From contig JALQPE010001958.1 in NCBI GenBank assembly GCA_030407315.1, forward strand, positions 124,001 to 188,000: 64,000 bases of DNA, written 5' to 3'. Source of the DNA: Asparagopsis taxiformis. Its lineage: Eukaryota; Rhodophyta; Florideophyceae; Bonnemaisoniales; Bonnemaisoniaceae. This document shows, piece by piece, positions 1 to 64,000 of this stretch; position 1 is the first letter of the stretch; each line of letters begins with the position of its first letter. The notes below the pieces were generated by a model that was given only the letters and a program-made list of their open reading frames with translations, searched no databases and was not told the DNA's origin. The position numbers were made by a program, and so were the translations under genes.

Positions 1-1249
1 ATCATCGAGGGAGCGGGGCTGGTGTGGCGCGCTGGATTCAAGTTGAGTGGCGGGGATGTAGCAGCGGTGGCAGGGATGTGTGGTGGTAGTGCTGTTGCGA
101 GTGCATGACAGCTCTTTGGCCTCTGGAAAGTCGCAGCAATAATTGGCTAGGATGGGAAAGCATTGGCGGGCAGTTGCAGTGGAGTCTGTGCAGGGGAACC
201 CGGAAGAGAACGCGGTGGATAGGGACGAAAACACTTTTTCGAGTGCTTTATGAAGAATATCAATTTTGCGAGCGCGACTAGCAGAACTAGAGGTTGTCGG
301 CATTTCATCACCGAACAAGGCGTTGGACGAAGGGTTAACAATGTACGGAAGATACCCGACGATGGTGAGGCCGGTACGGATGCAGTGGCGACGGAGGGGG
401 GCGGAGAAGTTGAGCAGTGTGACGTGTATGGGGTATGCGACGATTGCGGAGCTCTTGAGGCTTGTGCTGCTCTTGTCGGAGTACACTTGGAGGAGGCCGG
501 CAAAGGAGGAAGGTGTGGGATCATTTTCCTCTGCCCATACGACCTGTGGATCTTCCGAGAGCTGCACGCGCTGTCTAGAACCTGGTGCAGCGTTTTCGCG
601 AATTCTGTGTGTAGGGGATGAGAAAAATTGCGGTGCCGTCTGGGGCGGTCTGTGGGGAGGGGTGGAAGAGAGTATTTTGGTCGTTAGCCAGTGCTAACTG
701 CCTGCGGAGCATGTCGACTGGGTCGCGGAGGTACAGCTGTGCCGAGTACTTACCAGTTTTGTCTGGAATGATGTGGCTCTTGTAACCTTCGGTGCGGAAA
801 TGTGTTTCGACCATGGAAGCGGTAACGTGGCGACATTCTTCTACGGTGCGAACGGCGCTGTTGAACTTTTCTAGGGAGAATGCGGGGTCTTGTAGGATGG
901 TGATGACTTCGCTCACGCGGCCAGCGCCGGCCTTGTACTCGAGGGTTGTGAGACTGGCGGCGAGGGATTGCACGAGGAGGTCTGCGCGGGAGGGGGTTGA
1001 GGTTGGTGGCAGTGGAGCGTCACAGGGTGAGTCGCTGGAGGAAGCACGACCAGATTCTGGGTCTGGGGAGCTGGGTTGCGGGGAATCATGGTCGCCGTTT
1101 CGAGCAGGCTCATGGGTGACGGCAGGGACACGAGCGTTGTTGAAATGTTGGGGAGAGGGGTTGAAACGGTAGCGACACGTTCGCTCATGCAGCGCGAGCG
1201 CATAAGCATCTACGCAGTAGTAGAAGCACCCTTCATACTTGCATTCCAT
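1..1249 (-). pseudogene. Plavaka-type (CACTA superfamily) transposase, 5' part, frameshifted, runs off the window
   Basis: The ATG at 1249 opens a 224-residue frame. It begins with a C2HC zinc finger (C3, C8, H21, C25; spacing C-x4-C-x12-H-x3-C), then a proline/serine-rich stretch, then a segment ending in LYLRDPVDMLRRQL, which resembles the entry to Plavaka transposase cores. Around 600-640 the frame is lost. The -strand frame one base over carries the rest: VYSDKSSTSLKSS, a YPIHVTLLN segment with nearby arginines, VGYLPY, then CCDFPEAKEL followed by CHRC, which match the Plavaka order (metal-binding Asp, YP..igN..R, D.PE, C..C). The frame stays open to base 1, so the catalytic C-terminal half lies outside. 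The family call is from motif order only. A one-base shift or an unrecognised intron could explain the break. Confidence 0.6.
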
Positions 1250-1854
1250 GTCGAGTTTTGACGCAAAAGGGAGGATTGCGAGCTGAACAGGGGAGACTGT
1301 GCCGTCCAGATGCGACCAATTTTATTTTTGTGGTGCTTTCGAGACTTGGAATGTAACGTGTTCGTTCGTAGTTTTGTGGGTAGTAGTTTTGTGCTCACTC
1401 TAGCTGACATCCCAACGGTGGAATTTAACCGAGAGTTCAATCATTTCCAACTGTTACATCACATTGCGTGCTGGCAACGTGTGCATGGAAGGACAAACGA
1501 CCGCCCTGGGAGATGAATTTTCAATTAATTCATTTGTAATAATAAACTTTTTTATTTCCAAACTTCGTGGAATCTGAATGTGCTTTACAGCGGATATGCC
1601 ACGGATCATGTAAGGAAAGCAAATGGATTCTCATATATATGATTATATGTTTATATTCGTTGTTCTCGATCCGGATCTCATTGTTCGGGGATTCAGAGAC
1701 CATGGCTTGGGCCATACTCAATCTCACTGCCGGCGATGATTTCGAGTATGCACAGCAAGACTTAAGCGGACGCTGAAAGCTGTCCGGTCGACGCCGCAGG
1801 CTCCACTCCGCCCTCATCACCGACTGAGATTCTTTGACCGCCTTTGCTTTGTTT
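1250..1854. other. Gene-free stretch
   Basis: Only short overlapping frames without recognisable domains are present. It sits between the transposase start and a block of diverged repeats, and may be the 5' untranslated end of the Plavaka-type element. Confidence 0.4.
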
Positions 1855-2335
1855 AGTGTAGAGGATGGACGAAGGTACGTGCGCGAATCTTGAGGGTATG
1901 CATTGAGGGAAGCGTGGGTTTTGAGTCTGACTATTTCCGTTGATGCGATATTTTTCATTAGAAGCCTGTTGACTCATGGTTTGTACTGAGTGGAGGATAG
2001 AAGAGAGGTACGTGAAGTTTTGAAAGTATGCTGCGAGGGAAGGTTGGTTTTGAGTCTGACTGTTGTGGTTGATTCCGATGTTGTGTAGATGATGCAGGAA
2101 TGTTGATGACGGAAGGTAAGTTTCATTGAGTGCCAAGATGTGCTTTGCGAAGATATGGACTGCTGACTTTGAGTATTCATTGCAAGGTTTTTGGATCATG
2201 GTTTGTATTGTGTGTAGGATGGATGAGAGGTAAGTAAGGGAGTTTCTAGGATATCTGTCGTGGTAAGCGTTGCTTTTGAATCTGACTATTGGGGTTGATG
2301 TTTTGTATGTGATGCAGGAGTGGTGAAGCAGGAAC
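1855..2335. repeat. Three diverged tandem copies of a ~110-170 bp unit
   Basis: Copies begin near 1855, 1979 and 2202. Each has a block like gtaggatgga.gagaggta, then a gggaagcgtgg-like block, then ttgagtctgactattg.ggttgat. The copies are clearly related but diverged. The 2340-2670 interval after them holds no gene I can support. Confidence 0.55.
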
Positions 2336-2671
2336 GGCAGGACTCAAGGAGAGTGAAGAAGGGATCTAGGAAGATGGGGAATGAAGCTGTGAGGTGTTTC
2401 TGGTATGTGTATATTTTGGGGGCATACGATAGAAGTGAGAGTGGGTTTCAAGTGGTGTAAGATTTTGCTGACCATGTTCGTGTTTGATGTCTTGATGATT
2501 TAATGGGCTGGGGTGGTGTCGAGGAAAGCGGGGATGGAATTGGGAAGGAGCGGATTTTTGTAATCTAGGTCGTGAGGGTTCTTGAAGTATGTGCGGATGG
2601 TGGTGCATGGCGTTCGGATGGTAGGGAGAACGCGATAGTGAGGGAGATGGGTGATCGACGATATGCTGACA

Positions 2672-2832
2672 GGTATTTTGTATTCTGGCTGGATACGTAT
2701 TTCATATTCTGGCTGGATACATATTCCGTATTCTGACTGGATACGTATTTCGTATTCTGGCTGGATACGTATTTCCTATTCTAACCGGGTATTTATTTCC
2801 TATTCTGACCAGATATGTATTTCCTATTCTAG
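2672..2832. repeat. 24-bp tandem repeat, about 6-7 units
   Basis: The unit is close to ggatacgtatttcgtattct plus ggct and repeats with slight drift. Because 24 is divisible by 3, it translates as an octapeptide repeat (YSGWIRIS-like) in one frame. I take that as a by-product of repeat length, not a protein. Confidence 0.8.
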
Positions 2833-2955
2833 AGAGACGTATTGTATACGAGCAGTTTCGTAAATGAGAGAATAAAATACGGTCCGATATGGGCCCTGAA
2901 TTTACCATCCGCTGTAATTTATTCCCTCCCGGTTTTCGCTGATATATTGTATACT

Positions 2956-3127
2956 GGATGTCGGGTCCTAGTATTCCGCCATATGTACTAGAGAAAGTGG
3001 ATGTCTGGCCCTAGTATTCCGCCATATGTACAAGAGAAAGTGGATGTCGGGCCCTAGTATTCCGCCATATGTACTAGAGAAAGTGGATGTCGGGCCCTAG
3101 TATTCCGCCATATGTACTAGAGAAAGT
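2956..3127. repeat. 43-bp tandem repeat, four units
   Basis: Four consecutive 43-bp units start at 2956, 2999, 3042 and 3085. Each starts ggatgtcggg and ends gtactagagaaagt. Differences between units are only a few bases, so the array is young. It runs directly into the GGACGTCC hairpin. Confidence 0.85.
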
Positions 3128-3172
3128 GGACGTCCGCATCCAAAAATTTATTTTTTTGGACGCGGACGTTCA
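3127..3172. repeat. Imperfect hairpin built on GGACGTCC
   Basis: Two ~20-bp arms (tggacgtccgcatccaaaaa and its near-complement ending ggacgttca) face each other across a 6-base AT loop, with two mismatches. A second GGACGTCC follows at 3222-3229. The same core recurs near 33.0, 55.9-56.0, 57.6, 58.0, 60.7 and 62.8 kb. Confidence 0.6.
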
Positions 3173-3429
3173 TTTGTTCTAGTAAATCTCGGGGCCGACT
3201 AGGACCCGTACTAGAGAGACTGGACGTCCGCGTCCACTTCCGAAAACACAGACGAAGAGTGACTATAAGAAACATGACGAAATGATCTGGATCATCATGA
3301 CGGCTCTCGGCATGGGCTTTGGAGTGGCGCTCACCTGGCTGGCGTCTTCTTCTCGCAGTTGTAGAATCTCCGTTGGTCGTATCCATCGCGCTCTGTTTCA
3401 CAACATTCTAACCTTGCGGTGAATGGCGC

Positions 3430-4210
3430 TCGACAACCGGCAGCGAAGCACGAGTGCCGGCATCTTCTGCTCGGATTTATCATTTTCATTCACGAAAGCG
3501 GTCATTATCTAGCCGCTAGACTACAGGGGAGTCGGGTGAAGAACTTTTGTATTGGTTTGGTCCCAAGCTATTCTCATTCACGGCGGACGATTCGGAGATG
3601 GAATTCACTGTAAGAGCTCTGGCACTGGGAGGTTATGTAGCGTTTCCGAACATTCGCGTATCGACGCGGAGACGGAGGAGGAGAAGATCGACGACGATCC
3701 TGACTTGTTACAAAATCGTCCTGTTCTGGATCGAGCGATTGTGATCTCGGCTGGGGTTATTGTGAATATTATTCTAGCATGGGCTGCAATTTTCACGTCT
3801 GTTTCGTCAATCGGGCTACCGACGTACTCGTTCAACGCTGGTGTGACGATTGCAAACATAGTGGACAGCAATGGTGCGGGGGCAAAAGCTGGTCTTACTA
3901 TGGGCGATGTGATTCTAAAGGTGGACGGGGAGACAGTACCAGAACCATTGGACAGCGCGAGTATGGTGGCGGAGAAAATCCGGACGAGTCGAGAACGCGC
4001 GATGAATTTCGAGTACTACGCGAGAAGGAATTGAATATGTCTGTTAGAGCGAAATGCTTTGGAAGCAGACGTGGAAGGGAGTGGCTAGTATATTTACAAA
4101 CTTTGAGCAATCTTCAAAGCAGCTTTCAGGACCGATTGGCGTCGTTTCTATGGGAGCGGATTTGGCGCGCAACGACACGGCAGCACTATTGAAGTTCTGC
4201 GCTGTGTTTC
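3430..4210 (+). pseudogene. Site-2 protease / RseP-like (M50) intramembrane metalloprotease, broken copy
   Basis: RIP metalloproteases cut membrane-embedded substrates; algal homologues are often in plastids. The zinc motif HESGH is encoded at 3491-3505 inside a hydrophobic helix (FIIFIHESGH), followed by LAARLQGSRVKNFCIG. Continuing in other frames are a GPKLFSF..VRALALGGYVAF segment, then NRPVLDRAIVISAG and a hydrophobic stretch, a PDZ-like segment (AGLTMGDVILKVDGETV), and SGPIGVVSMGADLA. This is the full family order except the C-terminal NxxPxxxLDGG helix, which is missing. Frameshifts fall near 3550, 3650 and 4030. No plastid-targeting start could be placed. It is a decayed host-gene copy, not a working gene. 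Confidence 0.75.
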
Positions 4211-4540
4211 CATTGCATGGCAAGTTGACGCTCACCTCCGTCTCGTTGCTCCCAGTTGAGCCCAATATGCCTCAATTTTGTACCAATTCTGCGAAATCGC
4301 GCACACTAACGGATTGTTGATGACTTTTTCTAGTGTTCAGCTCACGCATCACGCTTATCAGCAGATAACCTCCTGTCGTCGCTATTCACTAGCATGACGG
4401 AAGAGTAAAATGGTTGCTGACATTTATGTTTCTACTCCCATAGATCTAGTTGACGTCGAAGTGTTTCGAGAGTAAATGTATCTAGCACTCCTCCTCGAAG
4501 ATAAGGTACATCTAGAATAGCAGAACTTACACTAACTGAA
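4211..4540. other. Gene-free spacer
   Basis: No coding signal was seen. It contains one half-copy of the 15-bp element motif (cagaac near 4521). The left boundary of the multi-gene element probably lies here, but I could not find a convincing terminal inverted repeat. Confidence 0.35.
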
Positions 4541-5380
4541 TCAAGCACGACCAGTCTTTGGTAGCACACAAGGTTGGTATTTGCAGGTTAGTGCATGACC
4601 TGCACACTTCTTGTACCAGTGCAATTTGAAGTGGGAGACGTTGCCTTCTCGATCTTTCTTCGTTGAGAGAATCTTGCCAAGCCAGAAAGGCTCCTCAGAT
4701 GTACAACCGTCTCCTTTGATAATAACAAATGAATTGGCTGCATATTTTTCATCACTATCACCACGTTCGACACAATCGTCTTCATCGGAACCATTACTAC
4801 TATTATCACCGCATCCATCGCCACCACCATCTCCGAAATCAATGCACTGCTCAGATATATTGTCTTTTTCATCACCCTGCTGTTCTTCTACGTTGTTACC
4901 TGACAATATCCTCTTAGTCTTCCATAGAATATCTCTTGAATAAAGGAACGTAGACATTAGAAACACATAACAAACTCGTATTGTGCCATATTTGTAACAC
5001 TTGAAATCCTTCACGAACAGTGATTCCAGAAATAAACACCGCTCCGCTTTGTTCATTTTCGCAACTCTTTTCAGGTCTTCACAGAGCTTTTTTCCATCAA
5101 CATGCTTGAAGCAGAAATACTTACAGCAAGTTAAATTTTTTAGCTCGTTGTCACTTACCCTTTTCTCAATTTCAATGGCTTTGGTAGCCCTCTTCGCCTT
5201 TAGGCCGCTAGCCTGAGCTTCTTGGATGCGTTTCCCAGAGCGGGAGGAGCCATAGTTGGCTGAACGTGGCGCTTTCCTCCCTACCGTAGAACGGATATTG
5301 ACGACCGGGGATGTGCGAGGAGACTTTTTCGCTAGAGTCTTCCGTTTCACTGTACCTTCTATGGTGTTTCTGAAACCCAT
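4541..5380 (-). CDS. Core-less relative of the DUF7869-like transposase
   Basis: An intact frame of about 279 residues from the ATG at 5380 to a stop at 4541. It is divergent to the methyltransferase gene. Residues ~80-155 (CCKYFCFKH ... CYKYGTIRVCYVFLMSTFLYSR) match the Cys-rich N-terminal block of the transposase at 9670-12165 (CCKKRRCF ... LFCGRKVCYKFLESSFMFSR). The last ~60 residues (GDGCTSEEPFWLGKILS ... LHWYKKC) match that protein's C-terminus (GYGCTKEMPFWLGQIIE ... IRWYEVY). The whole RNase-H-like catalytic core is absent and replaced by an acidic, Gly/Asp/Asn-rich linker. The N-terminus is basic. It may be an internally deleted transposase kept as a DNA-binding regulator, or an independent accessory protein. 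Function is inferred. Confidence 0.65.
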   Translation of the reverse strand: MGFRNTIEGTVKRKTLAKKSPRTSPVVNIRSTVGRKAPRSANYGSSRSGKRIQEAQASGLKAKRATKAIEIEKRVSDNELKNLTCCKYFCFKHVDGKKLCEDLKRVAKMNKAERCLFLESLFVKDFKCYKYGTIRVCYVFLMSTFLYSRDILWKTKRILSGNNVEEQQGDEKDNISEQCIDFGDGGGDGCGDNSSNGSDEDDCVERGDSDEKYAANSFVIIKGDGCTSEEPFWLGKILSTKKDREGNVSHFKLHWYKKCAGHALTCKYQPCVLPKTGRA

Positions 5381-5383
5381 CAC

Positions 5384-6588
5384 ATTTCGCCAATGTAGAG
5401 TAGCAGCTACAACGCAATTAAATAAAAACAGAACGATGTTCTGAAATTTGTATCATAACGTCGCTCTGGCTGGAAGCTTCCAGCAACACAATTGATATTT
5501 GATACGAACTTAAAATTTTTAATGTTCTGTAAACTTTCCAAAAACCTTTACACTTGTACAGAAAGGTGCACAACTTCTTCCCGAGCCCAAAAACACTACA
5601 AGACTATCCAAATTCCCTTTGTAGATTGCAAGAAATTTAAGTAACACTGAACTGTGTTCTGGTTCTCGCATCAGAACCTTGTTCTGTCTCGAAGCGTCCC
5701 GCCCAGAAATGGCCAGAACGGTTTAGACCCAGTAACCGTTGCGAAGCTATTAAAATCCCATATGTACTCTCCATAAAGTTTAGGTGAAAAAGAACTGTGT
5801 TCTGGTTATATCATCAGAATGACTTTCTGTTCAGAAGCTTCCAGCCCAAAAGAGACGTTCGGAATTAATTGGAACTATTTTTCTGTCGACTATGCGGACC
5901 GGAAAATGTGACACGGGAGGTGAATACATCCTCCAAGTTGGACAAGATTGATACCTATCCGCGAATATTGATATTTGATGCATAGGTTTCATGTCCTAAG
6001 ATTAGCTTGAGCATTCTGACACATCATCTCGGGACGATTATTTCCATTTGAATGTAACCTCGCGAGACTATACCCTTCAAAATTGCCATCGGAATATCAA
6101 AAAAATTTGGGCCCTAAGCCCACCAATTATGGTCACTCAATGCAGTCTATGTGAAAAACGTTTCTATTGGTTATGCGAAGGATAGAACAAAATATCTGTT
6201 GTCAAATATTGATATTTTCTAGACAGATAAACGACACCATTGGCCCGGCTTTCTATTCCATACATCACTTCTATATAGTTTCTCATCTCTCTGATGACCA
6301 TGTGATTGCCAGATGTGCCGAAAGTACTGCTCCCGAAATGCAGATTGATTGGGAGGAATGAAATCTGACTGGAATGCAACTTTACAAATTTTGAACTCGT
6401 AAAAGGTTCACTGACTTACTTATCATGGAACTCAACACTTGCGAGAAACCTCTTCATGTAGCAAAAGGAGGCTCCAATCATTCAATTATCCTGTCGTTTT
6501 CGTTCCTCGTTTCTGGACAAAGGTTCAGCCTGGTCAAGTTCACAGCGCGAAACCACAGTTTTACTCAGAACTCGATTGTGACCAGAAG
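5384..6588. promoter_or_regulatory. Divergent intergenic region with palindromic motif cluster
   Basis: This gap separates the minus-strand core-less ORF from the plus-strand ParB/methyltransferase gene and probably holds both promoters. It has perfect CAGAACNNNGTTCTG copies at 5429-5443 and 5672-5686, and one-mismatch copies at 5647-5661 and 5790-5804. A 16-bp palindrome, GCTGGAAGCTTCCAGC, is at 5469-5484, with a related gaagcttccagcc at ~5834. The 5647 and 5790 blocks are direct repeats sharing aactgtgttctggtt and catcagaa. Exact start sites cannot be placed. Confidence 0.5.
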
Positions 6589-9458
6589 ATGAGTAAGCGA
6601 TTCTTTCAAGCAAAACACAAAATGAGCTCTACAGAACCTAGTTCTGGTCGGGAGGATGCATCCGTTAAAGCATTGTTCGCTGATATCATGGAAGGCTCGA
6701 CAAACAGCCGTGTAGATCCTCGATCTTGCATTCCGTTGACATCAATTCGTCAAATATCCCGCTCTGGTGTCTTGAGATTGAAGTCTATATTCAGTGGAGG
6801 TTCCACAGTTTCTTCGGGAAAGAGAGATGGAATGCCCATAGAGAATATTGGAGATGGATTTGTTGCTGGATCTGATAATGCTATTGTTGTAGAGCTAACG
6901 GGAGGTTTGAAAAGACTTGTGTTGGACTTCTTCCGATCTAAACTCGGCTCAGACGGGGAACCTATCTCTGAATCCCAAGCCGCAGAAAAAGCAGAAGATC
7001 GTTCTGTCTGGTACGGAGTAGTAGACGGAATGCACAGAATGACTGCTATTCGTGAATTAATAGACGAAGACCCAGAACACTGGGAGTCTTTCTTGTGGCC
7101 TGTGACTATTCTGAAAGGCGGACACAGCTTGCAAACTTTGAAGCAATTAGGAAGGCATCAGAATAAGAAACATGATGCATCCTTTTACATCGAATCAACT
7201 TTCTATGATACTTTGGTCGGTTTAAGAGATGAAGCTGACCGATTGAAGACCATGTCGAATGGTAGAGCTCCATCTGCGAAACAGATCGCTTCAGCGTATG
7301 ATGGTTGTACGCATCTGAAGGACAATACTATAAGACAAGCAGCAACAACAGCAGTTAGACTTCCACTAAGTGTAATACATGAGATCGGAGTAATCATGAA
7401 CGAAGAGCACCCGGATTTGGCAGAACCAAGTTCTGCTGAATATAAACCGCTGGAAAAATCCATGAATATGCGATGCACCGATTGTCGAGTATACAGGAAA
7501 TTCATCAACATAACTTCAATCAAGTCCGCGACAAAGTTCATGAGAGCCTCAGGTCCGGACGGAGAAAAGAATCAAATCAACACGCTTCACCGGCTGAGGG
7601 AAATTTCTAGAACGAACAAGTTCAAAGCAGCATCGTATAAGGTAACAGTGGAGCAGTTTGAGAGTGCTTGTAGTGCAATGAGGGAGGCTCGAAAGTTTGA
7701 AGCTCTTTTAGAAGATGATGAATGGCCGTCTGGAATGGAATTAGTCAAGCACAACTTACTCCGTACCACAAAATTTGATTGTGAAGTTACTGCCAATTTC
7801 GGGAATGATGGATATGTTTTAGATTCTCTTCTTAAACAATATCGGAAAGTTTGTCCTGAGGCTGCACCCCTTAAAGAAAAAAAGTTTTCCGAGAATTTCA
7901 CCAGAGAGAAAGAACTTCAGGCTAAAGACAATTGTACTGCCTTAGCTTCCGCGGATGATTCTCTTCCAATCGCAGCTGAAGATATCACTAAAGGGGGTGA
8001 AGTTCCTGAAGATCAAGTTCCACATCCAGTGCCGAGCATCACTATAGAAGGAAAGGCACCAAGAACATTACCACATTATCTAGGCGATATGCCTGAATTA
8101 GAAGTCTTGACCAAACCTAATTCGGAACCAAATTCCGTCCAACCGAAGCAGGTTAACAGGAATAATTCCGCTCCATCAAACGCTCCGAGTGCCAATTCTG
8201 TCCGACTGAATACACGTCCAAAACGAGTTGCTTGTACTACAGAAGTGCTGGATGAGAAAATTAACTATCTTGACGAAATGGGTGTTTCATGCCACCAGAT
8301 GAAATGGCAAGATTTTGATAAGACCGTTTGGACAGATGGTGATGCTCTCTTCGATCTTATACTGACAGATCCACCGTATGGGACGCCTAAATCTCGTTCT
8401 TTGCGAAAAACTTCTTACGATAACTTCATAGATGACAAGGAAGTGAAAGAGATATGTCAGTTTGCCAGGCGCGTCTTGAAGCCGGGAGGGTGGTTTCTTG
8501 CATTTGTTTCATTTTGAAACTTCGAACTTTTCTACAACGAACTTCACCGCATCGGATTTGCCGGACCAGATACCCATTCGTAATTATGAAGGATACCAGT
8601 ACGATGCAAGCTCACAGAGGTGATCAGTTTCCTCAGAACGCTTGTGAATTTTCTGTCATTGCAAGGGCACCAGGAATTTCGAAAAGTGCATTCAAGCCAG
8701 ATTTGAGGAGCCCTTACAACTTCGTTCCTTCGAAGACAAGCAGACGGTTTGCTGCTATGTCAGGTATACCCGTTTCAAAAGAAAAGCTCCTTTTGCCAGG
8801 CACGAAATCTCCCGTCCTAACAGAGGAGAAAAATGTGGGTCTGCTTGCTGAACTAATCAATACATTTTGTCCAGAACGGGGTTCTGTTTTGGATATTTAC
8901 GGAGGTACTTTCACTACTGGAATAGCTTCGTTGCGAACTGCACGTTCATGTGTAGTAATCGAGTCAAGCGCATCTACATTTCGTCTTGCCCATGAGAGGC
9001 TACGTGCAGTGGCAGAGATACTGTACCGAAAAAGTCCATCCTCACACCACGCAATGAAGAAGAGAAAGACGCGAGAGAATTCAAAAGCTGAAAGCAGTGG
9101 AGAAATCACGAAGATGATCGAAAAGAGCAGTACTATTGTTCAAAGTGGAAACGATATGCTGAAAGGAGGGGACAGAGTTGAATTACTCCTTGATGGAATC
9201 ACTATTGGTTATGCAAAGCTTCTGTCAGCTCCAGATAGTGACAGTGATTTACATACTTCTATTCATAATGTTCCTCTCTCTGAGTACGAGAAAGATGGAC
9301 AGAAGCTAGTTGCATGCTATTCCTTCAAAGTTAAGGAGGATGCTGGCGATAAAAAATACCCATATGGTTATGGAGGCATCGAGAAGCCTCCGGGAAACCT
9401 GAAGGGCTTAGCGGGAATATTCTCTTGGGACCTACACAGCATGAGATGTTCCAATTGA
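6589..9458 (+). pseudogene. ParB-like domain fused to permuted DNA amino-methyltransferase, broken by a stop and a frameshift
   Basis: I chose the ATG at 6589 (MSKRFFQAKHK); the frame upstream has no ATG. Residues ~40-200 hold a ParB/sulfiredoxin-like segment with VVDGMHRMTAI at ~7018-7050, comparable to ParB DGxHRxxA motifs. A long linker follows. Then come the methyltransferase motif DPPYG (8368-8382) and FARRVLKPGGWFLAF. An in-frame TGA ends the frame at 8515-8517. The same frame continues as FELFYNELHRIGFAG, then a frameshift near 8575 leads to the C-terminal half with motif I (SVLDIYGGTFTTGIASL, ~8885-8935) and VVIESS. Motif IV before motif I is the beta-class order of N6_N4_Mtase; DPPY favours adenine N6, but N4-cytosine is possible. 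The tail resembles transposon-linked DUF8039-like domains (weak). This copy is probably inactive. Confidence 0.72.
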
Positions 9459-9669
9459 GATAAAGATGTTTGCGAATGAGTACTATTTTTGTACATTGCA
9501 CTACTGAAGAGCGATTCCAAACATCTAGAGAAGAATGGAATAAATCTTTTCACATCGATCATTACCGTTGTACAATATTTGGCGCGAAATTTGTTCTCTG
9601 TTTTTGTAAATTTGAATTATATGCTCTATCAGTACTTAAAAATTTTCCCCGCCTTCTGTTCACCTCTCA
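9459..9669. other. Spacer between methyltransferase and transposase
   Basis: AT-rich, 211 bases, no ORF of note. It presumably holds the promoter of the transposase gene, which is on the same strand. Confidence 0.35.
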
Positions 9670-12165
9670 ATGAAAGTGAGCGTTCCAAGTGAAAACCACT
9701 GCAAACTCATGGAGGACACATTTTGCCTCTCCGACACCAACCGCAAACTGATTCACAAAAGTGCTGTCGGTATTCTTGCAACGCTGGGGATCGAAGCCGA
9801 AGCTGAACAATGCACCAGCGAGAACTCATTTCCGCATCATCCAAACCGATCAAAATCATCTGCAAACCAAGGAATTCCATTGAGCAATGATATAATTCCA
9901 ATTCGTTTCAACAGAAACCGCCAAGAATATGTCAGAGGTTCATTGAATCGTTCGGAATCTGAAATTCTTTTGGAGCGTAATGACGGTTACGGAAATATTC
10001 CATTTCAATCACCGCTGGAAGTAAAACAAGCTTCTGTATCTGACTGCTTATCTCCAAGTACTGCAACAGAAAGATATTCTGATTCTTGTGCGTCATCTTG
10101 TCCAATTGGAAAACCATCCATCTATCAGTTGGATACAAGTCCACGAAAAAACCATGATAGCGACAAGAGGAGTAATGGAAATCGTGTGAGCAAAAGGATG
10201 ATCGAGAAGAGGAAGCATGTCACGTCTTTATCTAATCTAGACATCAGAAAACAGTTCTGTTGTAAGAAAAGGAGATGCTTTCGAAGTACAGACCCAACGT
10301 TTCTGAGGTCTGAAGTCAGCCGAGTACTTTTATGGGGAAGGATTGATCGGCGAAGATACTTGGAGAAATTATTCGATCCCAGCTCTAAAGTTTACCTTTT
10401 CTGCGGGAGGAAAGTCTGCTACAAATTCCTGGAGTCTTCCTTCATGTTTTCTAGACACATGCAACGATCAGTGAAGATTTCATGGGCAAATGGAAGATCA
10501 GTCTGTTTTTCATCAGCTCAAAAAGACCCAGAGAGTCCACAGAGGGACTCTGTTATATGTTTCCTGGACATATTTGCGGATTCTACAGCGGAGCGAATGC
10601 CTGGCACCAACGAAAGACACCTTCCACTCTTTCAAAAGAAATCTGTCTATGAAGTTTTCCGAGAACAGTACACTGTTCTGCATGGATATCATAATATACC
10701 TTCTTTGGCATACTTCTACACAACTTGGAAGAAGTATTGCGGTGATATCAAAGTAAGAAGAATTCAGCGATTCACAAAATGTACTGATTGTGAGTATATT
10801 CGGGACGCTCTAGCCAAGTATGGAACAGACAAGAAGAGTACAGCTCCTCTTCTTGAACGGAGACGTTTGCATATAGAGATGGTTTCTCGGGAACGTAGAG
10901 AGTATCAGAAGAGGTGTGAGCTAGCTGCGTTGTACCCTTCGCAGTATACATCACTTATCGTGGATGGTGCAGACCAGTCTGGATATGGGCTTCCCCATTT
11001 CACTGTCAATACAAAAGCGACAGTTGGGCATAGTTTGAAGTTCAGGCTGATAGGTATACTAGAGCATGGTGCTCGAAAACATCTCTCGTTGTACACCATG
11101 ACCGCAGAATTTGAAACTGGTGCTAACCATATCGTGGAAGCGCTTCACAGAACGCTTTCAAGCAAAGCATTAGGATCTAAACTACAGGGAAAAGTTTTTT
11201 TGCAAGTTGACAATTGCACACGGGAGAACAAAAATTCATTCTTGTTCTGCTACTTGGAATGCTTAGTGGCATGGGGTGCGTACGAAGAGATATTTGTGTC
11301 TTTCCTTCCTATAGGACACACTCACTCTGATATCGACCAAGCCTTCAGTTGTACATCAAGGAGACTGAAATTCAATAACGCAGCAACTATGGAGTATCTC
11401 CACGATGAACTGCGAAAGTCTTTCACGCCTGAACCATCTGTCTCCCGCATGCTACACATTATCAATTTCTCGGGTTTATGTAAGATGGAAAACCGTATTG
11501 GGAAGGTGAAACCTTTTTCAAAGTACCGCTACTTCAGATTCTTCAGAGATTCCGAGACAGAACGGGGTTCTGCCTTCTTCAAAACTGCTTGTGATGTCAA
11601 AATTTCTTGTGATGACCAGTGGAGAAGCCTTGCAGCATTGACCAATGGTCTCAAAGGATTTACTCGATCTCCACCAAACATTCACGCGGCACCCTGTAAC
11701 TCTGTGGTCTGTCCACCAGATAAGGAAAAAATTCTTCTAAGGCTCAGATCAGAGGAGGTAAGGGTGAGCAGTGTCGCTAAAATGAGATCACTTCATGCAC
11801 TGGTTGCTCAAGTGTACAGAGACAGAGACGAACCACTACATTGGAACTTGGAAGAGTGCGTAGAGCTGAATGGAATTTACAGTAATCAGAGTTTTTCCAA
11901 CCATGGGTTTAACGAGGATGAAGAAAATTTACAGGAAATGATGGCTCAAACAGACCTACCTTATTCTAGGAATCGATTTGTTGCTGTTAATGGATACGGA
12001 TGTACGAAGGAAATGCCTTTCTGGCTAGGACAGATTATCGAATGTATCCAGGATGGAAGTGGCGTGACAAGAAATCTGTTCATAAGATGGTATGAGGTGT
12101 ATGACAAAGGGGATGCATGGAGTGGTAAGTATCGTCCGGCGACAGTTGGAAGAGGAAAAATATAG
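9670..12165 (+). CDS. DUF7869-like putative transposase
   Basis: An intact 831-residue frame from a clear ATG. The first ~190 residues are low-complexity. Residues ~195-260 form a Cys-rich block (FCCKKRRCF ... LFCGRKVCYKF). The core has three acidic motifs in order, as in RNase-H-fold nucleases: LIVDGADQSGYG (~431), LQVDNCTRENKNSFLFCYLE (~512) and LPIGHTHSDIDQAFS (~547). The N.KN and GHTH..ID signatures are typical of the DUF7869 family found across algal, oomycete and animal genomes and usually read as transposase-like. The C-terminus (~770-830, GYGCTKEMPFWLGQ) is shared with the core-less ORF at 4541-5380. Which acidic residues are catalytic is inferred. It is the only undamaged large element gene here, so it may still be active. 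Confidence 0.7.
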   Translation: MKVSVPSENHCKLMEDTFCLSDTNRKLIHKSAVGILATLGIEAEAEQCTSENSFPHHPNRSKSSANQGIPLSNDIIPIRFNRNRQEYVRGSLNRSESEILLERNDGYGNIPFQSPLEVKQASVSDCLSPSTATERYSDSCASSCPIGKPSIYQLDTSPRKNHDSDKRSNGNRVSKRMIEKRKHVTSLSNLDIRKQFCCKKRRCFRSTDPTFLRSEVSRVLLWGRIDRRRYLEKLFDPSSKVYLFCGRKVCYKFLESSFMFSRHMQRSVKISWANGRSVCFSSAQKDPESPQRDSVICFLDIFADSTAERMPGTNERHLPLFQKKSVYEVFREQYTVLHGYHNIPSLAYFYTTWKKYCGDIKVRRIQRFTKCTDCEYIRDALAKYGTDKKSTAPLLERRRLHIEMVSRERREYQKRCELAALYPSQYTSLIVDGADQSGYGLPHFTVNTKATVGHSLKFRLIGILEHGARKHLSLYTMTAEFETGANHIVEALHRTLSSKALGSKLQGKVFLQVDNCTRENKNSFLFCYLECLVAWGAYEEIFVSFLPIGHTHSDIDQAFSCTSRRLKFNNAATMEYLHDELRKSFTPEPSVSRMLHIINFSGLCKMENRIGKVKPFSKYRYFRFFRDSETERGSAFFKTACDVKISCDDQWRSLAALTNGLKGFTRSPPNIHAAPCNSVVCPPDKEKILLRLRSEEVRVSSVAKMRSLHALVAQVYRDRDEPLHWNLEECVELNGIYSNQSFSNHGFNEDEENLQEMMAQTDLPYSRNRFVAVNGYGCTKEMPFWLGQIIECIQDGSGVTRNLFIRWYEVYDKGDAWSGKYRPATVGRGKI

Positions 12166-12450
12166 ACCCTTGGCAAGGGAATATTTCTGTGGATACAGTA
12201 ATAGCTGAGTTTGATTCTTTGACGAACAAGAAACTCAGAGCAGGAGTAGAGAAGGAAATTAGAGCAGGTTTAGTAGCATTGGGGAAATACTGAACTGTTC
12301 TTTGTAATATTTCTGTACCACGGAAATGAAATAACCATGAGATCAATCGATTTCGGAACATTTATGAAAAGGTCAATCAATATCAGAATATGGAAATTTA
12401 TTCAATCATTTTCGAAACAAATTTATTCTTAACTCGAAAATATATTCTGT
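12166..12450. other. Short spacer downstream of transposase
   Basis: AT-rich, no gene. It lies between the convergent transposase and the small minus-strand ORF and probably contains both 3' ends. Confidence 0.3.
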
Positions 12451-12699
12451 TCATACAAAAATCAGTGTTTCACCCAGAAGGATTGAGGACTCCAATAGGT
12501 TATCTGTGGTACACTCACGTTGTAGCTCATTACCTCCCAGACTTTCTCTGTTGATGTAGGCTGCATCACTGCTGCGGATTTCTCCCTGCAGTTTCCCAGA
12601 AAGCTGTGTACTGGGACCGGCCACATTGAGTGAATCGAATCTCGCCTTTGTCCTACGACTTGTGGTTTTCTTTCGAATAGGAGTCCGTCTCGGAGCCAT
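12451..12699 (-). CDS. Small basic ORF at the right end of the element, unknown
   Basis: An 82-residue frame starting MAPRRTPIRKKTTSRRTKAR, with a strongly basic N-terminus that could bind DNA or act as a nuclear signal. No family is recognised. It faces the transposase and mirrors the placement of the minus-strand ORF at the left end. It could be a remnant exon or a chance frame. Confidence 0.3.
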   Translation of the reverse strand: MAPRRTPIRKKTTSRRTKARFDSLNVAGPSTQLSGKLQGEIRSSDAAYINRESLGGNELQRECTTDNLLESSILLGETLIFV

Positions 12700-12738
12700 C
12701 CTGATGTTTCTGTTCTTTTCTTCTTCGCTCAGTTGTGT

Positions 12739-14935
12739 TGCAGAAAATATAACTCTAAACTTCTACGACATGACTATTATCTCAAAACAGTACTACTTTT
12801 AACCGTTACGGGACCTTTACAGGCTTTCATTCGATCCAATGAACGGGTTCACCACAATGCTTTATCCTATGCTTATTACTTTATGCAAAATGATGACTAC
12901 TTTATCCGGGCTGGACCTACTCGAAATCGTTTTGTTATCTTGTATCGCATTCTCTAAACGCAAACCTGACCAAGACGTATCCATTTAAGTTTATTACGCG
13001 GTGATACTCTAAGCACTAATACTGAATCTGATTTTCTCATACACGTCGTTTCTACTCGTATACTCTACCATATTCTCGGCCCTATTCACAAGGTGAAAAC
13101 ACGATCTCTCGTTTAATCGTACTCAGTGTGATATCTTAAATTAGCATACATTTATATATTACAATGCAGACTCACTGCTCGCTTGCAGCATGAAAATTAT
13201 AAAAATTCTTCCCCACTGCTGTTTCCTAGCCGCCCACATCCACGTGGCCCGCTTTGACTGCGTGCCAAGTGTGCTCAGAGCATGCAATGACGTCATCGAT
13301 ATATACCATCCACAAAATCACTGGAAGCGCGGACTCCTCGTCCAGGAAAGTGCGCCATTTTTCTTACTCCTCACCTCCCCCTGTTCTGTAGGCCCCATAT
13401 GCTAGTGCTTTTCCTATATTTCTGTAGTGATGACGTCATTCTCGACCATAAAAGACGATAGAAGATACGATAATGTGCGCCTCTTCTGCCAGATCATGTT
13501 TGTTAAGCGTAATTCGCACCCTATGCATCGTTTGTGCTGAGCCTCCCATCGCACCGCTCTGTTTCAAATTTATCGTTCTTTTGTTCTCCTACACGTCATT
13601 TCCGCCCGCAGAGTACTACTTAAACGACAGATTCTGGAAATCCCTGTTTCCATCTTCACATCCGTCGGAAACAAAGCAACATTAATTACGCTCTGGAAGC
13701 GGTATAGATGGTACGTCTCCACTTTTCACGCAACTCACCCAGTGTTCTATTCGTTTTCTCTTTCTCTGAATTTTTCAGTCGGCGAGTTTTCCACTTCTCC
13801 TTTCATTTATCTTCCTCTCTTACCCATTATCCATTTCTTTTCTGCTCTGCCTGTGAGTAAATATTTCGATTTGGGATACAACAGTAATCGTTAAGTTACG
13901 TTAATATCCTACTCACCATCAATTTCCCACTGCAATTCAACGTCACTAACTTGTTTCCTTTCCCTACATAATTTATCTCTTCTTCTCTTCCTTTCCTAGT
14001 TCATTCATGGAGCTCAATCAATTGATGGATTTGTGGACTTCTCTAGTACTTTTAGTTCTACTCTTCAGAATAGTGTTATTTGTAGTAGAAAACAGTTTTA
14101 ACATAGGGGTAGTTTACTTTCAATATAGCCTGCGCAAATAAACAAATCAAGAGTGAAGGTTCCCATATTGCACCCTCTTAGATTGCTACCTATCCTACCG
14201 CTTGTACTTCTCGCTAGCTCATAGTCACTACGAAATAAACATTCCTAGCCGTACTATTGTGTCCATTCCCACGTAAATGCAGTCCATTACCCATCCTCCT
14301 GGCACTAGAACTGTCTCCCTCTACCCCAAAAAGATGCTCACGATAGCATGACGCTCCATCTCATCCACCACTTCAAGACACTGGATTTTACTATATCAGG
14401 ACATTACTTTTACTATCCCCAGGTGCTGCCCAGGACAGCAGAAATTACTGTCTCCAGGTACTGCCCAGGACAGCAGAAACTACTATCTCCAGGTACTGCC
14501 CAGGACAGTGAAAATCACTGTCTCCCGGTGCTGCCTGCAGCAGGGCCACGCACTGTCTTCTCATCCTATCGGAGACAGTGGGCCGTACTGGTTTCATCTG
14601 ATGTGTCAGGCAACGTTTTTCACTATCCGGCCATGTTGCCTTGGCCAATACAAAACACTATCCGCCAAAACTGCACAGTACAGTAGGTTACATAATATTC
14701 AACTATTGAATAAATTATTACTTTTTACTGTCTCCATCCACTGCCTCAGACAGTGTGGAGAGACAGTGTTTTTTACGGTCTGCAGACAGTGTTCCGTACT
14801 GTTTGCCAGACAGTGCAAATCACTGTCTCCAAGTGTGGCATTAAATTTTACTTTCCGCACACTGCTTTTTACTATCTCAGACAGTAAAAAACATTGTCTC
14901 ACCGTACTGTCTGAGGCCCCCTTTTCAACACAGTA
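12739..14935 (+). mobile_element. CACTA-like non-autonomous element, copy 1
   Basis: The 2.2-kb stretch matches 30291-32747 in inverted orientation, including a shared 71-codon non-essential frame (13190-13405 against 32112-32327). Its right terminus, read on the minus strand, ends with ctgtgttgaaaagggggcc, against cactacggtgttgaaaaggg in copy 2, so the CACTA end has drifted. The terminal ~500 bp is dense in GACAGT/ACTGTC repeats, as in CACTA subterminal arrays. No transposase is encoded. The left boundary is where homology between copies stops (tgcagaaa). Confidence 0.55.
14421..14545. repeat. 35-bp subterminal tandem repeat, 3-4 units
   Basis: Units near aggtgctgcccaggacagca plus gaaattactgtctcc start at 14421, 14456 and 14491, with a partial fourth. 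The same unit is expanded to about 11 copies in the inverted copy at 30648-31032. Confidence 0.7.
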
Positions 14936-14944
14936 GTATACTAA

Positions 14945-16243
14945 GAGCTCCTGAATGCACTGGACACGCTCCCCGTCATTCCTCGACCTCCATCCTGGAC
15001 ACACACTGCCCTTGTTCCATTTTCCAATCTCTTCGAGCTGCACACAGTGCAGATTGTTCCCTTTGCAGCGCACAGAACATACTGCTCCTAATACTCAAAG
15101 ACATAGACATCGTTTCATGTCCATCGTTCCCTCCATCACTTTCACAGAGACCTGTCCCCGGCATTTGCTGTTTCCCAGAGCCCTTCTCTCTGGTCATTTT
15201 CAGCTTCTCTATCGCTATCAAACACATTTCGAGCATACAAGAGCATCTCTGTGCGCTACAATAAACTTATACCCACCGAGTCCTCGCTGACTCACGCCTG
15301 TTCGTCATGGTTACCCTTCCAAATTAGTTCTACTGCTAGAACAGACGACAATTTAACTACGTAGTGCAAGCAACACCACCGTTTTACTACGGCATTCGTC
15401 CCTCCTCCCAAAACTATCTATCAAAAGTTGAAAACAGCTCTTCCACGAATACCACCCTCCTACTAAGTACTACGCTCTATATACATTTATAGCAGCTAAC
15501 AAACATATCCTACTTGTTCTCGACTTTACCTGCTCATGCCCCCGAATTGAGCAGCTTCTGCGCTTTCCATGACTGTTCTACATTTCAAGAAAACCAGCAG
15601 GTATTCTATGTTTAGTTGTCATATCTTACCTACACCTAGCTCACATCCACGATCAAGAGTCTGTTCCACTCATACCTATCCATTAGAGCTTCTCCATCTG
15701 CCGATATATCTCATGTGCCCGACTGCACTTGCTGTAAGGAAGGCTCCGAAACTAGCATATCCGCCCTCCGAAACCAGTCCATGCACTGGTTTCAACCACC
15801 CGCTGTGCAGTATCTATCGCTGGTTTGACATTGCACCTAATCCACCGCAAAAAATTTGTAATTTCAATGGTTATTCTCCAGCCACGGCCGGCCGCTGCGA
15901 GGTGGTCACGCGCAAATCTAGAATCATACACCAAACCACACCGGAGTACAGTTCAGAACCAGCCTTACGGCGTGGCCTGGCCATCGCTCTCCTCTTTTTT
16001 TCCATACATTTTCACTACTGTATCCAGCTACGGCGCATGGTTCTTCCACTCAAATTTACAATTTTTACCTTGGTCGCCTATTCCATTGAAATCTACTTGT
16101 TTAAACCAGTGAAATAAATGTCTTTCCAAAAATTGCTCATGCTGTGAAAATCAGAGTAGTCTAGGTCCAAAATGCATTTTGATCTTTCTCTTCGAAGGAA
16201 GTCTTTGGTTTTTTTCTCTCTGAAATATTTCTCTACGACGGCA
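14945..16243. other. Gene-free stretch
   Basis: There is a 182-codon open frame at 15569-16117 on the plus strand, but its composition is mixed and it has no domain. I see nothing I can support as a gene here. Confidence 0.4.
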
Positions 16244-17034
16244 TCTGTGGGGGTTAGGGCACAACTTGGGAGAAGGTGTTCCGGTCGAAGGTGCCTCCAA
16301 ATCCCTGAGGTGGGGAGCGGAGGGTAGCTTATAAAGACTAGGAGGTACCTCTAGGAGGGGTGAAATGAAGGGTAACTACGAGGAGCGGGTAGCGGGAGAT
16401 CAACCAATAGGAGAGGAGAACGAGAGATATTGTTGGTGGTGGCGGATCTGGGAATGGTCATGAGGAGAGTGTGACAGGGAGGGCCACGTGTAAGAGCCCA
16501 GCAAGGTCACACGTGTAAGAGTCCAGCAATGTCACACACGTGTGAGGGGTTGGCAGAAACCAATGACACGTGAAAACCTGAAGCCGGGCGCGACCGGACC
16601 CCGCAGGACGACTGACAGTGTAAGCTTGTGTTTCTTACATGTAACCTTATAGATAAAAATTCATAGAAAAAACGAGGTTTCCGTCAGCTACAGTTATAAG
16701 TAACCTGTCATACGGGCGTATGGATGTAAGTATCCCTGTAAGTGGGGCGGAAGTGGCTGAAAAAGCCATGTAGTCTTGTAAGTAACCGTGGCAGTCACAT
16801 GACAGGTGCTGTAAGTGTATCATAACATGTAAGTAGCCTGCTGAAGTGTCTTCTAGGTCGTGTAAGGCGTACGAAAACCTGTAAGTAGCCTCGTGGGTGT
16901 GGTTACTGTAAGCTTCCCTTGCAGTTGGGAGCTTTGGTCTCTGCAGAATGTAATTATCTTATTGGTTGGTCGCGTATGGTGCTGTAAGAACATGAATCTA
17001 TTGTTTACCATGAAGTCTAGAGGACTGATCCCTT
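16244..17034 (+). mobile_element. 0.79-kb non-autonomous element, copy 1
   Basis: Near-identical to 21145-21936. From about 16286 to the right end the offset between copies is a constant 4902, so there are no net indels, with only a few base changes. It has about 13 TGTAAG hexamers, all in one orientation, clustered in the right two thirds, plus several ACGTG motifs. It ends in ctgatccctta. No ORF was found. Ends are weakly complementary (gttaggg against taaggg). The superfamily is unknown. Confidence 0.65.
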
Positions 17035-17486
17035 ATAGAATCTGACCAGGCTGCAATACAAGAGCGTCTTATCAGAGACAATATCAAGTGAACCCGGTCT
17101 ACCAATACGCTCTTGTCATGTATCAATTGTCCAGTTTCTTGCCTCTTTCCTACGGATGGTGGGCAGAAAACGTATAGAATGGATGCTCTTTGAAGTCGTT
17201 ACTCCCAAAGTCAGAGGCAGCTTGACCATTTTTCCTCTTCGGTTGCTGCGGATCTATTTCTTTCCTTTGAGATGTTGACAGAAAAAGACAACTTTTTGTT
17301 TTTCAACTTGTCTTATACTGAGACTATAAAATGAAATTGGATTTCCAGATCTAGTTCTGGAGCTTCTGAAACTTTTAATGGAAGAGGTTTATCACAGACC
17401 CCCGTTTCTTGAACTATGCTTCACAGGCAGCAGCTTCTCTCTCCGCTCTTTGAGCCTCCCGATTTTCCCTTCCTCCTCTTGTTGCT

Positions 17487-18047
17487 CTATTTTTTCTCCC
17501 TCTCATCCTTTCTCTTCTCCCGCTCTTCTTTCATTTTCCTTACTGGAACCATTTCCTCTTGGACCTTAACCTTCCTCGTGTTCAAGTCCATTCTCCGGCT
17601 AATCTCATCTTTTTCAATACCATACCGAGCAGTTTTTATTTTCAATCTTTTATTTTCACGGATCTCAGTTGGATCCGCAGAAGCTCTCGCATATGCTTCT
17701 GAGTTTTGCAGCATATTACTCGCTTGCTGACTTGCGTACAGTGTGCTGTACCGGTCACTGACACGATTTTGGTTTTTCCCTGGCTTACTGTGTGATAGTT
17801 CATCTCTAAATTGGAGATTTATGACAGGTATAATCCTTGACATCGCCCTATCCCGCAAATCTGATGCAAATTCTTGTCTCCTAGCTTGTTCTTCACGTCT
17901 TTTCCTTCTCTCTTCAGAAACCCTTTCATCTTCCTTCATTGTTTCTTCCCTCATGCGAGAGGAAAAATTGAAAAGTTCCAGAGAATTTTCTCTACGACGA
18001 ACGCGCAAACTCATCCTTCTCTTGAGCTTCTGATTTATGATCTTCAT
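17487..18047 (-). CDS. Highly charged coiled-coil ORF, unknown
   Basis: A 186-residue frame from an ATG at 18047, rich in Arg, Lys and Glu. Long helical-looking stretches (EERRKRREEQARRQEF, REKRKDEREKK) suggest a coiled coil. The frame probably continues with similar composition (EQQEEEGKIGRLKERREK) after a shift near 17487. A separate minus-strand frame at 18177-18383 (MDTVTEEMFQRQKM...) may be an upstream part of the same decayed gene. No family is recognised. It may be a transposon accessory protein. Confidence 0.35.
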   Translation of the reverse strand: MKIINQKLKRRMSLRVRRRENSLELFNFSSRMREETMKEDERVSEERRKRREEQARRQEFASDLRDRAMSRIIPVINLQFRDELSHSKPGKNQNRVSDRYSTLYASQQASNMLQNSEAYARASADPTEIRENKRLKIKTARYGIEKDEISRRMDLNTRKVKVQEEMVPVRKMKEEREKRKDEREKK

Positions 18048-18740
18048 TCATACAGTTCTTTTATCGGTCATCCACAGAATACGGCTACATTTGTTCAGCG
18101 ACTAAGCTACTTTTCAAAAGCCCTTCTCTCCTGTTACCTCTTCCACTCAGAAGCACTGTTGTATCCAGAATATCCTTCACAAGCCTAATGTCAAGTGCAG
18201 TGTTAAAAGTTCCATTCTTTGCTCTTCTATGACCTTCTCCCCATCGCCTGAATAACCTTCTACGTCAGACCCCTGTTCTTTTGGTTGATTGTCGATACCA
18301 GTTCTCATCGCTCTGTCTATATTTTCCAATATTGGATCTGGCATTTTCTGTCTTTGGAACATCTCCTCAGTTACAGTGTCCATAGATATATTCCCTGTAT
18401 ACGAATTATCATCCCCAAGGACTGGGGAAAGAGGGAAGATATATGAATCCTGAAGTTTTTGTCACTAGATGACGTACTGATGATAAGTGTTGCGGATCAA
18501 CGAGTTACCGACGAAGTCCTGACCGATCTTTTCAACTGACTTGTGTTGAAGTTGAAAAGGAATCCGTCATGTGTGAGCTGTGAAGCCCAATCAAAATCCT
18601 GGACAGCTGTCCGAGTGACCAGTCGAGTTTCTCGACAACTTCTGTGACGTAACGGCTGGGTTGGGTATTGAAGAAAACAAGATTTCTTGAAAAGTGCCAG
18701 GTAGTTGAAGCTGTTTTCCAAAGGTTTTTACAAATAGGAT

Positions 18741-18788
18741 TACTTGTTTAAAAAAGTTCTATATATCTAGAACTTTTGTAAACAAGTA
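18741..18788. repeat. 48-bp quasi-palindrome
   Basis: Two 24-base arms starting tacttgttta and ending taaacaagta, with two mismatched pairs and no loop. It is one of a recurrent class in this window. Confidence 0.7.
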
Positions 18789-18993
18789 GTCCCCACAAAC
18801 GCTCCATAGATCAGCGATCTTATTAATTGGAAAATGTCGCGCTAAAACTCCATAAACTTCCCACTTTTGGGATTTGAAAACCTTTTTTGCTCCGCATCCA
18901 TGGAATTATTTTGAGATGAGTCCCCTTTGCTGCTTGGCTCACTAGGCGTAAGTTTCAATTCTAATTTGCCTCATTCAATTATAAGGCTACTAT

Positions 18994-19040
18994 CATCGCG
19001 AAGAAAAGAAAGATAGACTATCATTCTTTTCTTCGCGATG
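18994..19040. repeat. 47-bp quasi-palindrome
   Basis: Arms begin catcgcgaagaaaagaa and end with the exact complement, 17 bp perfect, then one A/A mismatch, then gatag-a-ctatc at the centre. Confidence 0.75.
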
Positions 19041-19079
19041 CTCTGAGAGCGTTCAAAACGTTGTCAATCCTGCCGAAAG

Positions 19080-19945
19080 GCTGTCCAGCTGATTAAGGGG
19101 GGTAATTTCTCTACTCGTAAAATTGCAAGTATGCCATGATTGCCTCGTTCAACTGTATCGGAGCTAAAGAAAATGGTTGCGCAAGGAGATGAAGAGTGAA
19201 TGCAGAAGAAGTTGGATGAGAGAAATAGGCCAGAAAGCGGTCCTGTACTTTCAGGAAAAGAAGATAAAATGGTTGTAGATCATCTTATAGATATATCTTC
19301 GATGGGACTGCCATTAGCGAGGACTATATGATGAGTCGCAATGCTGCATACGGGCAGGACTCATGGAATTATGGCGTACCATCAGACGATGCCTCAAGTT
19401 CTTTCCAGTATCGCAACCGTGAAAATATACATATCAGAAGTCTGAGGGGAAGGGTTATGCCTAGCTAATGGCCCAAAAATTTCATTATGTTAAACGTTTA
19501 TTCAATATTTTGAGTTCATGGAGTCCCAGCCAACCGAGAATTCTTGAAAATCAGAATATAATTGTTAGCATAGACGAAACCGCTGTTGAAGAAAATTTTG
19601 GGAAAACAAAAAAGGCGTTTCCTGCGTCTAATTAACATCGTTATGGGTTCAGAGGTGAGATTACAGTTTAAGGAAGAGAAAAATAAGTTAATTCATTACG
19701 CTGCGGCATCTACAGAAGCATGCTTCTGTAGGTGCCCCAGCATTTAGGAGAATTTTTACTCATTTTTTTGTTCATGCGAAGAGGGGTAACAACTGTTGGC
19801 TTCATCTTATTGAAGGTTTTTTTATCGATAATATTGCCGGAATATGCGAAGCCTAGCTAGATGTTTGAGGATGCGGTCATTGAAATTCTGGAGTGCGAAT
19901 ATATGAAAATAGATATACTCGAGGCTGCTGAAGACCATGTCGAAA
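19080..19945 (+). pseudogene. pogo/Tigger-like (Tc1-mariner superfamily) transposase remnant
   Basis: Translated with many stops and shifts, the region shows an HTH-like start (STRKIAS..., RSTVSELKKMVAQGD), then RPESGPVLSGKEDKMVVDHL, ISSMGLPLA, and later VSIDETAVEENFG, like the first catalytic Asp block of pogo-type DDE transposases. A possible C-terminal piece reaches ~19945. At least six frame breaks make it non-functional. The call rests on motif order, not on alignment. Confidence 0.5.
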
Positions 19946-19955
19946 AGTTCGAGAG

Positions 19956-20003
19956 AAAAATTGTTCTATCCGGATCTTATAAGATCCGGATAGAACAATT
20001 TTT
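19956..20003. repeat. Perfect 48-bp palindrome
   Basis: Two 24-base arms (starting aaaaattgttctatccgg) are exact reverse complements with no loop, centre cttataag. It sits at the tail of the pogo-like remnant. Confidence 0.9.
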
Positions 20004-20051
20004 GCGTACATCAAGGTAGAAAACGTATAAGTTCTCTGCCTTGATGTACGC
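20004..20051. repeat. Imperfect 48-bp inverted repeat abutting the previous palindrome
   Basis: Outer arms gcgtacatcaagg and ccttgatgtacgc are perfect (13 bp), followed by partly paired inner bases around a loop. It directly follows the 48-bp perfect palindrome. Confidence 0.7.
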
Positions 20052-20333
20052 TCCTCAAAAAAAAGTTACTGAATGGATACAGCTCTCTGACAAAAATAGC
20101 TGTGAAGCTGTTATTCCGGTAGCTAATACATTGCACAAATTACAACTATTTGATCCCTAAATTAATACGTAGTTCTATCAGTCTATGAGATAAATAAGGG
20201 ATTAATGCAGTTGGTTGCTTATAGAGCCATTTTATCACGCGTTGCAACTGCTCGAGAAAGCTCACGTCGCAATAAGTCCCCGAGCATTGAAGCGAGTTCG
20301 GTGGCGGGCCTACGCGTGGCATTGCCTATTACA

Positions 20334-21013
20334 TGTCACGGAGCGTAGATAAGAATTCACGTGAGCGAGCGCTAGCCACGAAACCACAAGCCCGGCGCCA
20401 CGTATAACCCTTTCTACGAATTTCCTTTTATTTCCCTTTTGAGGTTTTTATGACGAGTCTTTTTCCCAAATATTTCCCTTTTTGCGTGCGAGCGAGCGGC
20501 CGTCGGCCGGCCGCGCAAGGACAAAACCTGTCCTAGGTAGTTAACTATTAATGGTCGTTCTGCTTCGCACCTTACCAATAAACAGCCAACTTTTTCGCAG
20601 ATTCGAAGTAAGCGTCTAGCGCGTCATGAGGACCGATTGCGTCACGACGTTACGTGCGGATTGCTCACGATTGCCAACGTACGTGTGCGGGTGCGGCATA
20701 CACCGACTGTCGAACTGCATCGCACCGCGATACTGCGTGTTGCGTCGTATACTACTCGACCAGGAATTTACGACCCCTGCGTAGATCGCGTTGTCCTCGA
20801 GTTTACTCAGTGACCTCCCCCGAGATCATGGCTTGCGCCAGCCCGCTAATCTCGTGTTGCCATCGATCCCTGCGCGTTCCGCTGTTGTACCACCCGGCCG
20901 CCACAGCGACGCGCGAAACACAAGTTCAATAGCGCAATCCGGTTCACCTCGCCCTAACCCAGCAAGCAATTCTAGACCTCCCCTTTGCGGCTGCCATCCC
21001 GGCTGGTCCTACA
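20334..21013 (+). repeat. Solo LTR (TG...CA), inverted relative to 26956-27643
   Basis: It starts tgtcacggag and ends ggctggtcctaca. It is clearly homologous to the 5' LTR of the minus-strand chromodomain retroelement at 26956-27643, with both ends matching. No gag or pol follows, so it is a solo LTR or an LTR whose body is lost. Confidence 0.65.
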
Positions 21014-21144
21014 GATATGACTAGCCTTCTTCTGAGATATTTCGAATTGCGTATTCTTCGGACTATTTTGTTCGTGCGGGTTGGAATCATGTATGAGAGC
21101 ATCTGTGAGATCTTCTGCTTCACATGCTGCTTCTATCCTTATTT

Positions 21145-21936
21145 TCTGTGGGGTTAAGGCACAATTCGGTAGAATAAGTGTTCCAGTCGAAGGTGCCTCC
21201 AAATCCCTGAGGTGGGGAGCGGAGGGTAGCTTATAAAGACTAGGAGGTACCTCTAGGAGGGGTGAAATGAAGGGTAACTACGAGGGGCGGGTAGCGGGAG
21301 ATCAACCAATAGGAGAGGAGAACGAGAGATATTGTTGGTGGTGGCGGATCTGGGAATGGTCATGAGGAGAGTGTGACAGGGAGGGCCACGTGTAAGAGCC
21401 CAGCAAGGTCACACGTGTAAGAGTCCAGCAATGTCACACACGTGTGAGGGGTTGGCAGAAACCAATGACACGTGAAAACCTGAAGCCGGGCGCGACCGGA
21501 CCCCGCAGGACGACTGACAGTGTAAGCTTGTGTTTCTTACATGTAACCTTATAGATAAAAATTCATAGAAAAAACGAGGTTTCCGTCAGCTACAGTTATA
21601 AGTAACCTGTCATACGGGCGTATGGATGTAAGTATCCCTGTAAGTGGGGCGGAAGTGGCTGAAAAAGCCATGTAGTCTTGTAAGTAACCGTGGCAGTCAC
21701 ATGACAGGTGCTGTAAGTGTATCATAACATGTAAGTAGCCTGCTGAAGTGTCTTCTAGGTCGTGTAAGGCGTACGAAAACCTGTAAGTAGCCTCGTGGGT
21801 GTGGTTACTGTAAGCTTCCCTTGCAGTTGGGAGCTTTGGTCTCTGCAGAATGTAATTATCTTATTGGTTGGTCGCGTATGGTGCTGTAAGAACATGAATC
21901 TATTGTTTACCATGAAGTCTAGAGGGCTGATCCCTT
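21145..21936 (+). mobile_element. 0.79-kb non-autonomous element, copy 2
   Basis: Same orientation and near-identical to 16244-17034. The flanks differ completely, so both ends are defined by loss of homology. Similarity this high implies recent movement or duplication. Confidence 0.65.
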
Positions 21937-22336
21937 ACATATTCCATAGGCGATAGTCACCATTTTCGTCTAATGGTTTGCTGCGAATCTTTTCTTCCTC
22001 TGACATGATTAAGTATGCACTTCAAATCCTTCGATCTTCAAATGTTGGAAGGGGAGCACTAAAAAGGCAACGTGAGGAAGTTGCACGAAATTTCAATTGA
22101 ACACAGCAGCGAAGCGGTTAGGCTCTGTGCCCATAACCTTTCAGGGTCCTAGATGTTTTGCTTGCTAGTTGCAGCGGTACTGCTGCGTTGTCCTTTCTTT
22201 TTCCAAAAGGGTGCGGGAGTGCTGTACTTATACTACTACTAGCATAGCATCTTGTATTAGGGATGTTTCACTTGTGTAGAGGTACTCTCGAAGGTACGGG
22301 CGAACTCGAGATCGTAATAGAGAGGTCAACTTAAAC

Positions 22337-23011
22337 TCAAGAGAGAGATGTTAATCTCGAGGCCGTAGTAATTTGAGATCGGGTGATTCGTCGGTGAAAT
22401 GAACAGCGTGTACTGTAAACCGTCTGAGCACCGTGGTGCAGTCTATTCCGAGCAAGTAGCAATAATTTTATCGTGTTACACTCCGTTTTGATGCCGGGGT
22501 GATAGTCGTGGGGCATCTTGATGCGCATAGAGTCTTGTTTGGCGAAGTATGTGTCGAGATCCATGCCTGGGTCGAAGGTGATGGATCTGGCACGTTCTTC
22601 CAGAAGTTCTTGCGGGAGGGAAGAGGAGTCTATGATGTGGTTCAAGTTCTGTGGTGTCACGATGTGATGTGGTGAAGCGAACGTGTCGTCTGAAAGACAT
22701 GTGGCGATAGATTCCGGTGTGCTGGATAGTATGATGCATAGTTCTTCCTCGTCTAATTTGAATTTGGCGAACGTGTTTGGCTTCGCAGGGGCTGCAATGC
22801 TGGGATTGAGGTGCGATGCGAGGCCGAGGTCGGCTGCTAGTGCTTGGAGCGTTCTTTCCAGAAGTATGATTCTCTGGGGACAGAGTAGGGACTCCCTACT
22901 CTGTCGGATGCGGATGCGAGCGGAGTCCATTGAAGGCGCGAAAGTGTCTTCCCGTTTTTGGAGGGTATATATAGGAAGATCGTGAGTTGCAGTGAGCGGG
23001 AAGAAGCCCAT
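22337..23011 (-). CDS. Unknown 224-residue ORF
   Basis: An ATG at 23011, with an alternative ATG at 22930 (MDSARIRIRQ). The middle (KLDEEELCIILSSTPES ... PQELLEERARSITFDPGMDL) looks like genuine soluble protein. The C-terminal 30 residues become basic and irregular. No family is recognised. Possibly an element gag-like or accessory protein, since it lies among retroelement debris. A 27-bp hairpin (22879-22905) falls inside it. Confidence 0.4.
   Translation of the reverse strand: MGFFPLTATHDLPIYTLQKREDTFAPSMDSARIRIRQSRESLLCPQRIILLERTLQALAADLGLASHLNPSIAAPAKPNTFAKFKLDEEELCIILSSTPESIATCLSDDTFASPHHIVTPQNLNHIIDSSSLPQELLEERARSITFDPGMDLDTYFAKQDSMRIKMPHDYHPGIKTECNTIKLLLLARNRLHHGAQTVYSTRCSFHRRITRSQITTASRLTSLS
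22879..22905. repeat. 27-bp hairpin inside ORF
   Basis: Arms gacagagtaggga and tccctactctgtc are exact complements around a single C. Confidence 0.8.
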
Positions 23012-23302
23012 AACCTTTTAGAGGAGAATGAGTCCTAACTTGTTTATTCCATATATCTGTGATCTCTTATAATATGCTGACGTGTTTTGCACTGGCCTGC
23101 GTCACGACGTAGCGTCGGACAGCTGTCTTTTTCTACCATCCTCACAATTGGCAGCCGCAGCCGCTGTGAGCATGCTACCATCAATTATAACAAACGACGA
23201 AGCAGGACTAGCCTTAATGATTCTCCTCGGTGAAGGTAGTTACTGTCGGAACCCAGGCCATCCGATCCGCTCACGACCTCTCCGCTCTACTATCTCCTAA
23301 AC

Positions 23303-23346
23303 TCTCGAGCTGCTGTAGCCGGTATACCAGCCACAGCAGCTCGAGA
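23303..23346. repeat. 44-bp quasi-palindrome
   Basis: The arms start tctcgagctgctgt and pair throughout, with two transition-type mismatches, around the centre ggtatacc. Confidence 0.75.
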
Positions 23347-23464
23347 AATAGGGACGTGAGGATTTTTTAAAACCCTGACATCCCTATTTTCTCCTGTAGC
23401 GAGCTGCTTTTACTCTTACAAATTTCTCTCTCTCTATCCTCTGGCTGTTCTTCCTTGCAGCAAG

Positions 23465-23773
23465 GTGGGTCACTCGCCAGCGCAGGTGGCAGAGAGGGAA
23501 AGGTCGATTGAAGAATTGGGAAGAGGCGAGTAAAACCGACACGCTGTTGTCCACCCTTTCCAGAGCAGAGGAAAACCGCACCTTTACGTAGACTAAATAT
23601 ATCCGTCACTGGAATCCTCTAGAAACGTAAACCAGCTTGGTGTAGCATCCTAGACTACCTTATGTGGCGATTGCCAGGAGGCCGCAGGCACTCCCGGCGG
23701 GCCGAAGCGAAACGCAGTTCCACTTGACAATCCCCGCAGGGGATATTGATGTTTCCATCAGGTACCCTCGGCC
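23465..23773 (+). repeat. 309-bp direct repeat R1, copy 1
   Basis: It begins gtgggtcactcgcc and ends accctcggcc. It appears base-for-base identical to 28006-28314. After it, copy 1 carries about 215 extra bases before homology resumes (acccggccaagcccgg near 23999). It lies just downstream of the minus-strand integrase gene, so it may be part of an element's 3' end. Confidence 0.75.
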
Positions 23774-24122
23774 GCGATCGCAGCCCAAGAAGGCTACTGT
23801 CTCCGGGTGGCCGTCGTCAGGCCGGAGACGGAGACATCATGCAACAAACAAGTATGTGTACGCGCCACACAGTGGCATGAAGGGAAAAATACTCTCCCTA
23901 ACTACTTTCTCGTGACGCTTGTCCACTCAATCCAATTTGGACTGTCTTGCAAACCAGTAAAATGAAATGCATAACCTTAGCGCATTTGGGCCAATTTCAC
24001 CCGGCCAAGCCCGGCGGTGGAACAGCCCCTCACGATCAGGTACCGACTCCTAGCGAGTTTCGATCATTAGCGCAGTACCATTCAAGGGCTGTCAGTCATA
24101 AGCTTGGTGGCAATCTTCCGCT

Positions 24123-24162
24123 GCCTCGCGGTACTACCGCGAGGCTTCCGGTAGTACCGGAA
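24123..24162. repeat. Two adjacent short hairpins
   Basis: gcctcgcggta-c-taccgcgaggc (24123-24145) is followed directly by ttccggta-g-taccggaa (24146-24162); both are perfect. They lie at the end of the chromodomain gene. Confidence 0.75.
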
Positions 24163-25190
24163 TTTGCAATGTCCTGAAGGTACTCCGAGACCAGAGAGGG
24201 AACGTCTTTATGTAATGTAGACTAAGGCTCCCATTGTGGTAGCTCGTCAGGAAAACCCTTCCATCGGACCAAAAACTCGTACCCGTTCTCCACCTGACGC
24301 ACGTCAAGTAGTTCGTCGACAACGCAGTATTCCCCGGCCTAAAATGCCAAATATTCATCCAGCTCAACGCTGCGACGGTAGTCGGAATTTCGGAACCGCT
24401 TAATTCTAGTTCCAAGAACGATCTGGCGCTCGCCAGTCTGTAGATTCTCTAGCTCGAATAGATAATCTAACAGAACGTTGCATATTCGTAAAGGACCAGT
24501 CCATTGAGCACACAGCTTGTTTCGCCTCCTTGACTTGAGAACAGCGCGAAGCACGAACTTACCTTCCTCGAGATTGCAAGCACGCCCATTACTCCTCCTG
24601 TTGTGCGACTGCACGCGCCGGTCGAGTGCTGCGCTAGACGCTGAATTGACCTCGATGTGCATGTTCTCTAACGCAGAATGGGCACTTGCAATATGATTTC
24701 GTTGCCGGATACTTGCTTCTTTGATTGCGACCAGCTCAATATCGTTCCCTTTCCCGACCATGATCTCGGAGAGAGGGGTGGCAGGATCCATGCACAGGAA
24801 TGCTTGAGCTGGGCAGTGGCCTCCAAGTCGGCGAATCGGTGTACTGTTGAGTACAGCCTGAACTAGAGGCAAGACTGATGGTCACTCCCTAAACTGCAAA
24901 CTGTACTCAGACAGAAAATTGCGCATGCACTTGGTCATCTCGCGGCATACTACTTTTACCCTCCCGTTGGTCCAAGGACAGAAGGGTAAGGTAAAATGAT
25001 GGCTGCATCGTAGCTTCTCCTTCAGGAGACGGACCGGCTCATTTTTGAAATGTGGACCTTGGTCCGATACCCAGTACTCAACAATCAAGAAAGTAGAGAA
25101 CCAATCACACAGTGCGTCTGAGGTAGTCTCTGCGTCAGCGGACTCGCATGTATATAGCCTAACGAATGAACATATCCCGTCCTTGAGCAC
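24134..25190 (-). pseudogene. Ty3/gypsy integrase with C-terminal chromodomain, broken
   Basis: Reading leftward: an integrase core frame (24882-25190) with YWVSDQGPHFKNE and HHFTLPFCPWTNG, then RVKVVCREM where families usually have VEVV, so the catalytic Glu seems replaced by Lys. Next is a 177-residue frame (24339-24872) for the integrase C-terminal domain (GKFVLRAVLKSRRRNKL ... QWTGPLRI). Then a different frame encodes a chromodomain (VVDELLDVRQVENGYEF, LVRWKGFPDELPQWEP) with a stop right after it. This is the chromovirus arrangement, where the chromodomain directs insertion into marked chromatin. Reverse transcriptase is missing. Confidence 0.72.
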
Positions 25191-25874
25191 AAGCTCCTAC
25201 TGCTTCCCGCACGAAGACCTGGGAATCCAACAGTTACTGCTAGTGGCAATTTCGAATTTGTAATTATTTGCGACTTTCCGCGGAATTCGAATTTCGGCGG
25301 ACACGAACAACGACAGCAATGTACGAGCATTGCCGGCGCATGAACGCGCGCAACCGGCACACGTGTGCAACGAACGAAATTGCACGCGGCCAACGGACCA
25401 GCAGGTCCACGCGCGACCCAAAAGGTCCTTTCCCATTTGGGGACGATATGAACAGTGTTTACACTGTAATGCGATGCCCATCGTGGCTAAATACGTATTG
25501 GCGCTGTGCCGGGAGGGAAAGGGGACAGGCATCGAACGAGCAACGTGCTATAGTCTACGACTCACTTCTACGTTTTACGTTTACATTTTCGCCTAACGAG
25601 GCTATAGTCTTCTGTCGAGCTGCCCACTCTCTACCCACTCCCACACGTGAGGCTGATCGCGTGTAGTGCCAACGGGCTTGATCGAGAGCGCCTCCGGTGA
25701 CGTGCTACCCTCGTTTGCGAACGTATATCCACGCGTGGAACGTTGCATCGTGACGCTCGAGTCTACCCGCTAACTACTCTACCCTATCCTCTTTCTAGCT
25801 ACCCAATACAGTCAAACACCAGCGGGTGTCAGTGGCGTTTCGTTTCTCTTTTCGTTCGAAGGACAACGTTTCCT
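25191..25874. other. GC-rich segment in place of reverse transcriptase
   Basis: The retroelement's RT/RNase H should lie between protease and integrase, but this 0.7-kb stretch shows no RT motif in any frame. It is GC-rich with many cg dinucleotides and looks like inserted or replaced sequence of unknown origin. Confidence 0.4.
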
Positions 25875-26264
25875 CTAGCTCTTACCAGCTATTCTAAAAG
25901 AACTACGTATCACAGTGTCGTCAGCGTGGAGTGCTGACGAGAAAGAGCGTTGCTCGCTGAATCGCTCAACCTTCGGATTCAGACCTGCCTCCTTTAGCCT
26001 TGTTAGTACTCTCATTGGTACTTCATTTATATCCAATCCGCTGTTTCCGAGCGCCGTTACCTCGATTGCTTCGCAGATTGAGACGGTACAACGAAACTCG
26101 TGCCGGCTGGTAGATTCACCAGCGCCTAGTTTTGCGCATTTCTTGACAGTGCTTAACCTTTTTCGCTTTTCAGCGCGGTGCTCTTGCAAGAGCACTTCCT
26201 TGCGCTCTTCAGTCGTACTCAGACAATCGCGGACGGGGTGAATTTCCCTACTCGAAAGATTCAA
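25875..26264 (-). pseudogene. Retroelement aspartic protease region, catalytic motif degraded
   Basis: A 129-residue frame. TVSICEAIEVTALGNSGLDINEVP is in the place of the usual D(S/T)GA.xNxIP motif of gypsy-like proteases, but the Asp before Ser-Gly is Asn. The flanking VRTL-like helix (MRVLTRLKEAGL) fits. It lies between gag and integrase on the same strand, as expected. Confidence 0.5.
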
Positions 26265-26386
26265 TCATTCCTCGGTCCTGTTAGCGAGCTTCGCGCGTTC
26301 AAGTTTTACGCTAGGGCGTCTTCGATCACGTTCCGCACGTGGAGTGCCACTAGAGGTCGCCTACTGCCGCAAATCAGCCTTTGCCT

Positions 26387-26909
26387 TCATTCGTATTGAG
26401 AATTTCTTCCCTGATTTTTCCATTTCTGGGGAGATGGTGCTTGCACTGTTCCATTACTAATATGCCTGGATTCCTTCCTGATACACTTTGCGGATTCCAT
26501 TGCAGTTCTATATACATCTTTCATGAAGTACTGGAAACTGCTCTTATCATCAAATGACCAGTATGGGTAACTTTCTTGTATTTCAAATAGCTCCGTGAGG
26601 AAGTTCCTCACGGAGCTGGATTGGTTCGAATTTGGCGATTACTTCTGGTATCAAGACGTTTCCTGATTCTATGATGACGTTAGCAACATTTGCACGTCGG
26701 AGTTCTGTTGCGATTTCCGCAGAAAGATTCAGGTTGGACTCTTCAGGGTCTGTGCGGTCGAAGGAAAAAATATCCGAGAGTGCAGCTTGTACGCGTCTAG
26801 GAGTATCAGTGACGGACATGTTTGCGTTTTCCTTTAGCCACGAGAGTACTTCATCGTCTGTTACCTCGTTCCGGTCTGCAGCATCCTTTAAAACGCCAAT
26901 TGCAACCAT
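26387..26909 (-). pseudogene. gag of the chromodomain retroelement, interrupted by a hairpin
   Basis: The ATG at 26909 lies 46 bases after the 5' LTR end. The first frame (26583-26909) and a second (26387-26611) overlap; the change of frame coincides with a 29-bp hairpin at 26589-26617. The second part (YPYWSFDDKSSFQYFMKDVY ...) looks like the capsid end before a basic nucleocapsid stretch. No zinc knuckle survives. Assignment rests on position and general character. Confidence 0.5.
26589..26617. repeat. 29-bp hairpin breaking gag
   Basis: Arms agctccgtgaggaa and ttcctcacggagct are perfect around one base. The reading frame changes here. Confidence 0.8.
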
Positions 26910-26955
26910 GAATGATAAAAATTTTGCAAAAACGCACGATTTAGCCCCAGCAGGC

Positions 26956-27643
26956 TGTAGGACCAGCCGGAATGGCGATTGCTAAGGGAGTTCTAGAATT
27001 TCTAGCCGGGTTGGGTCGAGGTGAACCAGATCGCGCAGTTGAACTTGCGTTTCGCGCGTCGCTCAGTCGCGGTGGGGGCCGAGTGGTACAACGGCGGAAC
27101 GCGCAGGGATCGATCACAACAAGGGACTCGCGGGCCGGCACAAGCCGTGATCTCAGGGTCAGGTCACCGAGTAAACTCGAGCGCAACGCGATCTACGAAG
27201 GGGTCGTAAATCTCTGGCCGAGTAGTATGCGACGCAACACCTGGTATCGCGATGCGACGCAGCTCGACGGTCGGTATACGCGGCGCGCAGGCACGTACGT
27301 CGACGATCGTGAGCAATCCTCACGCAAAATCTCAACTGAATTGGTCCTCACGACGCGCTAGACGGCTAACTCGTAGCTGCAAAATTTCTAACTGTTTGTT
27401 GGTAGGGTGTGAAGCAGAACAACCATTAGTAGCTAACTACTCGGGACAGGTTTTCCTTGTACGGCCGGCCGACGGACGCGCGCTCGCACGCAAAAGGGAA
27501 ATATTTGGGAAAAAGACTTTCGTCATAGAAAACCAAAAAAGGGGAAATAAAGGGTAATTCGTAGAAATCGCTACACGTGGCGCCGGACTCGCAGTTTCGT
27601 GGCAACGTTCGCGAGCACACGCTCGCATCGACCCTCCGTGACA
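26956..27643 (-). repeat. 5' LTR of the chromodomain Ty3/gypsy element
   Basis: It begins (minus strand) tgtcacggag and ends ggtcctaca, 688 bp. gag starts shortly downstream, with a possible primer-binding sequence tggggctaaatcgtg six bases after the LTR (tentative; tRNA not identified). Homologous to 20334-21013. Confidence 0.65.
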
Positions 27644-28005
27644 CGTAATCAAAACGCTACGCGTACGCTCGCTTACTAACTAACTAAGGCGGATGCACAC
27701 GAATTCAACCCGACGCAATCGCAGCGAACGCGCGCGCGTCGACGAAATAAATTATGGCACACAGGCTGCAGTACCTTGTATCGGCCACCAGCTCTGTTCA
27801 TCTGTACGATCCGTTTCATGTACATCTCATACTCAGTGTGAAATGAAACAACGTCTTCACTTCAAAGGCTCCGTAACTCGGATCCGTTGATAGTGCAGAC
27901 TCCAACAACGGCTTACATGATTTAGTTCCACTGTGCTGAACGATTCCAAATCCACAAGGGTGTTTCCTAGCTACAGAAAAGCGCTTTGTTCTTCCTGGCA
28001 GAAAA

Positions 28006-28314
28006 GTGGGTCACTCGCCAGCGCAGGTGGCAGAGAGGGAAAGGTCGATTGAAGAATTGGGAAGAGGCGAGTAAAACCGACACGCTGTTGTCCACCCTTT
28101 CCAGAGCAGAGGAAAACCGCACCTTTACGTAGACTAAATATATCCGTCACTGGAATCCTCTAGAAACGTAAACCAGCTTGGTGTAGCATCCTAGACTACC
28201 TTATGTGGCGATTGCCAGGAGGCCGCAGGCACTCCCGGCGGGCCGAAGCGAAACGCAGTTCCACTTGACAATCCCCGCAGGGGATATTGATGTTTCCATC
28301 AGGTACCCTCGGCC
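28006..28314 (+). repeat. 309-bp direct repeat R1, copy 2
   Basis: Same strand and sequence as 23465-23773. Directly followed by aatcctacccggccaagccc, the block that in copy 1 appears only after ~215 extra bases. Confidence 0.75.
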
Positions 28315-29269
28315 AATCCTACCCGGCCAAGCCCGGTGGTGGAACACTGGCGAGCACACCGACTTTCTCCGCCGTCAGACGTCCCCACTGGTCCTCTTGT
28401 CGTAAACTCAGCGGAGCACTGTCTCGGATAAAAGGGCACACTGGCCCAAAATGGCCAGTGCAGTATTGATCCTGGAGTCGTCACCAGCAACCTTATCTCG
28501 GCCGGAGGTCACCTCTGAGGAGAAGAAATAGGAATGGCCTGGAGAACGAATGGGTACCTCGCTGCAGTCCTCGAGGCGCCATTAATTTCCATCTGGTCAA
28601 AAAAACTTGAGCTTGGTTATAATGGCTTTCCGGAGAGTGTATAATTGCATATCCTAATTTTTTCAATATTTTCCTCTCTTGCAAGGTGCAGGACGTTTCG
28701 CACTTACGAGGGAGTATTGAGATGTAGTGACACGTTGAAATTCGGCAAGCACATGTTAGAGAGTTTTGGCATCACAAAAGTGGGAGCAGTTTTAGCACAG
28801 GGTGTGGGGTAACTCCGCTTTATGATAACGGGAAGAGCTTTCATGACAAGATCACATGAACTGAATACGTGCCTTACAGTCAGTCCGTTACACGTGATCA
28901 GGTAGTTTGAAAGTTTTCAAAACATTTAATGGAGTCACGGTGAGCTCTAGCTCGAATGACGTTTACGGAGAATACAGACAGCTGTCGGATGGGACTTCGC
29001 AAAGTGCTAGGAACACAAGAAAGCCAGGTTTGCCAACCACCGTAACTTCCTTCGTGTTTTGCTGATACGATCTACCTCCAAGTTCAGGTTTGTATGCATC
29101 CAAAAATATTGCTATGAGCAAAGGACGCATCCAAAAAGACTTTGCCATTCTCCGCGTGCAATCGCGATACACTCAGAGAGTCTTGTTTCTTGCGTAGGCG
29201 CGTGGAACCGATTAAGCACCTGCGTTGAGTCTTCTTTTCCTTCATGAGGCTAGGAGAGAATATGAGGAC
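28315..29269. other. Gene-free stretch
   Basis: Short frames only. Continues from R1 to the Harbinger fragment; no feature I can support. Confidence 0.35.
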
Positions 29270-29704
29270 ATGGCACTGAGATATGAAAGGAGGATGGAAA
29301 TGTTTTCTACTGAGTTTGATATGTTCAAACTGGAGGACTTTGAGTCTGTCCGGAGATTCCGATTAACAAAACGTGACATGGTGCAAATAGTTGAGGCTCT
29401 CCAGTGGGATGAAGACAGATTCAAGACAGAGAGAAAAAGATATTCAAGCAATGCTGTTGAGGCGTTTTGTATATTAGCTAGAAGGTTGAGTTCTCTATGT
29501 CGATGGAACGATTTGGAACATGAATTCAGGCGGTCTGCCCCACGCTTATGTGAAATATTCTATGATGCTCTACAAAAGTTCTACGACCGTTTCGGTCCTC
29601 TGATATGTTCCCTCTCATCGCGTTTACTTTCAGGACGTGCTACAAAATATTCAAAGGCTGTATATGATGCTGATGGTGCCTTAGATGGATGTGTAATGAA
29701 CTGA
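29270..29704 (+). pseudogene. PIF/Harbinger (HARBI1-like) nuclease, N-terminal fragment
   Basis: The frame has FRLTKRDMVQIVEAL, EAFCILARRLSSLCRWNDLE, then the linker typical of HARBI1-like proteins (FRRSAPRLCEIFYDALQKFY) and YSKAVYDADGALDGCV, where the family would continue into FIDGT, the first catalytic Asp. The frame is cut exactly there by the start of an LTR fragment at 29692, so all catalytic residues are gone. The first ATG in frame is at 29270; the frame is open further upstream. Confidence 0.7.
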
Positions 29705-29837
29705 AGCTGATGCCAGCAATGGCCAGCATAAACTATTGTATTCTAGACACTACAAGTTACACTAAGTTTACTCATATACTATAGGCTGCTAGAAAGTAAC
29801 TTTCTGTTACGCCTAGAAGTATCTAGTTGGCCATGTC
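29692..29837 (+). repeat. LTR fragment related to the LTR at 48130
   Basis: It starts tgtaatgaactgaagctgat and matches 48130-48275 almost base for base, then homology stops. It inserted into the Harbinger gene and supplies its stop codon. Confidence 0.65.
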
Positions 29838-30016
29838 GCTCCCCAGGTATTGTTCTGCAACCCCGTTTCTATTCAGTCCCACCCTCCCGTAGCCCTTGTA
29901 GCATGTTCTCTTTTCCTTTACATGCCAGCCCAGGGGCCTCTCGCTACACGCATTTGGCAGGTTAATTTACCTGAAGGACTACAGTATTCCTACCCCCGGG
30001 TTTGAATGATTTTCAG

Positions 30017-30259
30017 TCAGCCCTGCAGTAAAAACTGCGTTCTTCTCATCTGGTCCCTTATTACCTGTGATATCAATATCAAGTTCTGGTGCTCAGGCAG
30101 TAGTGGTGAGATGTTAACGCACATTTCACACAGCTGTATCGCGCGTGTCACTTCTCTCTCAATGCCATTTCCACCCTGAGCCATGGAATTTACAAGGCTT
30201 GAGAGCTTGCCGAAGTTCAGGGTGTCCGAATATATACATCCCCGACAAAGACACATCAA
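30017..30259 (-). pseudogene. Sel1-like repeat fragment
   Basis: An 80-residue frame with a Sel1-type unit (NGIEREVTRAIQLCEMCV) like those in the protein at 46379-48129. It is bounded by the CACTA-like copy at 30291. It is a fragment of a larger solenoid gene. Confidence 0.45.
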
Positions 30260-30647
30260 TCGATCTATATTTCTCCTGGCAACACTACGGTGTTGAAAAG
30301 GGGGCCTCAGACAGTACTGCGAGACAGTGATTTTTACTGTCTGAGACAGTAAAAATCACTATGCGGCAAATGAAAATTAATGCCACACTTGGAGACAGTG
30401 ATTTGCACTGTCTGGCAGACAGTACGGAACACTGTCTGCAGACAGTAAAAAACACTGTCTCACAGTACTGTCTGAGGCAGTGAATGGAGACAGTAAAAAT
30501 TAATGATTTATTCAATAGTTGGATATGATGTAATTTACTGTACTGGGCAGTGTTGGCGGATAGTGTTTTGTATTGGCCAAGGCAACATGGCCGGATAGTG
30601 AAATACGCTGCCTGGGACAATAGATGGAACCAACACGGTGCACTGTC

Positions 30648-31032
30648 CTGGGCAGTACCTGGAGACAGTGATTTTCACTGTCCTGGGCAGTACCTGGAGA
30701 CAGTGATTTTCACTGTCCTGGGCAGTACCTGTAGACAGTACTTTGTGCTGCCCTGGGCAGTACCTGTAGACAGTACTTTGTGCTGCCCTGGGCAGTACCT
30801 GTAGACAGTACTTTGTGCTGCCCTGGGCAGTACCTGTAGACAGTACTTTGTGCTGCCCTGGGCAGTACCTGTAGACAGTACTTTGTGCTGCCCTGGGCAG
30901 CACCTGTAGACAGTATTTCGTGCTGCCCTGGGCAGCACCTGGAGACAGTACTTTGTGCTGCCCTGGGCAGCACCTGGAGACAGTATTTCGTGCTGCCCTG
31001 GGCAGCACCTGGAGACAGTAAAAGTAGTGTCC
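30648..31032. repeat. 35-bp tandem array, about 11 units
   Basis: The unit ctgggcagtacctgtagaca plus gtactttgtgctgcc repeats every 35 bp from 30648. The first two and last four units carry variants. Several frames stay open through it because units are similar, giving repetitive spurious peptides. Confidence 0.85.
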
Positions 31033-31723
31033 TGATATAGTAAAATTCGGTGTCTGGGAGTGGTGGATGAGATGGAGCGTCACGCTGTCGTGGGCATCTT
31101 TCCGGGGTAGAGGAAGGCAGTTCTAGCGCTATGAGGATGGGGCATGGACGGTATTCATATGGGAATGGACAGAATAGTACGGCTAGGAATTTTTATTTCG
31201 TAGTGACTATGAGCTAGCGAGAGGTATACGCGGTAGGATAGGTAGCAATCTAAGAGGGTGCGATATGGGAAGCTTCACTCTGGATTTGTTTATTTGCGCA
31301 GGCTACATTGAGAATAAACAATCCCTATGTTAAAAATGCTACTACAACTAACACTATTCCGACGAGTAAAACTAAAACTACTAGAAAAGTCTAGAAATCT
31401 ATCAACTGATTGAGCTGCATGAATAAGCTAGGAAATGAAGAGAAGAAGAAAAAATGATGTATAGAAAGGAAACAAGTTAGTGACGTTGAATTGGAGAGGG
31501 AAATTGATGGTGATTAGGAGACTAACGTACCTTAACAAATACCATTGCATCCCAAATTGAGATATGTACTCACAGGCAGAAAAGAAAAGTAGTGGAGAAG
31601 TGGTAAGAGAGAAAGATAAATGAAAGTAGAAGTGGAACACTCACCGACTGGAAACCTGAGAAAGAGAAAACGAATAGAAAACTGGGTTAGTGGCGTGAGT
31701 TGTGGAAACGTACCATCATGGTT

Positions 31724-31860
31724 CATATCCGTCGGAGACAAAGCAACAACTTTGGCCTTGGAAGCCGTATTGATGATCTAAAACTTACGCTTTGGAAGCA
31801 GTTTAGATGATCTATACGGCTTCCACGGCCAGGGTTGTTGCTTTGTTTCCGACGGATATG
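31724..31860. repeat. 137-bp inverted repeat inside CACTA-like copy 2
   Basis: Arms of about 59 bp (starting catatccgtcgga and ending tccgacggatatg) with several mismatches face each other across a short centre. Copy 1 has only one arm (13665-13690), so the second arm arose or was lost in one copy. Confidence 0.7.
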
Positions 31861-32879
31861 AAGATGGAAACAGGGATTTTCAGAATCTGTTGTTTAAGTA
31901 GCACTCTGCGGGCGGAAATGACGTGTAGGAGAACAATAGAGGGATGAATTTGAAACAGAGCGGTGCGATGGGAGGCCCAGAAAAACGATACCTAGGCTGC
32001 GAATTACGCTTGGAAGCACATGATCTGGCAGAGGAGGCGCACATTATCGTATCTTCTACCGCCTTTTATTGTCTAGAATGACGTCATCACTACAGAAATA
32101 TAGGAAAAACACTAGCATATGGGGCCTACAGGACAGGCGGAGGTGAAGAGTAAGAAAAATGGCGCACTTTCCTGGACGAGGAGTCCGCCCTTCCAGTGAT
32201 GATGTGGATGGTATATATCGATAACGTCATTGTATGCTCCGAGTACACTTGGCAGGCAGTCAAAGCGGGCCACGTGGATGGTGGCGGTTAGGAAACAGCA
32301 GTGTCGAAGAATTTTTATAATTTTCATGTTTCAAGCGAGCAGTGAGTCTGCATTGCAATATATAAATGTATCCTAATTTAAGATATCACACCGAGTACGA
32401 TTCAACGAGACATCGTGTTTTCACCTTGTGAATAGGGCCGAGAATATGGTAGAGTATACGAGTAGGAACTACGTGCATGAGAAAATCAGATTCAGTATTA
32501 GTGCTTAGAGCATCACTGCGTAACAAACGGAAGTGGATACGTCTTGGCCAGGCTGGTGTTTAGGGAATGCGATACAAGATAGCAAAACGATATTGAGTAG
32601 GTCGAGCCCGGATGAAATAGCAATCATTGTGCATAAAGTAATGAGCATAGGACAAATCATTGTGGTGAAACAGTTCATTGGATCGAATGAAAGCCAGGAA
32701 AGGTTTCTTAATGGTTGAATTTAGTGGCGGAGAAATATAATTCTGCACTATAGCGGAGAAGTAGCGGAAAAGAGTAAATCTCCTTCAGCAAGCGAGACAT
32801 GCATCAATATTGCCCAGTATAGTTCGTCTGAAGTGCAAGTTGAACCTCGCAAAGTGAATATCAGAGGTCGTTGGCTAGT

Positions 32880-35065
32880 GGTTGAAGAAGTCTGCAACGA
32901 TGGAGCAATTCTTGAAAACGGATTTGGCTGCAGAAAACTATTCCGAACAGGCCAGAGTTCGTGCAGTTCTCTTCGACGGAGAATCTGGCTGGGTGTACGG
33001 TGAAATTTTTGTTCAACGGATCGTTTAGGGGTGCTCCGGACGTCCAAAATTGTGTCAACCTCGAGATGACGGCGTACTACACTTGTAGCCGTTGGTGGGC
33101 CGGGCTGAAACCGAACTCGGTTGGTACCATTGGGCAGGAATGGATTGCTGGTTTGTTGGAAATCTTCGGGTACGTGAAGGAGGTGGCCGAGTATTGGAAC
33201 GTTTCGGATGTGTTGAGGATGCTGGATGGCTCCATTCCCAGCGTGGGTGACCCGAGCAAGAGCTTCGACATTCACTCACGCGTTGTCGAAGTTTTTGCGC
33301 TGATGGTGCCCAAGAAGGGGTTCTGAGCGGACTTACATCCCAAGGAAGGCCCTCCCAATGGCTCCAAGTTTGAGAAGATCTTTCCCAATCGGAAGTCTGT
33401 GTTTTGAAAGGACGCCAGGAAAATGCTCCTGCGCGTAACTGGCTACCGCGACATGTAAATGCGGAAACAATTTTACGTGGTGGACCCACACATCCCACAT
33501 GCTGCGCTCCCAGTCACATGTGGTCATGATTCCGCCAACCCTTCCCCTTCCATTTCCATTTCCCTGACCATCCCTTCATCCTCCATTCCTTTGCCTTTGA
33601 AGAATCCAATTGAGGTAGTACCACCTCAATTAGATTCTTCCAGCTATTCCGAGGCTGCCTCTGTTTCTGCCACTGCCCCTGTCGTGTCTGCATCGTCCGG
33701 AGTGGAAACTTCTGGGAAAGTGATGCCCAAAAGGAGTACCTGCCTGAAAGAGAGTCGTTCCGGTCGTGGTGGAACAGCGACGGCGGGTGGTGCGAGCCCT
33801 ATTCAGGTCGTCGAGCTGGAGAGCGCACCCAAGGATGCGGGTAAAAGCTCCATCCTCGGGAAGCGCAACTGGGAAACCGCTTCTGCGACGCCCGAGCCCT
33901 CTACCAAAAAGAGGAAGCTCAGTGAGACTTCATCAAAGTCGTCGTCAAAGAAATCCAAGTCGGCTTCCAGAGGACGTTCTCGGGAGCCGATTCTCCAGTT
34001 CGACGACGCCCATGAAAATCCTATTCCCGACAGTATCGTCGATGAGAATGTGGCCGCCGTTCTCCCCAGCGCAATTGCGTCTGGTAGCCCGATGAAGTAC
34101 TACATGGAAATTACGACGGTAGAGACGGTGCGGGCGGAAATAAAGGCGGCAGCATTCCTGGCAGCTGCATCGCCAGGTGCTGAGGACTCGGTGGTGGAAT
34201 AGTACTTTGCGGTGAAGCGGCGTTGCTGGACAACATGGGGGTGGTTGTTGTGGAAGGCCTCTTGCAGTCGTCCACGGCTGGTAGTGCGACGCATGACCTC
34301 TTCAGTCACTTTTCTCGGCAGTTCCAGCTGGTTGAGGAGGTTGAAAAGCCACAGAAACCCTCCCAGCAGTCTGATTCTGATTATGAAGACAGGAAACCAC
34401 AGGACGAGCCCCCAGATTTCGCCAAGCCCGGTTTTGATCCTTCGCCGTGGCATTTCATCCACAACGTGGGTGCTGCGAAGGACCGCATAGATGGTGGTCG
34501 TGGGCGACTCCCCCTGCCGCGGTGTGAATTGTGCGACAAGCTGGAGGAGGGGAATTTGGATATGTACAGGAACAAGTTGGTGGCAGAGCTTGCTCTTGGT
34601 GTTTGTGCGGATTTCTTGAAGTTGGGAATGGAGGGTGAGGATCCTGTCTTTTTCCCGAAGACAGGATTACGGCTGCTTCTTAAAACAGATGGGGCTGCGG
34701 ACCAGGATGGGCACACGGACTTCTGAGAATCCCAATTTTGAGGAGTCGGACCTACCCAATCCCCATCCTATTTCATGATGTCGAGCGGATCCGATGGGTT
34801 CTTTATAGTAGCTGCACCTTATAGTCATGTATGCCTGGTCCATACGGACGCCGACATGTGGAAGGTTCCCGTTAACCACTTTTATGTGCCACCCTATTCC
34901 GTCTTAGTTGATCGCGGTGACCTTTACCATTACGGGGTCGGCTTCAGGTGAGGAGATCTTCCTGTGGGAGCAGAATTTAGTCTATGGTCTGCCCACGCGC
35001 GGCCACATCTACTTGAAGACGGAGAAGGACGTCCTCACGGACCACATCCACACCGTCGAATATTA
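32880..35065 (+). pseudogene. Degenerate 2OG-Fe(II) dioxygenase gene
   Basis: Four same-strand pieces in changing frames: 32961-33326 (MTAYYTCSRWWAGL..., unknown N-terminal domain), 33459-34202 (Ser/Pro-rich with a nuclear-signal-like STKKRKLSETSSKSSSKKSK), 34223-34726 (FDPSPWHFIHNVG ... TDGAADQDGHTDF, the HxD iron motif at ~34712) and 34790-35065 (VPVNHFYVPPYSVLVDRGDL, YHYGVGF, then GHIYLKTE). The last two read as the double-stranded beta-helix of a 2OG oxygenase: HxD, then PPxSxxxxxGDLxHxGxGF with the distal His. Several stops lie between the pieces. It is related in layout to the dioxygenase half of the gene at 58304-62289. Not functional. Confidence 0.55.
33599..33640. repeat. 42-bp quasi-palindrome in coding DNA
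   Basis: Arms gaagaatccaattgaggt and acctcaattagattcttc pair with one mismatch across six bases. In this case the frame stays open through it. Confidence 0.7.
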
Positions 35066-35485
35066 AAAGTATGACAGGAGCAATAGATAGCATACGAGAA
35101 GTATTAAAACCTATGCTATTGTTCCCTGCTATGAAGTTCTGTCTTTCTCATCTCAACATTATTCGCTTAGCCCACCTTTCTATTTTCATCTATACATCTG
35201 ACCTTCATGTCATAGTTTAGTGCTACTAAGCCTATTGATTGCTACATTTTTGTATTAGTCTACAACTTTACATGATTTCACTAGCTAGACCGTAGGGGGG
35301 AACTAGTTTTAGACCTTGACAACCCGTGAGGTTCGACTATAAGAGACGTTGCTGAGATAACACATGACACAGAATGCTCCTGGAAGCCACTCACAGCCGT
35401 ACAAACGTTCTGCTGAGCCATGTTCCTGACTTCCCAATTCCTTGCTCACCCTTCCCTAGGTGGGAGGGGGACGGAACTCTCAGCC
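35066..35485. other. Gene-free stretch
   Basis: AT-rich; nothing supported before the first foldback element. Confidence 0.3.
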
Positions 35486-35951
35486 CCTTACAGCGGAAGC
35501 CGTTTACCGGGGATTCTTACAGCAAAGTCATCGTTACGATGACTTTGCTGTAAGAAAGCGTTTCCATTACAGTGGCCAAGAATTTTTTCACCGGGTAAAA
35601 AAATCATGGCAGCTGTAATGATTTATTTTCTTACAGCAAAGTCATCGTAACGATGACTTTGCTGTAAGGAAACGTTTCCATTGCAGTGGCCAAAGAAATT
35701 TTACCGGGTAAAAAATCAGCAAGAATTTTTACCGGGTGAAAAATCGTGGCTGCTGTAATGATTTATTTTCTTACAGCAAAGTCATCGTTACGATGACTTT
35801 GCTGTAAGAAAGCGTTTCAATTACAGTGGCCAAGAATTTTTTACCGGGTAAAAAATCATGGCTGCTGTAATGATTTATTTTCTTACAGCAAAGTCATCGT
35901 AACGATGACTTTGCTGTAAGCATCCCTGGTAAATTGCTTCCGCTGTAAGCG
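35486..35951. repeat. Foldback element 1 with four 39-bp palindromes
   Basis: Outer ends (ccttacagcggaagccgttt at left; its near-complement ending ccgctgtaagcgg at right) form a long terminal inverted repeat. Inside, the palindrome cttacagcaaagtcatcg-tta-cgatgactttgctgtaag occurs at 35516, 35630, 35770 and 35882, separated by ttaccgggtaaaa blocks. No ORF. Confidence 0.75.
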
Positions 35952-35999
35952 GCAGGTACTTCCGTCCTTTTCCGACCTAGGGAAGGGTGAGGAGGGAAT

Positions 36000-36780
36000 T
36001 ATGAAGTCAGGAAACAGGGTATAGGAATGGTATGGACGGCTGTAGGCGGCAATAGGTAACACATTGTGTTGTTTACACCCGGTTTGAGCTGGGTGTTGTG
36101 TCTAGTATGGTTGGAGGAGTGTACGAAATTTCTACCACGTGGTCGGAAATGGTTCAATTTTCTCACGACAGAGATTCTGACTTTCGAAATTCAAACTCGT
36201 TAAAGTGGGCTGGAGTTGGTGTGAACACCTCCAGGACCTCTGGGAAGGATCTGGTAACACATGTCCTGTGACTGCACGCGGTTATCCTCTCTGAAATCAA
36301 CCATAGATTATCGGAGGGCAAAATCTACTCTTGGTGCCGTGTGGCACATTGACTATACAAAACCGTCTGTTTCCAGTTTTTATATACTTTACTCTCGAGT
36401 AGATAGGATTTCAGCTGTCCGAGTAAAGAATGGGCCATATAAATGTTTCATTTCAACACAAGCATTGTGCAATTCAACCTCTTCCAGGTCCAAAAACTTG
36501 TCCAGAGTACACTTCCAGGCCATCGCCTGGGAGCGTACTCTGGACAATTTTTTGGACTAAGTGCACTTTCAAGTGCATGCACTTGGAGGCATCCAGTCCA
36601 AATCTACGTCGTTCCGACAAAGTTGAATTTTGGCCATGGCCGAAATTCATCATATCTGCAGTTGTGAGAATCTGATGACCAAAAATCGATGCATTCTGCC
36701 AGCCCTAATGCGCAAGCCAGAAGCTTTACGGACAGATAAAACACCTTTCTGTAATCCCCAGAGCCACTCCAGCCCTTATA
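36000..36780. repeat. Flanking module of the foldback cluster, including one 172-bp satellite unit
   Basis: Text after each foldback element is related between 36000, 37310 and 38385 (gacggctgt.. ggtgtgaacacctccaggac.. gcatagattatcgg). A unit of the 39-kb satellite lies at about 36595-36775. No gene. Confidence 0.5.
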
Positions 36781-36850
36781 CACTACGGTGTTGAAAAGGG
36801 GGCCTCAGACAGTACGGTGAGACAGTGATTTTTACTGCCTCACTGTACAA
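36781..36850 (+). repeat. CACTA-like terminus fragment
   Basis: It starts cactacggtgttgaaaaggg and carries the first GACAGT repeats, then ends within ~70 bp. Same terminus as 30291. Confidence 0.65.
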
Positions 36851-37083
36851 TGATCTTCAGGAAGTAGGATATTCTCTAAGCCTAGCACGGGAGAGAAAGA
36901 TGGAAGCGTAGGCATGCAGAAGTATAGAGGCAATAGTATGTGTAGACTATGGCAGTGGTAGAAAAGTATTTCATGCACGAAAAGGACTGGTAGAGTGACA
37001 CTAGAGAAGTGATGCTTAGCAGGAAGGGATGTGGAGATGATGAAGGAGGACAACAGACATGAGATCGAGGGTTGAGACCAACG

Positions 37084-37298
37084 GCTTACAGACGGAGCAG
37101 TTTACCAGGGATGTTTACAGCAAAGTCATCGTTACGATGACTTTGCTGTAAGAAAACAATTCATTACAGTAGCCATGATTTTTTTACCGGGTAAAAAATT
37201 CCTGGCCACTGTAATGAAAACGTTTTCTTACAGCAAAGTCATCGTAACGATGACTTTGCTGTAAGCATCCCTGGTAAACTGCCTCAGCTGTAAGCGGC
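37084..37298. repeat. Foldback element 2 with two 39-bp palindromes
   Basis: Palindromes at ~37114 and 37227, with outer inverted ends (gcttacagacggagcagttt and aactgcctcagctgtaagc). Confidence 0.75.
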
Positions 37299-37983
37299 TG
37301 GGAGCTTGGTCCCTCCCTCACCTTGGGAAGGGTGAGCAAGGAATTGTGAAGCCGTAAAACATGGCAGAGGGATGGTTTGGACGGCTGTTAGCGGTGTTGG
37401 GGAGCACTCTGCGTCGTGCTAACCCAGTCTGGGCTGGGTGCCCTGCCTGGTACGGCGGGAGGAGTGCACAAAATTTCAAACACAATTTCCTCAAGAGTGA
37501 AATTCTGATTGTCGAAACTCAGCCTCCCTAAAATGAACTAGAGCTGGCATGAGCACCTCCAGGACGTCTGGAAAGGTACTGACAGCACGTTTTCGGAGCA
37601 TTGGCGCAGCTGTTCTCTCTGAGATCAAGCATAGAGTATCCGTGGCCAGATTCTATTCCTGGTGCCGTGTGGCACAGTGACCACACCAAATCGCCCTTTT
37701 CAGCAGACTATAGATCTGAGTTACTAGGAATCTAGCTGCCTTCAATACCAACATAGTTGGTAAGTAGGCTAGCCTAGGATTGTAGGAAAATCAGGAAGGA
37801 TGGGAGGGTAGGTATGCAGCAACATGAAGGGGATAGTATGAGTAGATTATGGCGGTGGTAGAGAAGGATTGCACTCACTGAAGGGTCGGCTGGAGTGACA
37901 CCGGAGTCGACATAGAAGGGAGGTTGGGATAGGCTGGGATGAAGGAAGACAAGAGACATGAGAGAGAGGGTGAAGCCAGACCG

Positions 37984-38363
37984 CTTACAGCTGAGGCAGT
38001 TTACCGCGGGTGCTGACAGCAAAGTCATCGTTACGATGACTTTGCTGTAAGGAAAGAAAACATTACAGCAGGCACGTTTTTTTACCCGGTAAAAAAATTC
38101 TTGGTGATTTTTTACCCGGTAAAAATTCTTCGCCTACTGTAATGTTTCCTTTTCTTACAGCAAAGTCATCGTTACGATGACTTTGCTGTAAGAAAACGTT
38201 TCATTACAGTAGCCACGATTTTTTACCCGGTAAAAAAATTCTTGGTGATTTTTTCACCCGGTAAAATCCTTCGCCCACTGTAATGTTTTCTTTTCTTACA
38301 GCAAAGTCATCGTAACGATGACTTTGCTGTAAGCATCCCTGGTAAACTGCCTCAGCTGTAAGC
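37984..38363. repeat. Foldback element 3 with three 39-bp palindromes
   Basis: Palindromes at ~38016, 38154 and 38295, spaced by tttttacccggtaaaa blocks. Outer ends are gcttacagctgaggcagttt and its complement. The duplicated inner block suggests tandem growth. Confidence 0.75.
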
Positions 38364-39235
38364 GTCTGGTACCTTGGTCCCTCTCTCACTTTGGGAAGGG
38401 TGAGATAGGAATTTTGAAGTCGGGAACATTGTGGAAGGATGGTTTCGACGGCTTCGGGCGGCTTTGAAGAGCAATCTGTGTCTTGTTCACCCGGGCTGAA
38501 CTACCTAAAAAGTTCAGTATTGGGAGAGCAGCACGGTAAATTCCGACCACCATTTTCTCACGACAGAGATTCTGGCGGTCGAAATTCAAACTCGTTAAAA
38601 TGGACTAGAGTTGGTGTGAACACCTCCAGGACCTCTGGAAAGGTACTACCTGCACATTTTCCGAGGCTACAAGAAGCCGGTCTCTCCAATATCAAGCATA
38701 GATTATCGGTGCGCAAAATCTACTCCTGGTGCTGTGTAGCACATTGACTATACAAAACCGTCCGTTTCCCGTTATAATAAACTATACTCTCAAGTAGGTA
38801 GGAATCTAGATATTCACCTTACATCGATGGTTATGAAGTAGGTTAGCCTAGGACTGAAGGACAGAAGGTAAAGGATAGGATGGTAGGCATGGGGTAAAAT
38901 GAAGGTGGTGGTATGAGTAGAATACGGAAGTAGTAGACAGGTATTTAATGCACAGGAGGGGCGTGTGAAGTGACACCAGAGGCGCGGTGCGTCACAGGAA
39001 GGGAGACTGGAATAATGAAGGAGAACTAGAGGCATGAGAGATAGGTTGTTGAGGCATGCTTCTAGCTCTATTATATAACTACATTGCTCCTCTATAGGCT
39101 ACGCAATCCATTCCAGAAGTTCTAGTTAAAAATGGACTATATGAATGTTTCATTTCAATATCAGCATTGTGCAGTTGAGCCTCTTCAAGGTCCGAAAACT
39201 TGTCCAGAGTACGCTTCCAGGCCACTTGAAGGCAT

Positions 39236-39945
39236 CCAGAACACTTGCACTTCGTTCTTGCAAAGTTCAATTTTGGCTATCACATCTCCAGTTGTGGGAG
39301 TCTGGTGACCAAAAGTCGATGCATTCTGGAATCCCTACCACGCAATTCAACAGCTTTACGGACACATAAAACACTTTTCCGTACTCCCTAGAGCCACTCC
39401 AGCCCTTACGGATCACTTACACTTCGTTCCGACAAAGTTCAATTTTGGCCATCACATCTCCAGTTGTGAGAATCTGGTGACCAAAAATTAGTGAACTCCG
39501 GAAGCTCTACCTCGCAAGCTACCAGCTTTCAGGGCAAATAAAACCCGTTACAGTACTCCCCAGACCCACCCCAACCTTCCCAGACCACTTGCACTTCGTT
39601 CCGACAAAGTTCAATTTTGGCCATCACATGTCCAGTTGTGGGAATCTGGTGACCAAAACTCGATGCATTCTGTCAGCCCTAATGCGCAAGCCAGCAGCTT
39701 TACGAACTCATAGAACACTTTTCCGTACTCCCTAGACCCACTCCAACCCTTACAGACCACTTGCACATAATTCGGACAAAGTTCCATTTTGACCATCACA
39801 TCTCCAGTTGTGAGAATCTGGTGACCGAAAATCGATGAATTCTACCAGCCCTACCACGCAAGCCAGAAGCTTTGAGTGCAATTAGAACACGTTTTAGTGC
39901 TTCCTAGAACCACCCCAACCCTTCCAGACCACTTTACAGCCTTTT
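39236..39945. repeat. ~172-bp satellite, four tandem units
   Basis: Each unit has cacttcgttccgacaaagtt, then catcacatctccagttgtg, then tctggtgaccaaaa, then a ctccctagacccactccaac-like block. Units start near 39240, 39414, 39588 and 39760. The length is close to a nucleosome repeat. Confidence 0.75.
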
Positions 39946-40037
39946 TCGCGGGGTCCGAAATCGTCTCCTTCTTCTTCCCGAGTGAGAAACATCAGTCCCT
40001 CTCGAATGCTTACAGAGAGGTTGGTTTACTATGGTTT

Positions 40038-40497
40038 CTTACAGCAAAGTCATCGTTAAGATGACTTTGCTGTAATGTTTTGTTTTCTTACAGCAAAGTC
40101 ATCGTAACGATGACTTTGCTGTAATGTTTTGTTTTCTTACAGCAAAGTCATCGTAACGATGACTTTGCTGTAATGTTTTGTTTTCTTACAGCAAAGTCAT
40201 CGTAACGATGACTTTGCTGTAATGTTTTGTTTACTTACAGCAAAGTCATCGTAACGATGACTTTGCTGTAATGTTTTGTTTACTTACAGCAAAGTCATCG
40301 TAACGATGACTTTTCTGTAAGCAACCTGGGTAAACTGCCTTTGCTGTAAGAAAACTGAATAGCAGTTCCGACAGCTTGTCCTGAGGAGGCAAATCCGCCT
40401 TAACGATGACTTTGCTGTAAGAAAACAGAGAACTTACAGTTTTGACAGCTTGTCCTGAAGAAAAAAATCCGCCTTAACGATGACTTTGCTGTAAGAA
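40038..40497. repeat. 49-bp tandem array of the 39-bp palindrome
   Basis: Palindromes begin at 40038, 40087, 40136, 40185, 40234 and 40283, a strict 49-bp period with tgttttgttttc-like spacers. Two half-palindromes (cgatgactttgctgtaag) follow at ~40400 and ~40475 with agcttgtcctga blocks. Confidence 0.85.
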
Positions 40498-40804
40498 AAC
40501 AGAGTAATTACAGGTCTGACAGCTTGTCCTGAAAACCCGTCCTCCCGCCCAAGTTTATTCTTCCTACCCTAGAGCTCTACTGACGTTCCCAGTCGCAAGT
40601 ATCGTACCACTTGAACACTATCACACAGCTAGAATTGTCACCTGTCCCTCATGGCGACCAGCGCCGAGCGAAGAGCGAAACAAGGGCCACAAGCACAGTC
40701 GCAAAAGTTCCATTCTCTCCATTGATCTCCCATATGACGATTCTACATAGGCGACGGTTTCACTCGATGCCGTCTTCGCAAGCTGCGTCTCTATCGTCTG
40801 AGAA

Positions 40805-41697
40805 ATGTCGCATCTACGCATCGCATCTGTAGCCATCCTACTTGCGACAGCATTCTCACACGGTCTGCTGTCCGATCCGCCACAACGCGGGCTCCTCTCC
40901 GGCAGCGAACTATCGCCCTCAATATACTTTCATTCGGCGCCGCGTGATCGCTATGCGCATTTTCCTACTGGACTGAAAAGCACCGTTCGAGGTGCCGGAT
41001 CGCGCTCTCAGGAAGTTGCGGGCGCACATAATTGGACGCTATTCGATCCCATGGCGCAGAGCGATACATGGCGCTCCGGTGTGTGTGGTGACGAGAAGGG
41101 GGCCCGCAGCAGCATCTTCGTGGTGGTAGGTTTTATTATCGTGGCAGGATTTCGCGCAAGTACACCAAGGGCCAAGTTATTGAAGTCTCGACTGTTGTCA
41201 TCGCCAATCATGGTGGATTCATGCAGTTACACTTATGTGATGTGTCCAAGTGCAACGGCGAGATCTCAAAACAGTGTTTCAAACGTGGTACATGTCATGA
41301 ACTGAAGCGTGCTAAATCTGCCTGCGATTAATCGCATAATTATGGTGCGGAGCGGTGTGGTCCGATTGATGAAAAGCATCCTGGGAGATGTATTTACCGT
41401 GTAAGATTGGGAACGGGCTGGAGAGATTTGGGGAAGCCACGATGAGATTTCGTCTACAGAAAGGTGTTACAAGCCGACATTGCGTGTTACACTGGTACTG
41501 GGCTAGTGCTCATCAGTGTAGTGCACCGGGGCTGTCGGAGTATTTTGAGAGGATGGAAGGTGCTTGGGGCAAATGTAGGGGCCCCTACAGATACTGGTAT
41601 CTCAAGAAAACCATGTGGTGGAGAGGTGTTTCCGCAGGAGTTTCATCAGTGCTCTGATGTGAGAATTGTTGAAAGGAAGCGTCTGCAGAGAGATTGA
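40805..41697 (+). pseudogene. AA15-like lytic polysaccharide monooxygenase, broken
   Basis: LPMOs oxidatively cut chitin or cellulose using copper held by the mature N-terminal His. The ATG at 40805 starts an 18-residue signal peptide (hydrophobic AILLATAFS) followed by HGLLSDPPQRG, putting His at position 1 of the mature chain. GVCGDEKGA follows. After a shift near 41110 come GRISRKYTKGQVIEVSTVVI and ANHGGFMQLHLC (second copper His), then CGPIDEKHPGRC. A TAA at 41329-41331 lies inside the palindrome tgcgattaatcgca. Near 41390 another shift gives ERFGEATMRFRLQKGV and HCVLHWYWASAHQC. The ending EFHQCSDVRI lies in the earlier frame. Order and motifs fit AA15. Two shifts and a stop make it a pseudogene. 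Confidence 0.72.
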
Positions 41698-42371
41698 TTA
41701 CGAATTAGAATTGGGACAAGTTGATTCAAACACTGCCTTGAGGCAGTTTGAGAAATTCGATAGTGCACTTCTCTAGCGATAGATACAGTGGCTGAAACTG
41801 TAATAGTTTGTCGATCAGGGATGCGATGGCAGCACTCTGAACGGCGACAGTGCCAGAGACCCAGATCAACATCCTTGTAAAAGTTTTCTGACTGCTTCCA
41901 CCAGCCAAGTTTGGTAGTTGGCCTAAACAGCAAGCACCAATTCAGCGCATTTCTGTTGCTCGGCATCTAATGAAAAGGTTGAAAACGCTCTATATCTCAA
42001 ACGGCATCGTGCACTGCCCAACGGCCAGAATCTCCTGACTAATCCTTCCACCGCATAAACTAAACAACAACGCAATGGTCGGCATCAACCCCGCTTGTCG
42101 CAAATCAACACGATCGGCATTCCAGCACATTGGGTCGAACCATAACACAACAGTGTTAGCCGAGACACTGCGCATGGCCGTGATCGATAAACCACCGATA
42201 CCAAGTTCATAATGCCCGAATCCTCCACTCGGCAGCATCACTGGTGATTTCCCGTTGTTTCCGCCATGCCTGTCGACCTTCACCCTCCATGCCACGCATT
42301 CGACCGGTGAAATAACCGCACCAGCCGGCCATCACGTGCACCATTCCACGACGACCCATCTGCGCAGCAGC
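41698..42371. other. Gene-free stretch before Sel1 gene
   Basis: Minus-strand short frames only. Probably contains the promoter of the Sel1-repeat gene; no element recognised. Confidence 0.3.
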
Positions 42372-44030
42372 ATGGCAGGGCTAAGTCTGCCGGAGATGGT
42401 CGAAGTGGGCATGACCGTGGAGGTACTGTGGCCGGTCGTGATCTGGGGCACGCGCAAGAAGGAAAACCCAACAAATTCTTGGTGGAAAGCGTGCGTGCTC
42501 GAGATTTGGTGCAATGGCATTGAAAATTGCGGGCGCATCGAGTACCATGAGAGCTTTGGTCATCCACGCACGATTTGCGTAGTTCGCTTTCTGGAAGGAA
42601 AACTCGTGGATTATGGCTCTCCGTCACGCGACGACTCGGTACAAATGCCGTCTATGAACCTGAAATGGCGCATTGCAAACGCATCAAATCCGACGGAAGA
42701 TGTTCAACTATCTTCTGCGTCAGGCAAAACGACACGCGGTGCACGTCACACTGCAGCCGCTGAAAGCTCGCTGCTCGCACAAAAAATTGCAGCTATGAGT
42801 CGCCAGCTCGACGACGTCCAGAGCTTGCTGCGCGAACACACGGATCAATGGGCAGTGATTGTCGATTGTGAATCATCTCGCGTTTCGACAGACGTCGCGC
42901 AGGTACCGCTCATGCGGAATTTGGCACAACTTTATGAAAAGGGCTGCCAGCCGAACAGCGAAGAGGCAAGCGTAAGGTACAAACGCTGCGCATTGGCGGA
43001 AGATATCACGTCCGGACTTCAGCTGGGAAAAAAGTATCGCGATGCGGATGGCAGCGAAAGAGACTATGAACAAGCAGTGGCGCTGTTTCGTCGCGCAGCA
43101 GCCTCGGGATCGCTGGAGGCCAAGGTTCATCTTGTAAACATGTATGAGAATGGACATGAAGTGCAACAGGACTTGAAAAGGGCGTACGCCCTTTTCAAGT
43201 CCTGCTGCAACGTTGCAATTGTATCGGGAGGCAGCGGATGGAGGACTAGCAGTCGGCAGAACGAATATTGCAATCATGTACGAGACGGGACACGGCGTGG
43301 AGATGGACGAGGCGCGTGCAGCACAGTTGTACGAAGAGGGAATTATGGGCGGCGATATCTCGGCAAAGAATGATCTTGGCGTCATGTTTGAGGAGGGATG
43401 CGGCGTGCAGAAGGACATTGCAGAAGATTTTCGACTGTACAAGTCGGGATCTGATTACGGAGACGCAGATTGTATGAACAATCTCGCGACGCTGTACGAC
43501 AATGGAAATGGTGAAGGGACTGATAAGAAGCGCGCTTTTGAGCTGTATGAGCGGTCAGCGCAGAGTGGGAATGCGTTTGCAATGTACAATTTAGCATGCA
43601 TGCTGGAGAACGGCGAGGGCATTCGACGGGATTTGCGACGTGCGGTAACGCTGTATGAATCGGCGGCACGCAAGGGGAATGTCGCAAGTAAGACGAGTTT
43701 AGCAGAGATGTATACATCGATATATCGAGGCGGAAAGGGTATTGATGTGGATTTCGTATAAGCGAGAGCGCTTTATGAGGAGGCGGTCCAGAAGTTTGAC
43801 GTGGACGCGATGTGTAGTCTGGAAAAGATTTAAGAAACTGGGCTGGGTGTCGCGGTGGACTTGAAGAGGGCTTGGCGATTGTACGTTGATGCGCACTTGC
43901 ATGGTGCTATTGAGGGAACGTGTGGGATGGAGCGGTTGGATCAGATCAAGGATGGCGTTGAGGTGAAAGAGGAGCGCAAGATGGACGCCGCTGTAGTAGT
44001 AAGTAAGCGGAAACGCAGTGGACGTAGTTA
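42372..44030 (+). pseudogene. Sel1-repeat protein with N-terminal domain, interrupted by a palindrome and stops
   Basis: The chosen ATG at 42372 (MAGLSLPEMVEVG) is the first good one. Residues 1-90 form a compact domain (VGMTVEVLWPVVIWGTRKK ... CVLEIW), possibly Tudor-like, then a Ser-rich and coiled segment, then Sel1 units (VALFRRAAASGSLEAKVHL; LYEEGIMGGDISAKNDLGVM; LYERSAQSGNAFAMYNLACM). The frame changes at a 48-bp quasi-palindrome (43162-43209), and a TAA at 43759 plus another at ~43832 break the last repeats. The C-terminus ends in a basic KRKRSG. Sel1 proteins are usually adaptors. The function here is unknown. Confidence 0.65.
43162..43209. repeat. 48-bp quasi-palindrome breaking the Sel1 frame
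   Basis: Centre ggcgt/acgcc, arms ending acttgaaaagggcgt and its complement, with one mismatched pair. Upstream codons belong to one Sel1 unit (QQDLKRA). The second arm is its inverted copy and the next Sel1 unit resumes in another frame. Confidence 0.85.
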
Positions 44031-44601
44031 GCAACGTACCATCCATGATCAACACTGAAAATTGAGTTCAATTCTCCGAATTATTTCGTGTAGTCGCCAA
44101 AGTTTTGCTTTCATCCGAAATGTGGAAATACACGAATTCATGTGTGCCTTTGACGAGTATTCCACGTCGCAGTACGACATCGGTTGGGCATGGCGCTGAA
44201 GAGCACAAATGTCCCGATGAACGCCATAGATTTCAGCTCTTTACGACGCGCTGCTTGTGTCATGGGTTACTCACTGCTGTTAACAGTACCACGTGCTGTT
44301 AACAGCACCTACGCCCAATTGGGCGTAGGTACTGCTATTGACCATCTGTGCTTGGAATGTATGGTAGGAAACACCAATTCAACGATGGGAACTGAGTTTG
44401 GACCTTTACCAAGACGGCATCCAAGCGGAGACATGTCTCGTCCGATTCCGGCATTTTTTGAACAAAATAACATTGAGATCTAAGAAAACTAGAAACCAAC
44501 CTCGCCCACCACATCATCCTGATCAACCCGTCGGAAGTCGATCTCGCCCTCATCACAATGCCGCTCAATACAGCATTTCTGCCAGCTACAGCTTGCATCT
44601 T
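44031..44601. other. Spacer with stacked short palindromes
   Basis: A perfect 24-bp palindrome, starting acctacgcccaa, is at 44307-44330, and gctgttaacag elements sit beside it. No gene supported. Confidence 0.5.
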
Positions 44602-44664
44602 TTGATCGAATAGAAACAGCGCATTTGTGAAGAGGTTCAAACCAGCCCAGTCAACGCAGATCGT

Positions 44665-45210
44665 GTGCAATTTAGAAGTCGCGTCTGCACGCGACTATGC
44701 GCTCAGCCGACAGCATGCGCAACATCAGACGCTGGTGACAACAAGCAGGAAGAACGTGATCCGTACGTTCTGAACGAGGAGCTTGCAATTGCTGGTGAAT
44801 TTCCCCCCGAGATCCCCTGGCTGAACAAAGTGGTTTTGACGGGTCGGCTGGAACGCGACCCGGAATTGAAGCAAATGAGGCCAGATTTCAATGTATGCAA
44901 GTTCTCGATGGCGGTGGAGAATACGTGGGATCCTGATTGGGGGCCTGATCAGGAGAGGAATAGTTGGTATGATGTGAAGCTCTGGGCCCAGAGCTCCACG
45001 TCATACCAACTATTCCTCTGGGTCTCCGGGTGACAGAGCTGCGTCGACAGCGAAGAAGGGGCTCCGAGTTGGTATTTCAGGCGGAATTGGTATCAATTCA
45101 TGGACTAGTGCCGATGGTGAAACAAGGACCAATATTGTAGTTACAGCTGAGTCGTTTGAAATTCTGCAGTCGCGGTCGGAGCCGTCCCCTGGCCTCTCCA
45201 ATGGTTCTTA
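44665..45210 (+). pseudogene. Single-stranded DNA-binding protein (SSB, OB fold), split by an inverted duplication
   Basis: The frame gives WLNKVVLTGRLERDPELKQM, then VCKFSMAVENTWD and NSWYDVKLWAQ, the classic first half of a bacterial-type SSB, likely organellar. At 44954-45019 a 66-bp near-palindrome follows. The frame then changes and resumes with TAKKGLRVGISGGIGINSWT, TRTNIVVTAESFEIL, the SSB C-terminal strands. So the gene is whole except that an inverted copy of ~33 bases was inserted. No in-frame ATG is present upstream (TGA at ~44602), so the start or transit peptide is missing. Confidence 0.72.
44954..45019. repeat. 66-bp near-palindrome inside SSB
   Basis: 33-base arms around gggccc with two transition mismatches. 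The inserted copy is bounded by the heptamer cagagct at 44989-44995 and 45034-45040. Confidence 0.85.
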
Positions 45211-46035
45211 GCGCAGTAGAAGGGACGCGTACCATCGCAATTACAACGAAAGCCGGGTAGAGCCTGATAACAAGCTAAATGACCTGCAATTCTAACTATT
45301 TTGTTCCAAGCCAAACCAAAATATAATAAAGCCTATGGAAACTGTCAACCAAGTTAGCTATAGCTAACTTGTTATAACAAAAGTGAATTGATAGAGACTG
45401 TTTAAACTTTAGTGTTGGACTCGCTCGTAATACAGCAGGTAAGCCTCGCTGTTCAGAACACCATTCCATAGTCTGTTACGCATTGTGATATTGAGTACAA
45501 TTCCTTCACATTCTTTGGCAGCCGTGTATATGTATAACACGCAGCGCGGGGAGAGAAGTGTCCTCAAGACGAGCTGCTGACGTTCGAAAGTGGAATTGTG
45601 TCATTTGTAAACATATCAACGGTCAATGAACCGTTTCTCTGGGCATCTACGAAAGCAGCACAGTGTAGTACTTATGCAAGGTATTTATTGTCTTTATTCT
45701 CATTGAAGTCTTTACAATCGATAGAACTAATACATAAACTCCCCTAAATTAATCTAAGCCTCAAACTGTGGCTGGAACTGACAACGTGCAGCGGCAGTGA
45801 TTCATTCAAAATGTTGGAAAGTTGATCCTATCGTGTGAATGTGTGACACAAATCATCGTTCCCATCTGAGTGCGGTCTATCTGCTCTCCTCTAGAACTTA
45901 TACTCCCTCGTACTAACTTCCCTGCATCCAACTATCAGTAAAGCTCCCGCACAATTACTATAGTCGTATACTACACACCATTCCAATATTTATCTTCACA
46001 TTAACACTATGCCCCTTATTTCCTCTCAAGTCCAC
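45211..46035. other. Gene-free stretch
   Basis: It contains a perfect 20-bp palindrome, aagttagctatagctaactt, at 45351-45370. Otherwise AT-rich with no gene. Confidence 0.4.
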
Positions 46036-46403
46036 TCCACCAGACAGTGTTGTGAACCAATGCACGGTACTACCCGCAGACAATACAATTTGCTATCTAC
46101 ACTTCTGTCTACAGATTTCCCCAGACAGTGCAGTAATACAATACAATGCACTGCCTCAGACAGTAAAATGTACTGTCTGCACATACTGTCTGGCGGCAAC
46201 ACTTCCGGACAGTAAAATTTACTGTTCTGGACAGTAAATTTTACTGTTTTTGGTACTGTCCAGATTTCGTGCCAGTTTATTGCTGCAGCAGTATTCTGAA
46301 ATTTCCAGACAGTAAATTTTACTGTCTCCGCGCACTGTCTTGGCCAGACAGTAATTTTTACTGTCTCAGACAGTAAATTTACTGTCTTTTTCCATTCCCA
46401 ACA
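46036..46403 (-). mobile_element. CACTA-like terminal fragment
   Basis: Dense ACTGTC/GACAGT repeats end at 46403 in caacaccgtagtg, the complement of cactacggtgttg. Only one end is present. Its last bases encode the end of the reading frame of the Sel1-like gene on the minus strand, so it inserted into that gene. Confidence 0.55.
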
Positions 46404-48129
46404 CCGTAGTGAAAGGAAGATCCATTGACCATTAATTCCATGAGAACCACCACAGTATCACATGCATCCAACCTCGCAATGAAAAGCTCGAATAGACGTT
46501 CGGCATACTGACTTGCTCGCGGATTTGATTCCATTCTGTGAGCTAAGCAAAGTACAGATCTGATTTTTGTCAGACCCTGGTTAATGATATCTTTGCATAG
46601 TTCGAAAGCGCAAACAAAATTCGATCCAAAGTCTCGCCCCCCAAACGTCAGTATATTCGCGAGAAATATTCTTGCTTCATCACGGTCAGTTGCAAGGACA
46701 CATAGCTCGCTCAGATCTGCAGCGATTGAAGCGTTTGCGTATTTGTTGCGATGATAGACTTGTCTTGCAAGATCTAAGACCTTGCCGTCATTTCGACCCG
46801 TGTTATAGTACCGTTTACATAATTCTACACCTTGACTGACATCCTTGATACCAGATTGTTCGGAAAGTAGTATTCCGGCTAGGCCAACCATAGCATCTGG
46901 ATCGTTTCTTCTTTCAATACATAGCGTGTAAAATCTTGCCAGGTATGGATTGTGGCTTTTCCCATCATTCATTTGCCCCACGAGAAGCACGAGATTGCTA
47001 CAATCGTGGTTGGCATCAATGAACCTCTCACATAAGTTGAGTGCAAATTGAAGATCCCGGCCAATTCCTACGGCTTCTAGCCAATATATTCTCACGAGCT
47101 CGAGCAAAGCCTCTTGGTGATTTCGGGTGTCGACACATTTCTTCAATATACGGACGGCAAACTGCGTATCTTCCACAAACCAGGCAGGGGACGTCTCTCC
47201 AGTATTCTTTTGTACGAAATGTACCATACTTTTGGCGAGATGTACCACTTCGGAGAGGTCGCTATTTTCATTGGCGATGACAAAATTACAATGGACCTCT
47301 GCGAGATCCATATTTCGCTCCACTCCCGGCTCATCTCTTGCCAAAATTCCAACAATAGCATTTCGGGCTTCAAGATCTCCAGTCTTCTGTATGCACAATT
47401 CATACAGTCTCATGGCTGCTGCAATATCCTTCTTCACATCTGAATACCCGTATTCAAGATTTTCTGCAACCACGAGTACATCTTCGACAATACAGGAATC
47501 TGAACTCTCAATATCGATACACCGACTGAAAATCTCCACCACAAGATCTATATCTCTCTCGATTCCACATATATTCATAATCACAGATGTTACAAATTCA
47601 TATGTATCAGATTTGTTGTACTTTTTGCCAACGCTGAACTCCGGTCTCGTACAGATTTGATAGAGCCTTGCTGCAGTGCCCATATTGTTCATGTTGGCAT
47701 GAATCGTCTGGTGTGAAAAATGTCTTGCCATACGTAATAAGTCTATAAATGCAGACCAGTCGTCATTAGTTTTGGTCATCTGCAAATGCTGTTGTATCCA
47801 ATATTTTCCGAATTGAGAAGGTTTTGACAACGCTGGAAAGCAAGGTCGAGTTGATCGATATCGTGAGCTTCAAACGCCATTATCTCTGCATGAATGATCA
47901 TTGGTCGCACGTCTTGCTTTCTTTCAATACACATCTCACAAATTTGTTTCGCAAGTTTTGTATCCTTCACCGCTACGTGTGTGCCCCAAACTAGCGTTTC
48001 CACTATCGGTAAGATCTCCGCCAAACAGTCACGATCAATGAGTATGCGAAAAACTTGTGTTGCGCGGGCAACATTCGTTTCCATGTTCGAGTTTTCAGTG
48101 AGCAGTAAAGTAGCAAGCGTGGTCCAAGC
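46379..48129 (-). pseudogene. Sel1/TPR-like solenoid gene, truncated at both ends
   Basis: Frame 1 (47776-48129): WTTLATLLLTENSNMETNVA, RATQVFRIL, then LAKQICEMCIERKQDV. Near 47800 the frame shifts to a 483-residue frame (46379-47830) with about ten degenerate helical-pair repeats (e.g. RDIDLVVEIFSRCIDIESSD, IAAAMRLYELCIQKTGDLEA, LVYHRNKYANA-like). The repeats keep a hydrophobic spacing like Sel1 but lack canonical glycine patterns. The 5' end is cut by the LTR at 48130 and the last codons come from the CACTA-like end. Role unknown. Confidence 0.55.
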
Positions 48130-49120
48130 TGTAACGAACTAAAGCTGATGCCAGCAATGGCCAGCATAAACTAGTGTATTCTAGACACTACAAGTTACAC
48201 TAAGTTTACTCATATACTATAGGCTGCTAGAAAGTAACTTGCTGTTACGCCTAGAAGTATCTAGTTGGCTATGTCATCGAGTGATGTCATGATGGCATCA
48301 TGTTAGATTTATTTTGATGACATAATTTTATTTGATTAGTATTTTCTAGAATTAGTTCGTCACCGAACTACAATTCTATGGTGGGTATAAAAAAGGCATG
48401 GTCAACTCCGGTCTTGGGGGATCGGAGGCATCATCGATCATTCAACCAAAACAACTACCACTCAGCTATCCCGTATACACCTTCGTTTCACTGGTAGCAT
48501 CGCTTTCTACGGCCGCACTGAGTGAGCAGTTCGGCAAACGCCGGCCGACTGCAAGCTCTTGGCTGAAAGTCATCGTTGGGAGCTACTGAACACCTGAAGG
48601 CAGGAGTGCAAGGTGTAAGAACTGTAGTGTCTGCTACCCCTTGAGCAAGGGTAAGTTACCTGGGGGCAGTAAGGACAGGTAACTAAGGGCCTATAGGAGG
48701 GACTGTAAGTGGTCAACCCGAGGGCAGGAGGGCCAGGTGGTGTCTGAGGGCTGGAGAGCCAGACATCCCACTTACAGAACCTAGATCGGAAGTCTAGCTT
48801 CCTGGAGGGATTCTTGATTCTCAAGACTATCCTCTGACCAGTCCTGTGCTATCGCCAATTGTGTTCCCTATACATCCTATTCCACTTGTTGGCTGTTAGC
48901 TAGGTGGACCGAAAGGGTCACGGATACGGGTAACGCAGGCTTGATAGGGGTAAGGACTTGGACTAAGAGGGGTGGAGAGGAGATAGGAAAACTTGAGGAA
49001 AGGTGGGTACGGTCGACTCGAGAAACTTTCTTATAGGGTAAGGACACCGAAGGGTTTACATCGTAAACTGGTGGGGATATCCCGAACGGATCGTTGAACC
49101 ACATTCCCTGAGGTGGGTGT
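48130..49120 (+). repeat. 5' LTR (right boundary approximate)
   Basis: The first ~146 bases are shared with the fragment at 29692. A TATA-box candidate, tataaaaaa, lies at 48386-48394. The end is not fixed; no clear primer-binding site was recognised. Confidence 0.5.
48386..48394 (+). promoter_or_regulatory. TATA-box candidate in LTR
   Basis: tataaaaaa, about 255 bases into the LTR and upstream of gag; typical placement for an LTR promoter. Confidence 0.4.
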
Positions 49121-49266
49121 GATCAGAGTGCTGAAATTCCTCTCTCCACGGGTAGAGGACCCGTCGTCAAATGACGAATCCTTTCAAAATTGGAAACTGT
49201 AAATTTGTTGTTGAAGGAGAAAGAAGGATTTTTTAAGGTTTTAAGTTTGGAAAGAACACTTTCATT

Positions 49267-50034
49267 ATGTCGTTATTGAAGCCCAATAAGCCCCCGACAT
49301 TCGATGGAACGCAGGATTCGTTTACTGTTCGGACGTGGCTACACTCTGTTGGAAGGTACATTTCTCTCATTCAGGTAGGCTCGGATGCAGAAATATCCGA
49401 TAAACAAGCTATTGATTTCGCTTCGACGTTCATGACAGGGGTGGCTGCCAACTGGTGGTTTACCGTTGTCAACGGAGCGAAAATGCCTGATTCTTGGGAG
49501 ACCCTCTCAAACCTGGTTATGCAAGAGTTTTTTCCTCAAGATAGTGCTGTTAGAGCTCGCGATAAGCTCAGCAAGTTGAAACAGAAAACAAGCGTTTCTG
49601 CCTATCTTTCAGAGTTTAGGAACATCGTAATCAATATCCAGGATATGAGTGAGGGTGAGAAGTTGGCTCGTTTCTGTGAAGGTCTCAAGTCTCATATTCT
49701 TCTTGATGTTCGCAAGAACAATCCATCGGACCTTGATGCCGCTGCAAACATTGCTCTTGGCGTTGATGGTGCTTATTACGGAGCTGGGTTCTATACAGGA
49801 AAAGTTGTTCCTTCAAGTTATTCCGGGTACGCTCCCATGGAAATCGGCAACTTCGAGAAAAGCCATTCCATGAATGCCCAGAAGAGGAAGGATATTCGTG
49901 AGAACCTATGCTTTGTATGTCACAAGCCCGGTTGCAGAGCGTATAGGCACAAAGGGGAAGTCAAGAAGAGGCTTAACACGAACAACACTCAGGTTCATTG
50001 GGGAGCACCAAGTTCCTTTCCACAGGAAAACTAG
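49267..50034 (+). CDS. gag of the Ty3/gypsy element
   Basis: A 255-residue intact frame from ATG 49267. The N-terminus and middle resemble Ty3/gypsy capsid (PPTFDGTQDSFTVRTWLHSV; ANWWFTVV; WETLSNLVMQEFFPQDS; LKQKTSVSAYLSEFRNIV). The nucleocapsid has a non-canonical zinc knuckle, CFVCHKPGCRAYRH (C-x2-C-x4-C-x4-H), and basic residues follow. It overlaps pol by 37 bases in a different frame, as in elements that use -1 frameshifting. Confidence 0.8.
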   Translation: MSLLKPNKPPTFDGTQDSFTVRTWLHSVGRYISLIQVGSDAEISDKQAIDFASTFMTGVAANWWFTVVNGAKMPDSWETLSNLVMQEFFPQDSAVRARDKLSKLKQKTSVSAYLSEFRNIVINIQDMSEGEKLARFCEGLKSHILLDVRKNNPSDLDAAANIALGVDGAYYGAGFYTGKVVPSSYSGYAPMEIGNFEKSHSMNAQKRKDIRENLCFVCHKPGCRAYRHKGEVKKRLNTNNTQVHWGAPSSFPQEN

Positions 50035-52470
50035 TCGGTCCTCCTAAAAACAAGTTATACGCTCAGGATGGACCTGAAAGGAGTGTGAATGTTCGATGCG
50101 CTGATGCGCAAGTTAAGAGACCAGAAAAGCCAGGAAGAGCTGTTCCAAGGCAGGAGAAGGGCCGTGTAGAGCCGAGAGTCTTGGAAGCTGAATCAGATAC
50201 TATTGTTGGGAAAGAATGCATCCCTACTGATGAACCTATACCAGTAGATCCATTATTGGTTTTCCATGGAAAGTTGAACGGATCACCAGTCAAAGTATTG
50301 AAAGATGATGGATGCAATACCAACGTAGTAGGGGCCGAGTTTCTGAGGAAGCAGAAATCTCGAGGAAATTTCATGATTCAGAAGGAGAAAATACAAGTCT
50401 CACACTCTGGAAAAGGTTCCACGGAAGAAGCATCTGAAGTAATCATCAAAGGAACATTGAATATGGGTTCACATACCTATACATCAAATTGGGTTGTTGC
50501 CAATTGTAGGTATGATGTTCTTTTGGGGATGGCATGGCATGTCGCCCACAATCCAGTTATCGATTACAAGAAAAGGAATGTGAAATGTGGCCATCAGTTG
50601 CTTCATGCCTGTAAATATCCTGATGATCCAAGGATTCATGTGACGAATCTTCGAGTGAGAAAATTCAGAAAAATGTTACGGAACAGGAAGAACAGTAATG
50701 ACTTTGAAGTGTATCAAGTGTTCGAAAAGGAAAATATTCAGGGAATAAAAGGTTCCAAACACAGTGAGAGGTTGGGGAAGTTACTGACAAAGTACCAGGA
50801 AGTGTTCAGAAGTGATCTTCCAGATGGACTTCCTCCCAAGCGAACAGTAGATCACGCGATCGATGTTCAGAAAGATGCTAAACCTCCACTGAGACCTCTA
50901 TTTCAGCTGTCTCCCGCGGAACTAAGAGCAGCTAAGGAATATGTCGAGGAACTGCTGAAGAAAGGAAAAATAAGATCAAGTAAGTCACCTTATGGAGCTC
51001 CTCTGTTCTTTGTCAAAGAGAAAGACAAGCTTCGTGGAGTAGTCGATTATCGAGCTTTGAATCGAATCACGAAGAGGAACAATGCTCCATTGCCGAGATC
51101 TGATGAAATGTTTGATCGCCTTGAGGGATCAAAATATTTTTCAAAAGTAGACCTCAAGACGGGGTTCCATCAGATCAGGGTGAAGCCGGAAGACATCGAG
51201 AAAACAGCGTTTAATATAAAATATGGGCAGTTCGAATATCTTGTCATGCCTATGGGTCTGTGTAACGCTCCTGCAACATTCCAGACCTTGATGAACCAGA
51301 TTTTCTATGATTGTATTGATGTTTTCTGTGTTGTTTACATGTATGATCTACTAGTATTCAGCAAGACGGAAGAGGAACATTTTCGGAATTTGGAAACTGT
51401 ATTGGAACGTCTGAAGAGAAATGAATTGTACGTTTCTCCAAAGAAATGGGAATTCTTTCAGACAGAGATCGACTTCTTGGGATTTTTGGTTGGTAGAGAC
51501 GGCATCAGGGTTAATCCTGAAAAGGTTGACGTCCTTAAAACCTGGCCAAAACCAAAATCATTGACAGAGTTGAGAAGTTTCCTTGGTCTCTTACAGTTTT
51601 TCCGAAGGTTCATTCCGAAATTCTCTGGGATTGCGGCTCCATTGACGGATCTGACGAAGAAAGAAAAGGGTACTGGACAAAGGGATGAAATCTGTGATGA
51701 AGCTTTCCAAAAGTTGAAAGATGCAATGATTCAGGTTCCAATATTAGTTGCACCTGATTGGAGAAAGGCCTTCCGAGGTCATGTTGATGCATCTCAGCTC
51801 GCTGTTGGTGGTACTCTAGCTCAGCTGGACGAGAATGGGAAGAATCGTGTTATTGCCTTCTACTCAAAGAAGTTATCATCCACTGAGGCAGATTATACAG
51901 CGAATGACCGAGAACTTTTGGCTTTGATTCGTTTCTAGGAAAGATTTCGATGTTACCTCGAAGGAGTTGAATTTGAAATATTCACAGACAACCAAGTGCT
52001 AAAGAGTTTCTTTTCGAAAGCCAAGTTGAGTCGAAAAGAAGCGAGATGGTTGGAAACTCTAGGTAACTTTGGTATATTCCCGATAACCCTCAAACCTGGC
52101 AAGATTCATGTATTGGGTGATGTTTTATCAAGAGCTCCTCACGTTATAAATGAGCGAAATGCTTCATTTAGCAATATTGAAGTACCTGAAATCAATTTTG
52201 AGGACATTGTAACCCGATACGATGATGATCAGTTCTTCGGACCAGTAGTAAGAGCCATGGAAGGATATTTTCCTGAAGATGAGATTCAGAAACGGAAGCT
52301 GGAAAAGATCATACCATTATTTTGTCTTGAACGGGCGAGGCTATTTTACAATGGAAAGTTGTGTGTACCGAGAAGGTCTGTGTCCATTATTTTGCAAATG
52401 GCACATGACTCTAGGATAAGCGGTCATTTCAAGTTCTTGAAGACGTTAGCAAAACTTGAAAAATTCTGTG
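49998..52470 (+). pseudogene. pol (protease-RT-RNase H-integrase start) with catalytic loss and a stop
   Basis: Protease: DDGCNTNVV (~50305). RT: SPYGAPLFFVKEKDKLRGVV, FSKVDLKTGFHQI, LVMPMGLCNAPATFQ. At the active site VVYMYDLLVFS (51336-51347) stands where families have YxDD, so the first catalytic Asp is Tyr. RNase H continues (HVDASQLAVGGTLAQLD, YTANDRELLAL), interrupted by an in-frame TAG at 51936-51938, then resumes (FTDNQVLKSFFSKAKLS). Integrase begins with an H..H segment (MAHDSRISGHFKF) and is cut at ~52470. It cannot be active. Confidence 0.85.
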
Positions 52471-53766
52471 GGACTCGCCCCGTATCGCGCTGCGAGCGGT
52501 CGCGGGTGGGATAATTCCAGGCGTCTGGAATGGGCGCCAGGAGGGGTCCCTTAAGCGGTACGCTCGAGAGCGTGAGTGGGTGCTTGTAGCAGGTAGAAAA
52601 TCCGCTAGAGCGGCAAACCACCCGACAGGTGTCCCGAGCCTCGGTAGAGGAAGCGGTAGAGCAGATGAACCTTATAGGTACCCGGCGGGTAATCTCGTAA
52701 GAGAGAAGGTATCGCTACCCGGAGGGGGTTGTGCGATTATAGCGCTCACGCGAGGTGCGTATTAATGGAGCAAGATGACGTAATCCGTCGAGCTGTTGGC
52801 TAACCCTAAGGTTTTCCCGGAGAGGGGTTGAACAATAGGTATGCGAACACTGTTCCCGTGGGTCGTAATTCCACTTGAGTTTACGTTACTCTAGAAACCG
52901 TACCTACTGGCTATTCCAGTGGCCGTTTTATACTAAGTCTACTGTAAGCTAGGGTTAGTGGTTAGGAATAAATATCCAGTTAGTGACCAATCAGAACCCA
53001 ATTACTGGCGCTCGCCTACCCGCGAGGTCATTGCCAATAGGCTTACATTGTAATGTATGGCTGATCAGCCTAAGTTAAAATTTGCCCCTTGTGGGGTCTT
53101 GGCCGGGGCCGATAGGCCCGGGTGGGGTTATTTGTCAGCCTTAGCTGGTCCTAAGTATAGGAAACACGCCAGTTGGCTGGTGCCTTCTGATTGGCACATC
53201 CCGTAAGTGGGTACCCAATAGGGAAGCGACAGGGCTCGATCAGCGAGGACCGCCAGGCGGTACGACACGGCCCCTCCTGAGAGATTTGTCGTCCCGACAA
53301 AATTTGATCAAATAAAATTACAATTTTTGGCTGTGGCCGTTGCATTGTGCAATTCAAAATTTTCCCGCGCGCGGCGCGTGCACACTAAATGTGTTGTCCA
53401 TCCGACTCTTCCCGAGTTCCGCCCGACCGTTTCCTATTGGAATCAGTACCTGTTTCAGGTTCATCATCGTCCTAACGCGAAACAGCGTATTCACCCCTTC
53501 GGTGTCCAACTGCGTCCACGCATTCGCGTCCTTTCCATTATCCCTCAAAGGTTTTTTGCGTCCATCTGCTAAATAATTAGCCGCGTGATCGCACGAGCGG
53601 TGCCAATTCGAGGCTTGCATTCGCCGTTTCGGCCCATTGCCTCGCGATCCCCCTTCCTGGGTTGAATAGCGCAGCTCCCTCCCGGAGACTTAAGCCAATA
53701 GGCCACTTGTTCGTCCCGCTTCAGGGTTTTTATCAACGTCCGTCATCGCCTCTACTGGCTTTTAGG
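52471..53766. other. GC-rich leader of a second element
   Basis: Abrupt switch to GC-rich DNA at the break in integrase, running to the next large ORF. Probably the 5' end or LTR of the element carrying that ORF. I could not define its ends. Confidence 0.35.
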
Positions 53767-55912
53767 ATGACCCCTCGTGCTCCGATTCAATTCGAATCCT
53801 CTGAAGAGGAAGGAGACAATATGGGTTCGCCCAACCGTCCTACCACACGCTCCAGCGTTCGCCGTCCCACGACGCGCCACCAGGCTTCCTCCTCCCGCAC
53901 CGGGGTTCCGCCTACACCGGCTAAGTCTTCGTCGACTTCAGCGCCACGCGTGCCGTCAGCCACCGCGGCTCAATCGCAAACGCGAACGCGTTCGACTGCC
54001 GCCAAAGGCACCGCTGATCCAGCGTCGCCTGCTGGCAAGGTTGTGAGTGCGCAAGCTCGTTCCGAAGAGACGGTCCCCCCTACCAGGGCAAGCGCACAAG
54101 AGCGCGACTCTGTTCCAGCTGAATCGCCTGCTTCCCCGAAGCCTTCCACCCCAGTGGCAAGTGTCAAACCGTCATCGGTTAATCCGCCATCACGCGAAGG
54201 TGAGTCATCGAAGGCCGCCGGCCCGTCCCCAAGGGGAGCCATGCCGGCCGACACCGAGGAGGTGATAGAAGTCGTCGCCGAGGGAGGCGCTACGCCCAGG
54301 CCAACAAGGCAGCCGAACGTCAGGCCTTCGCCAAGTTCGCGTCCGATTACTTCTCGTCCTTCCGCCCCGGCGGCTCGTACCTCTTCTGGTCATGACGCTT
54401 CAGCGAATCCCTATGAGGACTATGGTCGCCGCAACCAGCAGATACTGGCGGACGCTCGAAAGCGTAGGGAAGAAGAATTGCGTCGCGAGGCTGCTCGAGC
54501 AGAAGCCGAGAAGGCTGCAGCCGAAAAGGCTAATGCTCAACCTGTCGAGAAGGTCATAGACCCATATGCCTCTACTGGCAGAGTTACCCGAAGTGGGTCT
54601 GGTGCGGCTGCCGCCGATGCCTCTGTAGGCGTAAGACCGTCGGGCACCGCCTTAGTTGACCCTTACGCGGTTGCGTCTGCTCCAGCACCAGCTGTTCCGT
54701 CACACGACACTCCCCCTCGGGCACCTAAGCCGACTGCCAATTGGCGCTCCATGGGAGAATTCTACCCAGCCAATGCTGATGAACTGGTGGTATTCGACTC
54801 GCAAGCCTTGCCTTTCAGGCGTGAGCTCGCCGCTCCCTGGGAACACTACCCGTTTGCGCGACTCCCTCGTAGGGACTTTACGGAACGTCCGAGAAGCGAG
54901 TTACGTCGCGATATGCTTCTCATGAGCTCCCTCCGGGGTCAAAACCATCAGGTTCAAAACGAATGTTGGTCGGCTTACGCCCGTCTCCCTTCGAGTCGCC
55001 CTATGCGTCACTTCCGTGTCCCCCATACGCTATGCAGCGACAGGACTTTCCTGCTCCATCCCGGAGATGCGCTTTACGTCGAACGTATGAATCGTCGCTT
55101 GTTCCAAGAAGGATCGTACCAAGGCTCCGTAGCGGATCTACCGATGGTTCGGTCACGCTGGTTTGCGTACCCTCCACGCCCCGATACGGGTAGCTACGAG
55201 CATCATATGCGTTTGCACGCTAGGGTTACTTCCCGAAGGATGGGGCGTCAGGTGACGGCGAATGATTATCGCGTGTTCGCGCACCGTCATGGTAGCTCTG
55301 CTGAGCCGGCCACTAGGCCCATGAAGGTAGCTAGGGAAGCTTTGGACCCGCTATGGGATGATCCCACTTGGGAAGGCAAGTCATCTCCACCGATGTGTTT
55401 GCCCGTTGCCGACCCTCCGTCGCTGGTGTATTTCCACAATTCCGCTCTTCGCGACGCGCCCGAATGGCGAATGGAAAGGTTCCGATCATACCTCGAGTTG
55501 GAGAGGGATATCCTCATAGGGATCGAGTTGGCTCGTACCGCCGAGACGCGGGGCTTTGTGCCGGTGATGGCGGAGGAACTCCTCAATAGGGTGAGCAGTA
55601 CTTGGTACGATATCCCGAAGGTTCCGGTGTCGGACGTGGTCCCCTATAGTCGGGAGTTACCTGGTTCGGTAGTGCGTCGGTTGCTGAAGGTGGCCCTTGG
55701 GGGTGATGATTATCCGCAGGAATTGGTCAGTACCAACATCACGGGAGTGGCACCGGAGAAGGTGGTTATCTACAGGACTGTTGACTTGCCGGTGAGGGCG
55801 TTACGTATTAACGTGTTAAACCATCGAGATGGTACAGTCGCAGAGCTGCCGCCTTATCGCAGAGATGGTGAGTTCACCGAAGATGGGTATCGTCTGTGTT
55901 CTCGGAAATGGA
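53767..55912 (+). CDS. Large proline/serine-rich ORF, possibly gag-like, 3'-truncated
   Basis: I prefer the ATG at 53767 (MTPRAPIQFESSEEE) to the upstream one. Residues ~1-210 are disordered (Pro, Ser, Thr, Ala). Next comes a helical segment (RKRREEELRREAARAEAEKA), then a ~400-residue folded region with repeated aromatic/arginine motifs (WEHYPFARLPRRDF; DPTWEGKSSPPMC; RMERFRSYLELERDILIG). No known domain. It ends where the GGACGTCC repeat block begins (55912), so the last ~65 codons of the open frame are foreign. Disordered N-terminus plus helical and folded parts fit a Gag-like protein, but this is a guess. Confidence 0.45.
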
Positions 55913-56180
55913 CGCGGACGTCCACAACCTCTAGTACACCTAGTATTACTAGGCGGACGTCCATGTTCTCCAGTATTTTTGGATGTCCGCCTAGAACCGG
56001 ACGTCCATGCGGTCTAGTACGTCTAGTATTACTAGGGCGACATTCATTGTTTCTAGTACCACGGATGCCCCCCTCGGGATGGACTTCCGCCATGTCTATG
56101 TCCACCTAGGACGGGCGCCGGTTCAGAAATTCAAAAATTTCGACCCCAGAAATTTCTGCCACCGTGCTCGACATGGATGT
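55908..56180. repeat. GGACGTCC/CTAGTA repeat block
   Basis: GGACGTCC at 55916, 55955 and 55999, each near ctagta-type hexamers, with degenerate ggatgtccgc copies at 55981 and ~56173. It has the same style as the 43-bp array and hairpin at 2956-3229. Confidence 0.6.
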
Positions 56181-56199
56181 CCGCATCCATCACGGCGAC

Positions 56200-57350
56200 C
56201 ACTCTATTTTTCCTTGTCGGTCGACTCCAATTTTGTCTTTAATTTTTTCATCCTCTCGCTCACACCCCCTTCCAGTTGGTGCTCACCTCCCCCGTACTGT
56301 ACCTCAAACACCCCCAATACCACTCTAGCACGCATTTTCAGCTACCTATCCCCGCTTCCACGGTGCACACCTCCATTCCATACCTACTGTTCTGCTCTAC
56401 CGTACAGATTTCGTATAACCAGTCCTCATACTACCTCAGAATAGGGCAAAACACCCCCTATCTCCTCGACCATGCTCTCCCCCATCACCTTTGAAACGTA
56501 TTGTTCTTCAATACCCTCTCTCCTCTACCCTCAACCCCTCTCCTTCGCCCTCTACACAAACTTCCCCTGCAGCTTACTCTTCCAAAACCTCTCACTCCCC
56601 ATCCCGTACCCGACCTGCTCCACCCCTCCCTCCCTCAGCTGCTCCATGCCCCCACGCCATCCGCATCTTCGATACCGTATACACCACCACCACCGGCCCA
56701 CGCTCCCGCACTGCGGGGTGGCTCCCCCGCCGTATCCCCAGAAACCTCCCCGCTCTGAAACACATATCAACCCCCCACTTCGCACCCTTCCTCCCACTCC
56801 CCTCCCTCCCCAAATACAATAACCCCCTTCTTCTCCATCACATCCCCACTCACCACAGCCAGAACAGACGCCACCCCCTCCCCCTCTTTCTCCTCACTTT
56901 CCTAAAACCCCCTCCTCTCGGCGACTTCAACCGCATCCTCCTACGGTCCCACCTAAACACCTCCTCCGCCCTCACTACCCCAACACCCCGCAGCGTCTCC
57001 CCAATCCCCATAATATGCTTGTCGGCACTCCTCTCCGAATCACACTCCATTCTAAACCCGCACTCCGTACATTTCCACCTCCCCCTGTACCATCCCAAGA
57101 TTGCATCCCTCCACAGAACACATCCTCATACCACAGAAGAATTTTCTTCCTCTCATACCTCATCCTTAAAACCTCCATCTGCTCCATGTAAATTTCGATG
57201 TAAATATTTTCTCCACTATGCAATCTCAAACATGTATGAACGTATGCCTTTCCGCTTTGTCACCCTTGAATATTGGTACTCATGTATTCATAAAATAGGG
57301 CCACCCACATCCCTATCCCGTTCTGCAAGCTTTACAAACCACTAGACGCA
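56200..57350. other. Strongly C-rich strand, no supported gene
   Basis: The plus strand is C- and T-rich for over 1 kb, so every plus frame looks Pro/Ser-rich and every minus frame Gly/Arg-rich. A minus-strand frame (56850-57098) has a zinc-like KCTECGFRMECDSE. I cannot decide whether any frame is real. Confidence 0.4.
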
Positions 57351-57716
57351 TACTCCACAACTATACAACAAACACTACTCGCTATTTCAGACGACGCGGT
57401 ACACAAGTAGCGTAGTCTCAACCTTCCGTGCAGCCTTCCCTGATGCGTACAAGTGCGAAACACGTCTAGACTACTACTACTACTACGATATAGTATATCA
57501 GAAGTGACTGCGGGAATTTTCGGCTCAGGAGATGCTGGGTCACCAAATTGATTTTTCGGAAATTTTAGAATTTCTGGGCTGGCCAGCAGTGCAATCGAGC
57601 TGGACATCCACCGGACGTCCATTTCAGGTTGGTCGTGAGAGAGTGGGGCGGGACCATGATGAAACAAGGACCAAGACCTGTCCCTGACGTGTTGAGCCTG
57701 AAATTGACCCGTCGTT

Positions 57717-58035
57717 AGGCGCCATTTAGCCTTACAGTTAGTGCTTACAGAAGCCAGTGACAACCCCACTCGGGGCGGCGGCCGGTGCCTGGGGCCGTTG
57801 TGGCCAAATTAGACACCTTGATTAGAATTAAATTTTGGGCTATTCTCAAAAACATGCACATGTGAACATGTTTTTGAGATGGGGGTGTGCCGTACGGCAC
57901 AATGGACCGCCCAAATCGATGTTTTTTGCAATATTTTTTTGTGCCCGAAATTGTAGAATTTCTGGGCTGGCCAGCAATGCATCTGAGCTGGACATCCACC
58001 GGACGTCCATTTCAGGTTGATCGTGTATCGTGCAC
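57717..58035 (+). repeat. Flanking repeat, left of the ParB-dioxygenase gene
   Basis: It holds ggccgttgtggccaaattag, the hairpin ctcaaaaacatg...catgtttttgag, a gggctggccagcaatgcat block and ccggacgtccatttcaggtt. A partial copy precedes it (57530-57640). Matching blocks are at 62630-62850 and 63040-63305, all in the same orientation. Confidence 0.75.
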
Positions 58036-58303
58036 GTCCACACATTACCGGAAGCAAGTAGGCGATGAAGCACGTACAAACCCAATTGTTCTGCTATTTC
58101 TACCATAGACCATCGAGTCTAGAGATGTGAGGGAATCGTCCTGGAAATCATGCTCCAACCCACGAGGGAATGGACAATCTAGTTTGAAAGCATGGAACGG
58201 AAGTACATTATACTAGGTTCATAGATTGAAAGTGATAAAGGAGATGATTATATTCTCGATAATTGTTTACCAAAGTAGTAGTTTTAAGCTATCTAGCCGT
58301 CGG

Positions 58304-61300
58304 AAAATTGTTCTTCGTCTTCGTCCTCATCATATTCAGGATCTCCCGGCAGAATAGGCGTTATCGGCAACCGTGGAGTTGAATAGCTCAAGATGAATTC
58401 TTCACCCGGTGTGAGGGTTCTCTTCTTGGGAGCTTCTGTCGTCTTCATTCCGCATGATTCCGAGCTGCCCTGTCTTCGGCCTACGATCTTTCTTGACCGG
58501 GATGGGAACAACTGTCTTGTGGCGAACATTGACAGGTGCCGGTTGACTTTGCCTGGCAGACCGGCGCGGAGCATTGGGGATTACTTCTTCTTCGAATCCC
58601 AACCGCCTGATGAAACCAAACGAAACATTGTCGGGAATCGGATACGACGCATTCCTGAAATACGTGTGATACCTCGTTGTCGTGTGTGACACAACTCTGT
58701 CGACATGCCCTGCCCCGGCATGTTGTACATGGCCGTGACCGATGAAGACTGAACGTGGCGGAACGATTACCTTCTTCAGCTTCATCGTCTTGGCGTACAT
58801 ATCTAATTCCAGCGCTTTGGAAAAGACGTACTTGTGGGACCCTGGACACACCCAGATAGGGAATGGGTCATCTCCGTTGGCAATAACAAAGTAACCCGGA
58901 AGTTGATCTTTGCGGTCGCGAGGAGGAACAGGGAAATCATTGTGTGGGACCTGCCGAGGACACCCCTTTCCCGTTATCAAAAACCGTCCCCCAGATGCCG
59001 GCATGACAAGTTTTTCTCCCGGTAAACCGCACTCCTCCAGCCCTATCAGCCGGACAAGGATTCCCAACCACACATCCAGCAGGGCTCGCCGCGTCACAAA
59101 CTTGAACCGGTCGATATGCGTCTCATCGTTCTCGGCATAGTCAACCAGGCAGTGGCGCGTAGACGTGAAGCGAGCCCTCCCCTCATTCCGGTTCTTCTCA
59201 TCTGTTTCATCGTCCCCTGTATTGACAATGGGACTCCACAGCTGCCGGTTCCCAGGGTCCTTGTGCACCTGCTCCCCCTCCCATGTTCCCAAGAAGTACC
59301 GAAACAATTCCTGGTTAGGAATTTCTTCCATGAGACCCAAGTCAAATGGGAACTTGTCCGACGCATCGAGGTAGCTTACATCCGCGAAATTGTGCATCAC
59401 CGTATACCCTCGCTCGTTGATTTCCGTTCGGCAATTGTGGAAGTACGCCATACCAGTGCCGGCCTCATACGAATCCTTCCAGCTTGTAGACATTCGCGCA
59501 ACCTGAGCGAAGTCCAGCCTCGAGGGTAGAAACGTCGATGTAGGCTCACACATCGCCTTGGCAGCCATCTTCCACGCTGCGAAAAACATCGGATAGATGG
59601 TGTCGATCTCGAAAACAAGATGACGAGCCCGATGTTGTTCCGGAATATGCAGCCCCTCAAACACAGGGTCCATCGCCACTTGCTTCAAATACCTCACCTC
59701 TCTGCCCTCCTCATCGATTTCCACACTCTCCAATAACAACCTGAGCTCAATCGGGGGCAGACAGCCAACCCTCACCGATGCGATGACGTCCGCGGGACGC
59801 TGCGCCAGATGATGCCCTTCGGCTCGGTCTTTGACTTCGAAATCGTCGGGAAGAGATGGCATACGGTCGTCGAACAGGAGGTCGTGTTCAGAAGGAGAGT
59901 CACGAACGATGTAACCGTCTTCATCGACTTCGACTCCTTCCGGAACAGTGAGTGTAATTGTCACTTCGCGGACCCCCTTGCTTTCGACTTGGCCCTCGTC
60001 TGCACCGTTTTTTGTCTTCCTCGTCCGAAGCGGTATGGACAGATTCTTGGTTGGAGGGAGTCGCACCAGCACGTTGGTTATCTTGGGGGACAATCTCAAC
60101 GGCAGAATCGGGGGAACGGGCGGAGTCTTCGTCAACCTCATCACCGGAAGCAGTGGCTTGTTGTTGATCGGTGGGTTTATCAACAACGGCCTGCTCTTCT
60201 TCCCCGGCGGATTGTTGTACCACAACCGGCTCTTCTTCCTCGAGGCGTGTGCTCCCCGTCGAGCGAAGTCGCTGTGAACGGCGGCGGATGCCATGCGAAG
60301 CAGGCTCATGTTCGACATTCCGCTGCTTCTTGTGAGTGAGTCTCACATTGGCAGCAGAAGGGCGGCGTTTGCGTCGAGCCTTAGTCTTCTTCAATGTCGG
60401 ATTGAAAAACTCTTTCAAGTTCGTTTCCAAATCCTGTAAACGCGTGGTTCTCCGTCGCATTCGAACCTCACTGCTCCGGTCGTCCCCTCTATACATTGCA
60501 ATGGCATTGGTGAGATGCCATTGCAACTCCTTCGGCTGCTTAACCGACCCAATTGCCATCTCTGTGCTCAGAAATGACTTGCGCATAATACTCTTTGGGC
60601 GCCCATACGCAGCGTACAGAGAATTTGCTATTGCAGTCACGCGACGGACGTATGTATAGAAGTCGTTCACGTCAAAGCGTCCATCCGGACGTCCACCATG
60701 AGCAGGGTTCAAGTACTCCGAAAGACCACGCAAGACGAAGACAAAGTTTTCTTCCAGCAACTCGCGCACTATCTTGTGGTCCAGGTGCGTTATCCCAATC
60801 TCGTTGCGGCGCTCGAATTGTTCAGCTCACGCAACACTTCGTCGAGAACAGGATGCTTCAGCGTTGCTATAGCCAAACGCGTCCACCGCCGGGCCGTGTT
60901 CGTTGAATTCATCATCCCCATGAACTGCGCCTCGAACAATGTTCGGATGACATCAGACTCACGCAAGTCGCCAGCGTTTTCCACGTTATTTGCAACAGCA
61001 ATCGTACGGATGAACTGCTGGATGGACGACAAGATTCGAACCAGGGAGCGCTCCGTCAGTTGCGTCCCAGTCGTATGGTTCGACTCTGCACTCTTGTGGA
61101 TGATCTCATGAGGCTGAAGATCACTGTCGTCCTTGCGGCGAAGGTAGTACACATCCAGAGGCTGAGTAACCCAGCGCAAGCGGTTTGCGTCCTGTGGCAG
61201 CTTGGTTCTGTGCATACGGGTGAGGCGCGTGAAGTCATCGGCAATGCTATGCATAGCATTGAGACGATGCAGTCCGTCGATCACGGTCACGTTCGCATTG

Positions 61301-62289
61301 GCATGGAATTTGCCATTCTGGAACAGACGCGTGTCGGCGGGCAGATGCGTGTTCTGCGACCTCAGCACCGTCACAGTGATACGCGAAGAGCTCACATACC
61401 CCACAGCCAACATATTGTTGCGCAGGTCCTCCACGTGGTCTTCTTTCACATCCCGAAGGGTCACGGCCGGTTCCACTAGCTGCCTCACCAACACAGTCGC
61501 TCCTTCTCCGACGTAATCCGACGTCACAAACTTGGGCACCGTAATTTGCGTCCCCTGCTGCTCACGAATGCTTTCCGCCACCTCCGGTTCGTCGTCCACC
61601 TCGGTTACGTCCTGCGTAGTAGCTTCGGTGACGTTGGAGCGAGCAGGGTGCTTCGTGCCTCCACTGGAGGCTCTAGCAGAGCGAGCAGGGTGCTTCGTGC
61701 CTCCACTGGAGGCTCTGGCAGAGCGAGCAGGGCGCTTCGTGCCTCCCGAAACCGGGACGGAGCGTGCTGGATGCTTCGTACCCCCCGAACCAGTGATTTC
61801 GCCTGCCGGACCGGTACTGGGCATCCGTCCCGAGCTGGCCTGGTTCGTCGCTGCGTTGAAGTTTGACGCTGCAGCAGGGGTACGAATGTCGCTAGGGCCA
61901 TCCTCCGCAGCGGGGCGCATCATCCGAGTATCCCAAGGGTAAAACGCCGCGGCGTATGCTCCACCCATCGTCTCCGGCGGTCCCTCGGCGCCATCAAACA
62001 TGTACGGGAACGGGAGGTCCTTGAACTTGTCCTTAGTCGCAATGTTGCGCACGACGATATAGTCCGCCTCGTCGGTTTCCGGCAGCTTGTGGTTGTGCAG
62101 CGTGCGCGGAAGGCCAACATCGCCACCAGCAGTGCTCACCGAAGCCGTCCCAATATGCACAGCCGCACCGTCCACGTCCGCAAACAAATTGACATCGACG
62201 CCGCGCTTGAGTCCGCGCGACTCCGCTGACGCGCTCACTTGATCGCCGCAAACCGTTGAAAACAAACTGCTGAAATGCGTATCCGCCAT
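58304..62289 (-). pseudogene. ParB-like domain plus 2OG-Fe(II) dioxygenase in one gene, with two or three frameshifts
   Basis: It reads leftward from ATG 62289 (MADTHFSSLF). The first frame (to 60790) is disordered, with a 42-bp triplicated motif (SGGTKHPARSARAS), then a ParB-like segment with VTVIDGLHRLNAMHS (~61264-61286), matching the DGxHRxxA block of the other ParB gene. A shift near 60795 leads to a helical region (RELLEENFVFVLRGLSEYLN) and a basic, nuclear-signal-like stretch with acidic linkers (to 59921). A second shift near 60005 leads to the oxygenase: HNDF (HxD, 58936-58944), IWVCPGSHKYV, VPPRSVFIGHGHVQHAGAGH (distal His), RYHTYF. An acidic tail lies in another frame to 58304. One gene or a string of fused pieces cannot be told apart by eye, but strand, order and overlap favour one gene. 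2OG oxygenases can oxidise modified bases (TET/JBP, AlkB), but substrate here is unknown. Confidence 0.6.
61640..61790. repeat. 42-bp coding tandem repeat, three units
   Basis: The unit encodes SGGTKHPARSARAS on the minus strand (14 residues). Two units are near-identical and a third diverges. It lies in the disordered part of the ParB-dioxygenase gene. Confidence 0.8.
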
Positions 62290-62629
62290 GGTTGTTGAGT
62301 TGGAAAGGAAAAGAGATGGTTGACGTTGACGTATTGGAGTGATGTGGATGGTAGGTTTCACGTTGTTGAAGAATGGTCGTGAACGCCAATCGCTGGAAAT
62401 AATAACACAATACAACCGAAATTTTGTTAGGTACACACCTATCGTGACCGCTGGAATGCAAGACAGGCAATCGAGATGTGAGTGTCCGTTCGGAACGGGC
62501 CCGAGTCGGGCTCTCGAAACCTGACGAGGTGGCGTGAAGCAGGCAGTGTCCTTGATGTGTAATGTGTTAAAATTACAGCTGTCAAGCTAGGCGGCTTTTG
62601 GGGCGGCTGCGAGCACCCCTTTATCCGGG

Positions 62630-62850
62630 GAACACCCTGATTTGAGTTAAAATTTGGGCTATTCTCAAAAACATGCACATGTGAACATGTTTTTGAGATG
62701 GGGGTGTGCCGTACGGCACAATCGACCCGCCCAAATCGTTGATTTTTGCAAGATTTTTTGTGCCCGAAATTTTAGAATTTCTGGGCTGGCCAGCAGTGCA
62801 ATCGAGCTGGACATCCACCGGACGTCCATTTCAGGTTGGTCGTGTGCTGC
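62630..62850 (+). repeat. Flanking repeat, right side, copy 1
   Basis: Same ctcaaaaacatg hairpin, tggccagcagtgcaatcgag block and ccggacgtccatttcaggtt as at 57717-58035. It starts 341 bases upstream of the gene's ATG. Confidence 0.75.
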
Positions 62851-63039
62851 CTACATCCACGCATTGCAGCAACTAAGCAGGCGGGTTCACTACTAATACA
62901 AAGTGCACGGAATATGAGTAACGTGATGGGTGAGTAGTGTTTGTGTTGAGGGAGTAAGGCGGGACCATGATGAAACACGGAAGAAGATGTCACCCTAGCA
63001 TAACTTAGGCTTGAAGCCTGGAATCGACCCATCTTTCGG

Positions 63040-63305
63040 CGCCATTTAGCCTCACAGTTAGTGCTTACAGAAGCCAGTGATGACCCCGCTCGGGGCGGCG
63101 GCTCCGGTTCCTGGGGCCGTTGTGGCCAAATTAGACACCTTGATTTGAATTAAAATTTGGGCTATTCTCAAAAACATGCACATGTGAACATGTTTTTGAG
63201 ATGGGGGTGTGCCGTACGGCACAATCGACCGCCCAAATCAAGGTTTTTTACAATATTTTTGCTGCCCGAAATTCTACAATTTCTGGGCTGGCCAGTAATG
63301 CAATA
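63040..63305 (+). repeat. Flanking repeat, right side, copy 2
   Basis: Begins ggcgccatttagcctcacag as in the left copy and carries the hairpin, but stops before the GGACGTCC block. Confidence 0.7.
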
Positions 63306-63885
63306 GCTATCTGCTCTAAACCGATTCTAACAAGCAGAAAGAATCCTCTCCATGACGATGCTCTCGAATTGAGTGCAATGCAACGGACTCCCTCCAAGAG
63401 AACGACAAAGCATCGTCTTTTCCAAGGCATTTCCGTACGAAAAATAATCGAAAAACATATTTGACTTTAACCTAACAGCTATCGCGAGCACCGTACTTAG
63501 CTATATTTCCTCTGTAATTTCCTTCCTCCAACCAATCAATAGCCGCTTGGTCACAGGCTTAAAAGCCTTCCACTATCTGTCCTATCCATCGAAGACCCTC
63601 GGAGGGTTCGATCCAGGCCTTGATCACCCATGATGGGTGTGCAACCCGAGAAATTGAAAATGGAACATATTGCGACAGGGACGAGATATCATTCAATGAA
63701 AGAGAAGTTCTCTTTCGTTTACTTTTTTCTAACAAGATTCTAAACGTCTACAAACCCTATGTCGTCCGTCCGTTTTCATCCCGGAGAGATGTGGATGTGA
63801 GGTAAGACGCAGTGGTGATGTTGTGTTGATTCCCACAGACGGAGGTGGAGGAGGTGGCTACGGAGGAAGCCTGGAGAACTTCTCC
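63306..63885. other. Gene-free stretch
   Basis: Short frames only. Nothing supported before the terminal hairpin. Confidence 0.35.
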
Positions 63886-63930
63886 GGTACTGACATCTCA
63901 CATGTTGAGAACATGTGAGATGTCAGTACC
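63886..63930. repeat. 45-bp perfect hairpin
   Basis: 21-bp arms beginning ggtactgacatctcac and ending gtgagatgtcagtacc, exact complements around the triplet gag. Confidence 0.85.
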
Positions 63931-64000
63931 CATGGATGAGAAGAAAAACATGTTCAGGTCCGGTTCGGATATTCTTTCCATTAACGGAGGTGGAGGAGGC

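What the first reader, a model, noticed from the sequence alone, without database searches (positions are those of the whole stretch)
5429..11572. An element-specific palindrome, CAGAACNNNGTTCTG, occurs ten times inside the ParB-methyltransferase transposon
Six perfect copies (5429, 5672, 6632, 7431, 8872, 11558) and four with one mismatch (5647, 5790, 6992, 10245) lie within about 6.1 kb, in promoters and in two different genes. Random expectation for perfect copies is about 0.0004. I saw none in the other 55 kb by eye. A ParB-domain gene and a DNA methyltransferase domain in the same element make a parS-like partition site or a recognition/methylation site an attractive reading. A transposase-binding site is the main alternative. 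Coding copies are kept in one phase with varied spacers, so selection on DNA rather than protein is plausible.
Basis: partly seen in the sequence, partly recalled or inferred. Interest (0 to 1): 0.9.

Follow-up and report, generated by a model that had tools for sequence, protein, structure and literature searches.

The report
Transposon's own palindromic docking sites
A 15-letter mirror-image DNA word occurs eleven times (six perfect, five one letter off) inside the genes and control region of one mobile DNA element in a eukaryote's genome and resembles a word in that element's own ends, so it is likely a docking site for a protein that the element itself makes.

Summary
The palindrome is real and element-specific. 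In the window all six perfect and five one-mismatch copies lie in 5429-11572 (one coordinate corrected, one site added). The 141 Mb genome has 241 perfect copies against 5 for the reversed control; 40 of the 50 places listed lie in copies of this element. Protein coding does not explain it: codon shuffling gives 0.04 perfect coding sites, 4 are observed (0 of 300). An unbiased dyad scan picks the same core, CAGAA-N5-TTCTG, in this family and in a 62-65%-identical one. Of ten family cores, three of one clade are enriched (14, 11, 5 sites); seven are not or marginally (0-3). The element is a DNA transposon with terminal inverted repeats and 4-bp target duplications; the repeats carry an imperfect dyad of the same geometry, also in families without internal enrichment. 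Best reading: end-type binding sites, multiplied inside the element, for a transposon-encoded protein, most likely the transposase or its core-less paralogue. The ParB-methyltransferase as reader (self-marking) stays open; such genes in algal transposons are already published (PMC12477816).

The parts
5429..5443 (.). palindrome, perfect (first of a 25-bp-spaced pair with 5454-5468)
5454..5468 (.). palindrome, 2 mismatches, paired with 5429
5647..5661 (.). palindrome, 1 mismatch, paired with 5672
5672..5686 (.). palindrome, perfect
5790..5804 (.). palindrome, 1 mismatch, paired with 5815
5815..5829 (.). palindrome, 2 mismatches (core CAGAA-N5-TTCTG exact)
6632..6646 (.). palindrome, perfect, inside ParB-methyltransferase ORF
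6992..7006 (.). palindrome, 1 mismatch, in ORF; core present at the orthologous place in family B, and in D (by eye)
7421..7435 (.). palindrome, perfect (finding gave 7431)
8872..8886 (.). palindrome, perfect, at methyltransferase motif I (motif named by eye); B has CGGAA-N5-TTCTG there
10245..10259 (.). palindrome, 1 mismatch, in DUF7869 ORF
10666..10680 (.). palindrome, 1 mismatch, in DUF7869 ORF; also at the orthologous place in B (not in the finding)
11558..11572 (.). palindrome, perfect, in DUF7869 ORF; core kept in B with changed spacer amino acids
12435..12469 (-). right terminal inverted repeat, ending AAATCAGTGTT; holds imperfect dyad CGAAA-N5-TTCTG
12470..12473 (.). TCAC, 4-bp target-site duplication (same 4 bases stand left of the full copy on C827)
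4541..5383 (-). core-less ORF; shares sequence with the DUF7869 gene (inverted DNA match 4667-4735 / 11971-12039, and N-terminal resemblance by eye)
6439..8517 (+). predicted ParB-like domain and first part of N6/N4 DNA methyltransferase (frame interrupted in this copy)
8454..9458 (+). second part of the methyltransferase in another frame
9670..12165 (+). DUF7869 protein, likely the transposase
3255..4385 (+). stretch with M50-peptidase and PDZ matches, carried by the element (captured cargo, inferred)

Best explanation
The palindrome is an element-specific dyad that sits in the control region and genes of a DNA transposon and, in imperfect form, in its terminal inverted repeats, and it is likely bound by a protein that the transposon itself encodes, most probably the DUF7869 protein (the likely transposase) or its core-less paralogue acting as a dimer. 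Shown: the dyad is element-specific, its excess is not due to protein coding, its core CAGAA-N5-TTCTG recurs in the related families B and D, and the terminal repeats read in families A, B, C and J hold a dyad of the same geometry. Inferred: the end-recognition site is the older one and was multiplied inside the element in the A/B/D branch, becoming fully symmetric in A. Inferred: binding inside serves self-control, that is, repression of the divergent promoter by the three paired sites 25 bp apart and titration or mispairing of transposase by the sites in the genes, which would damp transposition. Untested: binding itself, and which protein binds.
For: Element specificity and chance tests. 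Codon-shuffle test: A 4 perfect coding sites vs 0.04, B 4 CGGAA-N5-TTCTG vs 0.20, 0 of 300 shuffles reach either. Unbiased scan of 1024 half-sites x 11 spacers: best in A is CAGAA/5 (14; two controls 4 and 5), best in B is also CAGAA/5 (11; controls 3 and 5). Enrichment limited to one clade: A 14, B 11, D 5 sites with at most one mismatch (0 of 100 simulations each); J 3, C384 3, C603 2, E 1, F 3, G 2, I 0; clade A+(B, D-like P0002) support 0.998. Terminal repeats: AACACTGATTT-N3-TATGAACAGAA has 104+91 matches in the genome, 0 in the reversed control; the left repeat of A and both repeats of B hold CAGAATGTACTTCCG, an exact match to the B motif. A matrix from 5 internal B sites, terminal site left out, ranks the terminal site 1 of 4287 (A left arm), 2 of 8057 (B left), 7 of 9087 (B right), 2 of 3237 (C left), 3 of 9986 (C603 right), 11 of 9087 (C384 right), 20 of 8146 (A right). 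Captured cargo in A's left arm (4.3 kb, L042) has no copy with 0 or 1 mismatch to the 12-base palindrome. At A coding sites, codons for residues shared with B are identical in 15 of 24, elsewhere 414 of 1011, p 0.03. The core-less ORF and the DUF7869 gene share sequence (inverted match 71% over 69 bases; N-terminal resemblance by eye).
Against: With the matrix from A's own internal sites the terminal sites rank only 3, 7, 14, 7, 12, 59 and 42 in the same order, so A's internal sites are better dyads than its ends. Sites are not concentrated at the ends, as transposase arrays usually are (recalled). One perfect palindrome lies in the cargo arm of a B element (L043 3105), and one of the cargo-arm positions of A matches the 10-base core with one mismatch (L042 1257). 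Half-site counts outside A are at most about threefold above expectation and mostly less. The p of 0.03 is weak. DUF7869's link to RNase-H-type transposases rests on weak structural matches (best E 0.0086 to a terminase nuclease, Mos1 0.031). No binding data exist.
Confidence: 0.5

Rival explanations
1. The palindrome is the address of the element's ParB-methyltransferase: the ParB-like part would bind the dyad as ParB/KorB proteins bind scattered palindromic operators, and the beta-class methyltransferase would modify the element's own DNA near it, marking it as active or as self.
Against: Seven of ten cores keep the gene with no or marginal dyad enrichment (C384, C603, J, E, F, G, I), and no other symmetric dyad stood out in them except arrays that belong to neighbouring repeats. 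ParB kinship not confirmed by Pfam, NCBIfam or comparison with KorB. Does not by itself explain the dyad in the terminal repeats.
Confidence: 0.25
2. A host DNA-binding protein (repressor or silencing factor) recognises the dyad, and the element carries it as a regulatory hitch-hiker or as a target of host control.
For: Four of the eleven sites, with three further two-mismatch ones nearby, lie in the divergent control region and its edge in 25-bp-spaced pairs.
Against: Selection for host-repressor sites inside coding sequence is hard to see; sites vary with element family and resemble the terminal repeats; none with 0 or 1 mismatch in the other 51 kb of the window.
Confidence: 0.1
3. The sites act as RNA: the palindrome folds as a hairpin in the transcripts.
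For: All five internal B-type sites (CGGAA-N5-TTCTG, which keeps pairing by G-U) read in the sense strand of the gene they lie in: 4102, 4858, 6594, 7825 on +, 816 in the core-less gene on -.
Against: Five of five is p about 0.06 two-sided; of two such sites in family J one is in sense (4507) and one is not (965); all five one-mismatch A sites break the pair (read); stems are short; the terminal repeats carry the dyad too.
Confidence: 0.06
4. Chance or protein constraint.
For: Five of seven coding copies share one reading phase and the peptide PERGSV at 8872 is conserved across A, B, C384, C603 but for its last residue neighbourhood.
Against: Codon shuffles 0 of 300; sequence shuffles 0.005 perfect.
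Confidence: 0.02

Closest known systems
ParB-plus-methyltransferase accessory genes of algal DNA transposons (Sola1-1_Ec32 of Ectocarpus; green and red algal cases cited there), PMC12477816 (passages seen)
   Same: ParB-like plus N6/N4 methyltransferase protein inside a large eukaryotic DNA transposon; the self-marking idea is in print there
   Different: Here the likely transposase is DUF7869, not Sola; no recognition sequence is given in the passages I read; here a concrete candidate site is described
VANC anti-silencing proteins and their motifs in Arabidopsis VANDAL transposons, PMC5735166 (passages seen)
   Same: short motif enriched in one transposon family and changing between related families
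   Different: VANC motifs are mainly noncoding and in tandem arrays; here 7 of 11 sites are in genes, dispersed, and dyad-symmetric
piggyBat/piggyBac transposase sites with imperfect palindromes in the ends, PMC11707139 (passages seen)
   Same: palindromic transposase sites in the ends, and an extra internal site that lowers activity
   Different: those sites lie within about 120 bp of the end; here they run through 6 kb including genes
KorB/ParB operators of plasmids (operator layout recalled; of KorB only the R751 protein was fetched)
   Same: about a dozen scattered palindromic operators (recalled)
   Different: no ParA seen in the window ORFs, eukaryotic transposon, sequence kinship unproven

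Membership tests
DNA (TIR) transposon | terminal inverted repeats | tested here: met
   left and right ends of A, B and C copies share AACACTGATTT-N3-TATGAACAGAA
DNA (TIR) transposon | target-site duplication | tested here: met
   4 bp in 7 of 8 distinct insertions read (A348, A540, A895, A827, B837, C673, C1701); A2370 matches at 3 of 4 bases; B837/B1581 and C673/C991 share flanks and are counted once each
DNA (TIR) transposon | DDE/RNase-H transposase | tested here: inconclusive
   DUF7869 hit E 7.7e-46; structural hits weak, none at E <= 0.001, Mos1 E 0.031
transposase binding-site arrays | motif also in the terminal repeats | tested here: met
   exact for the B motif in A left and both B ends; imperfect for the A motif, and A's own right end fits poorly
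transposase binding-site arrays | motif concentrated near the ends | tested here: not met
   sites run over 5429-11572
parABS partition system | ParA ATPase partner in the element | tested here: inconclusive
   none in the six window ORF translations scanned with Pfam; cargo arms of other copies not scanned
parABS partition system | ParB N-domain plus HTH | tested here: inconclusive
orphan DNA methyltransferase with own recognition site | intact beta-class methyltransferase | tested here: met
   1014-codon frame without a stop in 14 of 21 full-length family A hits; CcrM-like fold for relative P0002; the window copy itself is interrupted
orphan DNA methyltransferase with own recognition site | methylation at the palindrome | not testable with these tools
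   no modification data
VANC-type anti-silencing | motif mainly noncoding and tandem | tested here: not met
   7 of 11 sites coding, dispersed; only two of the three control-region pairs lie in a 105-bp repeat

The most novel reading that the evidence does not exclude
The palindrome is the address of a eukaryotic transposon's own ParB-methyltransferase: a phage-type ParB clamp loads at scattered dyads in the element's promoter and genes, spreads, and lays adenine methylation on the transposon's own DNA, an active self-mark against silencing whose address word changes as the element families diverge.
Probability: 0.22. Interest if true: 0.88.

Novelty: new variant of a known kind. Interest (0 to 1): 0.62.

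Why it matters
Transposons that carry their own DNA methyltransferase are known from algae, but what they recognise is not in the passages I read. This gives a defined 15-bp site, families in which it is enriched and families in which it is not, and three candidate proteins, so binding and marking can be tested directly. It also shows binding-type sites kept inside coding sequence, which I recall as unusual for eukaryotic transposons (not surveyed).

Tried and rejected
Chance and protein constraint: rejected by shuffles. Conservation across A copies: uninformative, the copies are 98-99% identical in DNA. A seemingly diverged copy on C2161 proved 99% identical to A with frame errors. Dyads of other families: a CTGGTT-N3-AACCAG array on C125 lay beyond the stretch shared with its relative C326, so I take it for a neighbouring repeat; likewise GGCAGTA-N5-TACTGCC-like sites on C1931; TGTAAG in C603 is mostly a 3' cluster. 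A TTCGGT-N6-ACCGAA pair in the C603 control region: 2 sites with at most 2 mismatches, 0.475 expected, not pursued. Half-site AACAGAA as a family-wide signal: about twofold in A, B, C384 and D, none in C603 and C1931, dropped as evidence. Loose matches (up to 2 mismatches) to CAGAA-N5-TTCTG in C384 coding sequence, 15 against 5.8, 0 of 300 shuffles: left unexplained. Viral relatives: 79 pattern matches in viral contigs, none confirmed. HTH_ParB hits in the genome looked like Tc1/mariner transposases by eye in the four loci fetched of 14 places. ParB fold search: the structural second look was filled by the methyltransferase domain, so ParB chains did not appear among the rows shown. Papers: DUF7869 0 hits; searches were seen as listings with abstract starts; passages were seen in PMC12704722, PMC12477816, PMC5735166 and PMC11707139; the Bostrychia paper was not held.
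Full report
What was claimed and what is there. One search finds CAGAAC-N3-GTTCTG perfectly at 5429, 5672, 6632, 7421, 8872 and 11558 and with one mismatch at 5647, 5790, 6992, 10245 and 10666. The finding's 7431 is 7421 and 10666 is new. No copy with 0 or 1 mismatch lies elsewhere in the window. In the core, spacer 3 is the only spacer with perfect copies (spacers 0-11 tried). Shuffles give 0.005 perfect copies per 8.1 kb. The whole genome (141 Mb, 3156 contigs, an unnamed eukaryote) has 241 perfect copies, 5 of the reversed control. The listing is capped at 50 places: 40 lie in copies of this element. The six copies listed in full (C167, C348, C487, C540, C550, C551) each carry six sites with the same spacers; C641 was cut off at four. 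The other ten are six places with a CGC/GCG spacer (the three looked at are a hAT-like repeat by eye) and four on C481 spaced about 4308 bp.

The element. ORFs: a core-less ORF on the minus strand (4541-5383), a ParB-like plus N6/N4 methyltransferase gene (6439-9458, interrupted in the window copy and on C827; a 1014-codon frame without a stop in 14 of 21 full-length family A hits) and a DUF7869 gene (9670-12165). The right end is fixed at 12469 by five other copies with unrelated flanks beyond it. The left end was found in other copies: AACACTGATTTGCATATGAACAGAATGTACTTCCGGAAAC, 13.1-13.3 kb from the right end on C348, C540, C550, C551, C827 and C895, with cargo between. The window copy lacks its left end; 2600-3255 belongs to another repeat. 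Target duplications are 4 bp in 7 of 8 distinct insertions, 3 of 4 bases in the eighth. Cargo in A: a TOG-domain-like gene (by eye) and a stretch with M50 peptidase and PDZ matches (Pfam); B and C left arms carry other ORFs, in C a Maf-like one (by eye).

Is it DNA-level? Shuffling synonymous codons within each ORF, keeping protein and codon usage, gives 0.04 perfect A sites against 4 observed and 0.39 with at most one mismatch against 7 (0 of 300 each). In family B the related CGGAA-N5-TTCTG occurs 4 times in coding sequence against 0.20 (0 of 300). Family C (C384) has no exact match to any of the four patterns tried; its loose matches (up to 2 mismatches) to CAGAA-N5-TTCTG were 15 against 5.8 (0 of 300), which I cannot place. 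Of the A coding sites, 6992, 8872, 10666 and 11558 have a recognisable dyad at the orthologous place in B; 6632, 7421 and 10245 do not. At 11558 the spacer residues differ (TERGSA vs PETNSD) and the dyad core stays. Codon identity inside sites is 15 of 24 against 414 of 1011 elsewhere (p 0.03); A against C gives 10 of 23 against 330 of 894, no difference worth the name.

Across families. Proteins of the ParB-methyltransferase gene define families A, B (C589, 65%), D (C2426, 59%), C (C384, C603, 55%), J (C1640) and the more distant E, F, G, I (38-44% to A in the alignment); C326 is an F copy. An unbiased scan over all 1024 five-base half-sites and spacers 0-10 returns CAGAA with spacer 5 as the best dyad in A (14) and, independently, in B (11); C384, C603 and D have no standout, and C1931's lies in a neighbouring repeat. 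Counting CAGAA-N5-TTCTG with at most one mismatch in ten cores without terminal repeats: A 14, B 11, D 5 (0 of 100 simulations reach these), J 3 (11 of 100), C384 3 (5), C603 2 (21), E 1 (41), F 3 (4), G 2 (14), I 0. A and (B, P0002) form a clade (support 0.998); P0002 resembles D by eye; J and C are its sister.

The terminal repeats. The ends read in A, B, C and J's right end hold a dyad of the same geometry: CAGAATGTACTTCCG (A left, B both), CAGAAYGTACTTTC(C/G) (C), CAGAATATATTTTCG (A right); D keeps a similar but decayed right end. Matrices made only from internal sites rank the terminal site as follows, in the order A left, B left, B right, C left, C603 right, C384 right, A right: B matrix 1 of 4287, 2 of 8057, 7 of 9087, 2 of 3237, 3 of 9986, 11 of 9087, 20 of 8146; A matrix 3, 7, 14, 7, 12, 59, 42. 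So the fit is good for the B motif and moderate to poor for the A motif.

Reading. The dyad at the ends is shared by the whole branch, clear internal enrichment only by A/B/D, so I infer that the end site was multiplied inside. The natural binder is a protein that reads the ends, the DUF7869 protein (RNase-H-type core, weak structural support) or the core-less ORF that shares sequence with it. Three internal site pairs 25 bp apart in the control region (5429/5454, 5647/5672, 5790/5815; the last two lie in a 105-bp repeat) look like operators; sites in genes could sequester transposase, as an extra internal site lowers activity in piggyBat (PMC11707139, passages). None of this binding is shown.

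The ParB-methyltransferase alternative. The methyltransferase is CcrM-like. The first half is compatible with the ParB-methyltransferase fusions known from phages (PMC12704722, passages; BFVD top hit), but sequence tests were inconclusive. PMC12477816 already reports such genes in algal transposons and suggests self-binding and self-modification (passage). The dyad is a candidate address, weakened by seven of ten cores that keep the gene without clear dyad enrichment.

Verdict. Observation real with small corrections, interpretation partly supported, mechanism inferred; most likely an end-type protein-binding dyad multiplied inside one transposon clade.

Noticed in passing
window about 5964 and 6202; L016 about 1849 and 2089; L018 about 1362 and 1604; L017 1993 and 2236; L020 1842 and 2085: Two copies of AATATTGATATT-like sequence about 240 bp apart in the control region of the five family copies inspected, several flanked by inverted arms that differ between families (by eye).
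   Followed up: no
L040-L042, L043, L044 (left arms of A, B, C copies): Elements carry different host-like genes: TOG-domain-like, M50 peptidase, Maf-like, others (by eye except M50).
   Followed up: partly
L071 7641-8282: Array of CTGGTT-N3-AACCAG palindromes (4 perfect) with the same 6-3-6 geometry, in what looks like a repeat next to element F.
   Followed up: partly
C1931 (L061 reverse complement 4399-5513): Array of GGCAGTA-N5-TACTGCC-like palindromes beyond the point where the element match ends.
   Followed up: partly
L043 3105-3119: A perfect CAGAACACTGTTCTG in the cargo arm of a B element.
   Followed up: no
L016 816, 4102, 4858, 6594, 7825: All five internal B-type sites read CGGAA-N5-TTCTG in the sense strand of their gene; family J has one of two so.
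   Followed up: partly
G000 C481 28958-41895: Four perfect palindromes spaced about 4308 bp, apparently a long tandem repeat.
   Followed up: no
window 8514-8600: The methyltransferase frame of this copy and of the copy on C827 is interrupted, while 14 of 21 full-length hits are open.
   Followed up: partly
L017 coding sequence: Family C384 has 15 loose matches (up to 2 mismatches) to CAGAA-N5-TTCTG against 5.8 expected, without a clear consensus.
   Followed up: no
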